The notes beneath the pieces are model-generated. The model saw nothing but the letters and a program-made list of their open reading frames with translations. It did no database searches and was not told the DNA's origin. From Pseudoscleropodium purum (lineage: Eukaryota > Streptophyta > Bryopsida > Hypnales > Brachytheciaceae): a stretch of DNA of 64,000 nucleotides. The position numbers and the translations under genes were made by a program. The stretch spans positions 2,542,001 through 2,606,000 of the forward strand of contig OZ017804.1 in assembly GCA_963969395.1 (NCBI GenBank). Direction: 5' to 3'. Positions 1 through 64,000 of the stretch are shown here, one piece after another; position 1 is the first letter of the stretch; the number at the start of each line of letters is the position of its first letter.

Positions 1-734
1 ATCATTTTTTGATCTTGCAAAGAACAAGGCAACTGCACTTCACAAGCTCACTTTTCTATGAAAAAATATCAAGAATGGTGGTGCTTCTTCAAAAGCTCTT
101 TTTCCTAGACAAATTGGCCACATGCTTGAAATTTTTTGGATCATTTGAAATTGTACAACATATAGGAAAAAAATAGTAAGTAGACAATAGTAGAGAATGA
201 TTTAAAATATTAAATTTAAAAAAATTTAATTATGGAATTGAAAAATGTCCATCCCAATGGTTGCAATGTTATAATAAACAATCTACATCCTATGATTTTA
301 TTTTTGCCAAAAGTATTGAAAATTGAGTAAGGTAAAGGACTTCAAAGTTTATTTTAGAGTAAAAAATCCATATTGTCAACAAACAAAAAAACTTCATAAC
401 ATTTGACTCATTGCTAAAAATGGAATGATTCAAAGTTTTCCATGTAAATATAACTCTAGAAAATCAATTTGAAATTTTTGTTTTTGAAAAAAGTGATTAT
501 TCTTTATCTACCTAAACTGCCCATTTACAAAAAAAATAACTTATTAGATCATTTCTTTTGACTCATATTCCATATGTAATCAAATTTAGTGCATATGAAA
601 GATATTCCTTGTTCCCACCTTCTACAAAAATTTTAGCCTAAAAAATGAAAATTTCTAGTCATATATTCTGTACAGTACAGACCTCAAAATTCTATGTTGC
701 CAAAAAAACGCGCGGCTAGACTTTTAGGGGTTAA
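1..734. mobile_element. TTAA-type element, family A, 5'-truncated by window
   Basis: Right end CTTTTAGGGGTTAA at 721-734. The interior matches 15,569-16,505 and 52,080-53,011. The left end lies before the window. Confidence 0.75.
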
Positions 735-1559
735 AATTCCATGTAAAATAAAAATAAAAAAAACTTAAGAAATTCTTTTAATGGCAGTTGAATTGGCAAT
801 GAATAACTTGAAATGGCCAGAAAGCTGAAGAATCTGCCCAATAAGAAAATGGAGGGAAAGCTGAGCCCATCATATTGAGCATAAAAAATTTGGTATTGAA
901 ATAAATGATAGTGATTTTTCTATTCAAGATTTTGTGCAAGGGTATCCATTGCAATCTTGACTTCTTGTAGTGTTGAGAATTCTTGGAAATGAGCCTCAAA
1001 TACACTAGATCTTCAAGAAAAAATCCCATTCAAAATCCATTTAAAAAAATTATAGAGTAGATTTTAAGAAGCCATAAATTGATTGAGGTTCTACATGTTA
1101 TGCCCTTTAACTTCATACTTTTTGGGTCACCAACTTTTTCCATTGACTTGTGAAAAGAAGATTGAAAGACTTTACATCACTTTTGAGGTTTAACACCTTC
1201 ATGGTCAAACATTATAATCTTTCACTCCACAAGTGATATTGTTGTGTTTTCTTTTCCTATGAGATCTCTAATATATCTAGTTTGAATTTTTACGGTTACA
1301 TTTCTAAGAAAATTAACAACTTATCGAAAAGTAGGCATTTTGTTCAATTTAGAGCAAATTCCAAGAAGCTCAAAACATGCCTTGGACATTTAGGATGCTC
1401 ATGAAAATAAATTTAATAAATTTAAATAATCATGTATTTGAAGAATCTTTAGAATATTCTATTCTTTAATGCGTCTCGTACTCGTGGTGCCGTTAGTTAA
1501 GGTTATTTCATTGTCTTCTAAAGTAGTCTACTCTTTAGCAAGATACTAAATCATGCCCA

Positions 1560-2135
1560 CAAAGTAGGCCCATCAAGGTAATTTAGGAGTTCACTAGGGT
1601 AAAGTTTTTAAAATGTTTCCTATTTAGAGTCGTATCTAGGTTATGTCTAAGACCTCATTCAACTAATTTGGGATCTATGATTACAAATTTGAATTCAAAA
1701 TTTATAAAAAAAAATTTTTGTGAAAAATAAAAAATTCGTGCATTTTTCCTTGAGGTAAATTCAACCTCCTTGTCCCATTTCTTGAGCATGATTTAACATC
1801 CTACTATTCTTAAAGCCACCTTTTAAGCCTAACTAACTTGTCAATGCCAAAAATAGATATTTCAAGGAATATGTCAATCAGTTCTAGACATGGGACACAT
1901 TTAGAACACGGCCGTTTTAAGATCATACTTACCTTGTATAAAAATTAATGTTTTTTCCTTATTTTATAGGGATTTTCAACATCTATTATATTAAGTGCAC
2001 ATTGTCAAGTTTCATCTTTACAATTTTTCATTTAACTTTTTGAAGAACTATTGCATTAGAAGAGTTTTGGGGGGTCTAGAAGCTTGTTTGGGGCTTGTTC
2101 CCCCACAGCTATTTCCCGCAGCGAGGGGAATGGTC
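1560..2135. mobile_element. Possible larger relative of the 12.68-kb MITE
   Basis: The left part (GGAGTTCACTAGGGT, AATTTGAATTCAAAATTTAT) and the right end (CAGCGAGGGGAATGGTCCAC) resemble the ends and interior of 12,684-12,897. It contains a GGGG-rich hairpin near 2,070-2,110. The duplicate is at about 54,160-54,760. Boundaries are approximate. Confidence 0.35.
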
Positions 2136-3526
2136 CACTATCAGAATTTTTTTTTTCATAAATAATAATTTTTTAAATTAGTCTCCAAATGCAAAAAAAA
2201 ATTATAAAATAATAAATAAATAAGATTGGTCAATGACGTGGCAGGGGCTTGGCCATATCAGACCACTATGCCAAACTTGTTTCCTACTTTCGCAAGCTGT
2301 GATATCTTACACGCATCCAAAGGCCCCAAAAATCTTGTAATGAGATTCAAAATTCAACATAGTTCAACTAAAAAATTTAGTATATTTTCTTTTGCAAGAA
2401 GTGGCAATTGCAAATCTTAAAATGGTTGTACTACTAGTTTAAAGTCAATTATATTGAACCGCTAGAATTCCATAACTATGGTACTTTTTAAGGTGTGTAG
2501 CTTGGCTTGAATTGTATTTCTAAATGATAATTCTAATTTTGAGAGCTCTGGGTACTAGATGAAAGTGATAGTATAATAGAAATGGTGATATTTTATTGAC
2601 CTTTGATGACCTCAATCAATTGTTGAGCACTAGTCTACAAGAAGATCATCCCTTCAAAATTTCAACCCCAAATTTGATTTTTGGAACTAGAAATAGTACT
2701 AAAATCTTTCAAATTGACAAGTATGACATGAAATTGGGGGATGTTTTTAGATCATAAAAAAAATTTGAAATATGGAAAAAAAAAAATTAGACAAGGTGTG
2801 TAATGTTCATGAGTACTTCACCTATGAATCTTGAGTCTTTTAGAGCAATAACACAAAATTTATGGCCAAAAACAAATCACCATGCAATATGTGATAGAAA
2901 ATAGTACAAGTATTTCTTGCAATTGCCCTTGTTTCACTTTCCTTCTAAGGAGAAGAAGGAGCACTTCATGTTTTTTTTTTTTTATGAGGTATACAATGTG
3001 CACAAGATCTTATTCAAGGGAATGTTCTTAAAATGATTTTTTCTATGTCCTAAAGTTCTATAATAAATATTCTAAAACTACCCATTCATAATACTTTATC
3101 TTAAATTCCAATTTTGTTACAATTTGTTTTATGGTATGCTATGATTATCATAAATTTTACATTTCAACAGCATTTCAAAAAAAATTGACTTGAGAATTTT
3201 AATTGCCATAATTGTTGATGTCAAGGGCTCAAAGCAATCATAGATCTTCATGATTCTATACACCAAAAATGGTGTGAACTCAGATTTAGGGCATTTGAAA
3301 GATCCAAAGTTTTTCCATTAAAATAATGAATTCAAAGTCTTTGAAGGTTCACATGTAGAAGGCAACACTAGACCACAAACAAACAATACTAGATAGCATT
3401 TCCATACATCCTAACTACTTAACCAAATACCTTCCTATCCCTCAAAAATCATAAAACAGTCCAAAATAATGCAAATGAAGGGTTCAATAACTCAAAAGTT
3501 CAACCCTACTTTTATCAATAATTCAT

Positions 3527-3877
3527 TTATGAACACAAAGCACACACACAAAAGGAAGCTCTAAAGCCACCAAAAATCAACTTCATGCTACCAGCTACCT
3601 TCAACTGAAATCCAACACACCATCCAAACCATGAAGAGGAAGAAAACAAGGCCAATAGAATCGTTAACAGAATGAGACAAAAATTAAGACTTGAGAGACA
3701 AGACCTCATCATACAATAATCTATGCATGAATAGGCCTCCCCATCAATTGTCAGCCTGTTTGCACGTGGAGCTACTCCTAGAAAGTATAACAAGTGAAGA
3801 GGCTTCAGAGTAAGAGGCTTTGCTACTTTGAAGCACTGGCTTGCTATTCCAGCAGAAATGAAGGCGAACTTTGTCAC
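3527..3877 (-). other. Minus-strand ORF with a hydrophobic segment, doubtful
   Basis: This 116-residue frame contains one strongly hydrophobic stretch (LNFCLILLTILLALF). The duplicate at 56,137-56,409 keeps only 90 residues, with a changed start and many non-synonymous differences, which argues against selection on the protein. Listed only because it is the longest minus ORF in the duplicated block. Confidence 0.12.
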
Positions 3878-4480
3878 ATTCGCTGCAGAGGGAGCTTTTC
3901 CTCCATTTTTCCTCCACTTAGAACAGAGCCACCAATCAACATGTAGAATGTAGAGAACTCCAATTTTTTACCAAGTAATTGGTGTTAACAGAGAAACTCA
4001 TTGACATCAATTGTTTCTCGAAACTTAGTGGCAGACAAGCAGGCACAACTTATTATTGGCAAAAACGGATAGGGAGTAAAGAACTTGAGTGTTTATAGAG
4101 AGAAACTCATTGACATCATTTGCATCTCTAAACTCAGTGGCACAAGCAGGCCGTCCAAAGCACGGCTTGTAATTGGCAAACATTGATAGCATTCTACTTT
4201 TCTTAGAAGACAAAAGCAACATGAATTCCATTGTAGCTACAAAGCACTCAAGATGTATCCCTGTTCAATCATTTACAATGACAATCTGATATTCTATACT
4301 ACATCAACACAAGATTCATTAAATTGGCAGTTTTTTTATAATGCAACCAAGTAAAATGATGTTTGCAAAAGGTTCTTCCACCTAGTGAATGTCTTGATTT
4401 CTGTTCAATTTGCACAAATTTTTTCCCATTTTAATGGAAAATTGCCAATTTAATTGCCAAATTTCTATCCACTCACTCAC

Positions 4481-5398
4481 TTAATCCCTAAAGGACCAAG
4501 GCCTTTTTTTCGCTAGAAAACACTCAAAACTGCCATTTCTATTGCAAGAGTAAAAAAAATTAAAGATTCCTTCTTTTGCACATCTAACTATAGGTCCTTA
4601 CACCTAACTTGTAGAAAAATGTGTGGAAACAATTTCAAAATTTTTGACCACATAGATTGTAAGATATTTGCATCTAAAGTAAAGAGAACAAGTTTTTCAT
4701 CACCTTGTGTGACTAGATTTTTTGACTTTAAACCTTCTAAACTTAAATTTTTTGCACTACAAAGCTTTGAACTTTATTCATTATGGTGGGGAATTGAGTT
4801 GAGGGTCTAGAAAAAAAAATTGAAAAAAACTTAAAATTTTCATTCTTAAGAAAATTGTTATGTAGATACAAGATAGAAGGAAAATCTAAATTATTGATAT
4901 CTCTAAGATGGAATTGAAATGCACTAATTCGAATGGTAGGATTGATCTAGCAAGCAAACCATACCATTTGGAACTTCTTTTTTGAAAAAATTGCAGAAAT
5001 TGCATTTAGAAATGCATCCTATAAGTTATTTTTTCAAGAAGATGTTTTAATTGCTCCCAAAACAAAATTGTCCATAACTTTCACATCACTTAACGAAATG
5101 AAATAAATCAAAGCTTTCCAAGTAAAAATAAATATAATGTATAAGAAAAATAAATAAATGAATAAAAATTGAAATTTTTGAGGGTTTTTTTGCTACCCGG
5201 TTTGCCTTGTTTTTGAGCTTATTTAGACATAGTTTTTATTCCCAGATACCAATTAAAAAATAATTATTTTTCCAAAAAACTAATCAATTATTTCATCAAC
5301 AAAAAAAATTCAATAAACCATGACAAAAATTCAGCCCATATGTACCTATCCAAAATCTAATTTATTCCATCTAGGGGCAATGGTCCTTTAGGGGTTAA
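4481..5398. mobile_element. TTAA-type element, family B, 918 bp
   Basis: It starts TTAATCCCTAAAGGACC and ends GGTCCTTTAGGGGTTAA, so the ends are inverted repeats bounded by TTAA. The interior is AT-rich and non-coding. It is the same insertion as 57,089-58,005 in the duplicated block. The class is uncertain; TTAA target duplication would be piggyBac-like. Confidence 0.8.
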
Positions 5399-6251
5399 AT
5401 GTGATGACACATCTTAGTTTTGCATTCCTTTTTCAAGGTTACAAACAACACAATTGACATGACTATACCACTCTGTGCTACTAGCAAGCACTACAACTAT
5501 GGTAGAACTATCCATTATCATACAAATTTTCAATTTAGGTATTTGGGAGAAACTATTTATGAGCTTTCATATTTTTCAAAGATTGAATAGTTTGAGAAAT
5601 GAAGAAGTTCTAACAATAATTGAATTTTTGTGGTTTTTCAAGGCTGAAATGTAAAACTATGAGTAGACCCTTGTTGAAGCATGATCGGAAACATTGTTGA
5701 AGCGTGGGCTGATGTGATCACTCTCCAATGCATTGCCATCATGATAATAGATTAGTAAGATTGTGGTAATAGATGGGGCTAGTGATGGAAATGGGAGGAA
5801 CTTATAGGTGGCAAAATTGGGTAAATGGTGATATTGGGTAGTTCTACCTTCAAAGATTTCTAACATTCTCTAGCTCCTTTGCAAGCTTGTTGGCCAGCAA
5901 TACATAAGAAATAAAAAATAAACATTAGAGAAAGGGGGGAAAATGACAAGAAAAACAAGAAAAAGACTAAAAAAATTTATCCTCTTAGAATATTCTAGAG
6001 TAGTGAGCTTGACTACCTTCCTCTCAACAAATTAGTGTGGAATAAGCTTATACCACACCATTATATCCAAAGAATAGAATGGTGTGAAATATTCCACACC
6101 CACAATAGAGCTCAATTACATGTGTCAAATTTTGTCAAAGGAATTTAGTTCTTTGAAATAATTGATGTCAAAATGTAAATTATCCCACATTGATATGTAA
6201 ACTATTTATGGTTGGAGATTGAGGAAGTCAATATAAATCCTTTTTATATAG
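5399..6251. other. Duplicated intergenic stretch, no gene
   Basis: AT-rich DNA aligned to 58,006-58,887. From about 5,985 it belongs to the unit also found at 20.27-21.43 kb. No coding signal. Confidence 0.6.
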
Positions 6252-7062
6252 ATATGGGGTGGTAGGAGGTAACACAAACAGTGTGGGATTTGTAATGAAA
6301 ATTAGTAGAAGCTTCAACCACTCATAGTTTCGGAAAAGTAAGAATTGTGTTAAAACTAAAATTTCAGATTTCATTTAAATTTAGTAGAAAAACTTTTCTC
6401 AAAAAACTTTGAACTAAAAAAAGTTGGTGAATCAAGTTAAGTTTTGATTTCCAAAAATCTGTTTGAGATTTTAAGTCTCTAATCAAAAGTTATGGACAAA
6501 TTTTAGAGAGGCGTTGCAAGGGAATTTTTTTGCATTTTCAAACACCCTCTCTAAAACCGGTCCATAACTGTTAATTAGAGACTTAAAATCTCAAACAGAT
6601 TTTTGGAGATGAAACTTAACTTAATTTACTGACTTTCCTTAGTGCAAAGTTTTAGAGAAAATTTATTCTACTATGACTAAATGAGATTTTAAATTCTATG
6701 TTAACACAATTTCTACTTTTGACTTCACTACAAGCAACTGAAAAATTTCAAATTCGAATTTACATATTCCAAATAGGTTGTTCTAGCCAGGGTTGACAAA
6801 TCTCTACGTCCGCCCGAAAAATGCGTTCGTAACCCGGACGTCCGTCCGCACGGACGCCAACGGATGCAGCGTCCCTCCCGCCATCGGAAGGCGGACGGGG
6901 GCGGGGCGGGGCGGACGGGGCAAACAGGGCGGGGTGGACGGGGCAGACGGCGTTCGCGAATGTCAGCGAACGCTGCGAACATAGCGTCCGCGTCCGGACG
7001 TCCCGGATGTCCAATCGTCTTGTCAACCCTGGTTCTAGCTCCTTCTACACCCTATGTACTGT
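6252..7062. mobile_element. Foldback element carrying a hAT MITE in its right arm
   Basis: The left arm runs from GGGGTGGTAGGAGG (about 6,255) to AAAAGTTATGGAC (about 6,498); the right arm from GTCCATAACTGTTAATT (about 6,560) to CTTCTACACCC (about 7,052). The inner part, AAATCTGTTTGAGATTTTAA, is almost perfectly complementary between arms. The right arm is split by the MITE at 6,788-7,031; without it the element is about 560 bp. Confidence 0.75.
6788..7031. mobile_element. hAT-type GC-rich MITE, 244 bp (copy 1 of three)
   Basis: Ends are inverted, CAGGGTTGACAA and TTGTCAACCCTG, flanked by exact 8-bp direct repeats GTTCTAGC (6,780-6,787 and 7,032-7,039). Eight-bp duplications and CAGGG-type ends are hallmarks of the hAT superfamily. 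The interior is very GC-rich with many CGGACG/CGTCCG motifs on both strands, resembling subterminal transposase-binding repeats. No transposase is encoded; the ORFs across it are artefacts. The matching site in the other block (59,413-59,420) is empty. Confidence 0.93.
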
Positions 7063-7247
7063 ACATAAAAAGATTCTCTTATCTATTGAAAACTCAAGCA
7101 AAATTATTGATAGCAAATGGTTAAACAATTCATTTGTATAATACTCAATGGATCCATTGGATTTTTGGTAAACCATCTATCTATACAATTATTTATTGTT
7201 TGTATACTTGATTTGATAATTAGCAAAAAAAATAGAGTACACTATAA

Positions 7248-7517
7248 ATGAACTGCCACTATCATGATATTGAAGTTTACATTAATAATGTGTGGCTGAA
7301 GTTTGTAGATGACGATTCAGGAGATGAAAAGGCAATCTATCGTTGGTCCGAAATGACCTTAAATTACCCCAATGAGGGGCAGGTGGTAGGGACTTCCAAT
7401 GGTACCCAGGAGGTGCCTGATTCATCTCCCCATGCTGACATTGCTTGCATGGGGGCTTTTCGTGTTGGCACCCGAGGAGTCGATGTTTGTCCCTCCATTT
7501 GTTCTGATGGGGATTAA
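7248..7517 (+). pseudogene. Coding-like fragment, unidentified, present three times
   Basis: An 89-residue frame (EVYINNVWLKFVDDDSGDEKA then YRWSEMTLNYPNEGQVVG) has codon-like conservation with about 21,300-21,390 and 59,641-59,900. At 59,641 an in-frame TAG appears, and at 21.39 kb the homology is cut by a deletion, so it is not an active gene there. It probably represents an exon captured or left behind within the repeat unit. I cannot name it. Confidence 0.3.
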
Positions 7518-7966
7518 GTCTATGGTCTTGCCATGGCAATGTCTAGTCAGTCATGACTGTGGCCCTTGAAGGTAGATGTTTAAAAAAACAAAAAAACAGT
7601 CTATCTGATTGCTTTAGAATGTTATGCTGAGATAGCAAGACAATTCAACTGCCTTAATACTCACAGCTCATGCTTGGATGTATGTGCTTGTATTTTCTTT
7701 GTTTTTTTACAGAACTGTAACCTTTTGTGGCAAAAAGCAAGACCATGGAACCAATTCTAATCATGATATATCTGAGCTACAGGGGTGAGATTAGAAGTCA
7801 AAGCAGAAGCTAATTTTAAAGGGGGGTTCCATGAATTATCCTTGCTAAAGTCACTACGCTTCACATATAAATGTTGCCAAATTAGAAAAAGCCATGAGAA
7901 TACAAGCCTAAAATCCTACCCATTGTAAAGTCCATAGCCTAGATAATAAGATAATGAATTGAGTGC

Positions 7967-8915
7967 TTAACCCCTAAAGGACCGTGGCCTTTATTTTGCC
8001 AAAAAACATTGAAAACTGCCATTTCTATAGCAAAGAGTAAAAAGAATATGTAATTATTTTTTTCCACATCTAACCATGGGATCTTACACCTCACTAGTAT
8101 AAAAAAGTGTGGAAAAAATTTCAGAATTTTTCACCGCATAAATTGCAAGATATTTGCGTTTAAAGTGGAAAAAACAAATTTTTCAGCACATTGCAGGACT
8201 AGATTTTTTGACTTTGAACATTTTTAACTGAAAATTTTTGCACTATAGAGTTTTGAGCTTTAAATCTTTATAGTGGAGAATTGAATTGAGAGTCTGGTGA
8301 AAAAAAAGAAATTCAAAAAAACTTAATTTTCATTCATAAAAAAAATTGTTAAGTAGAAGTAGGTACAAGATAGAAAGAAAACCTAAAATATTCATATATT
8401 CTAAATTAAATTAAAATGCACGAATCCCAATGGTGAAATTGTTCTAGCAAGAAAACTAAATCATGAAAAATTTGAAAAATTTTGAAAATTTGAAAAACTG
8501 CATTCAGAAATGAATCCTACAAGTTATTTTTTTCAAGAAGATGCTCTAACTACCCGAAAAACAAGAATGTCCATAACTTTCTTATAACAAATCCAAATGA
8601 AATGAAGCAAAGATTTTTGTATAGACAAAAATATAATCTATGAGGAAAAGAACATTTTTTTTTTTTAATTGCAAATTTTTGCAAATTTTTTTTTTGTTGC
8701 CTAGATTGCCCCCGTCCCCTCGTTTGAGCTTATTTGGTCATAACTATTGTTTCTGAGCACTAATTGTGAATAAAAAATTATACTCTCATAAATCTTATCG
8801 ATTTTTCTATCTTAAAAAAAAGTATCAAAAAATCAAGACAAAAATTCAGCCTGCAGGGGTACCTGCCTGAAATCCCATTTGTCCCCCGAAGAGACAATGA
8901 TCCTGTAGGGGTTAA
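7967..8915. mobile_element. TTAA-type element, family B, 949 bp
   Basis: Ends TTAACCCCTAAAGGACC and GATCCTGTAGGGGTTAA; the interior is homologous to 4,481-5,398. No coding capacity. The duplicate of this insertion is at 60,348-61,295. Confidence 0.82.
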
Positions 8916-9162
8916 AAGGCAATGCTTTGTTCAGTACTCAGAAAATGAAATCACATTGAGTTGAACATCAAAGTTATGTTGTACATCATTTTCTCATGTT
9001 GTTCATCATCTCTTCAGTGATCTTCAAAGTAAAGTTTCCATGTTGTTGAATATTACCATTGGTCAGCAGCAATTTCAATTCAAACACAAGTCCATTCTTA
9101 CAAGTCCAAATCTCATTCAGGGTGGGAGTAAGTCATCAATTAATTAATTGAGTTTTGTGGAG

Positions 9163-9606
9163 ATTTTCATAATTTTAAACTTATATTTGAATAGAAGATG
9201 GGGACGAGGAATATCTTTCATATACACTAAACTTCATGACATTTGAAAATATGAGTCAAAAGCTATGACTCAATATATTACTTTCTTTTTCATAAATGAG
9301 CAACCTTGGTAGATTTTTATCCAAAGAAACACCACCATTTTGGTCATTTTTCATAAAAAAGTGAGCTTCTAAAGTGCAATTGCTTTGTTTTGTGCACAAC
9401 CAAAAAATGATTTTAGCAAATTTGAATGCGCAATCCATAGAGTGAAATTTTTTGAAATTTTTATCACATATTCTCAAGTCAAAATACTACAAGATCCTGT
9501 GGTTACATGTGTCAAAAAAAATTCAAAAATTTGATATTTGTACTAAAAATGGAAATTTTTAAGTGTTTTTTGTAAAAACAAGCATAGAAATTTAGGGGTT
9601 CATATT
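9163..9606. mobile_element. TTAA-type element, family A, internally deleted
   Basis: This is the counterpart of 61,631-62,563 but lacks the left end (about 161 bp) and about 400 bp of the middle. The right end TTTAGGGGTTCA is retained with TTAA mutated. Other family members contain the missing middle, so these are deletions here. Confidence 0.65.
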
Positions 9607-12600
9607 CTAGAAAATCAAATAGTTGGTCTCGGGACATAGCCTTTTCTTCCAAAGTAAATTTCAACTATTATCAAATCTTTAAGATTTATAGACTTTCTAA
9701 AAGAGTAGGAGGAAGATGGAATTTAATTATGATTTGAAGCCACATTCACTCTTTTTATACGCTTTGCATCATGTAATGATGAAAGTGATAGGAGAGAGAA
9801 AAAGCATCCAATGCAATGGACTCAATTCGTATGCTTATTTGTCGAACTCACTTGATGTCAAGATTGAGTGCTTTAGCTACATTTATTTTTCCTAGTAGTG
9901 AAGGGGGAAATTAGCATCACTTTGAAAATTAGTGATACTACAGAAAAATACAATATTATTTTGTCTTGCATTAATTCAAAATAGCTTGATTTTGGAAGAT
10001 TAGGATAAGTCAATGTAGGATAAACAACAAATAGTCAAGTGAATAGCGACATAGCATGGTAGATTTGTATACAATCCTAATTGTGATCTTTGAGTTTGGC
10101 CACAGTTTGGGCATTGCACCTTCAATAGCAAAAATCTTGGTAAACTTTATAAAACACATCCTACAGATGAGCCATAGAAGAATAAAACAACAACCATTCT
10201 AGTCACCAAATTCATGGATAAAATACAAATCAAAGCACTAGAACAACAAATGCAAACACATAAAGCATTGTATAAAACAACATCTTCAAATAGAAGAACA
10301 CTAAAAAAATGTTAGAGATTCTAGTAATTATCTCCCATTTGAAACACAACACACGGCACTCCACACATCATATATAGTTTCCTACAAGGGGATACAACTT
10401 TTGTGTTTCCATATTATGGGATTTTGTCACAACCAATGAGCAAATCGTGGTCTTTAAATTCTTCAGAGGACTTGTGTGAATTAAGAGTCTAATTGTCTAA
10501 GATCCCACACCAAAATGAAAGCACAAAATAGTAGAAAATAATCAATGAACCAATCTAAATTTGTCTTGTCTATGAGAAGCAAAACTAGTCACCAAATTCA
10601 TTAAAAAAAAAAAGGAAGTAATCCCAAGGAGCCCTTTTCAAGGACTAGTCCAAGTGGAACACTCTTCAACCACTTTGCATGTAGTGAGTGCACCATTGGG
10701 GTCCTGAAGCTACTACTTGAATGCTAAGAGTATATGTACTGTACATCCTTCATATAAGAATTTGCAACCTTAATACTACAACAAGGCTCGCAAAGGACTA
10801 TGACCAAAAGGATCGCCCAACCCCTTGACTTGGGAATGAGTCTTGTCACTATGCTATAAATTCACTTTAGGATCAATGCTACCATTCGCTCAAGTTAGTC
10901 AATGCAAACATCACTAAATTCCAAAACTAAGGATCAAGCTTGAATTCAATGTAGATGATCGAGGAACGCTTAAATACACCAAAGGCAATTCTACTAATCT
11001 ACTTGTTGGCAAGTACACCAGAGACTCTAATTTTCTTGTACAATATGAGTGTAAAAAACATTCAGGTCTCACCTACCTCACACGTAATGGACATTTGTCA
11101 AATAGAGAGTACTTCTTCTATTTGAGAAAAAAATGTAGTTACAATTGCGAAATATATCTAAATCTATATCTATCTAAGAAATTATTTAGCATAAAACCAC
11201 CTACAGTAGTTGCAAGCAACACTTGCCAATTTTGGCTAAAAATGGCTACAATACTAGAACACTATGACTTTGGGAATAAACAATTTTTAAATAATAGAAA
11301 ATATAGATAATTTGTAAAGCATTCAAAATAGTACATGTATGAAAATTCAAGCATAGAACAATTTATCTTTAAAAGTTATGCACAACAAAAGAATGATGAA
11401 AAATGCAAAAAATAGATATTTTTGAAATTGCTTTTTAGAAAATAATAATAATTTTTTTTAATGATTCAAACACTTGTTTTTTTTCTAACTTGAAGATGCT
11501 TCTTTTTAGTGACTTTGCATCTTTGGAAAATAAAAATTGTGTTCTCTACACATATACCTAGGTAGAGCACTTTGAACACATGTGGAAGGTGGACACTTTG
11601 CTATTTTTATAAAAATTCTTAATAGATTTGTGTAACTTTAGTATAGCTCCTTGTATTCCAATTTCAACTTTCAAATTAACATTTTTGGGTCAAAAATAGT
11701 ACTAAACCCCCTTAGAATGGCCAACATCCAATTGCAGGCAATTTAAAAATAATGAATGAATTTAAAAAATTTTAAAAATATATTGAATGTCTAAAACTAT
11801 AATATAAATCTTCCATTCAAACTTCTTAGAAAACAGACATACAATGCAAAAGTCACTAGACCAAAACCACTTGTCGAAGATGAGGGGGACAAAAAATAGG
11901 ACAAGTGTTTCTTGCTTGCAATGACCCCCCACTTTCTTACAATCAAATATTTATTAATTTTGATTGAAGTTGCCTTAACTATAAAACAAATATCTAATTA
12001 CCTACCTTCACGCATTCCACCTTTTCGGGACTTTCGAGACCTTCAAAGTGGTGCAAATTTTAATGGTGTCTCAAACTAGAATTGCAAAGCTATGGATGGC
12101 AAGCAATAGAGACCCAACCCAATCCTTCGATCTGAAGTGAAGCAAATGCTTAGAAGGCTACAGTCCTCTGAATGTTGAGGAATGTCAGCTACAAGAATTA
12201 GAATGAACAATTTGATAGTACAAAAAAGTTGAAGAATGCAAATTGTTTTCAAACCTGTGATTATCAAACTACAAAAAACAGACATGCCAATGCTCACTCA
12301 AGCACATCAATTCCATCTCATTCTACCATTACAATTTATTTCCCATCTCCCCAACTTGGATAATGTCCAATGTTCAACACTTTACTAGCAACATGGCACC
12401 CAGATAGTTTGGCCACATCCCTATTCAGTATTGACAGCTTTCCCTGTGGAATGCATGAGTGGAAAAAACCCACTGTCTAACTATCATAGATATCGTCACT
12501 ACCACCCAACCATTCAACAACTTAGCAAGTTTGTTGAACCAATGAAGGGAGCAAAGAATGTGCAAGTTGTGACTTCCAAGAAATTATAATTCCTGATTGA

Positions 12601-12683
12601 TCATTCAATCAATTAGTGTCTAAAACTTGGGAACAATCCCATTTGGAAGAAGAGGAAACGTACCCTCTCTCACTTTCAGATCT
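9607..12683. other. Intergenic stretch, no gene
   Basis: It contains the empty hAT target TCTAAAAG at 9,696-9,703. Up to 10,817 it aligns to 62,564-64,000. The remainder is AT-rich with only short unsupported ORFs (11,095-11,310; 12,076-12,297). Confidence 0.6.
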
Positions 12684-12897
12684 GGGTGGATTGACCCCCC
12701 TCGCTCGGCCTTACTAGGGGTGCATGTGAAAAAAAAAGCCCCCTATTTTGGGCCATTCTAGGGTATATTCTTAACTTCAGTATTGTAAACTATTTTTGGG
12801 TCTCTGTTTACAAATATGAATTCAAAATTTGCAAAAAATATCATGTGTCCAGAACAGGGTTTGCCCACAGGGCCCAGCGAGGGGGGTCAATCCACCC
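12684..12897. mobile_element. Small MITE with perfect 22-bp inverted ends
   Basis: The left end 12,684-12,705 (GGGTGGATTGACCCCCC and five more bases) is the exact reverse complement of 12,876-12,897. Length 214 bp. No convincing target duplication. Its internal AAATATGAATTCAAAATTTG resembles 1,680-1,710 and 54,285-54,310, suggesting related longer elements there. Confidence 0.75.
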
Positions 12898-15459
12898 TGC
12901 CCTTCTCTTTCATATGTAGAGTTGATATCATGAAATTGGTGCTACTGTTGTGGGCTTGACGTCAAGTTTTGAGAGCTGCAATGTCAACCTCCAGTACACT
13001 GTGTGTCATTCCAACCAGTGTTCACAAAAGTGGTTAAATGTAGCAAAACTTCTATTTGAAAATCAGAAATTTGAATATTGTAGTGCTAGGATGGGAGTTT
13101 TTAGTATATTTAAGGTGTAAATATCTAAAACCCACATTCATTTCACTTGATGTGCATAGGCGGAGTCGAAATTTTCTAGTGACTAGTGTTTTTTACTTGA
13201 AGACAAAAGGAAAGCATGAATTTTCAAAAGAATATGAAAAAAAAATTTGGAAAAGTTTTGGTATTATTTTTCTATGAATTTTAAAGTGAAATCTTAATAT
13301 GTTCTAAAGTTGCATATTTGAAGCACCTTCAAAATGACTTAAGTATTTGATTTCTAAAAAGCATCCTCTAACACAAGCATACATTTTGCATTCTCATTGC
13401 ACCAGTATTGCACAAATTGTGTACATTTCAAGATCAGAGGTGGACACTTATAGTGATCATTATGTTTCTAACTAGCGTTCAAGAAGTTTTTTAAGTTACC
13501 CCAGTAATTTTCCTCCTCTTTATAAAGGGACCGGTTTTTTTCCTAGAGGCACTAGTTGCATCCTCTCCTTATCAAAATCTTCTGGTTTATTTCCTCTAGT
13601 ATCAAATTCTCACTGGTCAATTTCCTTCAACTTCAAATTTATAAAGGTTGCAATACATCCTCCATATAAAATGGAAATATTCTATTTTTCATGGCAATTA
13701 GATTCAAAACTATTGCGATTGTCATTTAAGTATGTATTGTTCTCCCATGTCTCAAATTTATCAACTCTTCATTGATCAAAGTATTTGCAACTTGATGTCA
13801 ATGAGCAAGATTTCTTGGTTGATGCAATAACTTGATTCAATATAGCTTGAATATTGATATGCAAGTTTTGCACAGATTACTTGTAAAACTTGCATATCAT
13901 TGATGTTATTTGTCACGATGCCAAAATCCAACTTTGATATCAACCCTCAAACATTGTTACTAATTGTAGTGTGGTAAGCAAGCAACTAGTAATGGTGCCA
14001 AGCAACCCTAAATACAACTAGATAACTATGACAATTCTAAGTGATAGGCACAAGTAAATATATCAATTTGTAATACCTCAAAGAATGAATGAAAATCTTC
14101 ATTTTCAAAAAATTTAGCTCCTACAAAAAACTTGACAACTTCTTCATGATTACTCCCAAAAACTATATAATATTCTTGCTCTACCACCAAGCCACCTTTA
14201 CAATAAAAAAGATTCAAATACAAGACAAAGCCTCAATCTTTGTATACATCTTGAGAGTCAATTTAAGAAGAAGTAGTGTCTGCCTTGTCCAAGAAGATAC
14301 CCACCTCTAGTAACCTGGGTATTAGCCTTGAATTCTAAATTGCAAGCGGCTAAGATCCGACAATTTCATGGAAGTGGTGGCTAAATAGCCCCCATTTATT
14401 TTTGCACACCGTAGGTTGCCAGTCCTACCAATGTTTTGTCCGGTTTTCCATCCTCCATTTTCACACTCCAACCGGTTATTTTCCCAAAGGCACTAGCTAA
14501 CAATGAACTAACTGCCAATTTATCCCGAACATTGTTTCTAACTTCAAAAATTCATCACTAATTCCATAAAATTAGAAAAGAATATGAAACAAATTGGGTT
14601 AGATTCTCATTCCATTTGTCTTATAGAGAAATTTCATTGAAAAATATTTAGGACATACAGAAGACATGTGATTTCATCTTAGAAAAGCTAAATACAAAAT
14701 TTTGCCTATAAATTGTAGAAAATGGATGATATATAGTGGAAGATATTTGAGGCTTGATTATACGGTTGTATGCTTTGTCCTTTCAAGCTTATCTCCACAA
14801 AGGTTGCAAGGTAGTCCAAAATTCCTAAATTATAATGATATTTTCTTTATATTTTGTGGCTCATTACATTGGCTTTTCTTGATAGTGTTCAAAGGGTGGA
14901 GATTAACATCACCTAAAAATTAGTACAACCACAATTTTATTATTAAAATTAGTGCAATAATATACTTCATACTTCACAAATTGAAAACAATGCAATTTTT
15001 GTAAATTAATATCACATGCACTACAAGCACTATTAACCCCTAAAAGAGCAGACATGTCTTAAATGACTTACAAATGTTTTCAAGAGCTTATTGTAGAAGC
15101 TCTAGAGAACTCTAGGGAAGGGATGAAATACACTCAAGTATCTTGAAAAAACAAGTTTTTGTCTATTCATCAACTATGTAATATGTGTCGTTATTATGTG
15201 CTTAATGATTGTTGTGCAAGGTTTAAAATGAGATCATTTTGGAATGGAAGGAAATAGAAAATTTATAGATATAAAGACACGATGTCTAGATACTTTACAT
15301 GCCATAATTCATTTTTCTCATTTGTATCCTCACAAGGGACTCTTAGATTGGGGTTAACCTTCGAAGAATGTGGAGGACAACATGAGTCCGATGGTTGACT
15401 TTCTTTGTTTGCATAGAAATAGAGAATGCACCACTTGGTTCTAAGAAATTGAACCAATT
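12898..15459. other. Intergenic stretch, no gene
   Basis: A diverged direct repeat of about 50 bp occurs at about 13,529-13,570 and 14,466-14,510 (ACCGGTTTTTTTCCTAGAGG versus ACCGGTTATTTTCCCAAAGG, both followed by CACTAG). A solitary TTAACCCCTAAAAG is at about 15,034. Short ORFs at 13,056, 14,026, 14,089 and 14,702 have no support. Confidence 0.5.
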
Positions 15460-17099
15460 TTAACTAACTTCTACAGTCTCAAGGCCTTTTTTCCATTTAA
15501 AAACTCTCAAAATTGTCATTTCTATTGTAAAGAGAAAAATATTTTAAAAATTATGTTTTTTTGCATATTTAACCCCTAAAGGTCTTTGACTATGTTTTCA
15601 CCAAAAATGCTCAAAAACTATTATTTTTAGTGCAAGTATCAAATTTTAGAGAAAAGAAACATTTTTAGACACATGTAACTGCAAGATCTCGTATTACAAT
15701 GGTTTGAGAAGATGTGGAAAAATTTTAGAAATTTCCACCATATAGATTGTAAGATATTAGCATTTGAATTGACAAATATCTTTTTTTTTGGCCTTATATA
15801 AATACAGGCAGTGGCACTTTGCAAGGTCATATTTGTATGAAAAAATCTCCAAAATGTTTGTGCTTCTTTAAATTCATTCTTTAAGGCAAATTGGCTATGT
15901 GCTTGAAAATTTTTAGATCATTTGGAATTGTACAATATATAGAAAAAGTTAATAAGTAGAAAATGATTTAAAATACTAAATTGTTAAGAATTTTATGATG
16001 AAATTAAGAAATGCCAATACCAACAATTTTAATGTTGTAATAAAAAATTTTCATTCTACAGTTTTATTTTTTTCCAAAAAATATTGAAAAATTGAGTTAA
16101 ATAAAGGACTTCAAAGTTTATTTTAGAGTGGACAATCTACAATTGCCCGCAAACTAAAAACCCTCATAACTTTCACTTCATTAATCGAAATGGAATGATT
16201 AAAAGCTTTTCACATATATATAAATCTAGAAAACCAATTTAGAATTTTCATTTTTTTTAAAAGTGAATTTTAAGAATTTTTTTGAGTTGCCCGCTATGGC
16301 ATGAAAACTACATATCACGCGATCACTTTTTAACCATGTAGTCAAAAGTTATGAAAATTGTTGGGCCTTGAAGCTACTCTTTAACCACGTGTCTTGTAAA
16401 AATTTCAAAGGAAAACAATGGAAATTTCATTCATAATGAGCTGCCCAAATTCCCAAAATCTCTAAAATGCCAAAAAAATCCAATGTTTGGGACTTTAGGG
16501 GTTAACTATAGGATCTTGTAATAGACTATTGTAAAAATATGTGGAAGAAATTTCACCATGTAAATTGCAAGATATTTGCATTTAAAGTGAAGAAGATAAA
16601 TTTTTATGCACCTCGCTCAATCAAATTTTTTGGCTTTGAATCTTCTTGGCATAAATCTTTTGCAATATTGATTTTGAATTTTGAATTTTTTTATGTTGAA
16701 GAATTGAAATGTCCATCTTAAAAATAAAATAAAATAAAACACATTTAATTTTCAGTAATTAAAAAATTGTCAAAGAGAATTAAATTGAAGATTTAAGGGA
16801 AAACTAAATCGTTAATAGCTCTAAGATGGAATTGAAACATACTAATCTCATATAGACAAAAATATAATTTATGAAATTTTTTTTTACTTACATTTATTTG
16901 GAGTAATTTTTTCTGCCTATCTAACTAAAATTTTGACTTATTGTGCCATAACTTTTGATGTTGGGCACTAGTTGAAATATAAATTATGTGCCTTCAAAGC
17001 TAATGTGTATTTCTATCTTCACAAAAGAATATTGAAAATTCATTTTAACCGTAAAATCAATCTTGTTCCTTGAGGGGACAATAGGACTTTAAAAGTCAA
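15460..17099. mobile_element. TTAA-type element, family B, degenerate host of a nested insertion
   Basis: The left end TTAACTAACTTCTACAG and right end GGACTTTAAAAGTCAA are worn versions of the family ends. The interior is split by the element at 15,569-16,505; the joined outer sequence follows other family B copies (AAGGCCTTTTTT, GCATAT..TTAACTATAGG). Confidence 0.65.
15569..16505. mobile_element. TTAA-type element, family A, 937 bp, nested
   Basis: Ends TTAACCCCTAAAGG and CTTTAGGGGTTAA. It sits inside a family B element at a TTAA that occurs once in uninterrupted relatives' equivalent position (CACATCTAACTATAGG) and twice here (GCATATTTAA ... TTAACTATAGG), which supports TTAA target-site duplication. 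Confidence 0.82.
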
Positions 17100-17314
17100 G
17101 TATCTATTCACTAAAGTGGCATCCTTTTAGGATTAACCTTTCACACTACAACAACCAAAAAAGGTCAATGGATAATTTCAAGATAACTTTAGAGTAAGGT
17201 TAAGATTGCACCTATTAGTTCAAAAAATTGAATAATTGTTTGCAAAGTACCTTTGTGATAGATCTTATCTTTAATTTCCAGGTTCAAACCAATCTGCGTA
17301 CCTTGCCACATCCT

Positions 17315-17440
17315 AGCTGGGAGGAGTCATTTGTTCATGCTGGATCATTGTCAAATGGTAATAAATTCCAATGGATGAGGGTTGAGGTACTACCACTCAA
17401 TTGAAACACTATTGCAAAGACATGAATGAATGAATGCACA
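17315..17440. repeat. Diverged direct copy of 23,485-23,610
   Basis: CTAGCTGGGAGGAGTCATTT, GCTGGATCATTGTCAAATGG and CAATGGATGAGGGTTGAG each have a counterpart in the same order at 23,485-23,570. The second copy lies in the candidate promoter/leader region, so this may be a displaced promoter fragment. Confidence 0.7.
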
Positions 17441-17883
17441 CTATTCTAGACCTGGCTGCGAAGTTGTTGTTGTTGTAGAAGTTGCTACATGTACTTGATT
17501 CGAATATGCATTAATAATTAGCGAAATTTATACTTTTTTTCATTACTCACTGGCGATTTTTGGTTTGATATGTTCTTATGAATTTTCTATTTCAATGCTA
17601 TTTTGGAAGCCAAATGAGTGACACACTTCAAAAATTGTAAGTATTAAAAAGCAATTTAACTAGAAAATTGGAAGCAAAAAATACAAATTCACAATATAAA
17701 TGTAGAGATTGATAGTAACATCTTTAAAATTGAGAAGGCAATTTCAACATTAATGGCACATAATAAACAAGACATACAAACTAACTAAAACATCTAATGT
17801 GACAAAAATCCTAAAGTTAATCAATATAACCAAAACCCAACAACTATTATTGTGAAACTCATAAGCATCATATATTAAACCAT

Positions 17884-18209
17884 TTAACCTCTAAAGGGTG
17901 GGTGGTATTTTTAAGCCCAAAATTGCTTCAAAGTACTCAAACCCAAAGCAAGGAAAAAATCTTCATCTATATTTATTCATTAACAAAACTTACCAATTGT
18001 AGGATCCATTAGTTAACTTGTTAGAGTACATCCTCCTAAAATTAAAAAATCAAAAAACTTACCAATTGCAAAATCAAGTTGCTTGAATTTCAAAAAGAAG
18101 TATTTTCAATTCTACTGAAATGATTAGATATCATTTTCAAACCTTTTACACAAAAATGTGTAGATCCTACACTTATTACTCTTTATAATAGGTTGAAGAA
18201 ATAAGTTGA

Positions 18210-18253
<44 letters not shown>

Positions 18254-18842
18254 ATTTTTTTTTCATGCTTGAAAAAAAATCATAAGTAGAAAGAAGTAGT
18301 AGAGTATGATTTAAAATACTAAATTGTTAAGAATTTAGATATGGAATTGTAAAATGCCAATCCCAATGGTTGTATTGTTGTAATAAACAATCTCTACCCA
18401 ATGACTTTATTTTTGTTTCAAAAATATAAAAAATTTAGTAAAATAAAAGACTTCAAAGTTTATTTTAGGGTAGAGATTCCATAACTACATGCAAGCTAAG
18501 ACTCCTTACAGCTATCATCTCATTAACCAAATTGGAATGAGTCAAAGAGTTTTTTACATATATATAAATCTAGGAAACCAAGTTAAAATTTTTTTTTTTT
18601 TTAAAAGTGATTTTTTTTCTAAACTGCTTGAATTGCCCATCAAACATTAAAAATTACATATCATGCAATAACTTTTTAAACATGTAGTCAAAAGTTATGA
18701 AATTTGTTGCACCTTAAAGCTATCCTTGGCCACATGTTGTGTGAAAGTTTGAGCGAACAAAAAAATAAAAATTTCATTGGTAGTGAGTTGCCCAAAATTG
18801 CCATGTTACAAAAAAACTGTAGTTCAAACATTTAGAGGTTAA
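17884..18842. mobile_element. TTAA-type element, family A, 959 bp, with internal (TA)n
   Basis: Ends TTAACCTCTAAAGG and CATTTAGAGGTTAA. The interior matches 1-734 over its right half. A TA microsatellite occupies 18,210-18,251. Confidence 0.72.
18210..18251. repeat. (TA)n microsatellite, about 42 bp
   Basis: Uninterrupted TA dinucleotides inside the family A element at 17,884-18,842. Confidence 0.95.
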
Positions 18843-18995
18843 ATATCCAAACTAAACTAAAAATACAAGGTATCCATAATGGTTGCACAACAAGATATAA
18901 GATCGTGCCACTTCAAAAAGTTTGCTAAACAACATCAAAAACCTCTAGAGTCACTAAGTCTTCATTCACATTCTTTGGAACCATAATCATTGTTT

Positions 18996-19907
18996 TCAAC
19001 CCTTGAAGGACCAAGGCCTTTTTTTTTGCCAAAAAAACACTCAAAATTGCCATTTTCATAGCAAAAGGTAAAAGAAATTAAAAATTGCTTTTTTTTCACA
19101 TCAACCCATATGATTTTACACCTAACTAGTATGAAGATGTGTGGAAATTTTTTAGAAATTTTGACGGCACAGATTGCAAGATATACGCATTTAAAGTTGA
19201 AAAAACAAATTTTTTAGCACATTGTGGGACTAGATTTTTGACTTTGAATATTCTTAACTTTAATTTTTTGCACTATAGAGTTTTGAGATTTAAATCTTTA
19301 TAGTATAGAATTGATTTGATAGTCTATCCAAAAATAATTTTAAATACTTAATTTTTATTCTTTAAAAAATTGATAAGTGCAAGTAGTTACAAGATAGGAG
19401 GAAAATCTAAATTAATGATATCTCTAAAATTGAAATAAATTAACTAATTCCAATGGTGAGATTATTCCAGCAAACAAGATAAACCATGTAGAACTATTTT
19501 TTTTTAAATTATAAAAATTGCATTAAAAAATGAATCCTATAAGTTATTTTTTTAAGAAGATGCTCTAATTGCCCAAAAAACAAGATTGTCAACAACTTTC
19601 TCATTAAAAAACCCCAAATAGAATGAATCAAAGCATTGCATGTACACAAAAATATAATCTATGAAAAAAAAATTTTAATTAAGATTTTTGAACTTTTTTT
19701 GTTGCCCCCGTCCTTTTTATTGAGCTTATTTTGTCATAACTTTTGTTCCTAAGCACCAATTGAGAAAAAATTATATCCCCACAAAGCTAATAAAGTTTTC
19801 TATCTTTAAGAAAAAGTTTCAAAGAATCAAGAAAAAATTTCAGCCCATATATACTTGCTTAAAATCCCATTTGTCCCCTAAAGAGACACTGCTCCTTTCG
19901 GGGTTAA
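18996..19907. mobile_element. TTAA-type element, family B
   Basis: The left end TCAACCCTTGAAGGACCAAG has lost its TTAA by mutation; the right end is CTCCTTTCGGGGTTAA. The interior is closely related to 7,967-8,915. Confidence 0.75.
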
Positions 19908-20264
19908 TCACCCAAGCAACCAACATTTTGCTCAACAAAGTTGCCAAATGTCGCATTGGAGTTGGGAGTGGAGCTTGTAATTGGAACCTTTTTAGTTCGT
20001 TGCAAATACTTCTTACATTTCTTGATCGAGCGTCTATGAAGGCATCAAGCTTTGGCTTTTACAGATTGACCTGGCCGATTCAACATGTGCACCTTGTTGT
20101 TTGTTTGTTTGTTTCTGAGTCCTGACTGTATATGAGAGTTTGGATGTCATTATATCAATCTTATTATACAGTCCATAGTGATGGAAGTTGTCTGGTTTTG
20201 ACTCAAGTATTAACCCCTACAAGACCAACATGCAATTTTTGGCAATATAGAAATTTTGGGTAAG

Positions 20265-21428
20265 CTGATGCAAATGACATAACATTCTAGAGCAGTCAGT
20301 TTGACTACCTTCCTCTGAATGGAATGGTGTGGAATATACCACACTATTTCATCCGAGGGATGGAATGATGTGAAATATTCCACACTCACAATAAAGCTCA
20401 ATTACTGTCAGAGGAATGCAGTACGATGACCTAGGTGTCTCGGGGCACCTACACATTATATTCAGTATCAGAATATGTAATTTCAAATAAAACTCTTAGC
20501 AAATAATCCAATAGCATTCAACTCTTCAAGATAAATGATGTCAAGATGTTAATTACCTCACTATGATGTGAAAGATATTCATGGTTTGGTAATGTTTGAG
20601 AAGTGACAAATCTTTTTTATATAGATATATTGTGGTAGGAGGTAAAACAAACAATGTGGGATTTGTTTTGAAAATTAGTAGGAACTTCAATTGCTCATAG
20701 TTTTTTGAAAGTAAGAATTGTGTTAAAACTAAAATTTCAGACCTCATTTAGGCATAGTATAATAAAAAAATATTTTAAAACTTTGAGCTAAGAAAAGTGA
20801 GTAAATCAAGTTAAGTTTCATCTCCAAAAATCCGTTTGAGATTTCAAGCCTTTAATAAAAATATATGGACAAATTTGGTTATTAGAGACTTAAAATCTCA
20901 AATAGATTTTTGGAGATGAAACTTAACTTGGTTTACCAACTTTTCTTAGCTCAAAGTTTTTGAAAAAAATTATTCTACTATGACTCAATGAGGTTTGAAA
21001 TTCTAGTTTTTAACACAATTCTTACTTTTGACTTTTCCATAAGTGATTGAGAAACTATAAATTTTAACTTACATATCCCACATAGGTTGTTCTAGCTCTT
21101 CTTACACCATATGTACACAAAGAGCTTCTTTTATCTAATAAAATTTAAGCTAAATTATTGAAAGAAAATGGTTATAAATTTCATTGGTGTAAATACTCAA
21201 TGGAACCATTGTATTTTTGGCAAACCATCTATACATACAATTATTTGTTGTTTGTATATTTGGTCTCAAAATTAGTGAAAAAAATGCAGCACACGATAAA
21301 TATATTGCAACCATCTTGGTACTGAAGCTTACATTAATAGCATATGGATGAAGTTTGTGGATGAAGACTCCGGAGAAGAAAAGGTAGGCTTTTGGACTGC
21401 TTTGGAATGTTATGGAGGATTTGCATAT
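20265..21428. repeat. Third copy of the 5.98-7.6 kb repeat unit
   Basis: CATTCTAGAGCAG through the foldback and into GAAGTTTGTGGATGAAGAC matches 5,985-7,330 and 58,620-59,710, with about 220 bp missing near 21,385 relative to them. It contains the foldback at 20,627-21,112 and a coding-like fragment at about 21,300-21,390. Confidence 0.7.
20627..21112. mobile_element. Foldback (long inverted repeat) element
   Basis: Two imperfect arms of over 200 bp face each other: TGTGGGATTTGTTTTG near 20,656 pairs with ATATCCCACATAGG near 21,075, and GTTTGAGATTTCAAGCC near 20,833 pairs with the 20,890-20,915 segment. Homologous to 6,252-7,062 and 58,888-59,437. Transcribed as one RNA it would form a long hairpin. 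Confidence 0.75.
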
Positions 21429-21539
21429 TTTAGGCTGAAATATTGATAGAAGGTGGGGACAAGGAATATTTTTCATATGCACTAAATTTCATGACATTTG
21501 GAAATAGGAGTCAAAAGTTATGGCCTATATGTTACTTTA

Positions 21540-21655
21540 TTTATAGATATCCCTATCCCTATCCACATCAACATCCACATCTATATCTATATACATACAT
21601 ACATAAATATATCTGTGTATGTGTGTATGTATATGTATATCTATATAATTTAATT
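21540..21655. repeat. Simple repeat tract (TATCCC, CACATC, TATG/TACA)
   Basis: Successive short tandem words: TATCCCTATCCCTATCC, CATCAACATCCACATC, ATACATACATACAT and GTATGTATATGTATATC. Inside the composite element. Confidence 0.85.
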
Positions 21656-22080
21656 TATTTTTTGCATGGGTGTGTGGGTGCACAAGTAGTTATGGATTCT
21701 CTATTCTAAAATAAACTTTGAAGTCCTTTATTTTACTCAATTTTCAATATTCATAGAAAAAAATAACATCGTAGGATGGAGATTGTTTATTACAACATTA
21801 GAACCATTGGACTGTCATTTTTCAATTCCATAATTAAATTCTTAACAATTTTGTATTTTGAATCATTTTCTACTACTATCTACTTACTATTTTTCCTATA
21901 TGTTGTACAATTTCAAATAATCTGAAATTTTTCAAGCATCTAGCCAACTTGCCTTGACGAATGAATCCAAATAAGCACCACCATTTTGGACCTTTTTTCC
22001 TAAAAGAGTGAGCTTGTGAAGTGTAGTTGCCTTGCTTTTTGCAAGGCCTAAAAAATGATTTTAGTGAGTTTGAATGCTTA

Positions 22081-22613
22081 GGGTTACTTTACATCTAGAG
22101 GCCAGGCTAATTTACTGTACCAAAGACCAAGAATCCTCACTTTTGATTGGACAAAATGTTGAAATTGGTTCCAACCCCTTTGCACCTAGAGGCTAGGCCA
22201 ATTTGGTGCAATGAATTTTTTATTCTAAAAGGACATGATCTAACACAACCCAAGTTTGTTGAATTGGATGCATTTAAAATTCTTGGCCTAGGGGCCAATG
22301 TCAGATTTCAATTAAAAAAACTATTTTTTTAAATATTATTTTTTTCAAAAAATTAGATCTGTTGGATTTGGAGCAATTGGCTTCTAGGTATAAAGTCGCC
22401 TTGAAAATTTCAACCCTCCTCTCTCTCCCTTCTAGTTTTTTTCAAATTGGCCCGACTTTTTGACCTTAAGGCCTTTACACTTGGGAGAATTAACTCCCAT
22501 TATAATCTAATTGTAATGAGTAGTTGAGGCCAGCCTCTAATCCAAAAGGGTTTGAAATTTGATGCAATCGACCTCAAGAAAAATTGGCCTGACCTCTAGG
22601 TATAAAGCGGCTC
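22081..22613. mobile_element. Tourist-like MITE, 533 bp
   Basis: Inverted ends GGGTTACTTTACATCTAGAG and (reverse complement) GAGCCGCTTTATACCTAGAG, followed by CCAGGCTAATTT / TCAGGCCAATTT, flanked by TTA (22,078-22,080 and 22,614-22,616). The surrounding family A element is uninterrupted in relatives (GAATGCTTGTATCTTGC). TTA duplication with GGG-type ends suggests PIF/Harbinger. Confidence 0.68.
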
Positions 22614-22802
22614 TTATATCTTGCAATCTACGTAGTGAAAATGTCTGAAATTTTTACCACATGTTCTCAAGTCAATAAAGTACAAGATCCTACAATTATA
22701 TGTGTCAAAAAAGTGTTTTTTTTTCAAAAATTGATACCTATACTAAAAATGGAATTTTTTGAGCGTTTTTGGTGAAAACATAGGCATGGAGCTTCCCCCC
22801 GG

Positions 22803-23099
22803 CAATGTAGTCATCAAAATGCTTTGATTATTGAACCAATTTGTGCATTGTTTGTTTTCATAGTGAACAATCAAGTCATCTATTGGACATTTATGTCATT
22901 AGTGACATTTAAAGATTACCATAACTTATTACTCATTTTGTTAATTAGACATACTAATAAAAAACACCCACATCCAAATGCTTAACTTTTAAACGATGTT
23001 GGCCTAAAAACGTCCAATGGATGACTTGACTATTCATTGTGAAAACAAAAAGAATGCACCAATTGGTCCAATAATTAGAACATTTTGATGACTATATTG
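22803..23099. mobile_element. Foldback element, about 300 bp with about 87-bp arms
   Basis: The left arm 22,803-22,888 (CAATGTAGTCATCAAAATG to CTATTGGAC) is the imperfect reverse complement of 23,012-23,099. The spacer is about 120 bp. Inserted near the right end of the family A element. Confidence 0.75.
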
Positions 23100-23319
23100 G
23101 TCATGGGATTTGCATCCCTCAAGGGTTAACCTATAAATGACACAGTGGACGTTTTTTAGTTGATGAATGACATAGAATCTCTCTATGTAGGATAGAAGTA
23201 CAACTATGTATCCTCCGAATTTTATATGAAGTGGGAAGGTTTTTGACATTAGTTTGACTTCCAATGATTATTTTTACATTTTTTTAAGCCAACAATTCAC
23301 ATGGTACCAAAAATAAATG

Positions 23320-24050
23320 ATTTCCACGGTGAGCAACTCGTCCTCTGAGGGCGGAGCCACTCTCCGTCCACAAAAAGTCACCGACTGTGCTGTGGTTTCT
23401 GCCAATCAGGACTCAAGCAGCTCTTAAATATCAAGATTCCACATATCTTCAAACGACTATGGAGTTGAGGTTCATTCTAATTCTAGCTGGGAGGAATCAT
23501 TGGCTTTCTTGCTGGATCATCGTCAGATGGGAATCAATGCCAATGGATGAGAGCTGAGTTACCACCAACTGAAACAAGTCTGCGGCAACGGAAGGAACGA
23601 ACGTAACAGTTCCCCTGGGCAGGCAGGCCTGCTTGTCCTTCAATCCAGTATTCTCTTGGAAGCATCTCATCGTGCAGAAAGCGACAAGCCCTACTTATCA
23701 CACGGCATTGGTCTACAAGAGCATTTCCCAGTTTTCTATTATATTTTCCATTTCTATATTGTGAAGTGGACACACAGCAGGACGGAATTATGGCAACTTT
23801 ACTTTACATCCTACCTTGCAACAGTGTTTTCGTGAGGACTCGGTCCTCTGGTCGACTGGCGTTTTTCTTACGCAAGGGTTCTCTTCTCCGTCCAGTCTTT
23901 GGACCCCAACCAGGAGCTGTGCGAGGCTTGTGAGGAAGTGGAAGTTGGTCGAGGTGACGAGCTTTTGTTGCGAGATCAGAGACAGTATTCTGAGCGCCGT
24001 CGGGTGAGGGTGAAACTTGTGCCTCTTGAAGAAATTTTCTGTCGCATGAG
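23320..24050 (+). promoter_or_regulatory. Candidate promoter and 5' leader exon of the receptor gene
   Basis: This stretch is clearly less AT-rich than its surroundings. It contains a CCAAT-type sequence (GCCAATCAGG, about 23,400), TATA-like sequences (CTATTATATTTTCC, about 23,735; CTTAAATATC, about 23,425) and ends at a strong donor-like site, GCATGAG|GTGAGTGCC, at 24,051. Short ORFs on both strands (for example 23,534-23,773 and 23,804-24,076 on minus) look like by-products of higher GC. If this is the leader, a 5.8-kb intron separates it from the coding exon. It could instead be the end of an unrelated transcription unit. Confidence 0.4.
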
Positions 24051-24724
24051 GTGAGTGCCTTGCGTTTCCTACCCACTTTTCATCACTCAGCGTCCTTGAA
24101 ATTATTGTTGTGCGTGTTCCTTTTTCGTGTCAGGTGTGGAAACACCTTACTGAAACGAAATCGAAAGTGTTGTTGCTGGTGAGCGGAGTGAGTACTGTTG
24201 TTAGGCTAGGTCAATTTCTTGGTGGCAAAGGAAGGAAGAGTCCAGCGCACCAAAGATTTCGTTGCTCCTGATACCGACAATTTCGATGAGATGGGTTGGT
24301 ATTCCAGTACCTTTGGCACCTTCCAGACCCTGGGTCTATGAAACTTGAGTCCGTGTCTCTCCTAGATTTCAGACCTTCGTGTATGTCTGTGTCACCGTTT
24401 TTGGAGCCGGATTCAGGCCATTTTCACGAAAAGGACTATCGTTTGCAAAAGTTAATTACAGTAAGCACGTCTATCTTTGATGATTGAGAAGCGTTTCAAT
24501 TTTTCGGTGGTGTCCATCGTTTTTGAGTCGTGTGTCGCAGTTGTCTACTATTACACGATTTGAGGTGGCGAATTGTGGAGTCTTTTCCTCTGGACTGCAC
24601 TGCACGTAGAGGAAGCGTGATCGATGAAGTTCTGGAGGCCCCAGCTTCATGTTCAGTAACTCAGAGAGGATAATAGTGATCGAATGTGTGATTGAGTGCA
24701 CTTAATCAGTGAGTGCCATTTTAT

Positions 24725-24985
24725 TAGCCCCTGTATCTGTATTTCCATTACCCCCGTATCTACATATTTTTTTGAACATGTTCCACTGCAACTGATGTCG
24801 GATTAACAGCGTATATGTATCCGTATAACCCACCCATATTCTGTATAACACAGTATCTCATAGTCATACATACACAGTACAGTACCCGTATTCCGCATTA
24901 GATACCGTATTACATACCAATACCGTATGTATTTTGTATAAGTACCATATGTATTCCATATAAGTTCCGTATCGTATCCGTATCA
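24725..24985. repeat. Degenerate CCGTAT / GTATCC simple-repeat tract
   Basis: Short words CCGTAT, GTATCC and ATACCGTAT recur irregularly over about 260 bp (CCCCGTATC, TATCCGTATAACC, GTACCCGTATTCCG, AATACCGTATG, TTCCGTATCGTATCCG). No fixed period is obvious. It lies about 0.7 kb downstream of the candidate leader exon. Confidence 0.6.
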
Positions 24986-26066
24986 AGAAAATTGGTTCTG
25001 GTTTTGGGTGTGTGGGCGAATCATGTGTTCTATTGAATTTTATTTTAATTCAGTTGGGTCAGGGAGGGGGATGGGAACCTCTCTCTTTAGAGGATGATGA
25101 AGGATCTATGCTAATTAGTCTTCAAATTTGCATGTTCAGCAAGTAAATTTGAACTGATGCAAGATTATGTGTTCATGTCTCTGTTTGTAAGTTGAAAATA
25201 GTGACAGTAGTGTTAGTTTGTTCATGCACTTCTAGAGGAGCACATTGGTAGGAGTTGGAGTCATTTTCTTGTTTTTGAGAGTTGATATCATTTTAGTGGT
25301 TTGATATTTAGGGACTTCTTTTGATTATGGTGCACTCTAAATTTTATTTAGAAGGCTTACATTAGAAAATTTGGGTAGTAGAAAGCAAAGCATGAATCAC
25401 AAATATTCACACTTTTGAGTAGGACTATTATGAAGGTGAAGAAGGTTGATATTTGTGATTGATACTATTTGATTGTTTAATTTTTGGGTGGAAGTTTCTT
25501 TTACATATATCATTTACATATTGAGAACCATAACTTTGACTTTAAAAATCATGATGTATATCTTTTCAAAGGTGTAATTTTAGGCTATAAACTAAGCTAG
25601 GTAGGGATATGTGTTTCAATCCACCCTTCTTGAAAGTTGTGAAAGTATTTGAATACCATCATTGTAACAAAATTGACATTTCATGCGTGTACATGTTGTC
25701 ACCATTGTAAAGGTTTACATATTATTTTTTCTCCTTTATTTTAGGTATTTTGATTTTGGCATCTCAAACCCTGAAAGATATTCATCTTGTGGTTGATTTA
25801 AATCCAAAACTTTATTAAGCTTTGAGAAGGTAGCTAGTACATGTCGTAGCTCTTTGATTTTGTGTAAATGTTCAAGTTAGGGTTGGGGTAGACAAGTCTC
25901 TCTTTCTTTTGAGATTTATTTTTTGGGCCTTATTGGAAAATAGAGACATGTCAAATGTTCTTCATTTTGGAAACAATCTCTTTGTTATTGGGATATTCCA
26001 TTGATGTAACACGGAAAGACATTGATTGACATTTCTTACAAGAGTGAAAGGACGTTTGTTCATCTA

Positions 26067-26966
26067 TTAACCTCCAAAGGACCAAGTTACATTTTTTGGC
26101 AACATAGAAATTTTGGTCAAGTACATGTGATTAGAGATTTTCTTAATTTTTGTCCCTAATTTTATTGGAAGGTGTGCACAAGGAATGTCTTTCGTGTGTA
26201 CTAAATTTAAGGACATTTGGAGATATGAGTCAAAAATTATGTCTTAATATGTAGTTTGTTTCTCAACTTGGGTAGTTTGGACATGTATGATAAAATCATT
26301 TTTTTCAATAATTCGAATTTGAAATTGGTTTCCTAAATTTATTTATACATATAAAGCTTCAAGTCCTTCTATTTTAATCAATGAATCTAAATTTATGAGG
26401 TAATTTAGTTTGTGGGTAGTTGTGGATTCTCTATTCCAAAATAAACTTTAAAATCTTATGTTCAACTCAATTTTCAATATTCTAGGAAAAAAACAAAACA
26501 TTAGGTGAAGATTGTTATTTTTCAATTCTATAAATAAACTTTTAACAATTTAGTATTTTCAATCGTTCCTCATATCTTTTTATTTATCATTTTTTTCCTA
26601 TATGTTGTGCAATTTCAAATGATCTAAAACTTTTCAAGCATGTAACCAGTATGATTTGAAGAATGAATTCAAAGTAGTACTACCATTTTGAACATTTTTT
26701 CATACAAATGTGACCTTGAGAAGTGTAGTTGTCTGGTTTTTTGTAAGGACGAAAAAGTGATTCTTGTTATTTCAAATGTTAAGTTATCTTGCAATCTACA
26801 TGGTGGAAAATTTTGAAATTTTTTCCATGTCTTTTCAAAAGAGTGTATTGCAAGATCCTATGGTTACATGTATTCAAGATTTTTTTTTAAATTTGAAGTT
26901 TGTACAAGAAATGGCAATTTTGGAGCTTTTTTGGTGAAAATATAACTAAAGAACTTTAGGGGTTCA
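26067..26966. mobile_element. TTAA-type element, family A, opposite orientation
   Basis: Ends TTAACCTCCAAAGGACC and GAACTTTAGGGGTTCA. The interior is the reverse complement of 1-734-type elements (GTGGATTCTCTATTCC, AATAAACTTTAAAATC). It lies within the possible 5'UTR intron. Confidence 0.75.
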
Positions 26967-29865
26967 GTGCTCCAAAGTCCATATTTTGAATGGTGAATGT
27001 AGGGCTTCCTTGCCATGTCTTGTTTGGATAATTTTTCATTCATCCAAATTAATGTTTGAATCTTGAAAAGATGACATTTTTTTTATGATTGACTAATATT
27101 ATGAAATTGATGTAAAGTAAATAGTTGTTCCAATATAATAAAAAATGCGATAAATCTTAGAAATCGATTTGGGCATGAAATGTTAGTGATGTCTTTTCAA
27201 AATTGAATGTTTTTTCTTGTTTAATTTAGTATTTCATGTTTAGGTGATAAAATGCTTGATTTTCCAAGTGATGGAATCCTTCTTGGGTTGTTATCTATAC
27301 AAGTTGATATGAAGAGTTTTTGGTTGTGAAAAAATATACAAAGGTGAGTTTCTATGTAATAGAATGTCTTCTCTATCACCCTATTGTGGCTTGTGTGATT
27401 CAAATGTGAGCTATTGAATGCTATAGATATAGCATATTGGCTATTCTTGTGAAGGATGGAGAATTTTTTTTGTTCAATTAATGGCATTTCAACACTATGG
27501 TACCTTTTAGAAAGCAAGTTCTAGATTTGAGACCTTTTTGGACATGCATGTTACAATTTTTGGATATGGATGTATACAAATTTAATGAAATTTTTTCTAG
27601 TGGATAAAGTTTGGTATAGATAATGTTTCAATTGGAAAAGTAAAAGGACTGTCTTATACAATAGTGTGTCATGATGTGTCTTATCTAGATTTGATCGTTC
27701 CAAGAATTTATTACTATGTTTGTTGTAGTTTCTTTTTTTATTATATGACAAAGTTTTTCTAGGACATTTCAAGTGTACCATGAATTTCAAAAACAAATTT
27801 TCATACTCTTGCCTAAGTATAATATCGGTTTCTCTTAGACAATTGAGTAAGCCTTTGCATTTCGTTGTTAATAGACTTGCAACTAAATCGAAATGGAACT
27901 TTTGTTTTTAAATTGTGGATAATTAATAAGTAATAATAGTTGGATTTAGAATTCTACAATTATAGATCCGTAAACAAATTACTTTTAAACTAATAATATT
28001 AAGGATGCGATTAAATATAAAAAGAAATTTTCAATTTTTGATTCTAAATTTTTTTTTCTTTATATATTAGTGACAACAATTATAAACCAATCCATGTATA
28101 TTTTATCCAAAATTCAATATGTACAACTTTTGCTTACTAACAAAGGCTAATTTTAAGCTATAATATCTTAGTTCTTTGACAAATTGTTTGCGCATTTTTG
28201 CACTTTCAATTAGCATTCTTTTTCTATTGACTAAATTTATTTTAAAATCATTTAAAAAATATACAAAACATTAAATTCTTACAAAATTTGAGGGATCATA
28301 TTTTAAATTTATTCATTTATAAATAGTATATTGAAATTTTAATTGGAGATCTGTGATTTTGAGACCTCTCATTTAATAATATGCTAAGTAGTGAATGCCA
28401 ATACTTAGAGGGTTTAATAGGTCCAAAATTAATTCTATATTTGAATTTTCATCACAAAGTTCATTTGTATATTTTTACAAAATATAAATCATGAAAAAGT
28501 TCTTTATATAGAATGACAATGAAACTTTTAAAGTATATGAATATGAACAATTCAATTGAATAAAATTAAAAACAAATTATTTGATTTCATGTTACATATT
28601 AATCATTTGGAAAAATTTAAAACAAATACTTCTAGATGTTTTAAATTTTATAGTATGTGGAAGTTGTCAATGTCAATGCTTTGGTCTTTTAATTAACACT
28701 TTATTTGAATTATTAATATTTATTTTCTTTTAAATTTTCAATAATTTGTAACCAATGATCTTAGGATTTGTCATATCAATATGAATAATTTTTTTTTGTA
28801 AAGTAGTAGGGTACAATTTAATAGGTCATGTTTTGAAGATTGAAAATTTGGGAAAATTGTGAAAAGTTGTGCATTGCGACATGAAAACTAAATAATGCAT
28901 TGTTCCATGATAATGCCCCAATATTGAATTATTTTCTTAACTTTTTGATGACAATGCATTTTTATTGAACTTCAACTTTATTTATGATTCAATGCATTTA
29001 GGAGTTAACTTTGTCTTCAAGCTCATCTTTATTATTTATGAATCACTTGAATGTTTCTAGATTTTCTTTTAAAATAACATTAAGAAATCTTAGCATGTGA
29101 CAAAATGCAAATGGCATCTTAACTGCAAGTACCTATACTCAATTTAAAGCACTTCAAAATTAAAAGTGTCCCAATTAAGGAATACTGAATATAGCAATAT
29201 TAGATACATTCATGCTCTCTCTATGCAATGCTTGATTGTCACTTCCTTTCAATTGGTTTTTAACTAGAAACTTTGACTATGGATTTTGTTGATGAAACTT
29301 ATTGCTTATTGTGGTGGAATTTTCATCAATGTCCATTTTTTGCTTGACAATTTTAAAACTTGAGCATATGAATTTTACACAAGAATTATTGAAATAGTTC
29401 AAACTATGTAGATTTGAAAACATTAATAGACCCTTGAATTGTGCATTGAAAGTAATATTGTTGAAGGCAATAGTAGTCTTATGATTCTATTACTTTGATG
29501 GAGGTTAAATGAAGAATTGTTTTCTAAACAATGTTGATGGATGCGAAATGGTAGTGTGCTATGTTGGACACTTGAGTTCAAATTTGCATTATCATGTTAA
29601 AATGATGTTATATCTCCAAAGTGAATGCTTGAGCATTTCATTAGTTTTTTAACTTTTGAATGTATGTTTTAGACTTATGTTGAAATGTTTTAAGGCAAGT
29701 GATATGTTGGCGATGACTAGGTTACTTGATCAAATTATGTTTCTTAGAGGTTGTTTGTATTCAATACTCACTACTTGAAAAACATTTTGAATATCTTGTG
29801 TTTTTGTGGTGGATAGTGATTCAAATTATGTTATTTTTCATTTATATTTTTCATTGAATTTGCAG

Positions 29866-29939
29866 GCAAGGGGTACTACAATGTGATTCCAAAGTTTGTA
29901 TAATTCACATGATTTCCTAAAACCTCTATTGGTTCAATA
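29866..29939 (+). other. Probable 3' end of the 5'UTR (after a 5'UTR intron)
   Basis: The sequence before the start codon, TTCATTGAATTTGCAG ending at 29,865, is a good splice acceptor preceded by a T-rich tract. No ATG lies between it and 29,940. The matching donor may be GCATGAG|GTGAGT at 24,051. This is inference from splice-like signals only. Confidence 0.45.
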
Positions 29940-31460
29940 ATGGACACCCCTTTGAAACTATTGAAGGGAATTACTTTGAAACTATCAAGAGTTTTTTGTG
30001 CACTCACTCCAATGGATGATGATTTCATGCAATGGTATGGAGACTATAGTAAGAAGATTGACGACATATTGGCAAGAGATGATTTGCATATCTTGAATGC
30101 AAAGCAATGTCGACATTTGGTCAAGAAGCTTCGGTCTACAATGGATTGGATATTGAAGGAGATATACTCCTCTGGTCGTGTTCATGAATTTGAAAGGATC
30201 TTGAAGGAGGTGCATCATCTTGTGTTCAAAACATTTTCGCTAGTTGAAAAATGTGGAAGTGTGGATCTATACATTTCATCTATTTTTCAATTGGAAAATG
30301 AAGAATCATTTCGAGAGTTGTTGTTGGAGTTGGAGTGTTGCTTCAAAGCCACAAATGCAAAGATTCAATCCAAGAATGAGTTACATTCATTTGATTTTGG
30401 GATTGCATCTTTTAAAGATGTTCAACTTGATCGAGAAAACTTCAAAAGGATATTGAAAAATTCAAAGATTGCCGTGGTGTCGAACATGTCTTCTAAACTT
30501 TCAACATATTTGTTGGAGAGGTTGGAGGCCCTTGATCATGTGAAAGGAGGTGAATTGAATACTTTGAAGTTTGTCGATTGTGGTTCGTTTGAGAAAGGCA
30601 AACAACTTGGTGAGGTTGGAGGTGATGGTTCTGTTTACAAATCAAAGTGGATGGGCCTTACTTGTGCTACAAAAGTCTTGAATTCTTCCAGAGGAGAATG
30701 TGATGAGAAAACCATGGAGAATTTTTGTAAAGAATCCAGTATTCTTGCAGGCTTGAATCATCCCAACCTTGTCAAGTTCATGGGTATGGGCAAAGGTGAT
30801 GATGGATGGCCTTTTTTGATGATGGAAAAGATGGATACAAGTGTGAAGAACTTAATCACTAAGCACATCTCTTATGATGTTTTGCTTGATATTATTCAAC
30901 AAATAGCCAATGGTATGTATTATTTGCATGATATGCATGTGGCACATCGCGATTTGAAGCCCAGTAATATTCTTTGGATTCCATTGAGAGGAAAAGAGCG
31001 TTTCTGCCGATCTTCAAGTTCCTTTGGATATATAAAATTGACTGATTTTGGTATCTCTAAAATTGAAGTTGGAAGTGAAGGTTTTCAACCGGACAATATG
31101 GGCACCTCTATATACCGGGCTCCAGAGGTCTTGAAATTCCATATCAAGGGCAATGCAAATTACTTTCAAGCTGATGTGTATTCGTTTGGCATCACATGTG
31201 CAGAGATTTTGTGTGGTAAGTTGTCATTTGAACAACCATACAAATCTCCAAAAGATTTATATGAGAAGATAAAGGATGGAATGTGTCCCACTTTGCCAAG
31301 CTCTTGTGGAGAATTGAACACATTGATAAAGGAATGTTGTGCTTTCAATCCTTCAAGAAGGCCAACGTTTTCTGAGATTTGGAAGCGACTAAGAACTGTG
31401 AAAATCAATTATTTGGTTGGACAAGAAGGACTTCAGTCACTTATTTGCTCTTCAAGCAAG
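29940..31460 (+). CDS. Exon 1: N-terminal helical domain plus Ser/Thr kinase
   Basis: This exon encodes 507 residues. Residues about 20-200 are charged and probably helical, with Cys and Leu spacing (NAKQCRHL near 53-60, LKEVHHLVF near 88-96) that resembles the DUF1221-type region preceding some plant tyrosine-kinase-like kinases; that match is from memory and unverified. The kinase is complete: glycine loop LGEVGGDGSVYK (223-234), ATP-binding Lys245 in CATKVL, helix C Glu265, catalytic HRDLKPSN (336-343), DFG (369-371), APE (394-396), Asp412 of DVYSFG and the final RRPT motif near 473-476. HRDLKPSN is typical of Ser/Thr specificity, and nothing suggests a dead kinase. There is an insert of about 25 residues between HRDLKPSN and DFG. 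The exon ends TTCAAGCAAG|GTATGA, phase 0. Reading into the intron adds one Val and then a TGA, so unspliced RNA would encode a 508-residue stand-alone kinase. Confidence 0.92.
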
Positions 31461-34400
31461 GTATGATGCAAATTGTATTAAATGACTCGCACTAAGTTTT
31501 AGCAAGAAGTTGAAAACCATAGAAAGTGTTCAAAATGTAAGCCATAAAGTACAATTGTGGAATTATCAAATTATAAGATGATTTCTTAGGTACAAATGTG
31601 AATGCTTTACTTATTATGTGATCTATTTGTCAATTGCAATACCCTCTAGTAGTAGTTTATATTTAAACTTTAGAGATGAATTCTTGTTATAATATCAAAC
31701 CAATTCTTTTAGTTATGAAATAATGTGAGGAGCATTCAATAGAAGAATATGATTTATCTTTGTGAAGAGTTGTTTGTAAGTGAAAATTAGCATATTGCCT
31801 AGTAAAGAAGTATGGAATAACTTGCTAGTAAAGTCCTTTCATTATGACATCAATTATTATACTAAAGAATCTTTTGTGCCTCTTTGTCATTTTTGATAAG
31901 CATGTTAACCCCTACACGTCATAGGCAGAACACCGGAAGACAAGAGTTTTTTTTGTGTTGAATAGGAAAATTGGAAAAACTAAAAATTCTCTTATTTACT
32001 CAAGACATCATTGTTGAATTTTGTAGCCAACAACCTAACGAGTGTCAAAGTTCAATTTCTCAAAGATTTCACCACATAGATTCAGAGATTATAATAGTTG
32101 ATGAACAGGGTCTTTCACGAATCTATGATACTCAACGGCCAAAAAACATCCGCTATGACGTTGAAGTGTTAAACTTGATTTGATCAACTTTAACATCTTT
32201 CAAAGTTTGAATGAATCCTCTTTTCAATGTTTGAAAAGAACTCTAAGATGATTTTGTATTTCTAATTAATAGATATGATGAGATTGAAGTTCTTGGAGAT
32301 TTCACTGAATTATAATTCTTAGTTCCTAAACTCCTTAATTTAAGATATTGTCAACCTATATATCCTTATTATAACCTTAAACTTGAAGTTGAAACTTTTT
32401 CACTAGGTTTAATTTGAATTTATTTTTTAATAAAGAGAGGCATGATAAATTTTTTCATAATATTCCATTTTTAGTACATTTTTTTTCAATTAATATATTG
32501 GTTAAATCAAATAATGCACTTGTGGTTTGCTTCTACTCCAATTCCATATGTATTGTCGTACTCATATTTATATAACTTAATTTTTTGTTTGTTGATCATT
32601 GCAATTGTAGTAAATAATTAAACAAATTGTCACAATTGTAGGTCCACGAACCAAAGCCAAATGGAGACTATACAAAGTTATTTGGAGTTGATGAAAAAGT
32701 CAAAGAGGTGCAAAATCACCTTCAAAAAGTAAATTCGTTGGGCATCATTGGTATGGGTGGAGTTGGGAAAAGTACCATTGCCAAAGCTTTACTTCAAGTT
32801 GAAGAAAGAAATGCAAAGTTCAACAAAAGATGTTTCCATTATATTGGAAGGCTTCAAAGTGATGAAAAATGCCTACCAATATTACAAGACATATTGAAGA
32901 AATTGGATGTTGACAAGGAATTGGAGAATTTAGTCCACGGGCAAAGAGAACTAAAAGAGGCCTTGACAAAAAACAATACACTCCTCATTTTGGATGATGT
33001 ATGGGATTCAAGCCATTTCAACAACATCATATCACAAGACATCTTTTCATCATGTCCAAATTCAACATTGATTGTGTGTTCACGTAATTCAGATGTGATA
33101 AAGGATCATGTTGATAAAACATATGAGTTACAACCATTGATGGATGGAGATTTGACTATGAAATTGTTCACTACTCATTGCTTTGGTGATGGAAAGGCCA
33201 ACATTCCCCATCCATTTTTGGAGGTGGGTTCAATGATTGTCACAGCTTGTATGGGGTTGCCTTTGAGTTTAAAGGTTCTTGGTGCCTTCTTGCATGGTAA
33301 AGAGAGGTTGAGAAGTTGGGAGAGAGTGTTGCAACGATTGAAAAGGGGTAGATCACCCCAAACTGGCAAACTTGGAGATGATTGGAGGATCTTTGAAGTA
33401 TTGAAGATTAGTTTTGATGGATTGGAGGAAGTGGAAAAAACCATGTTTTTGGACATTTGCTGTTTCTTCCTTGAAGATGTATATGGTCGAAGGTTGCATA
33501 TTCCCTTTGATTGTACCAACTTACTTACTTATGGTGAAAGTTTATTGACAAAAGCATTTGAGACATTGCAACATCGTTCACTAGTAGAAGTAATTGATGG
33601 GTTTTTACACGTGCATGATCACCTTCGTGATATGGGTCGAGAGATAGTAGAGTTGAAAGTTGATGCTCAAGTTTGTAGCATTGACAAATACAAGAAGTAT
33701 GCTGGAACTCGTCTTCAATATCCAAGTGCAACTACGTTTGAGCAAATGAAAAGAGAGGTTAGTTTTTGGTTGAAGAGACTATTTAGAAACTTACTTTCAT
33801 TTATATGAAGAATGCTTCACTTAGTTTTATTCATGATTTGCCTACCTAATTATATTGATTACATCTATTTTGTGTAAACTTGCAATTTTGAAGTGGTTTA
33901 GAGTTTATGTAGTAAATCAAAATTGTGAGACTTAAGACATGGGATATTATACATGTAAGCAGGGATTTGACTTCAAGAGTCTTGAAGGGGTTTTATATCA
34001 AGCATCAAAGAAAGATGTTATCCTCAACAAACATTTGAATGAAAAGAATTATCCAAAGCTTCGTATGTTTTTAGTTGAAACAGGTATGTGTATGACAAGT
34101 CACTATTCAATATGCACTATAATGAGATTGATTTTGCATGTGAAGATTTATGATCAATTTATAGTAAATTTCTATATTAGACACTTTATTTAGTAGAAAC
34201 AATAGGCAAAATGACTAAGAGTAGTAACCAATAATTTGAATTAAAGATTAATAATATATAGTTCTATTCATTTTCTTCAACATTTGACCTGACTATTCCA
34301 TAACATTTTATGAAAGACTTCATGATATTTTTTTCCAATTTCTACTTTTAGACTATGAAAAGAAGTATGAATATTACAAAATAATAGGTTTTGGTATTTA

Positions 34401-37400
34401 ACCTTGTTAAGGTCAATAATCCATGTATTATTTATAATTATGGACAAATTTTCGAAAGATTTGAGAGGAGTTTGAATAGAGTGTCTTTTCCTTTGAACTT
34501 TCGTTATTAATGCTTTCTATTCCATTTGTACATGCAGAAGAAAAGAAAATATCGTTGGACTTTAAGAATTTGACTCACGTGACAATATTGAAGTTATATG
34601 GTTCTCATTTAGAGAAACTACCAATAGGATTGTCAGAAATGAAGTCATTGAAGTCATTAAACCTCCGATGTTCTAGGCTATGGTTGTTTCCAAAACAAAT
34701 GTTCAGTTTACCTTTGACATCACTTGATTTGAGTGGATGTTCCAACCTAACGACATTGCCGGACGCATTGGGGAACTTGTCTTCTTTGAAATCACTCAAT
34801 TTGAGTGCATGTAAGAAGCTGTTGACATTGCCGGGAGCATTGGGGAACTTGTCTTCTTTGACATCACTCAATTTGAGTGAATGTTCCAACCTAACGACAT
34901 TGCCGGACGCATTAGGGAACTTGTCTTCTTTGACATCATTGCATTTGATTGCATGTAAGAAGCTACTGACATTGCTGGGAGCATTGGAGAACTTGTCTTC
35001 TTTGACATCATTGGATTTGAGTTGGTGCTCCAAGCTATTGACATTGCCAGGAGCATTGGGGAACTTGTCTTCTTTGGCATCACTCAAATTGAATGGATGT
35101 TCCAACCTAACGACATTGCCGGACGCATTGGGGAACTTGTCTTCTTTGACATCGTTGGATTTCAGGTGGTGTTCCAACCTAACGACATTGCCGGACGCAT
35201 TAGGGAACTTGTCTTCTTTAACATCATTGGATTTGAGTGCATGTAAGAAGCTATCAACATTGCCAAGAGCATTGGGGAACTTGTCTTCTTTGACATCACT
35301 CAATTTGAGTGAATGTTCCAACCTAACGACATTGTCGGGCGCATTGGGGAACTTATCTTCTTTGACATCACTCAATTTGAGTGAATGTTCCAACCTAATG
35401 ACATTGTCGAGCACATTGGGGAACTTATCTTCTTTGACATCACTCAATTTGAGTAAATGTTCCAAGCTAACGACATTGCCGGATGCATTGGGGAACTTGT
35501 CTTCTTTGACATCACTCAATTTGAGTTGGTGTTCCAACCTAACGACATTGCCGGACGCATTGGGGAACTTGTCTTCTTTGACATCACTCAATTTGAGTGA
35601 ATGTTCCAACCTAACGACATTGCCGGATGCATTGGGGAACTTGTCTTCTTTGACATCATTAAATTTGAGTTGGTGTTCCAACCTAACGACATTGTCGGGA
35701 GCATTGGGGAACTTGTCTTCTTTGACATCACTCAATTTGAGTGAATGTTCCAACCTAACAACATTGCCGGACGCATTGGGGAACTTGTCTTCTTTGACAT
35801 CATTGGATTTGAGTTGGTGTTCCAACCTAACGACATTGTCGGGAGCATTGGGGAACTTGTCTTCTTTGACATCACTCAATTTGAGTTGGTGTTCCAACCT
35901 AACGACATTACCGGACGCATTGGGGAACTTGTCTTCTTTGACATCACTCAATTTGAGTGGGTGTTCCAATCTAACGACATTGCCTGACGCATTGGGGAAC
36001 TTGTCTTCTTTGACATCACTTTATTTGACTGCATGTAAGAAGCTATCAACATTGCCGAGAGCATTAGGGAACTTGTCTTCTTTAACAACACTCAATTTGA
36101 GGTGGTGTTCCAACCTAACGACATTGCCGGATGCATTGGGGAACTTGTCGTCTTTGACATCATTCAATTTCAATGAATGTTCCAACCTAACGACATTGCT
36201 GGGAGCATTGGGGAACTTGTCTTCTTTGACATCACTCAATTTGAGTGGATATTCTTACCTAACGACATTGTCGGGAGCATTGGGGAACTTGTCTTCTTTG
36301 ACATCACTCAATTTGAGTTGGTGTTCCAACCTAACGACATTGCCGGACGCATTGGGGAACTTGTCTTCTTTGACATCACTCAATTTGAATGGATGTTCCG
36401 ACCTAATGACATTGCCGAACACATTGGGGAACTTGTCTTCTTTGACATCGTTGGATTTGAGGTTGTGTTCTAACCTAATGACATTGCCAGGAGCATTGGG
36501 GAACTTGTCTTCTTTGGCATCACTCAAATTGAATGGATGTTCCAACCTAACGACATTGCCGGACGCATTGGGGAACTTGTCTTCTTTGACATCATTCAAT
36601 TTGAGTTGGTGTTCCAACCTAACGACATTGCCGGACGCATTGGGGAACTTGTCTTCTTTGACATCACTCAATTTGAGTTGGTGTTCCAACCTAACGACAT
36701 TGCCGGACGCATTGGGGAACTTGTCTTCTTTGACATCACTCAATTTGAGTTGGTGTTCCAACCTAACGACATTGCCGGACGCATTGGGGAACTTGTCTTC
36801 TTTGAAATCATTTAATTTGAATGGATGTTCCAACCTAACAACATTGCCGGATACAGTGGGGAATTTGTGTTCTTTGACATCATTGGATTTGAGTGCATGT
36901 AAGAAGCTATCGACATTGACGGGAGCATTGGGGAACTTGTCTTCTTTGACATCACTCAATTTGAGTGAATATTCCAACCTAACGACATTGCTGGAAGCAT
37001 TGGGGAACTTGTCTTCTTTGACATCATTCAATTTGAGTGGATATTCTGACCTTCCAACATTGCCAAACGCATTGGGGAACTTGTCTTCTTTGACATCACT
37101 CAATTTGAATGGATGTTCCAACCTAACGACATTGCCGGATGCATTGGGGAACTTGTCTTCTTTGACATCACTTGATTTGAGTGAATGTTCCAACCTAACG
37201 TCGTTGCCGGACGCATTGGGGAACTTGTCTTTTTTGACATCACTCAATTTGAATGGCTGTTCCAACCTAACGACATTGCTGGGAGCATTGGGGAACTTGT
37301 CTTCTTTGACATCACTCAATTTGAGTAGATATTCTGACCTAACGACATTGCCAGATGCATTGGGGAACTTGTCTTCTTTGACATCACTCAATTTGAATGG

Positions 37401-38553
37401 ATGTTCCAACCTAACGACATTGCCGGATGCATTGGGGAACTTGTCTTCTTTGACATCGTTGGATTTGAGGTCGTGTTCTAACCTAATGACATTGCCAGGA
37501 GCATTGGGGAACTTGTCTTCTTTGACATCACTCAATTTGATTGGATGTTCCAATCTATGGACATTGCCGGACGCATTGGGGAACTTGTCTTCTTTGACAT
37601 CATTGGATTTGAGTGGATGTTCCAACCTAACGACATTGCCGGACACATTGGAGAACTTGTCTTCTTTGACATCACTCAATTTGAGTGGGTGTTCCAACCT
37701 AACGACATTACTGGACGCATTGGGGAACTTGTCTTCTTTGACATCACTCAATTTGAGGTGGTGTTCCAACCTAACGACATTGCCGGACGCATTGGGGAAC
37801 TTGTCTTCTTTGACATCACTCAATTTGAGTGAATGTTCCAACCTAACAACATTGCCGGACGCATTGGGGAACTTGTCTTCTTTGACATCATTGGATTTGA
37901 GTTGGTGTTCCAACCTAACGACATTGTCGGGAGCATTGGGGAACTTGTCTTCTTTGACATCACTCAATTTGAGTTGGTGTTCCAACCTAACGACATTGCC
38001 GGATGCATTGGGGAACTTGTCGTCTTTGACATCACTTTATTTGAGTGGATGTTCGAACCTATCGTCATTGCCGGACGCATTGGGGAACTTGTCTTCTTTG
38101 ACATCATTGGATTTGAGTGCATGTAAGAAGCTATCGACATTGTCGAGAGCACTGGGGAACCTGTCTTCTTTGACATCATTCAATTTGAGTGCATGTTCCA
38201 ACCTAACGACATTGCCGGACGCATTGGGGAACTTGTCTTCTTTGACATCACTCAATTTGAGTTGGTGTTCCAACCTAACGACATTGCCGGACGCATTGGG
38301 GAACTTGTCTTCTTTGACATCACTCAATTTGAGTGGATGTTCCAACCTAACGACATTGCCGGACACATTGGGGAACTTGTCTTCTTTGACATCATTGGAT
38401 TTGAGTTGGTGTTCCAACCTAACGACATTGTCGGGAGCATTGGGGAACTTGTCTTCTTTGACATCACTCAATTTGAATGGATGTTCCAACCTATCGACAT
38501 TGCCGAACGCATTGGGGAACTTGTCGTCTTTGACATCATTGGATTTGAGCTGA
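29940..38553 (+). CDS. Kinase-NB-ARC-LRR intracellular immune receptor (PNL class), four coding exons
   Basis: Predicted CDS join(29940..31460, 32642..33757, 33963..34083, 34538..38553), 2,257 residues. Order: N-terminal helical region (about 20-200), Ser/Thr kinase (about 215-490), NB-ARC (about 530-860), linker, then LRRs. All introns are GT-AG and keep frame (phases 0, 0, 1), and each junction joins coding-like protein, so the model is well supported from sequence alone. Kinase-NBS-LRR receptors are the PNL class described in mosses; such proteins are thought to sense pathogen effectors through the LRR, switch by ATP/ADP exchange in NB-ARC, and signal through the N-terminal module. The start is the first ATG of the open frame; an AG at 29,864-29,865 upstream suggests a 5'UTR intron. 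The stop is a TGA inside an LRR, and the LRR frame continues beyond it for about 10.5 kb, so the natural C-terminus is uncertain. It could be functional with 53 LRRs, or a recently truncated allele. Confidence 0.9.
31461..32641 (+). other. Intron 1 between kinase and NB-ARC exons
   Basis: This 1,181-bp AT-rich intron starts GTATGA and ends TTGTAG, phase 0. A solitary TTAACCCCTA sequence at about 31,904 matches the end of the TTAA element family found elsewhere in the window and may be a remnant. Short open frames inside (for example 31,971-32,183) have no recognisable product. Confidence 0.85.
32642..33757 (+). CDS. Exon 2: NB-ARC nucleotide-binding switch domain
   Basis: This exon encodes 372 residues in frame with exon 1. 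It opens with VHEPKPNGDYTKLFGVDEKV, the usual lead-in to an NLR nucleotide-binding domain. Motifs in order: P-loop GMGGVGKST, kinase-2 TLLILDDVW, RNBS-B-like STLIVCSRN, GLPL as MGLPLSLKVLG, RNBS-D-like FLDICCFF, and an MHD-type motif VHDHLRDMGREIV. Val replaces the usual Met of MHD, a variation tolerated in many NLRs. The DMGREIV ending resembles TIR-type NLRs, while the Trp closing kinase-2 is more common in CC-types, so the domain is not a textbook member of either. Everything needed to bind and switch on nucleotide appears present. The donor is AAGAGAG|GTTAGT, phase 0. Failure to splice would add 16 residues and then stop, giving a kinase-NB-ARC protein without LRRs. Confidence 0.93.
33758..33962 (+). 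other. Intron 2
   Basis: This 205-bp intron begins GTTAGT and ends GTAAGCAG, phase 0. The acceptor lacks a strong pyrimidine tract; it was chosen because it puts coding-like downstream sequence in frame with exon 2. Confidence 0.72.
33963..34083 (+). CDS. Exon 3: short linker between NB-ARC and LRR
   Basis: This exon is 121 bp and encodes about 40 residues starting GFDFKSLEGVLYQASKKDVI and ending LRMFLVET. It resembles the spacer between the MHD motif and the first LRR strands in plant NLRs (an 'LRML/LRMF' strand is common there). It carries one nucleotide of a split codon into exon 4 (phase 1), and the split Glu codon restores the LRR frame exactly, which is good evidence for the exon. Confidence 0.75.
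34084..34537 (+). other. Intron 3
   Basis: This 454-bp AT-rich intron begins GTATGT and ends TACATGCAG, phase 1. It contains stops in all forward frames. Confidence 0.8.
34538..38553 (+). CDS. Exon 4, translated part: LRR domain up to the first TGA
   Basis: About 65 residues of irregular LRR (LKLYGSHLEKLP, LNLRCSRLWLFP) lead into a strictly periodic array that starts at 34,738. Each 24-residue unit fits CSNLxTLPxALGNLSS followed by LTSLxLSx. Fifty-three in-register units precede the TGA at 38,551-38,553. Variation concentrates at the residue after LNLS (Gly, Glu, Trp, Ala, Arg), the exposed strand position normally used for ligand contact, and at the two residues after TL(P/S/L). The rest is almost invariant even at synonymous sites, as expected for repeats homogenised by unequal exchange. 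The stop lies at the variable Trp position (AGT TGG TGT in sister units, AGC TGA TGT here). Confidence 0.9.
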
Positions 38554-41500
38554 TGTTCCAACCTAACGACATTGCTGGAAGCATTGGGGAACTTGTCTTC
38601 TTTGACATCATTCAATTTGAGTGCATGTAAGAAGCTATCAACATTGCCGAGAGCATTAGGGAACTTGTCTTCTTTAACAACACTCAATTTGAGGTGGTGT
38701 TCCAACCTAACGACATTGCCGGATGCATTGGGGAACTTGTCGTCTTTGACATCACTTTATTTGAGTGGATGTTCGAACCTATCGTCATTGCCGGACGCAT
38801 TGGGGAACTTGTCTTCTTTGACATCATTGGATTTGAGTGCATGTAAGAAGCTATCGACATTGTCGAGAGCACTGGGGAACCTGTCTTCTTTGACATCATT
38901 CAATTTGAGTGGATGTTCCAACCTAACGACATTGCCGGACGCATTGGGGAACTTGTCTTCTTTGACATCACTCAATTTGAATGGATGTTCCAACCTAATG
39001 ACATTGCTGGAAGCATTGGGGAACTTGTCTTCTTTGACATCACTCAATTTGAGTGGATATTCAGACCTAATGACATTACCAGACGCATTGGGGAACTTGT
39101 CTTCTTTGACATCACTCAATTTGAATGAATGTTCCAACCTAACAACATTGCCGGACGCATTGGGGAACTTGTCTTCTTTGACATCACTCAATTTGAATGG
39201 ATGTTCCAACCTAACGACATTGCTGGGAGCATTGGGGAACTTGTCTTCTTTGACATCACTCAATTTGAGTGGATATTCCAACCTAACGACATTGCTGGAA
39301 GCATTGGGGAACTTGTCTTCTTTGACATCATTCAATTTGAGTGCATGTTCCAATCTATTGAAATTGCCGGACGCATTGGGGAACTTGTCTTCTTTGACAT
39401 CACTTGATTTGAGTGAATGTTCCAACCGAACGTCATTGCCGGACGCATTGGGGAACTTGTCTTCTTTGACATCACTCAATTTGAATGAATTTTCCAACCT
39501 AACAACATTGCCGGACGCATTGGGGAACTTGTCTTCTTTGACATCACTCAATTTGAATGGATGTTCCAACCTAACGACATTGCTGGGAGCATTGGGGAAC
39601 TTGTCTTCTTTGACATCATTGGATTTGAGTTGGTGTTCCAACCTAACGATATTGTCGGGAGCATTGGGGAACTTGTCTTCTTTGACATCACTCAATTTGA
39701 ATGGATGTTCCAACCTATCGACATTGCCGAACACATTGGGGAACTTGTCGTCTTTGACATCACTTGATTTGAGTGAATGTTCCAACCTAACGTCATTGCC
39801 GGACGCATTGGGGAACTTGTCTTCTTTGACATCACTCAATTTGAATGAATGTTCCAACCTAACAACATTGCCGGACGCATTGGGGAACTTGTCTTCTTTG
39901 ACATCACTCAATTTGAATGGATGTTCCAACCTAACGACATTGCTGGGAGCATTGGGGAACTTGTTTTCTTTGACATCACTCAATTTGAGTGAATGTTCCA
40001 ACCTAACGGCATTGTCGGACACATTGGGGAACTTGTCTTCTTTGACATCGTTGGATTTGAGGTGGTGTTTTAACCTAATGACATTGCCAGGAGCATTGGG
40101 GAACTTGTCTTCTTTGACATCACTCAATTTGAGGCGGTGTTTTAACCTAACGACATTGCCGGACGCATTGGGGAACTTGTCTTCTTTGACATCACTCAAT
40201 TTGAGTGGATGTTCCAACCTAACGACATTGCCGGACACATTGGGGAACTTATCTTCTTTGACATCACTCAATTTGAGTTGGTGTTCCAACCTAACGACAT
40301 TACCGGACGCATTGGGGAACTTGTCTTCTTGGATATCACTCAATTTGAGTTGGTGTTCCAACCTAACGACATTGCCTGACGCATTGGGGAACTTGTCTTC
40401 TTTGACATCACTCAATTTGAGTTGGTGTTCCAACCTAACGACATTGCCGGACGCATTGGGGAACTTGTCTTCTTTGACATCACTCAATTTGAGTGAATGT
40501 TCCAACCTAACAACATTGCCGGACGCATTGGGGAACTTGTCTTCTTTGACATCACTCAATTTGAGTGAATGTTCCAACCTAACAACATTGTCGGGAGCAT
40601 TGGGGAACTTGTCTTCTTTGACATCACTCAATTTGAGTTGGTGTTCCAACCTAACGACATTGCCGGACGCATTGGGGAACTTGTCTTCTTTGACATCACT
40701 CAATTTGAATGGATGTTCCAACCTAACGACATTGCTGGGAGCATTGGGGAACTTGTCTTCTTTGACATCACTCAATTTGAGTGGATATTCTGACCTAACG
40801 ACATTGCCAGATGCATTGGGGAACTTGTCTTCTTTGACATCACTCAATTTGAGTGAATGTTCCAACCTAACGGCATTGTCGGACACATTGGGGAACTTGT
40901 CTTCTTTGACATCGTTGGATTTGAGGTGGTGTTTTAACCTAATGACATTGCCAGGAGCATTGGGGAACTTGTCTTCTTTGACATCACTCAATTTGAATGG
41001 ATGTTCCAATCTATGGACATTGCCGGACGCATTGGGGAACTTGTCTTCTTTGACATCATTGGATTTGAGTTGGTGTTCCAACCTAACGACATTGTCGGGA
41101 GCATTGGGGAACTTGTCTTCTTTGACATCACTCAATTTGAATGGATGTTCCAACCTATCGACATTGCCGAACGCATTGGGGAACTTGTCGTCTTTGACAT
41201 CATTGGATTTGAGCTGATGTTCCAACCTAACGACATTGCTGGAAGCATTGGGGAACTTGTCTTCTTTGACATCATTCAATTTGAGTGCATGTAAGAAGCT
41301 ATCAACATTGCCGAGAGCATTAGGGAACTTGTCTTCTTTAACAACACTCAATTTGAGGTGGTGTTCCAACCTAACGACATTGCCGGATGCATTGGGGAAC
41401 TTGTCGTCTTTGACATCACTTTATTTGAGTGGATGTTCGAACCTATCGTCATTGCCGGACGCATTGGGGAACTTGTCTTCTTTGACATCATTGGATTTGA

Positions 41501-44500
41501 GTGCATGTAAGAAGCTATCGACATTGTCGAGAGCACTGGGGAACCTGTCTTCTTTGACATCATTCAATTTGAGTGGATGTTCCAACCTAACGACATTGCC
41601 GGACGCATTGGGGAACTTGTCTTCTTTGACATCACTCAATTTGAATGGATGTTCCAACCTAATGACATTGCTGGAAGCATTGGGGAACTTGTCTTCTTTG
41701 ACATCACTCAATTTGAGTGGATATTCAGACCTAATGACATTACCAGACGCATTGGGGAACTTGTCTTCTTTGACATCACTCAATTTGAGTGAATGTTCCA
41801 ACCTAACGACATTGCCGGACGCATTAGGGAACTTGTCTTCTTTGACATCATTGCATTTGATTGCATGTAAGAAGCTACTGACATTGCTGGGAGCATTGGA
41901 GAACTTGTCTTCTTTGACATCATTGGATTTGAGTTGGTGCTCCAAGCTATTGACATTGCCAGGAGCATTGGGGAACTTGTCTTCTTTGGCATCACTCAAA
42001 TTGAATGGATGTTCCAACCTAACGACATTGCCGGACGCATTGGGGAACTTGTCTTCTTTGACATCGTTGGATTTCAGGTGGTGTTCCAACCTAACGACAT
42101 TGCCGGACGCATTAGGGAACTTGTCTTCTTTAACATCATTGGATTTGAGTGCATGTAAGAAGCTATCAACATTGCCAAGAGCATTGGGGAACTTGTCTTC
42201 TTTGACATCACTCAATTTGAGTGAATGTTCCAACCTAACGACATTGTCGGGCGCATTGGGGAACTTATCTTCTTTGACATCACTCAATTTGAGTGAATGT
42301 TCCAACCTAATGACATTGTCGAGCACATTGGGGAACTTATCTTCTTTGACATCACTCAATTTGAGTAAATGTTCCAAGCTAACGACATTGCCGGATGCAT
42401 TGGGGAACTTGTCTTCTTTGACATCACTCAATTTGAGTTGGTGTTCCAACCTAACGACATTGCCGGACGCATTGGGGAACTTGTCTTCTTTGACATCACT
42501 CAATTTGAGTGAATGTTCCAACCTAACGACATTGCCGGATGCATTGGGGAACTTGTCTTCTTTGACATCATTAAATTTGAGTTGGTGTTCCAACCTAACG
42601 ACATTGTCGGGAGCATTGGGGAACTTGTCTTCTTTGACATCACTCAATTTGAGTGAATGTTCCAACCTAACAACATTGCCGGACGCATTGGGGAACTTGT
42701 CTTCTTTGACATCATTGGATTTGAGTTGGTGTTCCAACCTAACGACATTGTCGGGAGCATTGGGGAACTTGTCTTCTTTGACATCACTCAATTTGAGTTG
42801 GTGTTCCAACCTAACGACATTACCGGACGCATTGGGGAACTTGTCTTCTTTGACATCACTCAATTTGAGTGGGTGTTCCAATCTAACGACATTGCCTGAC
42901 GCATTGGGGAACTTGTCTTCTTTGACATCACTTTATTTGACTGCATGTAAGAAGCTATCAACATTGCCGAGAGCATTAGGGAACTTGTCTTCTTTAACAA
43001 CACTCAATTTGAGGTGGTGTTCCAACCTAACGACATTGCCGGATGCATTGGGGAACTTGTCGTCTTTGACATCATTCAATTTCAATGAATGTTCCAACCT
43101 AACGACATTGCTGGGAGCATTGGGGAACTTGTCTTCTTTGACATCACTCAATTTGAGTGGATATTCTTACCTAACGACATTGTCGGGAGCATTGGGGAAC
43201 TTGTCTTCTTTGACATCACTCAATTTGAGTTGGTGTTCCAACCTAACGACATTGCCGGACGCATTGGGGAACTTGTCTTCTTTGACATCACTCAATTTGA
43301 ATGGATGTTCCGACCTAATGACATTGCCGAACACATTGGGGAACTTGTCTTCTTTGACATCGTTGGATTTGAGGTTGTGTTCTAACCTAATGACATTGCC
43401 AGGAGCATTGGGGAACTTGTCTTCTTTGGCATCACTCAAATTGAATGGATGTTCCAACCTAACGACATTGCCGGACGCATTGGGGAACTTGTCTTCTTTG
43501 ACATCATTCAATTTGAGTTGGTGTTCCAACCTAACGACATTGCCGGACGCATTGGGGAACTTGTCTTCTTTGACATCACTCAATTTGAGTTGGTGTTCCA
43601 ACCTAACGACATTGCCGGACGCATTGGGGAACTTGTCTTCTTTGACATCACTCAATTTGAGTTGGTGTTCCAACCTAACGACATTGCCGGACGCATTGGG
43701 GAACTTGTCTTCTTTGAAATCATTTAATTTGAATGGATGTTCCAACCTAACAACATTGCCGGATACAGTGGGGAATTTGTGTTCTTTGACATCATTGGAT
43801 TTGAGTGCATGTAAGAAGCTATCGACATTGACGGGAGCATTGGGGAACTTGTCTTCTTTGACATCACTCAATTTGAGTGAATATTCCAACCTAACGACAT
43901 TGCTGGAAGCATTGGGGAACTTGTCTTCTTTGACATCATTCAATTTGAGTGGATATTCTGACCTTCCAACATTGCCAAACGCATTGGGGAACTTGTCTTC
44001 TTTGACATCACTCAATTTGAATGGATGTTCCAACCTAACGACATTGCCGGATGCATTGGGGAACTTGTCTTCTTTGACATCACTTGATTTGAGTGAATGT
44101 TCCAACCTAACGTCGTTGCCGGACGCATTGGGGAACTTGTCTTTTTTGACATCACTCAATTTGAATGGCTGTTCCAACCTAACGACATTGCTGGGAGCAT
44201 TGGGGAACTTGTCTTCTTTGACATCACTCAATTTGAGTAGATATTCTGACCTAACGACATTGCCAGATGCATTGGGGAACTTGTCTTCTTTGACATCACT
44301 CAATTTGAATGGATGTTCCAACCTAACGACATTGCCGGATGCATTGGGGAACTTGTCTTCTTTGACATCGTTGGATTTGAGGTCGTGTTCTAACCTAATG
44401 ACATTGCCAGGAGCATTGGGGAACTTGTCTTCTTTGACATCACTCAATTTGATTGGATGTTCCAATCTATGGACATTGCCGGACGCATTGGGGAACTTGT

Positions 44501-47500
44501 CTTCTTTGACATCATTGGATTTGAGTGGATGTTCCAACCTAACGACATTGCCGGACACATTGGAGAACTTGTCTTCTTTGACATCACTCAATTTGAGTGG
44601 GTGTTCCAACCTAACGACATTACTGGACGCATTGGGGAACTTGTCTTCTTTGACATCACTCAATTTGAGGTGGTGTTCCAACCTAACGACATTGCCGGAC
44701 GCATTGGGGAACTTGTCTTCTTTGACATCACTCAATTTGAGTGAATGTTCCAACCTAACAACATTGCCGGACGCATTGGGGAACTTGTCTTCTTTGACAT
44801 CATTGGATTTGAGTTGGTGTTCCAACCTAACGACATTGTCGGGAGCATTGGGGAACTTGTCTTCTTTGACATCACTCAATTTGAGTTGGTGTTCCAACCT
44901 AACGACATTGCCGGATGCATTGGGGAACTTGTCGTCTTTGACATCACTTTATTTGAGTGGATGTTCGAACCTATCGTCATTGCCGGACGCATTGGGGAAC
45001 TTGTCTTCTTTGACATCATTGGATTTGAGTGCATGTAAGAAGCTATCGACATTGTCGAGAGCACTGGGGAACCTGTCTTCTTTGACATCATTCAATTTGA
45101 GTGCATGTTCCAACCTAACGACATTGCCGGACGCATTGGGGAACTTGTCTTCTTTGACATCACTCAATTTGAGTTGGTGTTCCAACCTAACGACATTGCC
45201 GGACGCATTGGGGAACTTGTCTTCTTTGACATCACTCAATTTGAGTGGATGTTCCAACCTAACGACATTGCCGGACACATTGGGGAACTTGTCTTCTTTG
45301 ACATCATTGGATTTGAGTTGGTGTTCCAACCTAACGACATTGTCGGGAGCATTGGGGAACTTGTCTTCTTTGACATCACTCAATTTGAATGGATGTTCCA
45401 ACCTATCGACATTGCCGAACGCATTGGGGAACTTGTCGTCTTTGACATCATTGGATTTGAGCTGATGTTCCAACCTAACGACATTGCTGGAAGCATTGGG
45501 GAACTTGTCTTCTTTGACATCATTCAATTTGAGTGCATGTAAGAAGCTATCAACATTGCCGAGAGCATTAGGGAACTTGTCTTCTTTAACAACACTCAAT
45601 TTGAGGTGGTGTTCCAACCTAACGACATTGCCGGATGCATTGGGGAACTTGTCGTCTTTGACATCACTTTATTTGAGTGGATGTTCGAACCTATCGTCAT
45701 TGCCGGACGCATTGGGGAACTTGTCTTCTTTGACATCATTGGATTTGAGTGCATGTAAGAAGCTATCGACATTGTCGAGAGCACTGGGGAACCTGTCTTC
45801 TTTGACATCATTCAATTTGAGTGGATGTTCCAACCTAACGACATTGCCGGACGCATTGGGGAACTTGTCTTCTTTGACATCACTCAATTTGAATGGATGT
45901 TCCAACCTAATGACATTGCTGGAAGCATTGGGGAACTTGTCTTCTTTGACATCACTCAATTTGAGTGGATATTCAGACCTAATGACATTACCAGACGCAT
46001 TGGGGAACTTGTCTTCTTTGACATCACTCAATTTGAATGAATGTTCCAACCTAACAACATTGCCGGACGCATTGGGGAACTTGTCTTCTTTGACATCACT
46101 CAATTTGAATGGATGTTCCAACCTAACGACATTGCTGGGAGCATTGGGGAACTTGTCTTCTTTGACATCACTCAATTTGAGTGGATATTCCAACCTAACG
46201 ACATTGCTGGAAGCATTGGGGAACTTGTCTTCTTTGACATCATTCAATTTGAGTGCATGTTCCAATCTATTGAAATTGCCGGACGCATTGGGGAACTTGT
46301 CTTCTTTGACATCACTTGATTTGAGTGAATGTTCCAACCGAACGTCATTGCCGGACGCATTGGGGAACTTGTCTTCTTTGACATCACTCAATTTGAATGA
46401 ATTTTCCAACCTAACAACATTGCCGGACGCATTGGGGAACTTGTCTTCTTTGACATCACTCAATTTGAATGGATGTTCCAACCTAACGACATTGCTGGGA
46501 GCATTGGGGAACTTGTCTTCTTTGACATCATTGGATTTGAGTTGGTGTTCCAACCTAACGATATTGTCGGGAGCATTGGGGAACTTGTCTTCTTTGACAT
46601 CACTCAATTTGAATGGATGTTCCAACCTATCGACATTGCCGAACACATTGGGGAACTTGTCGTCTTTGACATCACTTGATTTGAGTGAATGTTCCAACCT
46701 AACGTCATTGCCGGACGCATTGGGGAACTTGTCTTCTTTGACATCACTCAATTTGAATGAATGTTCCAACCTAACAACATTGCCGGACGCATTGGGGAAC
46801 TTGTCTTCTTTGACATCACTCAATTTGAATGGATGTTCCAACCTAACGACATTGCTGGGAGCATTGGGGAACTTGTTTTCTTTGACATCACTCAATTTGA
46901 GTGAATGTTCCAACCTAACGGCATTGTCGGACACATTGGGGAACTTGTCTTCTTTGACATCGTTGGATTTGAGGTGGTGTTTTAACCTAATGACATTGCC
47001 AGGAGCATTGGGGAACTTGTCTTCTTTGACATCACTCAATTTGAGGCGGTGTTTTAACCTAACGACATTGCCGGACGCATTGGGGAACTTGTCTTCTTTG
47101 ACATCACTCAATTTGAGTGGATGTTCCAACCTAACGACATTGCCGGACACATTGGGGAACTTATCTTCTTTGACATCACTCAATTTGAGTTGGTGTTCCA
47201 ACCTAACGACATTACCGGACGCATTGGGGAACTTGTCTTCTTGGATATCACTCAATTTGAGTTGGTGTTCCAACCTAACGACATTGCCTGACGCATTGGG
47301 GAACTTGTCTTCTTTGACATCACTCAATTTGAGTTGGTGTTCCAACCTAACGACATTGCCGGACGCATTGGGGAACTTGTCTTCTTTGACATCACTCAAT
47401 TTGAGTGAATGTTCCAACCTAACAACATTGCCGGACGCATTGGGGAACTTGTCTTCTTTGACATCACTCAATTTGAGTGAATGTTCCAACCTAACAACAT

Positions 47501-48700
47501 TGTCGGGAGCATTGGGGAACTTGTCTTCTTTGACATCACTCAATTTGAGTTGGTGTTCCAACCTAACGACATTGCCGGACGCATTGGGGAACTTGTCTTC
47601 TTTGACATCACTCAATTTGAATGGATGTTCCAACCTAACGACATTGCTGGGAGCATTGGGGAACTTGTCTTCTTTGACATCACTCAATTTGAGTGGATAT
47701 TCTGACCTAACGACATTGCCAGATGCATTGGGGAACTTGTCTTCTTTGACATCACTCAATTTGAGTGAATGTTCCAACCTAACGGCATTGTCGGACACAT
47801 TGGGGAACTTGTCTTCTTTGACATCGTTGGATTTGAGGTGGTGTTTTAACCTAATGACATTGCCAGGAGCATTGGGGAACTTGTCTTCTTTGACATCACT
47901 CAATTTGAATGGATGTTCCAATCTATGGACATTGCCGGACGCATTGGGGAACTTGTCTTCTTTGACATCATTGGATTTGAGTTGGTGTTCCAACCTAACG
48001 ACATTGTCGGGAGCATTGGGGAACTTGTCTTCTTTGACATCACTCAATTTGAATGGATGTTCCAACCTATCGACATTGCCGAACGCATTGGGGAACTTGT
48101 CGTCTTTGACATCATTGGATTTGAGCTGATGTTCCAACCTAACGACATTGCTGGAAGCATTGGGGAACTTGTCTTCTTTGACATCATTCAATTTGAGTGC
48201 ATGTAAGAAGCTATCAACATTGCCGAGAGCATTAGGGAACTTGTCTTCTTTAACAACACTCAATTTGAGGTGGTGTTCCAACCTAACGACATTGCCGGAT
48301 GCATTGGGGAACTTGTCGTCTTTGACATCACTTTATTTGAGTGGATGTTCGAACCTATCGTCATTGCCGGACGCATTGGGGAACTTGTCTTCTTTGACAT
48401 CATTGGATTTGAGTGCATGTAAGAAGCTATCGACATTGTCGAGAGCACTGGGGAACCTGTCTTCTTTGACATCATTCAATTTGAGTGGATGTTCCAACCT
48501 AACGACATTGCCGGACGCATTGGGGAACTTGTCTTCTTTGACATCACTCAATTTGAATGGATGTTCCAACCTAATGACATTGCTGGAAGCATTGGGGAAC
48601 TTGTCTTCCTTGACATCACTCAATTTGAGTGGATATTCAGACCTAATGACATTACCAGACGCATTGGGGAACTTGTCTTCTTTGACATCACTCAATTTGA
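34837..48700 (+). repeat. Tandem duplication of a 6,912-bp block (96 LRRs)
   Basis: Sequence from about 34,837 onward is repeated from about 41,749 onward at an offset of exactly 6,912 bp. The crossover point is hidden in 34,837-34,876, where the start of copy 1, the start of copy 2 and the sequence after copy 2 are all identical. Comparing the two copies in several reading frames I found one difference (T at 41,697, C at 48,609, silent in the LRR frame). This is either a very recent unequal crossover between LRR units or an assembly duplication. Confidence 0.9.
38373..39124 (+). repeat. Block recurring at 2,664-bp (37-LRR) spacing
   Basis: About 750 bp here, including the first TGA, matches 41,037-41,788 at an offset of 2,664 bp. 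The same pair recurs within the second 6.9-kb block. After 48,701 the array tail continues to follow the 39,125 sequence for roughly 150 bp, which suggests that the 37-unit event came before the 96-unit duplication, whose breakpoint fell inside this block. Confidence 0.8.
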
Positions 48701-49068
48701 ATGAATGTTCCAACCTAACAACATTGCCGGACGCATTGGGGAACTTGTCTTCTTTGACATCACTCAATTTGAATGGATGTTCCAACCTAACGACATTGCT
48801 GGGAGCATTGGGGAACTTGTCTTCTTTGACATCACTCAATTTGAGTGGATATTCTGACCTAACGACATTGCCAGATGCATTGGGGAACTTGTCTTCTTTG
48901 ACATCACTCAATTTGAGTGGATATTCTGACCTAACGACATTGCCAGATGCATTGGGGAACTTGTCTTCTTTGACATCACTCAATTTGAATGGATGTTCCA
49001 ATCTATCGAAATTGCCGGACGCATTGGGGAACTTGTCGTCTTTGACATCACTTGATTCAGGTGGATAA
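38554..49068 (+). pseudogene. LRR exon continuation beyond the premature TGA
   Basis: The LRR frame continues after the first stop for 146 more units, interrupted only by TGAs at 41,215-41,217, 45,463-45,465 and 48,127-48,129 and ended by TAA at 49,066-49,068. Open stretches between stops are 37, 59, 37 and 13 units. All four internal TGAs sit in the same unit context (LDLS-stop-CSNLTTLLEALGNL), so they are copies of one mutation rather than independent hits. No frameshift is present. If no stop were read, the whole receptor would be about 5,760 residues. I treat this as untranslated or pseudogenic tail; allelic variation, recoding or splicing around the stop cannot be excluded from sequence alone. 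Confidence 0.75.
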
Positions 49069-49600
49069 TCGAACTTATCAATAGTGCATAATGTATAGGA
49101 AGCTTTTCTTTTGTGACATCTCTTACTTTGAGTGGATATTCCTACCAAAAAATATTATCCAACATACTGGGGAACTTAACTTCTTTCACATCACTTCATT
49201 TGAGTGCATGTTCCAATCCATTGACACCACCCTATACATTGAAAAACTTGTCTTCTTTAACATTAGTCCATTTAATATTGGTTTTCCAACTTATTGACAT
49301 TGCCCGATGCAATGAAAACTTGTATCTATTGACATCACTTGATTTGAGTGGATTTTTTAACTTATCAACAATGTTGAATGCATTGGGAACTTGACTTCTT
49401 TGATTTTACTTGATTTGAGTTGGTATTACATTCTATTGACAATATTCAATGCATTGAAAACTTGATTTCTCTAAGATTTCTTCTTGTGGATGGATGTTCC
49501 ATCCTATTGACATTGCTTGACACCTTAAAGAATTTGGTGGTCATTGAATGCACTTGATGTAAGTGGATATTTTATCTATTGACATTGTCTAATGGATTAG
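49069..49600 (+). pseudogene. Degenerate LRR units at the 3' edge of the array
   Basis: Recognisable but decayed LRR units follow the array: at 49,113-49,394 a frame reads LTSLTLSGYS, then LGNLTSFTSLHLSACSNP and LTSLDLSGFFNLST. The 72-bp register is lost, and indels and substitutions are frequent. This looks like the old, un-homogenised margin typical of tandem arrays. The transcript end is not identifiable. Confidence 0.7.
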
Positions 49601-50088
49601 AATACCTCTTTTTATATATTGTAGTCAACAACAAACAAATATGAGTATAGGCACATGACTACATAGTTGGATATAGTTTAGAGTAGTGATAGTAGTCTTT
49701 TAATACAACTATGGTGATTTATTAGCTGTCACTCTTAAATGTTGTATTGGATGAAATTTTGAAACTAAACCAACTCATTTAGAAACCATATGATTTCCCT
49801 TGGCTCTAGAAATAATGGATTATGTCATATTAGATAGGCTTATGACTATATCTACATAAGACTTTGTTGATACAAGTGTATTCCAACAATGATAATAACG
49901 TTTGTCCATGTGGCATAGTTGTCTATGTGGATGGTCCCACATGCCATATGGCACACGCTACCACCTAGGTTTGAATCTTGAACCTCATGAATGAGGTCCA
50001 AAGTATAAAGCATTGCATCATTTATAATTTCACATAATTACAAGTGGTGCAAAAACTTATTTATTTACTTTTTTGAATTTTTTTCCTA
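49601..50088. other. Stretch downstream of the array, no gene
   Basis: AT-rich DNA between the decayed LRRs and the third hAT MITE. The transcript's 3' end could lie here, but there is no decisive polyadenylation signal. Confidence 0.4.
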
Positions 50089-50096
50089 CTCTCACT

Positions 50097-50298
50097 CAAG
50101 GTTGACAGGATGGTCGGATGTCTGGGACGTCCGGACGCGGACGCTGACATTCGCGGATGCCGTTCGCCCCGTCTGCCCTGTTCGGCCCGCCCGTCCTGTC
50201 CCACCCTGTCCGCCCCGTCCGTCCGCTAGCATCCGTAAGGACGGACGTCCGGGTTACAAACGCTATTTTGGGGCGGACGTACTGATTTGTAAATCGTG
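50097..50298. mobile_element. hAT-type GC-rich MITE, 202 bp (copy 3, inverted)
   Basis: Related to the two other GC-rich MITEs but in opposite orientation, with diverged ends (CAAGGTTGAC at left, ATTTGTAAATCGTG at right) and exact 8-bp repeats CTCTCACT (50,089-50,096 and 50,299-50,306). The worn ends suggest an older insertion. It abuts a foldback element at 50,309. Confidence 0.88.
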
Positions 50299-50308
50299 CT
50301 CTCACTTC

Positions 50309-50668
50309 AAGTCAACAGACTTTAGAAGCAATTTTGACCTTATAAACAAAATTATTTCAAAAAACTTTAAACTAAGAAAAGTTGAAAAATTGATATTTCT
50401 TTCACTTCCAACAATTTTTTGAGATTTTGTATTTTTCAATCAAAATTTATGAACAAAAATTAAATAAGGTGTTTAAAATTTTTAAAAAGAATGTTCATTT
50501 CCACCCCTCTTTGATTTTTGTCTATAACTTTTGATTGAAAAATCTGAATCTCAAACAGATTGTTGGAGGTGAAAGATAAATTAATTTGACAACTTTTCTT
50601 AGTTCAAAATTTTTTTTTGAAGAAAGTTCATCTACAAAACCAAGATTGCCTCTAAAGTCTACTGACTT
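50309..50668. mobile_element. Foldback element, 360 bp
   Basis: The left end AAGTCAACAGACTTTAGAAG and the right end reverse complement AAGTCAGTAGACTTTAGAGG match over more than 40 bp, and the inner arms (TTGAGATTTTGTATTTTTC) are also complementary. Related in its inner part to the 20.6-kb foldback family. No clear target duplication. Confidence 0.72.
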
Positions 50669-50974
50669 TAATAAATACCAAATTGTGTAGTTATTTTATT
50701 CTTAAATCTACATTGCATATTGATGATTGTGAAAGATTTTCAAAAGATTTTCAAATATTCCAAAAGAATTAAAAAATTCTTGTTGATGTGGTATTTGAAC
50801 TATTCAAATCAACAAAAAAATGAGACTATTTTGTTAATTTGGGCACAATTAACAAATTTTGTGAAAATGAACATTACAGTATCCAAATTAACAAGAAATT
50901 GTTGATCTTTTGTTAATTTGGGCATTGTTTTTTCTAGTAGTGATTGAAAATTTTTCTTCCAATTATAAAAAAGA

Positions 50975-51495
50975 AAGAGCTTCAAGTGTACTAGAGGTCT
51001 ATCTCAAGTACACCTTTATTTTTTTCATTCCTTTAGAATCAAAATCCTCCCCCCTCCCAAATTAAGTAAAAAAATTGTGTTTCAAATTTGAAAAACAAAC
51101 AAGTGTGCTTGTGGTGTGTTTGAGGTGTGCTTGAGGTAGACCTTAGTTACACCTCAAACATGCTTTAAAAATATAAATTAAATAGATTTTTGTCAACAAT
51201 TATTTTGATAACACGTTGAAGATACTTTTTTTAACCACCTTAAATAGAATTTTTGAACAAGTTTAACTTTAGTTCTTTTAAAATTCAAGCGCAACAAAAG
51301 TAGTAAGAATGTGCTTGAGATGTGCTTGAAGTCTACCTCACCTACACCTCAAGCACCTTTTTATTTCATTTTAATTTTTGAATAGAAAATTTTAATTTTT
51401 AGATTTTTCTTTAATCCAAGCCATTGTGAATAGTAGAAATGTGCTTGAGGTGTGTTTGAGGTCTACCTCAAGCACAACTCAAGCACAATGGATGC
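50975..51495. repeat. Cluster of palindromes built from GTGCTTGAGGT / ACCTCAAGCAC
   Basis: Four hairpin-forming segments share the same word: about 50,978-51,018, 51,100-51,165, 51,310-51,352 and 51,440-51,490 (for example GTGTGTTTGAGGTC facing TACCTCAAGCAC). Spacing is irregular, about 120-210 bp, with AT-rich DNA between. No coding capacity. Confidence 0.7.
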
Positions 51496-52079
51496 ATGTT
51501 TTGTTTTTCCTAAAATTCTAATTAGAATTTTTGGACAAAATTTTTTGGAACATTTTTAAATTTTTTAAATTTTAGTGTTTAAGTAAATTTTTTTCATTTG
51601 TGATTGAATTGCTTTGAGAAGTGTAGTCATTAGGCATGTTCAATGGATTCAATTGCAAAGCACAAAGCATTAGAAACAAAGTGGGGCCATTGCAGCCCTA
51701 CTGGAGTACCAATTTACAACATACCTATTCTGCAAAATAATGGATGATCTGGACAATCATCGTTGAGCTCACATGGCTGATTAATGAGAGGGCTTCTTTT
51801 TGTTTCGCAATTTCTTTAGTTGGCTATTCATTTGGTTTACTAAGAGTTGAGCACATTTGAGCAACTTGAAAATTGTTGGAATCTTCACCAGTCTGCTTAT
51901 AATTTCAGGTTTATTGAAGCTATTGGTTGCTTATTATTTCAAGTTTGCGCCATGCTGATAGTAATTCAGCATGACGTACGGTTAATCAACTTTTTTTTAT
52001 TGGAAACTACATTGATCAAACATTTTTACAAGAGAATCATCACTCAGTTTGGTGGTCCATAGGCAACAATCAAGTCTTA

Positions 52080-53011
52080 TTCAAATTGAAAAGAATAGTG
52101 ACTATGCTTTCACCAAAAACATTCAAAAACTCTCATTTTTAGTACAAGTACAAAAATTTTGAATTTTGTTTGACACATGTAACTATGAAATCTTGTAGGA
52201 TGTTGAATTGAGAACATGTGCTAAAAATTTCAGAAATTTCCACCGCTTGGATTGCAAGATATAAGCATTCAAATTCACTAAAATCATTTTTTGACCTTGC
52301 AAAGAACAAGGCAACTACACTTCACAAGCTCACTTTTCTATGAAAAAATATCCAGAATGGTGGTGCTTCTTCAAAAATTCTTTTTCCTAGACAAATTGGC
52401 CACATGCTTGAAATATTTTGGATCATTTGAAATTGTACAACATATAGGAAAAAATAGTAAGTAGACAATAGTAGAGAATGATTTAAAATATTAAATATTA
52501 AAGAATTTAATTATAGAATTGAAAAATGCCCATCCCAATGGTTGCAATGTTATAATAAACAATCTACATCCTATGATTTTATTTTTTCCAAAAGTATTGA
52601 AAATTGAGTAAGGTAAAGGACTTCAAAGTTTATTTTAAAGTAAAAAATCCATATTGTCCACAAACAAAAAAACTTCATAACATTTGACTCATTGCTGAAA
52701 ATGGAATGACTCAAAGTTTTCCATGTAAATATAACTCTAGAAAATCAATTTGAAATTTTTGTTTTTGAAAAAAGTGATTATTCTTTATCTACCTAAAGTG
52801 CCCATTTATGAAAAAAATAACTTATTAGACCATTTCTTTTGACTCATATTCCATATGTAATCAAATTCAGTGCATATGAAAGATATTCCTTGTTCCCACC
52901 TTCTACTAAAATTTTAGCCTAAAAAATGAAAATTTCTAGTCATATATTATGTACATACCTCAAAATTCTATGTTGCCGAAAAAAACGCATGGCTAGTCCT
53001 TCAGGGGTTAA
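52080..53011. mobile_element. TTAA-type element, family A, spanning the left edge of the visible duplication
   Basis: Right end TCCTTCAGGGGTTAA. The left end is degenerate near 52,080 (TCAAATTGAAAAGAATAGTG). It is the same insertion as 1-734, showing that the duplication continues beyond the left window edge. Confidence 0.72.
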
Positions 53012-56000
53012 AATTCCATGTAAAATAAAAATAAAAAAAACTTAAAAAATTCTTTTAATGGTAGTTGAACTGGCAAAGAAAAACTTGAAATGGCCAGAAA
53101 GCTGAAGAATCTGCCCAATAAGAAAATGGAGGGAAAGCTGAGCCCATCATATTGCACTCAAAGGCATCTTGGGCAAAGAATTTAAACTTGGCTTCCAGCC
53201 ACTCGATTTTTGAATCGTGCTCTGATCTGGACTGTCCATGCAAAGATTTGTGTTGCCCGCCTTTGGGTGAAAGCAAATTCCCACTCAGATTTTTAGAAAG
53301 CCATGCGGCCTTCTGATGGCCCCACTTTGCTCCTAATGGAACTTAACCTCTAAATAGCTGAGGCTCCCAAATCTGGTACTTGCAAAACTTTCAAATTAAA
53401 TAAAATCTAATCAATTTTTTTATTTTTAGTAGTTTATATTTTTGAAAAGCTCTCCTTGAAGTCTAGTTCTAGGCTTTGAGCATAAAAAATTCGGTATTGA
53501 AAATAAATAATAGTGATTTTTCTATTCAAGATTTTGTGCAAGGGTATCCATTGCAATCTTGACTTCCCGTAGTGTTGAGAACTCTTGGAAATGAGCCTCA
53601 AATACACTAGATCTTCAAGAAAAAATCCCATTCAAAATCCATTTAAAAAAATTATAGAGTAGATTTTAAGAAGCCATAAATTGATTGAGGTTCTACATGT
53701 TATGCCCTTTAACTTCAAACTTTTTGGGTCACCAACTTTTTGCATTGACTTGTGAAAAGAGGATTGAAAGACTTTACATCACTTTTGAGGTTTAACACCT
53801 TCATGGTCAAACATTATAATCTTTCACTCCATAAGTGATATTGTTGTGTTTTCTTTTCCTATGAAATCTCTAATATATCTAGTTTGAATTTGTACGGTTA
53901 CAATTCTAAAAAAATTGATACAACTTATCAAAAAGTAGGCATTTTGTTCAATTTAGAGCAAATTCCAAGAAGCTCAAAACATGCCTTGGACATTTAGGGT
54001 GCTCATGAAAATAAATTTAATAAGTTGAAATAATCATGTATTTGAAGAATCTTTAGAATATTCTATTCTTTAATGCTTCTCGTACTCGTGGTGCCGTTAG
54101 TTAAGTTTATTTCATTGTCTTCTAAGGTAGTCTATTCTTTAGCAAGATACTAAATCATGCCCACAAAGTAGGTCCATCAAGGTAATTTGGGAGTTCACTA
54201 GGGTAAAATTTTAAAAATGTTTCCTATTTTGAGCCATATCTTGGTTATGTCTTGGACCTCATTGAACTAATTTGGGATCTATGATTACAAATTTGATTTC
54301 AAATTTTATAAAAAAAATTTTGTGAAAAATAAAGAATTTGTGCATTTTTCCTCGAGGTAAATTCAACCTCCTAGTCCCATTTCTTGAGCATGATTTAACA
54401 TCCTACTATTCTTAAAGCCACCTTTTAAGCCTAACTAACTTGTCAATGCCAAAAATAGATATTTCAAGGAATATGTCAATCAGTTCTAGACATGGGACAC
54501 ATTTAGAACACGGCCGTTTTAAGATCATACTTACCTTGTATAAAAATTAATGTTTTTTCCTTATTTTATAGGGATTTTCAACATCTATTATAGTAAGTGC
54601 ACATTGTCACATCCCATTGTCAAGTTTCATCTTTACAATTTTTCATTTAACTTTTCAAAGAACTATTGCATTAGAAGAGTTTTGGGGGGTCTAGAAGCCT
54701 GTTTCGGGCTTGTTCCCCCATAGCTATTCCCCACAGTGAGGGGAACGGTCCGCTATCAGAATTCTTTTTTTCATAAATAATTTTTTTTTAAATTAGTCTC
54801 CAAATGCAAAAAAAAGTTATAAAATAATAAATAAATAAAATTGGTCAATGACGTGGCAGGGGCTTAGCCACATCAGACCACTACGCCAAACTTGTTTCCT
54901 ACGTTCGCAAGCTGTGATATCTTACACGCATCCAAAGGCCCCAAAAATCTTGTAATGAGATTCAAAATTCAACATAGTTCAACTAAAAAATTTAGTATAT
55001 TTTCTTTTGCAAGAAGTGGCAATTGCAAATCTTAAAATGGTTGTACTACTAGTTTAAAGTCAATTATATTGAACCGCTAGAATTCCATAACTATGGTACT
55101 TTTTAAGGTGTGTAGCTTGGCTTGAATTGTATTCCTAAATGATAATTCTAATTTTGAGAGCTCTGGGTACTAGATGAAAGTGATAGTATAATAGAAATGG
55201 TGATATTTTATTGACCTTTGATGACCTCAATCAATTGTTGAGCACTGGTCTACGAGAAGATCATCCCTTCAAAATTTCAACCCCAAATTTGATTTTTGGA
55301 ACTAGAAATAGTACTAAAATCTTTTAAATTGGCAAGTATGACATGAAATTGGGGGATGTTTTCAGATCATAAAAAAAATTTGAAATATGGAAAAAAAATT
55401 AGACAAGGTGTGTAATGTTCATGAGTACTTCACCTATGAATCTTGAGTCTTTTAGAGCAAGAACACAAAATTTATGGCCAAAAACAAATCACCATGCAAT
55501 ATGTGATAGAAAATAGTACAAGTATTTCTTGCAGTTGCCCTTGTTTCACTTTCCTTCTAAGGAGAAGAAGGAGCACTTCATGTTTTTGTTTTTTTTATCA
55601 GGTATACAATGTGCACAAGATCTTATTCAAGGGAATGTTCTTAAAATGATTTTTTCTATGTCCTAAAGTTCTATAATTAATATTCTAAAACTACCTATTC
55701 ACAATACTTTATCTTAAATTCCAATTTTGTTACAATTTGTTTTCTGGTATGCTATGATTATCATAAATTTTACATTTCAACAACATTTAAAAAAAAAATT
55801 GACTTGAAAATTTTAATTGCCATAATTGTTGATGTCAAGGGCTCAAAGCAATCATAGATCTTCATGAATCTATACACCAAAAATGGTGTGAACTCAAATT
55901 TAGGGCATTTGAAAGATTCAAAGTTTTTCCATTAAAATAATGAATTCAACGTCTTTGAAGGTTCACATGTAGAAGGCAACACTATACCACAAACAAACAA

Positions 56001-57088
56001 TACTAGATAGCATTTCCATACATCCTAACTACTTGACAAAATACCTTCCTATCCCTCAAAAATCATAGTACTGTCCAGAATAATGCAAATGAAGGGTTCA
56101 ATAACTCAAAAGTTCAACCCTACTTTTATCAATAACTCATTTATGAACACAAAGCACACACACACAAAAGGAAGCTCTAAAGTCACCAAAAATCAACTTC
56201 ATGCTACCAGCTACCTTGAACTTAAATCCAACAGACCACCCAAACCATGAAGAGGAAGAAAACAAGGTCAATAGAATCGTTAACAGAATGAGACAAAAAT
56301 TAAGACTTGAGAGACAAGAGCTCATCATACAATAATCTATGCATGAATAGGCCTCCCCATCAATTGTCAGCCTGTTTGCATGTGGGGCTATTCTTGGAAA
56401 GTATAACAAGTGAAGAGGCTTCAGAGCAAGTAAGAGGCTTTGCTACTTTGAAGCACTAGCTTGCTATTCCAGCAGAAACCAAGGCGAACTTTGTCACATT
56501 CGCTGCAAAGGGAGCTTTCCTCCATTTTTCCTCCGTTTAGAATAGAGCCAGCAATCAACATGTAGAATGTAGAGAACTCCAATTTTTTACCAAGTAATTG
56601 GTGTTAACAGAGAAACTCATTGACATCAATTGTTTCTCGAAACTTAGTGGCAAACAAACAGGCACAACTTATTATTAGCAAAAATGGATAGGGAGTAGAG
56701 AACTTGAGTGTTTATAGAGATAAACTCATTGACATCATTTGCATCTCTAAACTCAATGGTACAAGCAAGCCGTCCAAAGCACGGCTTGTGATTGGCAAAC
56801 ATTGATAGCGTTTCACTTTTCTTAGAAGACAAAAGCAACATGAATTCCATTGTAGCTACAAAGCACTCAAGATGTATCCCTGTTCAACAATTTACAATGA
56901 CAATCTGATATTCTATACTATATCAACACAAGATTCATTAAATTGGCAGTTTTTTTTATAATGCAACCAAGTAAAATGATGTTTGCAAAAGGTTCTTCCA
57001 CCTAGTAAATGTCTTGATTTCTGTTCAGTTTGCACAAATTTTTTCCCATTTTAATGGAAAATTGCCAAATTTTTATCTACTAACTCAC
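53012..57088. other. Duplicated intergenic stretch, no confirmed gene
   Basis: Copy 2 counterpart of 735-4,480. It includes the 324-bp segment 53,155-53,478 absent from copy 1, with TTG at both junctions. ORFs at 55,443, 56,137 and 56,644 are unsupported. Confidence 0.6.
53055..53276 (-). pseudogene. Coding-like fragment, unidentified (intact in copy 2, deleted in copy 1)
   Basis: This 73-residue minus-strand frame includes SKIEWLEAKFKFFAQDAFEC and FPPFSYWADSSAFWPFQV, with more balanced composition than the surrounding AT-rich frames. In the duplicate block (778-1,029) the first part is missing because of the 324-bp difference, and the MMGSAFPPFSYWADSS part is retained. I do not recognise the family. 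It may be an exon remnant carried in the duplicated block; no promoter or neighbouring exon is evident. Confidence 0.25.
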
Positions 57089-58005
57089 TTAATTCCTAAA
57101 GGACCAAGGCCTTTTTTTCACTGGAAAACACTCAAAACTGCCATTTCTATTGCAAGAGTAAGAAAAATTAAAGATTCCTTCTTTTGCACATCTAACTATA
57201 GGACCTTACACCTAACTTATAGAAAAATGTGTGGAAACAATTTCAAAATTTTTGACCACATAGATTGCAAGATATTTGCATCTAAAGTAAAGAGAACAAG
57301 TTTTTCATCACCTTGTGTGACTAGATTTTTTGACTTTAAACCTTTTAAACTTAAATTTTTTGCACTACAAAGCTTTGAACTTTATTCATTATAGTGGGGA
57401 ATTGAGTTGAGGGTCTAGAAAAAAAAATTGAAAAAAACTTAAAATTTTCATTCTTAAGAAAATTGTTACGTAGATACAAGATAGAAGGAAAATCTAAATT
57501 ATTGATATCTCTAAGATGGAATTGAAATGCACTAATTCGAATGGTAGGATTGATCTAGCAAGCAAACCATACCACTTGGAACTTCTTTTTTGAAAAAATT
57601 GCAGAAATTGCATTTAGAAATGCATCCTATAAGTTATTTTTTCAAGAAGATGTTCTAATTGCTCCTAAAACAAAATTGTCCATAACTTTCACATCACTTA
57701 TGAAAATGAAATGAATCAAAGCTTTCTAACTAAAAAAAATTATAATGTATAAGAAAATAAATAAATAAATAAAAATTGAAATTTTTGAGGGTTTTTTTGC
57801 TACCCGGTTTGCCCTGTTTTTGAGCTTATTTAGACATAGTTTTTATTCCCAAACACCAATTAAAAAATAATTATTTTTCCAGAAAACTAATCAATTATTT
57901 GATCAACAAAAGAAATTCAAAAAATCATGACAAAAATTCAGCCCATATGTACCTATCCAAAATCTAATTTATTCCATCTAGGGGCAATGGTCCTTTAGGG
58001 GTTAA
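57089..58005. mobile_element. TTAA-type element, family B, duplicate of 4,481-5,398
   Basis: TTAATTCCTAAAGGACC at left, GGTCCTTTAGGGGTTAA at right; orthologous to 4,481-5,398. The 126-residue ORF starting at 57,014 crosses its left boundary and is not a gene. Confidence 0.8.
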
Positions 58006-58887
58006 ATGTGATGACACATCTTAGTTTTGCATTCCTTTTTCAAGGTTTCAAACAACACAATTGACATGACTATACCACTCTGTGCTACTAGCAAGCACTA
58101 CAACTATAGTAGAATTGTCCATTATCATACAAATTTTCAATTTAGGTATTTGGGAGAAACTATTTGAGCTTTCATATTTTTCAAAGATTGAATAGTTTGA
58201 GAAATGAAGAAGTTCTAACAATAATTGAATTTTTGTGGTTTTTCAAGGCTGAAATGTAAAACTATGAGTAGACCCTTGTTGAAGCATGATCAGAAACATT
58301 GTTGAAGCTTGGGCTAACGTGTCCGCTCTCCAGTGCATTGCCATCATGATAATAGATTAGTAAGATTGTGGTAATAGATGGGGCTAGTGATGGAAATGGG
58401 AGGAACTTATAGGTGGCAAAATTGGGTAAATGGTCATATTGGGTAGTTCTACCTTTAAAGATTTCTAACATTCTCTAGCTCCTTTGCAAGCTTGTTGGCC
58501 AGCAATACATAAAAAAATTAAAAATTAAAAAAATTAAAAAAATTAAAAAATATATATATTAGAGAAAGGAGGGAAAATGACAAGAAAAACAAGAAAAAGA
58601 CTAAAAATTTTTATCCTCTTAGAATATTCTAGAATAGTGAGCTTGACTACCTTCCTCTCAACAAATTAGTGTGGAATAAGCTTATACCACACCATTATAT
58701 CCAAAGAATAGAATGGTGTGAAATATTCCACACCCACAATAGAGCTCAATTACATGTGTCAAATTTTGTCAAAGGAATTCAGTTCTTTGAAATAATTGAT
58801 GTCAAAATGTAAGTTATCCCACATTGATATGTAAACTATTTATGGTTTGATATTGAGGAAGTCGATATAAATTCTTTTTATATAGAT

Positions 58888-59437
58888 ATGGGGTGGTAGG
58901 AGGTAAAACAAACAGTGTGGGATTTGTAATGAAAATTAGTAGAAGCTTCAACCACTCATAGTTTGGGAAAAGTAAGAATTGTGTTAAAACTAAAATTTTA
59001 GATTTCATTTTAATGTAGTAGAAAAACTTTTCTCAAAAAACTTTGAACTAAAAAAAGTTGGTGAATCAAGTTAAGTTTTATTTCCAAAAATCTGTTTGAG
59101 ATTGTACGTCTCTAATCAAAAGTTATGGACAAATTTTAGAGAGGCGTTGCAAGGGAATTTTTTTGCATTTTCAAACACCCTCTCTGAAACCTGTCCATAA
59201 CTTTTAATTAGAGACTTAAAATCTCAAACAGATTTTTCGAGATGAAACTTAACTTAATTTACTGACTTTTCTTAGTGCAAAGTTTTAGAGAAAATTTATT
59301 CTACTATGACTAAATGAGATTTTAAATTCTATATTAACACAATTTCTACTTTTGACTTCACTACAAGCAACTGAAAAATTACAAATTCTAATTTACATAT
59401 CCCTCATAGGATGTTCTAGCTCCTTCTACACCCTATG
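58888..59437. mobile_element. Foldback element, uninterrupted duplicate of 6,252-7,062
   Basis: Same inverted arms and spacer as the copy at 6,252, without the MITE; it carries the empty MITE target GTTCTAGC at 59,413-59,420. Confidence 0.75.
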
Positions 59438-60347
59438 TATTGTACATAAAGAGATTCTCTTATCTATTGAAAACTCAAGCAAAATTATTGATAGCAAATG
59501 GTTAAAAAATTCATTTGTATAATACTCAATGGATCCATTGGGATTTTGGTAGACCATCTATCTATACAATTATTTATTGTTTGTATACTTGATTTGATAA
59601 TTGGAAAAAAAAATAGAATACACTATAAATGAACTGCCACTATCATGATATTGAAGTTTACATTAATAATATGTGGATGAAGTTTGTAGATGACGATTCA
59701 GGAAATGAAAAGGCAATCTATCTTTGGTCCGAAATGACCTTAAATAACCCCAATGAGGGGCAGGTGGTAGGGACTTCCAATGGTACCCACTAGGTGCCTG
59801 GTTCATCTCCCCATGCCCACATTGCTTGCAGGGGGCTCTTCGTGTTGGCACACTAGGAGTTGATGTTTGTCCCTCCATTTGTTCTGATGGGGATTAAGTC
59901 TATGGTCTTGCCATGGCGATGTCTAGTCAGTCATGACTTTGGCCCTTGAAGATAGATGTTTAAAAAAACAAAAAAACAGTCTATCTGACTGCTTTAGAAT
60001 GTTATGCTGAGATAGCAAGACAATTCAATTACCTTAATACTCACAGCTCATGCTTGGATGTATGTGCTTGTATTTTCTTTGTTTTTTTTACAGAACTGTA
60101 ACCTTTTGTGGCAAAAAGCAAGACCATGGAACCAATTCTAATCATGATATATCTGAGCTACAGGGGTGAGATTAGAAGTCAAAGCAGAAGCTAATTTTAA
60201 AGGGGGGGTTCATGAATTATCCTTGCTAAAGTCACTACGCTTCACATATAAATGTTGCCAAATTAGAAAAAGCCATGAGAATACAAGCCTAAAACCCTAC
60301 CCATTGTAAAGCCCATAGCCTAGATAATAAGATAATGAATTGAGTGC

Positions 60348-61295
60348 TTAACCCCTAAAGGACCGTGGCCTTTATTTTGCCAAAAAACATTGAAAACTGC
60401 CATTTCTTTAGTGAAGAGTAAAAAAAAATATGTAATTGTTTTTTTTCCACATCTAACCATAGGATCTTACACCTCACTAGTATAAAAAATTATGGAAAAA
60501 ATTTCAGAATTTTTCACCGCACAAATTGCAAGATATTTGCGTTTAAAGAGGAAAAAACAAATTTTTCAGCACATTGCAGGACTAGATTTTTGACTTTGAA
60601 CATTTTTAACTGAAAATTTTTGCACTACAGAGTTTTGAGCTTTAAATCTTTATAGTGGAGAATTGAATTGAGAGTCTGGGGAAAAAGAAGAAATTAAAAA
60701 AAACTTAATTTTCATTCATAAAAAAATTGTTAAGTAGAAGTAGGTACGAGATAGAAGGAAAACCTAAAATATTCATATATTTTAAATGAAATTAAAATGC
60801 ACTAATCCCAATGGTGAGATTGTTCTAGCAAATAAACTAAATCATGCAAAATTACAAAAGAATTAAAAAATTTGAAAAATTGCATTCAGAAATGAATCCT
60901 ACAAGTTATTTTTTTCAAGAAGATGCTCTAACTACCCAAAAAACAAGAATGTCCATAACTTTCTTATAACAAATCCAAATGAAATGAAGCAAAGATTTTT
61001 GGATAGACAGAAATATAACCTATGAGGAAAATAACATTTTTGTTTTTTAAATTCAAATTTTTGCAAAATTTTTTTTTTGTTGCCTAGATTGCCCCCGTCC
61101 CCTCATTTGAGCTTATTTGATCATAACTATTGTTTTCGGACACTGATTGTGAATAAAAATGATATTCTCATAAATCTTATCGATTTTTCTATCTTAAAAA
61201 AAAGTATCAAAAAATCACAACAAAAATTCAGCCCATAGGTACCTGCCCAAAATCCCATTTGTCCCACGAAGGGACAATGATCCTTTAGGGGTCAA
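60348..61295. mobile_element. TTAA-type element, family B, duplicate of 7,967-8,915
   Basis: Left end TTAACCCCTAAAGGACC; right end GATCCTTTAGGGGTCAA with one mutated base in TTAA. No coding capacity. Confidence 0.8.
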
Positions 61296-61630
61296 AAGGC
61301 AATGCTTTGTTCAGTACTCAGAAAATGAAATCACATTGAGTTGAACATCAAAGTTATGTTGTACATCATTTTCTCATGTTGTTCATCATCTCTTCAGTGA
61401 TCTTCAAAGTAAAGTTTCCATGTTGTTGAATATTACCATTGGTCAGCAGCAATTTCAATTCAAACACAAGTCCATTCTTACAAGTCCAAATCTCATTCAG
61501 GGTGGGAGTAAGTCATCAATTAATTAATTGAGTTTTGTGGAGGTTTGGATAACTTAGATGACCTGAAATGACCAAACTTTGACTTTGTAGCCTTGTTGCT
61601 TGGTCAATCATCGTATACAATCAACCGGTG

Positions 61631-62563
61631 TTAACTTTCAAAAGGACTAGCATCATGCATTTTTTGGACTATATAGTAATTTTGGGCAAGTACATGTGAC
61701 TAGATATTTTTATAATTTTTAACTTAAATTTTAATAGAAGATGGGGATGAAGAATATCTTTCATATACACTAAACTTCATGACATTTGAAAATATGAGTC
61801 AAAAGCTATGACTCAATATATTACTTTCTTTTTCATAAATGGGCAACCTTGATAGATTTTTAAAATTACTTTCATAAACAAAAATTTGAAGTTGGTTTTT
61901 TAGAGTTATATATACGTAAAAAGCTTTGAATCATTCTATTTTGATCAATGAGTCAAAGGCTACAAGGATTTTTTGGATTTGTGGGCAGTTACGGATTCTC
62001 TTACTACTCTAAAATAAACTTTGAAGTCCATTATCCTACTTATTTTTCAATATTTTTGAAAAAACATAAAATCATAGGATGTAGAATTTATATTAAAACA
62101 TTACAACCATTGGGGATGGCATTTTTCAATTCCATTATTAAATTCCTAACAATTTAGTACTTTCAATCATTCTCTATTATTGTCTATTTACTATTAATTT
62201 TTATATGTTGTACAATTCTAAATGATCTAAAATTTTTCAAGCATATGGTCAACTTGTTTAGGAAAAATAATCGAAAGAAACACCACCATTTTGGACATTT
62301 TTCATAAAAAAAAGTGAGCTTCTAAAGTGTAGTTGCCTTGTTTTTCGCACAACCAAAAAATGATTTTAGGGAATTGGAATGCTTGTATCTTGCAATCCAT
62401 ATAGTGAAAAATTTTGAAATTTTTATCACATATTCTCAAGTCAAAATACTATAAGATCCTGTGGTTACATGTGTCAAAAAAATTCAAAAATCTGATATTT
62501 GTATTAAAAATGAAAATTTTTAAGTGTTTTTTGTGAAAACAACCATAAAAATTTAGGGGTTTA
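61631..62563. mobile_element. TTAA-type element, family A, duplicate of 9,163-9,606 (complete)
   Basis: It begins TTAACTTTCAAAAGGAC and ends AATTTAGGGGTTTA. It retains the segments lost from the copy 1 counterpart. Confidence 0.65.
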
Positions 62564-62664
62564 TATTCTAGAAAATCAAATAGTTGGTCTTGGGACATAG
62601 CCTTTTCTTCTAGAGTAAATTGCAATTATTATCAAATCTTTAAGATTTATAGACTCTCTAAAAG

Positions 62665-62888
62665 CAGGGTTGACGAATCTCTACGTCCGCTTGAAAAAGG
62701 CGTCCGTAACCCAGACGTCTGTCTGCACGGACGCCAACGGACGCAGCGTCCCTCCCGCCGTTGGAAGGCGGACGGATGGGGCGGACAGGGCGAGGTGGGG
62801 CGGACGGCGTCCGCGAATGTTAGCGGACGTTGCGGACACAACGTCCGCGTCCAGACGTCCCGGATGTCCGACCGTCTTGTCAACCCTG
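62665..62888. mobile_element. hAT-type GC-rich MITE, 224 bp (copy 2 of three)
   Basis: It has the same CAGGGTTGAC ends as 6,788-7,031 and the same orientation, flanked by 8-bp repeats TCTAAAAG (62,657-62,664 and 62,889-62,896). The empty site is visible at 9,696-9,703 in the other block. It is shorter than copy 1, mostly through loss in the GC-rich core. Confidence 0.93.
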
Positions 62889-62896
62889 TCTAAAAG

Positions 62897-64000
62897 ACTA
62901 GGAGGAAGATGGAATTTAATTATGATTTGAAGCCACATTCACTCTTTCTAAACACTTTGCATCATGTGATGATGAAAGTGATAGGAGAGAGAAGAAGCAT
63001 CCAATGCAATGGACTCAATTCATATGTTTATTTGTGGAACTCACTTGATGTCAAGATTGAGTGCTTTAGCTACATTTATCTTTCTGAAGGGGGAAAGTAG
63101 CATCACCTTGAAAACTAGTGACACTATAAAAAAAAATACAATATTATTTTGTCTTGCATTAATTCAAAATAGCTTGACTTTGGAAGATTAGGATAAGTCA
63201 ATGTAGCATAAACAACAAATAGTCAAGTGAATAGTAACATGGCATGGTAGATTTGTATACAATCCTAATTGTAATCTTTGAATTTGGCCATAGTTTTGGC
63301 ATTGCACCTTCAATAGCAAAAATCTTGGTGAACTCCATAAGAAACATCTTGTTGATGAGCTATAGAAGAATGAAACAACAACCATTCTAGTCACTTGATT
63401 CATGGATAAAATACAAATCAAAGCACTAGAACAACAAATGAAAACACAGAAAACAATGTACAAAACAACACCTTCAAATAGAAGAACACCAAAAAAACTG
63501 TTAGAGATTCGAGTAATTATCTCCCATTTGAAACACAACACAGGGCACTCCACACATCATATATAGTTTCCTACAAGGGGATACAACTTTTGTGTTTCCA
63601 TATTATGGAATTTTATCACAACCAATGAACAAATCATGGTCTTTAAATTTTTCAGAGGACCTGTGTGCATTAAGAGTCTAATTGTCCAAGATCCCATGCC
63701 AAAATGAAAGCACAAAATAGTAGAAAATAATCAATGAATCAATTTGAATTTGTCTTATCTATGAGAAGCAAAAACTAGTCACCAAATTCATTAAAAAAAA
63801 AGGAAGTAATCCCAAGGAGCCCTTTTCAAGGATTGGTCCAATTGGAACACTCTTCAACAACTTTGCATGTAGTGAGTGCCCCATTGGGGTCCTGAAGCTA
63901 CTACTTGAATGCTAAGAGTATATGTACATCCTTGATATAGGAAGTTGCAACCTTAATACTACAACAAGGTTCACAAAGGACTGTGACCAAAAGGATCGCC
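62897..64000. other. Duplicated intergenic stretch, no gene
   Basis: Aligned to 9,704-10,817. The 121-residue minus ORF at 63,188-63,553 is not open in copy 1 and is unlikely to be coding. Confidence 0.5.

Follow-up and report, generated by a model that had tools for sequence, protein, structure and literature searches.

The window analysed here (64,000 bp; bases 2542001-2606000 of contig C48, in a 313-Mb genome of 52 contigs) carries a gene that we read, with rather more confidence than doubt, as a receptor of the PK-NBS-LRR (PNL) class whose LRR exon has grown by unequal exchange and has since been reduced to 53 coding LRRs, leaving 146 probably untranslated units downstream. The run itself is as originally predicted: 199 contiguous 72-bp LRR units lie at 34738-49065 in unbroken register, all in one frame downstream of the kinase and NB-ARC frames. 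But the original prediction also took all 199 units to be coding within one exon, and here the sequence disagrees, as the frame is stopped by four TGA codons and its open part holds 53 units. The prediction left out, too, that the second half of the array copies the first.

Gene structure and the LRR array

The features of the gene, all on the plus strand, are as follows.

29940..31460, + strand: predicted exon 1 with a kinase domain (PF00069), putative start codon and boundaries, and a donor-like GTATGA at 31461
32642..33808, + strand: open frame of exon 2, with an NB-ARC domain (PF00931; GMGGVGKST, LLILDDVWD) and a Roq1-like winged helix; an acceptor-like TTGTAG lies directly before it
34538..34737, + strand: irregular LRR-like units, the putative start of the LRR exon, after the TACATGCAG acceptor ending at 34537 and before the regular array
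34738..38553, + strand: open part of the regular array, 53 LRR units of 24 residues each, up to and including the TGA at 38551
38551..38553, + strand: TGA in frame, at LRR position 24, a variable one; copies at 41215, 45463 and 48127
38554..49065, + strand: 146 more in-register LRR units past the first stop, from unit detection
49066..49068, + strand: TAA at the array end, in the same place as the stop of paralogue B
49066..49569, + strand: LRR-like tail, degenerate and with a broken frame, which paralogues B and C have as well

The kinase domain (E 2.3e-44) is N-terminal and the NB-ARC domain (E 7.6e-32) lies downstream of it; both frames are open and have their motifs, among them HRDLKPSN and DFG in exon 1, which we take to be kinase motifs. 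The LRR domain in the open frame scores E 2.6e-113 against PF23598. Splice-like sites are found at 31461, 32641 and 34537, and no donor was found for exon 2. Among relatives named to organism, the best for the NB-ARC domain is from Physcomitrium (P. patens) and the best for the kinase are from Sphagnum and Ceratodon. Judged from sequence features, the gene would belong to a tandem cluster of moss PNL genes and encode an immune receptor, with a predicted exon structure, product and immune role.

The 53 regular units belong to a first open stretch at 34480-38553. With units numbered 0-198, the first stop-bearing one is unit 52, that is, the 53rd. The only step other than 72 bp returned by the unit-detection script is one of 143 bp, which leads into the degenerate tail. 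Of the 199 units, 77 are distinct. The original prediction had also seen almost no synonymous variation between units, which is not what the counts give: compared with the unit consensus, the 53 pre-stop units have a pS of 0.098 and a pN of 0.076, and units 53-97 have 0.085 and 0.075. A chance origin of the array was rejected, as the unit core matches the 313-Mb genome 541 times at up to 3 mismatches and the same pattern read backwards 0 times.

Do these units fold as LRRs? A single-sequence AlphaFold2 model of 451 residues covering the first 16 units is a regular LRR solenoid (mean pLDDT 89.6) with strands at unit positions 19-21, which supports the predicted LRR fold for these units. Across the window, scans for Rfam families (at gathering threshold) and for tRNAs gave 0 matches each, and a Pfam scan of 10 out of 21 additional frames (stop to stop, at least 95 aa) gave 0 families; long frames on the minus strand of the array would be a side effect of its repetitiveness.

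Stops, duplications and the assembly question

A 199-LRR open frame is rejected by four in-frame TGA codons (38551, 41215, 45463 and 48127, in the frame from 34480), which precede the TAA at 49066. All four TGA units sit in identical 203-bp surroundings, so a single nonsense change was most likely copied. Its position is a variable one. In the collapsed array, from which one copy of a 96-unit duplication is left out to give 103 units, codon 24 is GGA 36 times, TGG 26, GAA 19, GCA 12, TGA 2 and GGG 2, with six further codons occurring once each; TGG and GGA are each a single base away from TGA. Since the stop-bearing unit is present four times, the array was still duplicating while carrying the stop. 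Self-comparison of the array gives the following repeats.

38366..39278, + strand: older repeat, with a 37-unit lag, that includes the TGA unit; 1 mismatch in 913 bp against 47942-48854
34837..41788, + strand: copy 1 of the 96-unit tandem duplication
41749..48700, + strand: copy 2 of this duplication, at a lag of 6912; 1 mismatch in 6952 bp against copy 1
41749..41788, + strand: exchange point, a 40-bp tract in unit 97 that is identical at both duplication ends and at the junction

The 37-unit-lag repeat (913 bp) is exact in the collapsed array, and the 1 mismatch arises when the last copy serves for the comparison. In the collapsed array, 52% of the part past the stop lies in exact tracts of 72 bp or more that also occur before the stop. 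Given a correct assembly, the larger event is an in-register duplication of 96 units with a homologous junction at the 40-bp tract.

We propose in-register mispairing and unequal exchange between 72-bp units, by which unit number would drift. In the window copy the run would have grown to about 103 units, with the variable codon 24 turned into a stop in unit 52, and the unit so altered would have been spread by the 37-unit-lag duplication. Last, assembly permitting, the array would have been doubled by a 96-unit exchange at the 40-bp identical tract. The predicted protein would have a kinase, an NBS and 53 LRRs, and most likely none of the remaining 146 units is translated. The repeats themselves are observed; the biological origin of the large one and the order of events are our reconstruction.

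Is the 6.9-kb duplication real? It either arose last, by unequal exchange in the very recent past, or is an error of assembly. We regard it as possible, if doubtful, that the assembler made it, in which case the true array would have about 103 units or another number. The two copies differ by just 1 mismatch in 6952 bp, and at the lag of 96 units 6860 bp are identical without interruption. This run is an outlier, about ten times as long as the maximum of the other arrays compared (B, C, the five of cluster II, L027 and L028), in which the top values are 690 bp for paralogue C and 575 bp for L027, and it is compatible with assembly error too. Repeat arrays are known to produce such errors (according to the available part of PMC6868369), and the melon NLR Vat has been misassembled or mispredicted in whole genomes, as the accessible text of PMC8012345 reports. 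A clean 40-bp homologous exchange at the junction, creating in unit 97 a unit that occurs once among the 199, argues the other way, as do a private base at 48609 in one copy and perhaps an assembly of 313 Mb in 52 contigs. An artefact would affect the second half alone, and the stop in unit 52 would stay.

Paralogues, constraint and the fate of the post-stop units

The genome has at least 124 scored NB-ARC matches. Among the 100 listed of the 541 unit-core matches, all are on the window contig, in two clusters: cluster I with D (broken), B, A (the window gene) and C, and cluster II with five loci near 5.27-5.48 Mb. These five (L020, L021, L024, L025 and L026) make up a second cluster of PNL-like genes, likewise with 72-bp arrays. 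Paralogues B and C share 95% identity with the window over 28000-34480, and their LRR exons are open, with 30 and 42 units that no stop interrupts and with the tail seen in the window array; in C, the place of the TAA at 49066 is taken by GAA and the stop comes 10 codons further on. Counting only units in which at least 50 of 72 bases are like the consensus of A, open and detected units number 2 and 20 in D, 30 and 31 in B, 53 and 200 in A, 42 and 43 in C, 42 and 58 in L020, 30 and 39 in both L024 and L021, 39 and 67 in L025, and 41 and 51 in L026, and cluster II has small separate unit groups further down too. The open-frame count of A is the highest of the nine loci and of the same order as the others; its total is the outlier. 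All 5 cluster II loci have LRR-like units past the stop, in tails with stops and frame steps that may simply be decaying.

These counts bear on the original idea that unequal exchange generates receptors of very different LRR length. For the family, a role of unequal exchange in altering LRR number is supported, with differing counts at nine loci, repeats within paralogue C at 13- and 14-unit lags and, assembly permitting, the 40-bp in-register junction; a 199-LRR receptor does not follow, as the open frame of 53 is of the order seen in the paralogues. A shares no identical unit with B or with C, and the latter two have 12 distinct units in common; the array of A has therefore diverged or been homogenised on its own.

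Could the whole gene be a dying pseudogene, its array now a neutral, coding-derived satellite? We think this unlikely. The premature TGA is present fourfold, so duplication continued after the stop, and the neighbouring paralogue D is plainly broken; against this, the kinase and NBS frames of the window gene are open with their motifs, and its 53 open LRRs exceed those of the other eight loci (30-42; broken D, 2). NG86 dN/dS is also below 1, a signal that in part possibly dates from before the stop: 0.52 (A-B), 0.57 (A-C) and 0.33 (B-C) for the kinase exon, 0.28, 0.23 and 0.41 for the NBS exon, and 0.53 (A-B) and 0.32 (A-C) for the short start of the LRR exon, where changes are few. An assembly artefact and a pseudogene are compatible with each other, and the likelihoods we give them overlap.

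Within the units, constraint hardly changes at the stop. Measured against the collapsed-array consensus, pN/pS at scaffold positions is 0.23 pre-stop and 0.20 post-stop, at concave positions (19, 21, 23 and 24) 0.87 and 1.27, and at other unit positions 1.13 and 1.05; the scaffold and concave classes are our own assignments, and the ratios are pooled over non-independent units, with no formal test. Relaxed constraint past the stop was not detected in scaffold violations, which occur in 3 of 50 post-stop and 0 of 53 pre-stop units (Fisher p=0.11). Because scaffold constraint is nearly equal on both sides, the post-stop units may be translated, or may have been until recently. That the stops are bypassed by inter-unit splicing or readthrough, to give a receptor whose LRRs number well above 53, is very improbable even so: the post-stop units retain register and scaffold constraint, and cryptic splicing between units of 34738-49065 is conceivable from 19 donor-like GTRAG and 23 acceptor-like [CT]AGG motifs, but four identical stops would have to be passed, the array has neither GTAAGT nor TGCAG, and paralogues B and C need no bypass.

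Returning to a receptor cut to 53 LRRs, what might the remaining units do? Being in register and scaffold-constrained, they could serve as a silent germline reservoir, from which unequal exchange across the stop would swap concave-face variants or blocks with the 53-LRR frame, the position of the stop setting receptor length. We consider this role improbable. More generally, the LRR exon of a moss NLR would here act as a coding satellite that is homogenised, keeps its register and is able to overshoot its stop. If the array is confirmed, the locus would be well suited to measuring LRR gain and loss, and whether post-stop units feed the coding part.

Relation to known systems and other loci

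Mosses have a PNL class with class-specific introns at domain boundaries (Xue et al. 2012, PMC3352924, as described in the part available), and P. patens has kinase-NL genes (PMC3991678, likewise in part). The window gene resembles the PNL class in the order of kinase, NB-ARC and LRR and in its moss relatives. Its splice-like sites would lie at domain boundaries of the kind for which the accessible part of PMC3352924 describes introns. The array length and the in-register units past the stop set it apart, neither being mentioned in the available portions of PMC3352924 and PMC3991678. Judged by titles and the beginnings of abstracts, none of the PMC open-licence papers listed by searches on giant or 72-bp moss LRR arrays or on silent LRR reservoirs reports either. 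In the protein comparison, which scored the best 7982 candidates at length ratios to the query of about 0.55-1.75, no run of 24-residue LRRs in register that the script pattern found in the best 120 of 1488 proteins exceeds 43 units. The 43-unit run belongs to P0241, a 2063-aa kinase-NB-ARC-LRR protein of P. patens, which is like the window gene in having such a run, with units that are fewer and less alike (mean pairwise amino-acid identity 0.68 vs 0.79 in the window array).

Change of LRR number by unequal exchange is a mechanism already known in kind: in flax M, tomato Cf and melon Vat it is ascribed to exchange between near-identical LRR blocks (PMC8012345, available part). By the same partial source, exchange in flax M goes through a 45-bp invariant region, compared with 40 bp in the window array, and melon Vat has 1-7 blocks of 65 residues (R65aa), whereas the units of the window array have 24 residues and number in the scores, the majority lying beyond the stop. 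The donor cassettes of lamprey VLR genes are similar in being LRR modules that lie next to an immune-receptor gene and do not themselves form the gene that is expressed; their assembly, however, occurs in lymphocyte development, and as the window gives no sign of somatic or directed exchange, the likeness to the system described in the accessible part of PMC6868369 is an analogy only.

Further observations concern other parts of the genome and of the cluster. In the two introns alongside window positions 31467-34479, divergence is 0.4% and 3.9% between B and C, 5.4% and 1.9% between A and C, and 5.4% and 4.3% between A and B, an unevenness that suggests gene conversion between the clustered genes. 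A simple LRR pattern, applied to the eight short NB-ARC loci L001-L008 and to L022 and L023, gave no runs in L002, L007 and L022, and runs in L001, L003-L006, L008 and L023. Finally, L027:1947-8294 (G000:C1:18921166-18930165) is an uninterrupted 2116-aa frame with an NB-ARC domain (PF00931, E 1.3e-33), after which two near-identical LRR types alternate, with 34 copies of each; a kinase-domain frame (PF00069, E 4e-17) lies upstream. With 68 LRRs, the open frame of L027 holds more than the 53 of the window gene.
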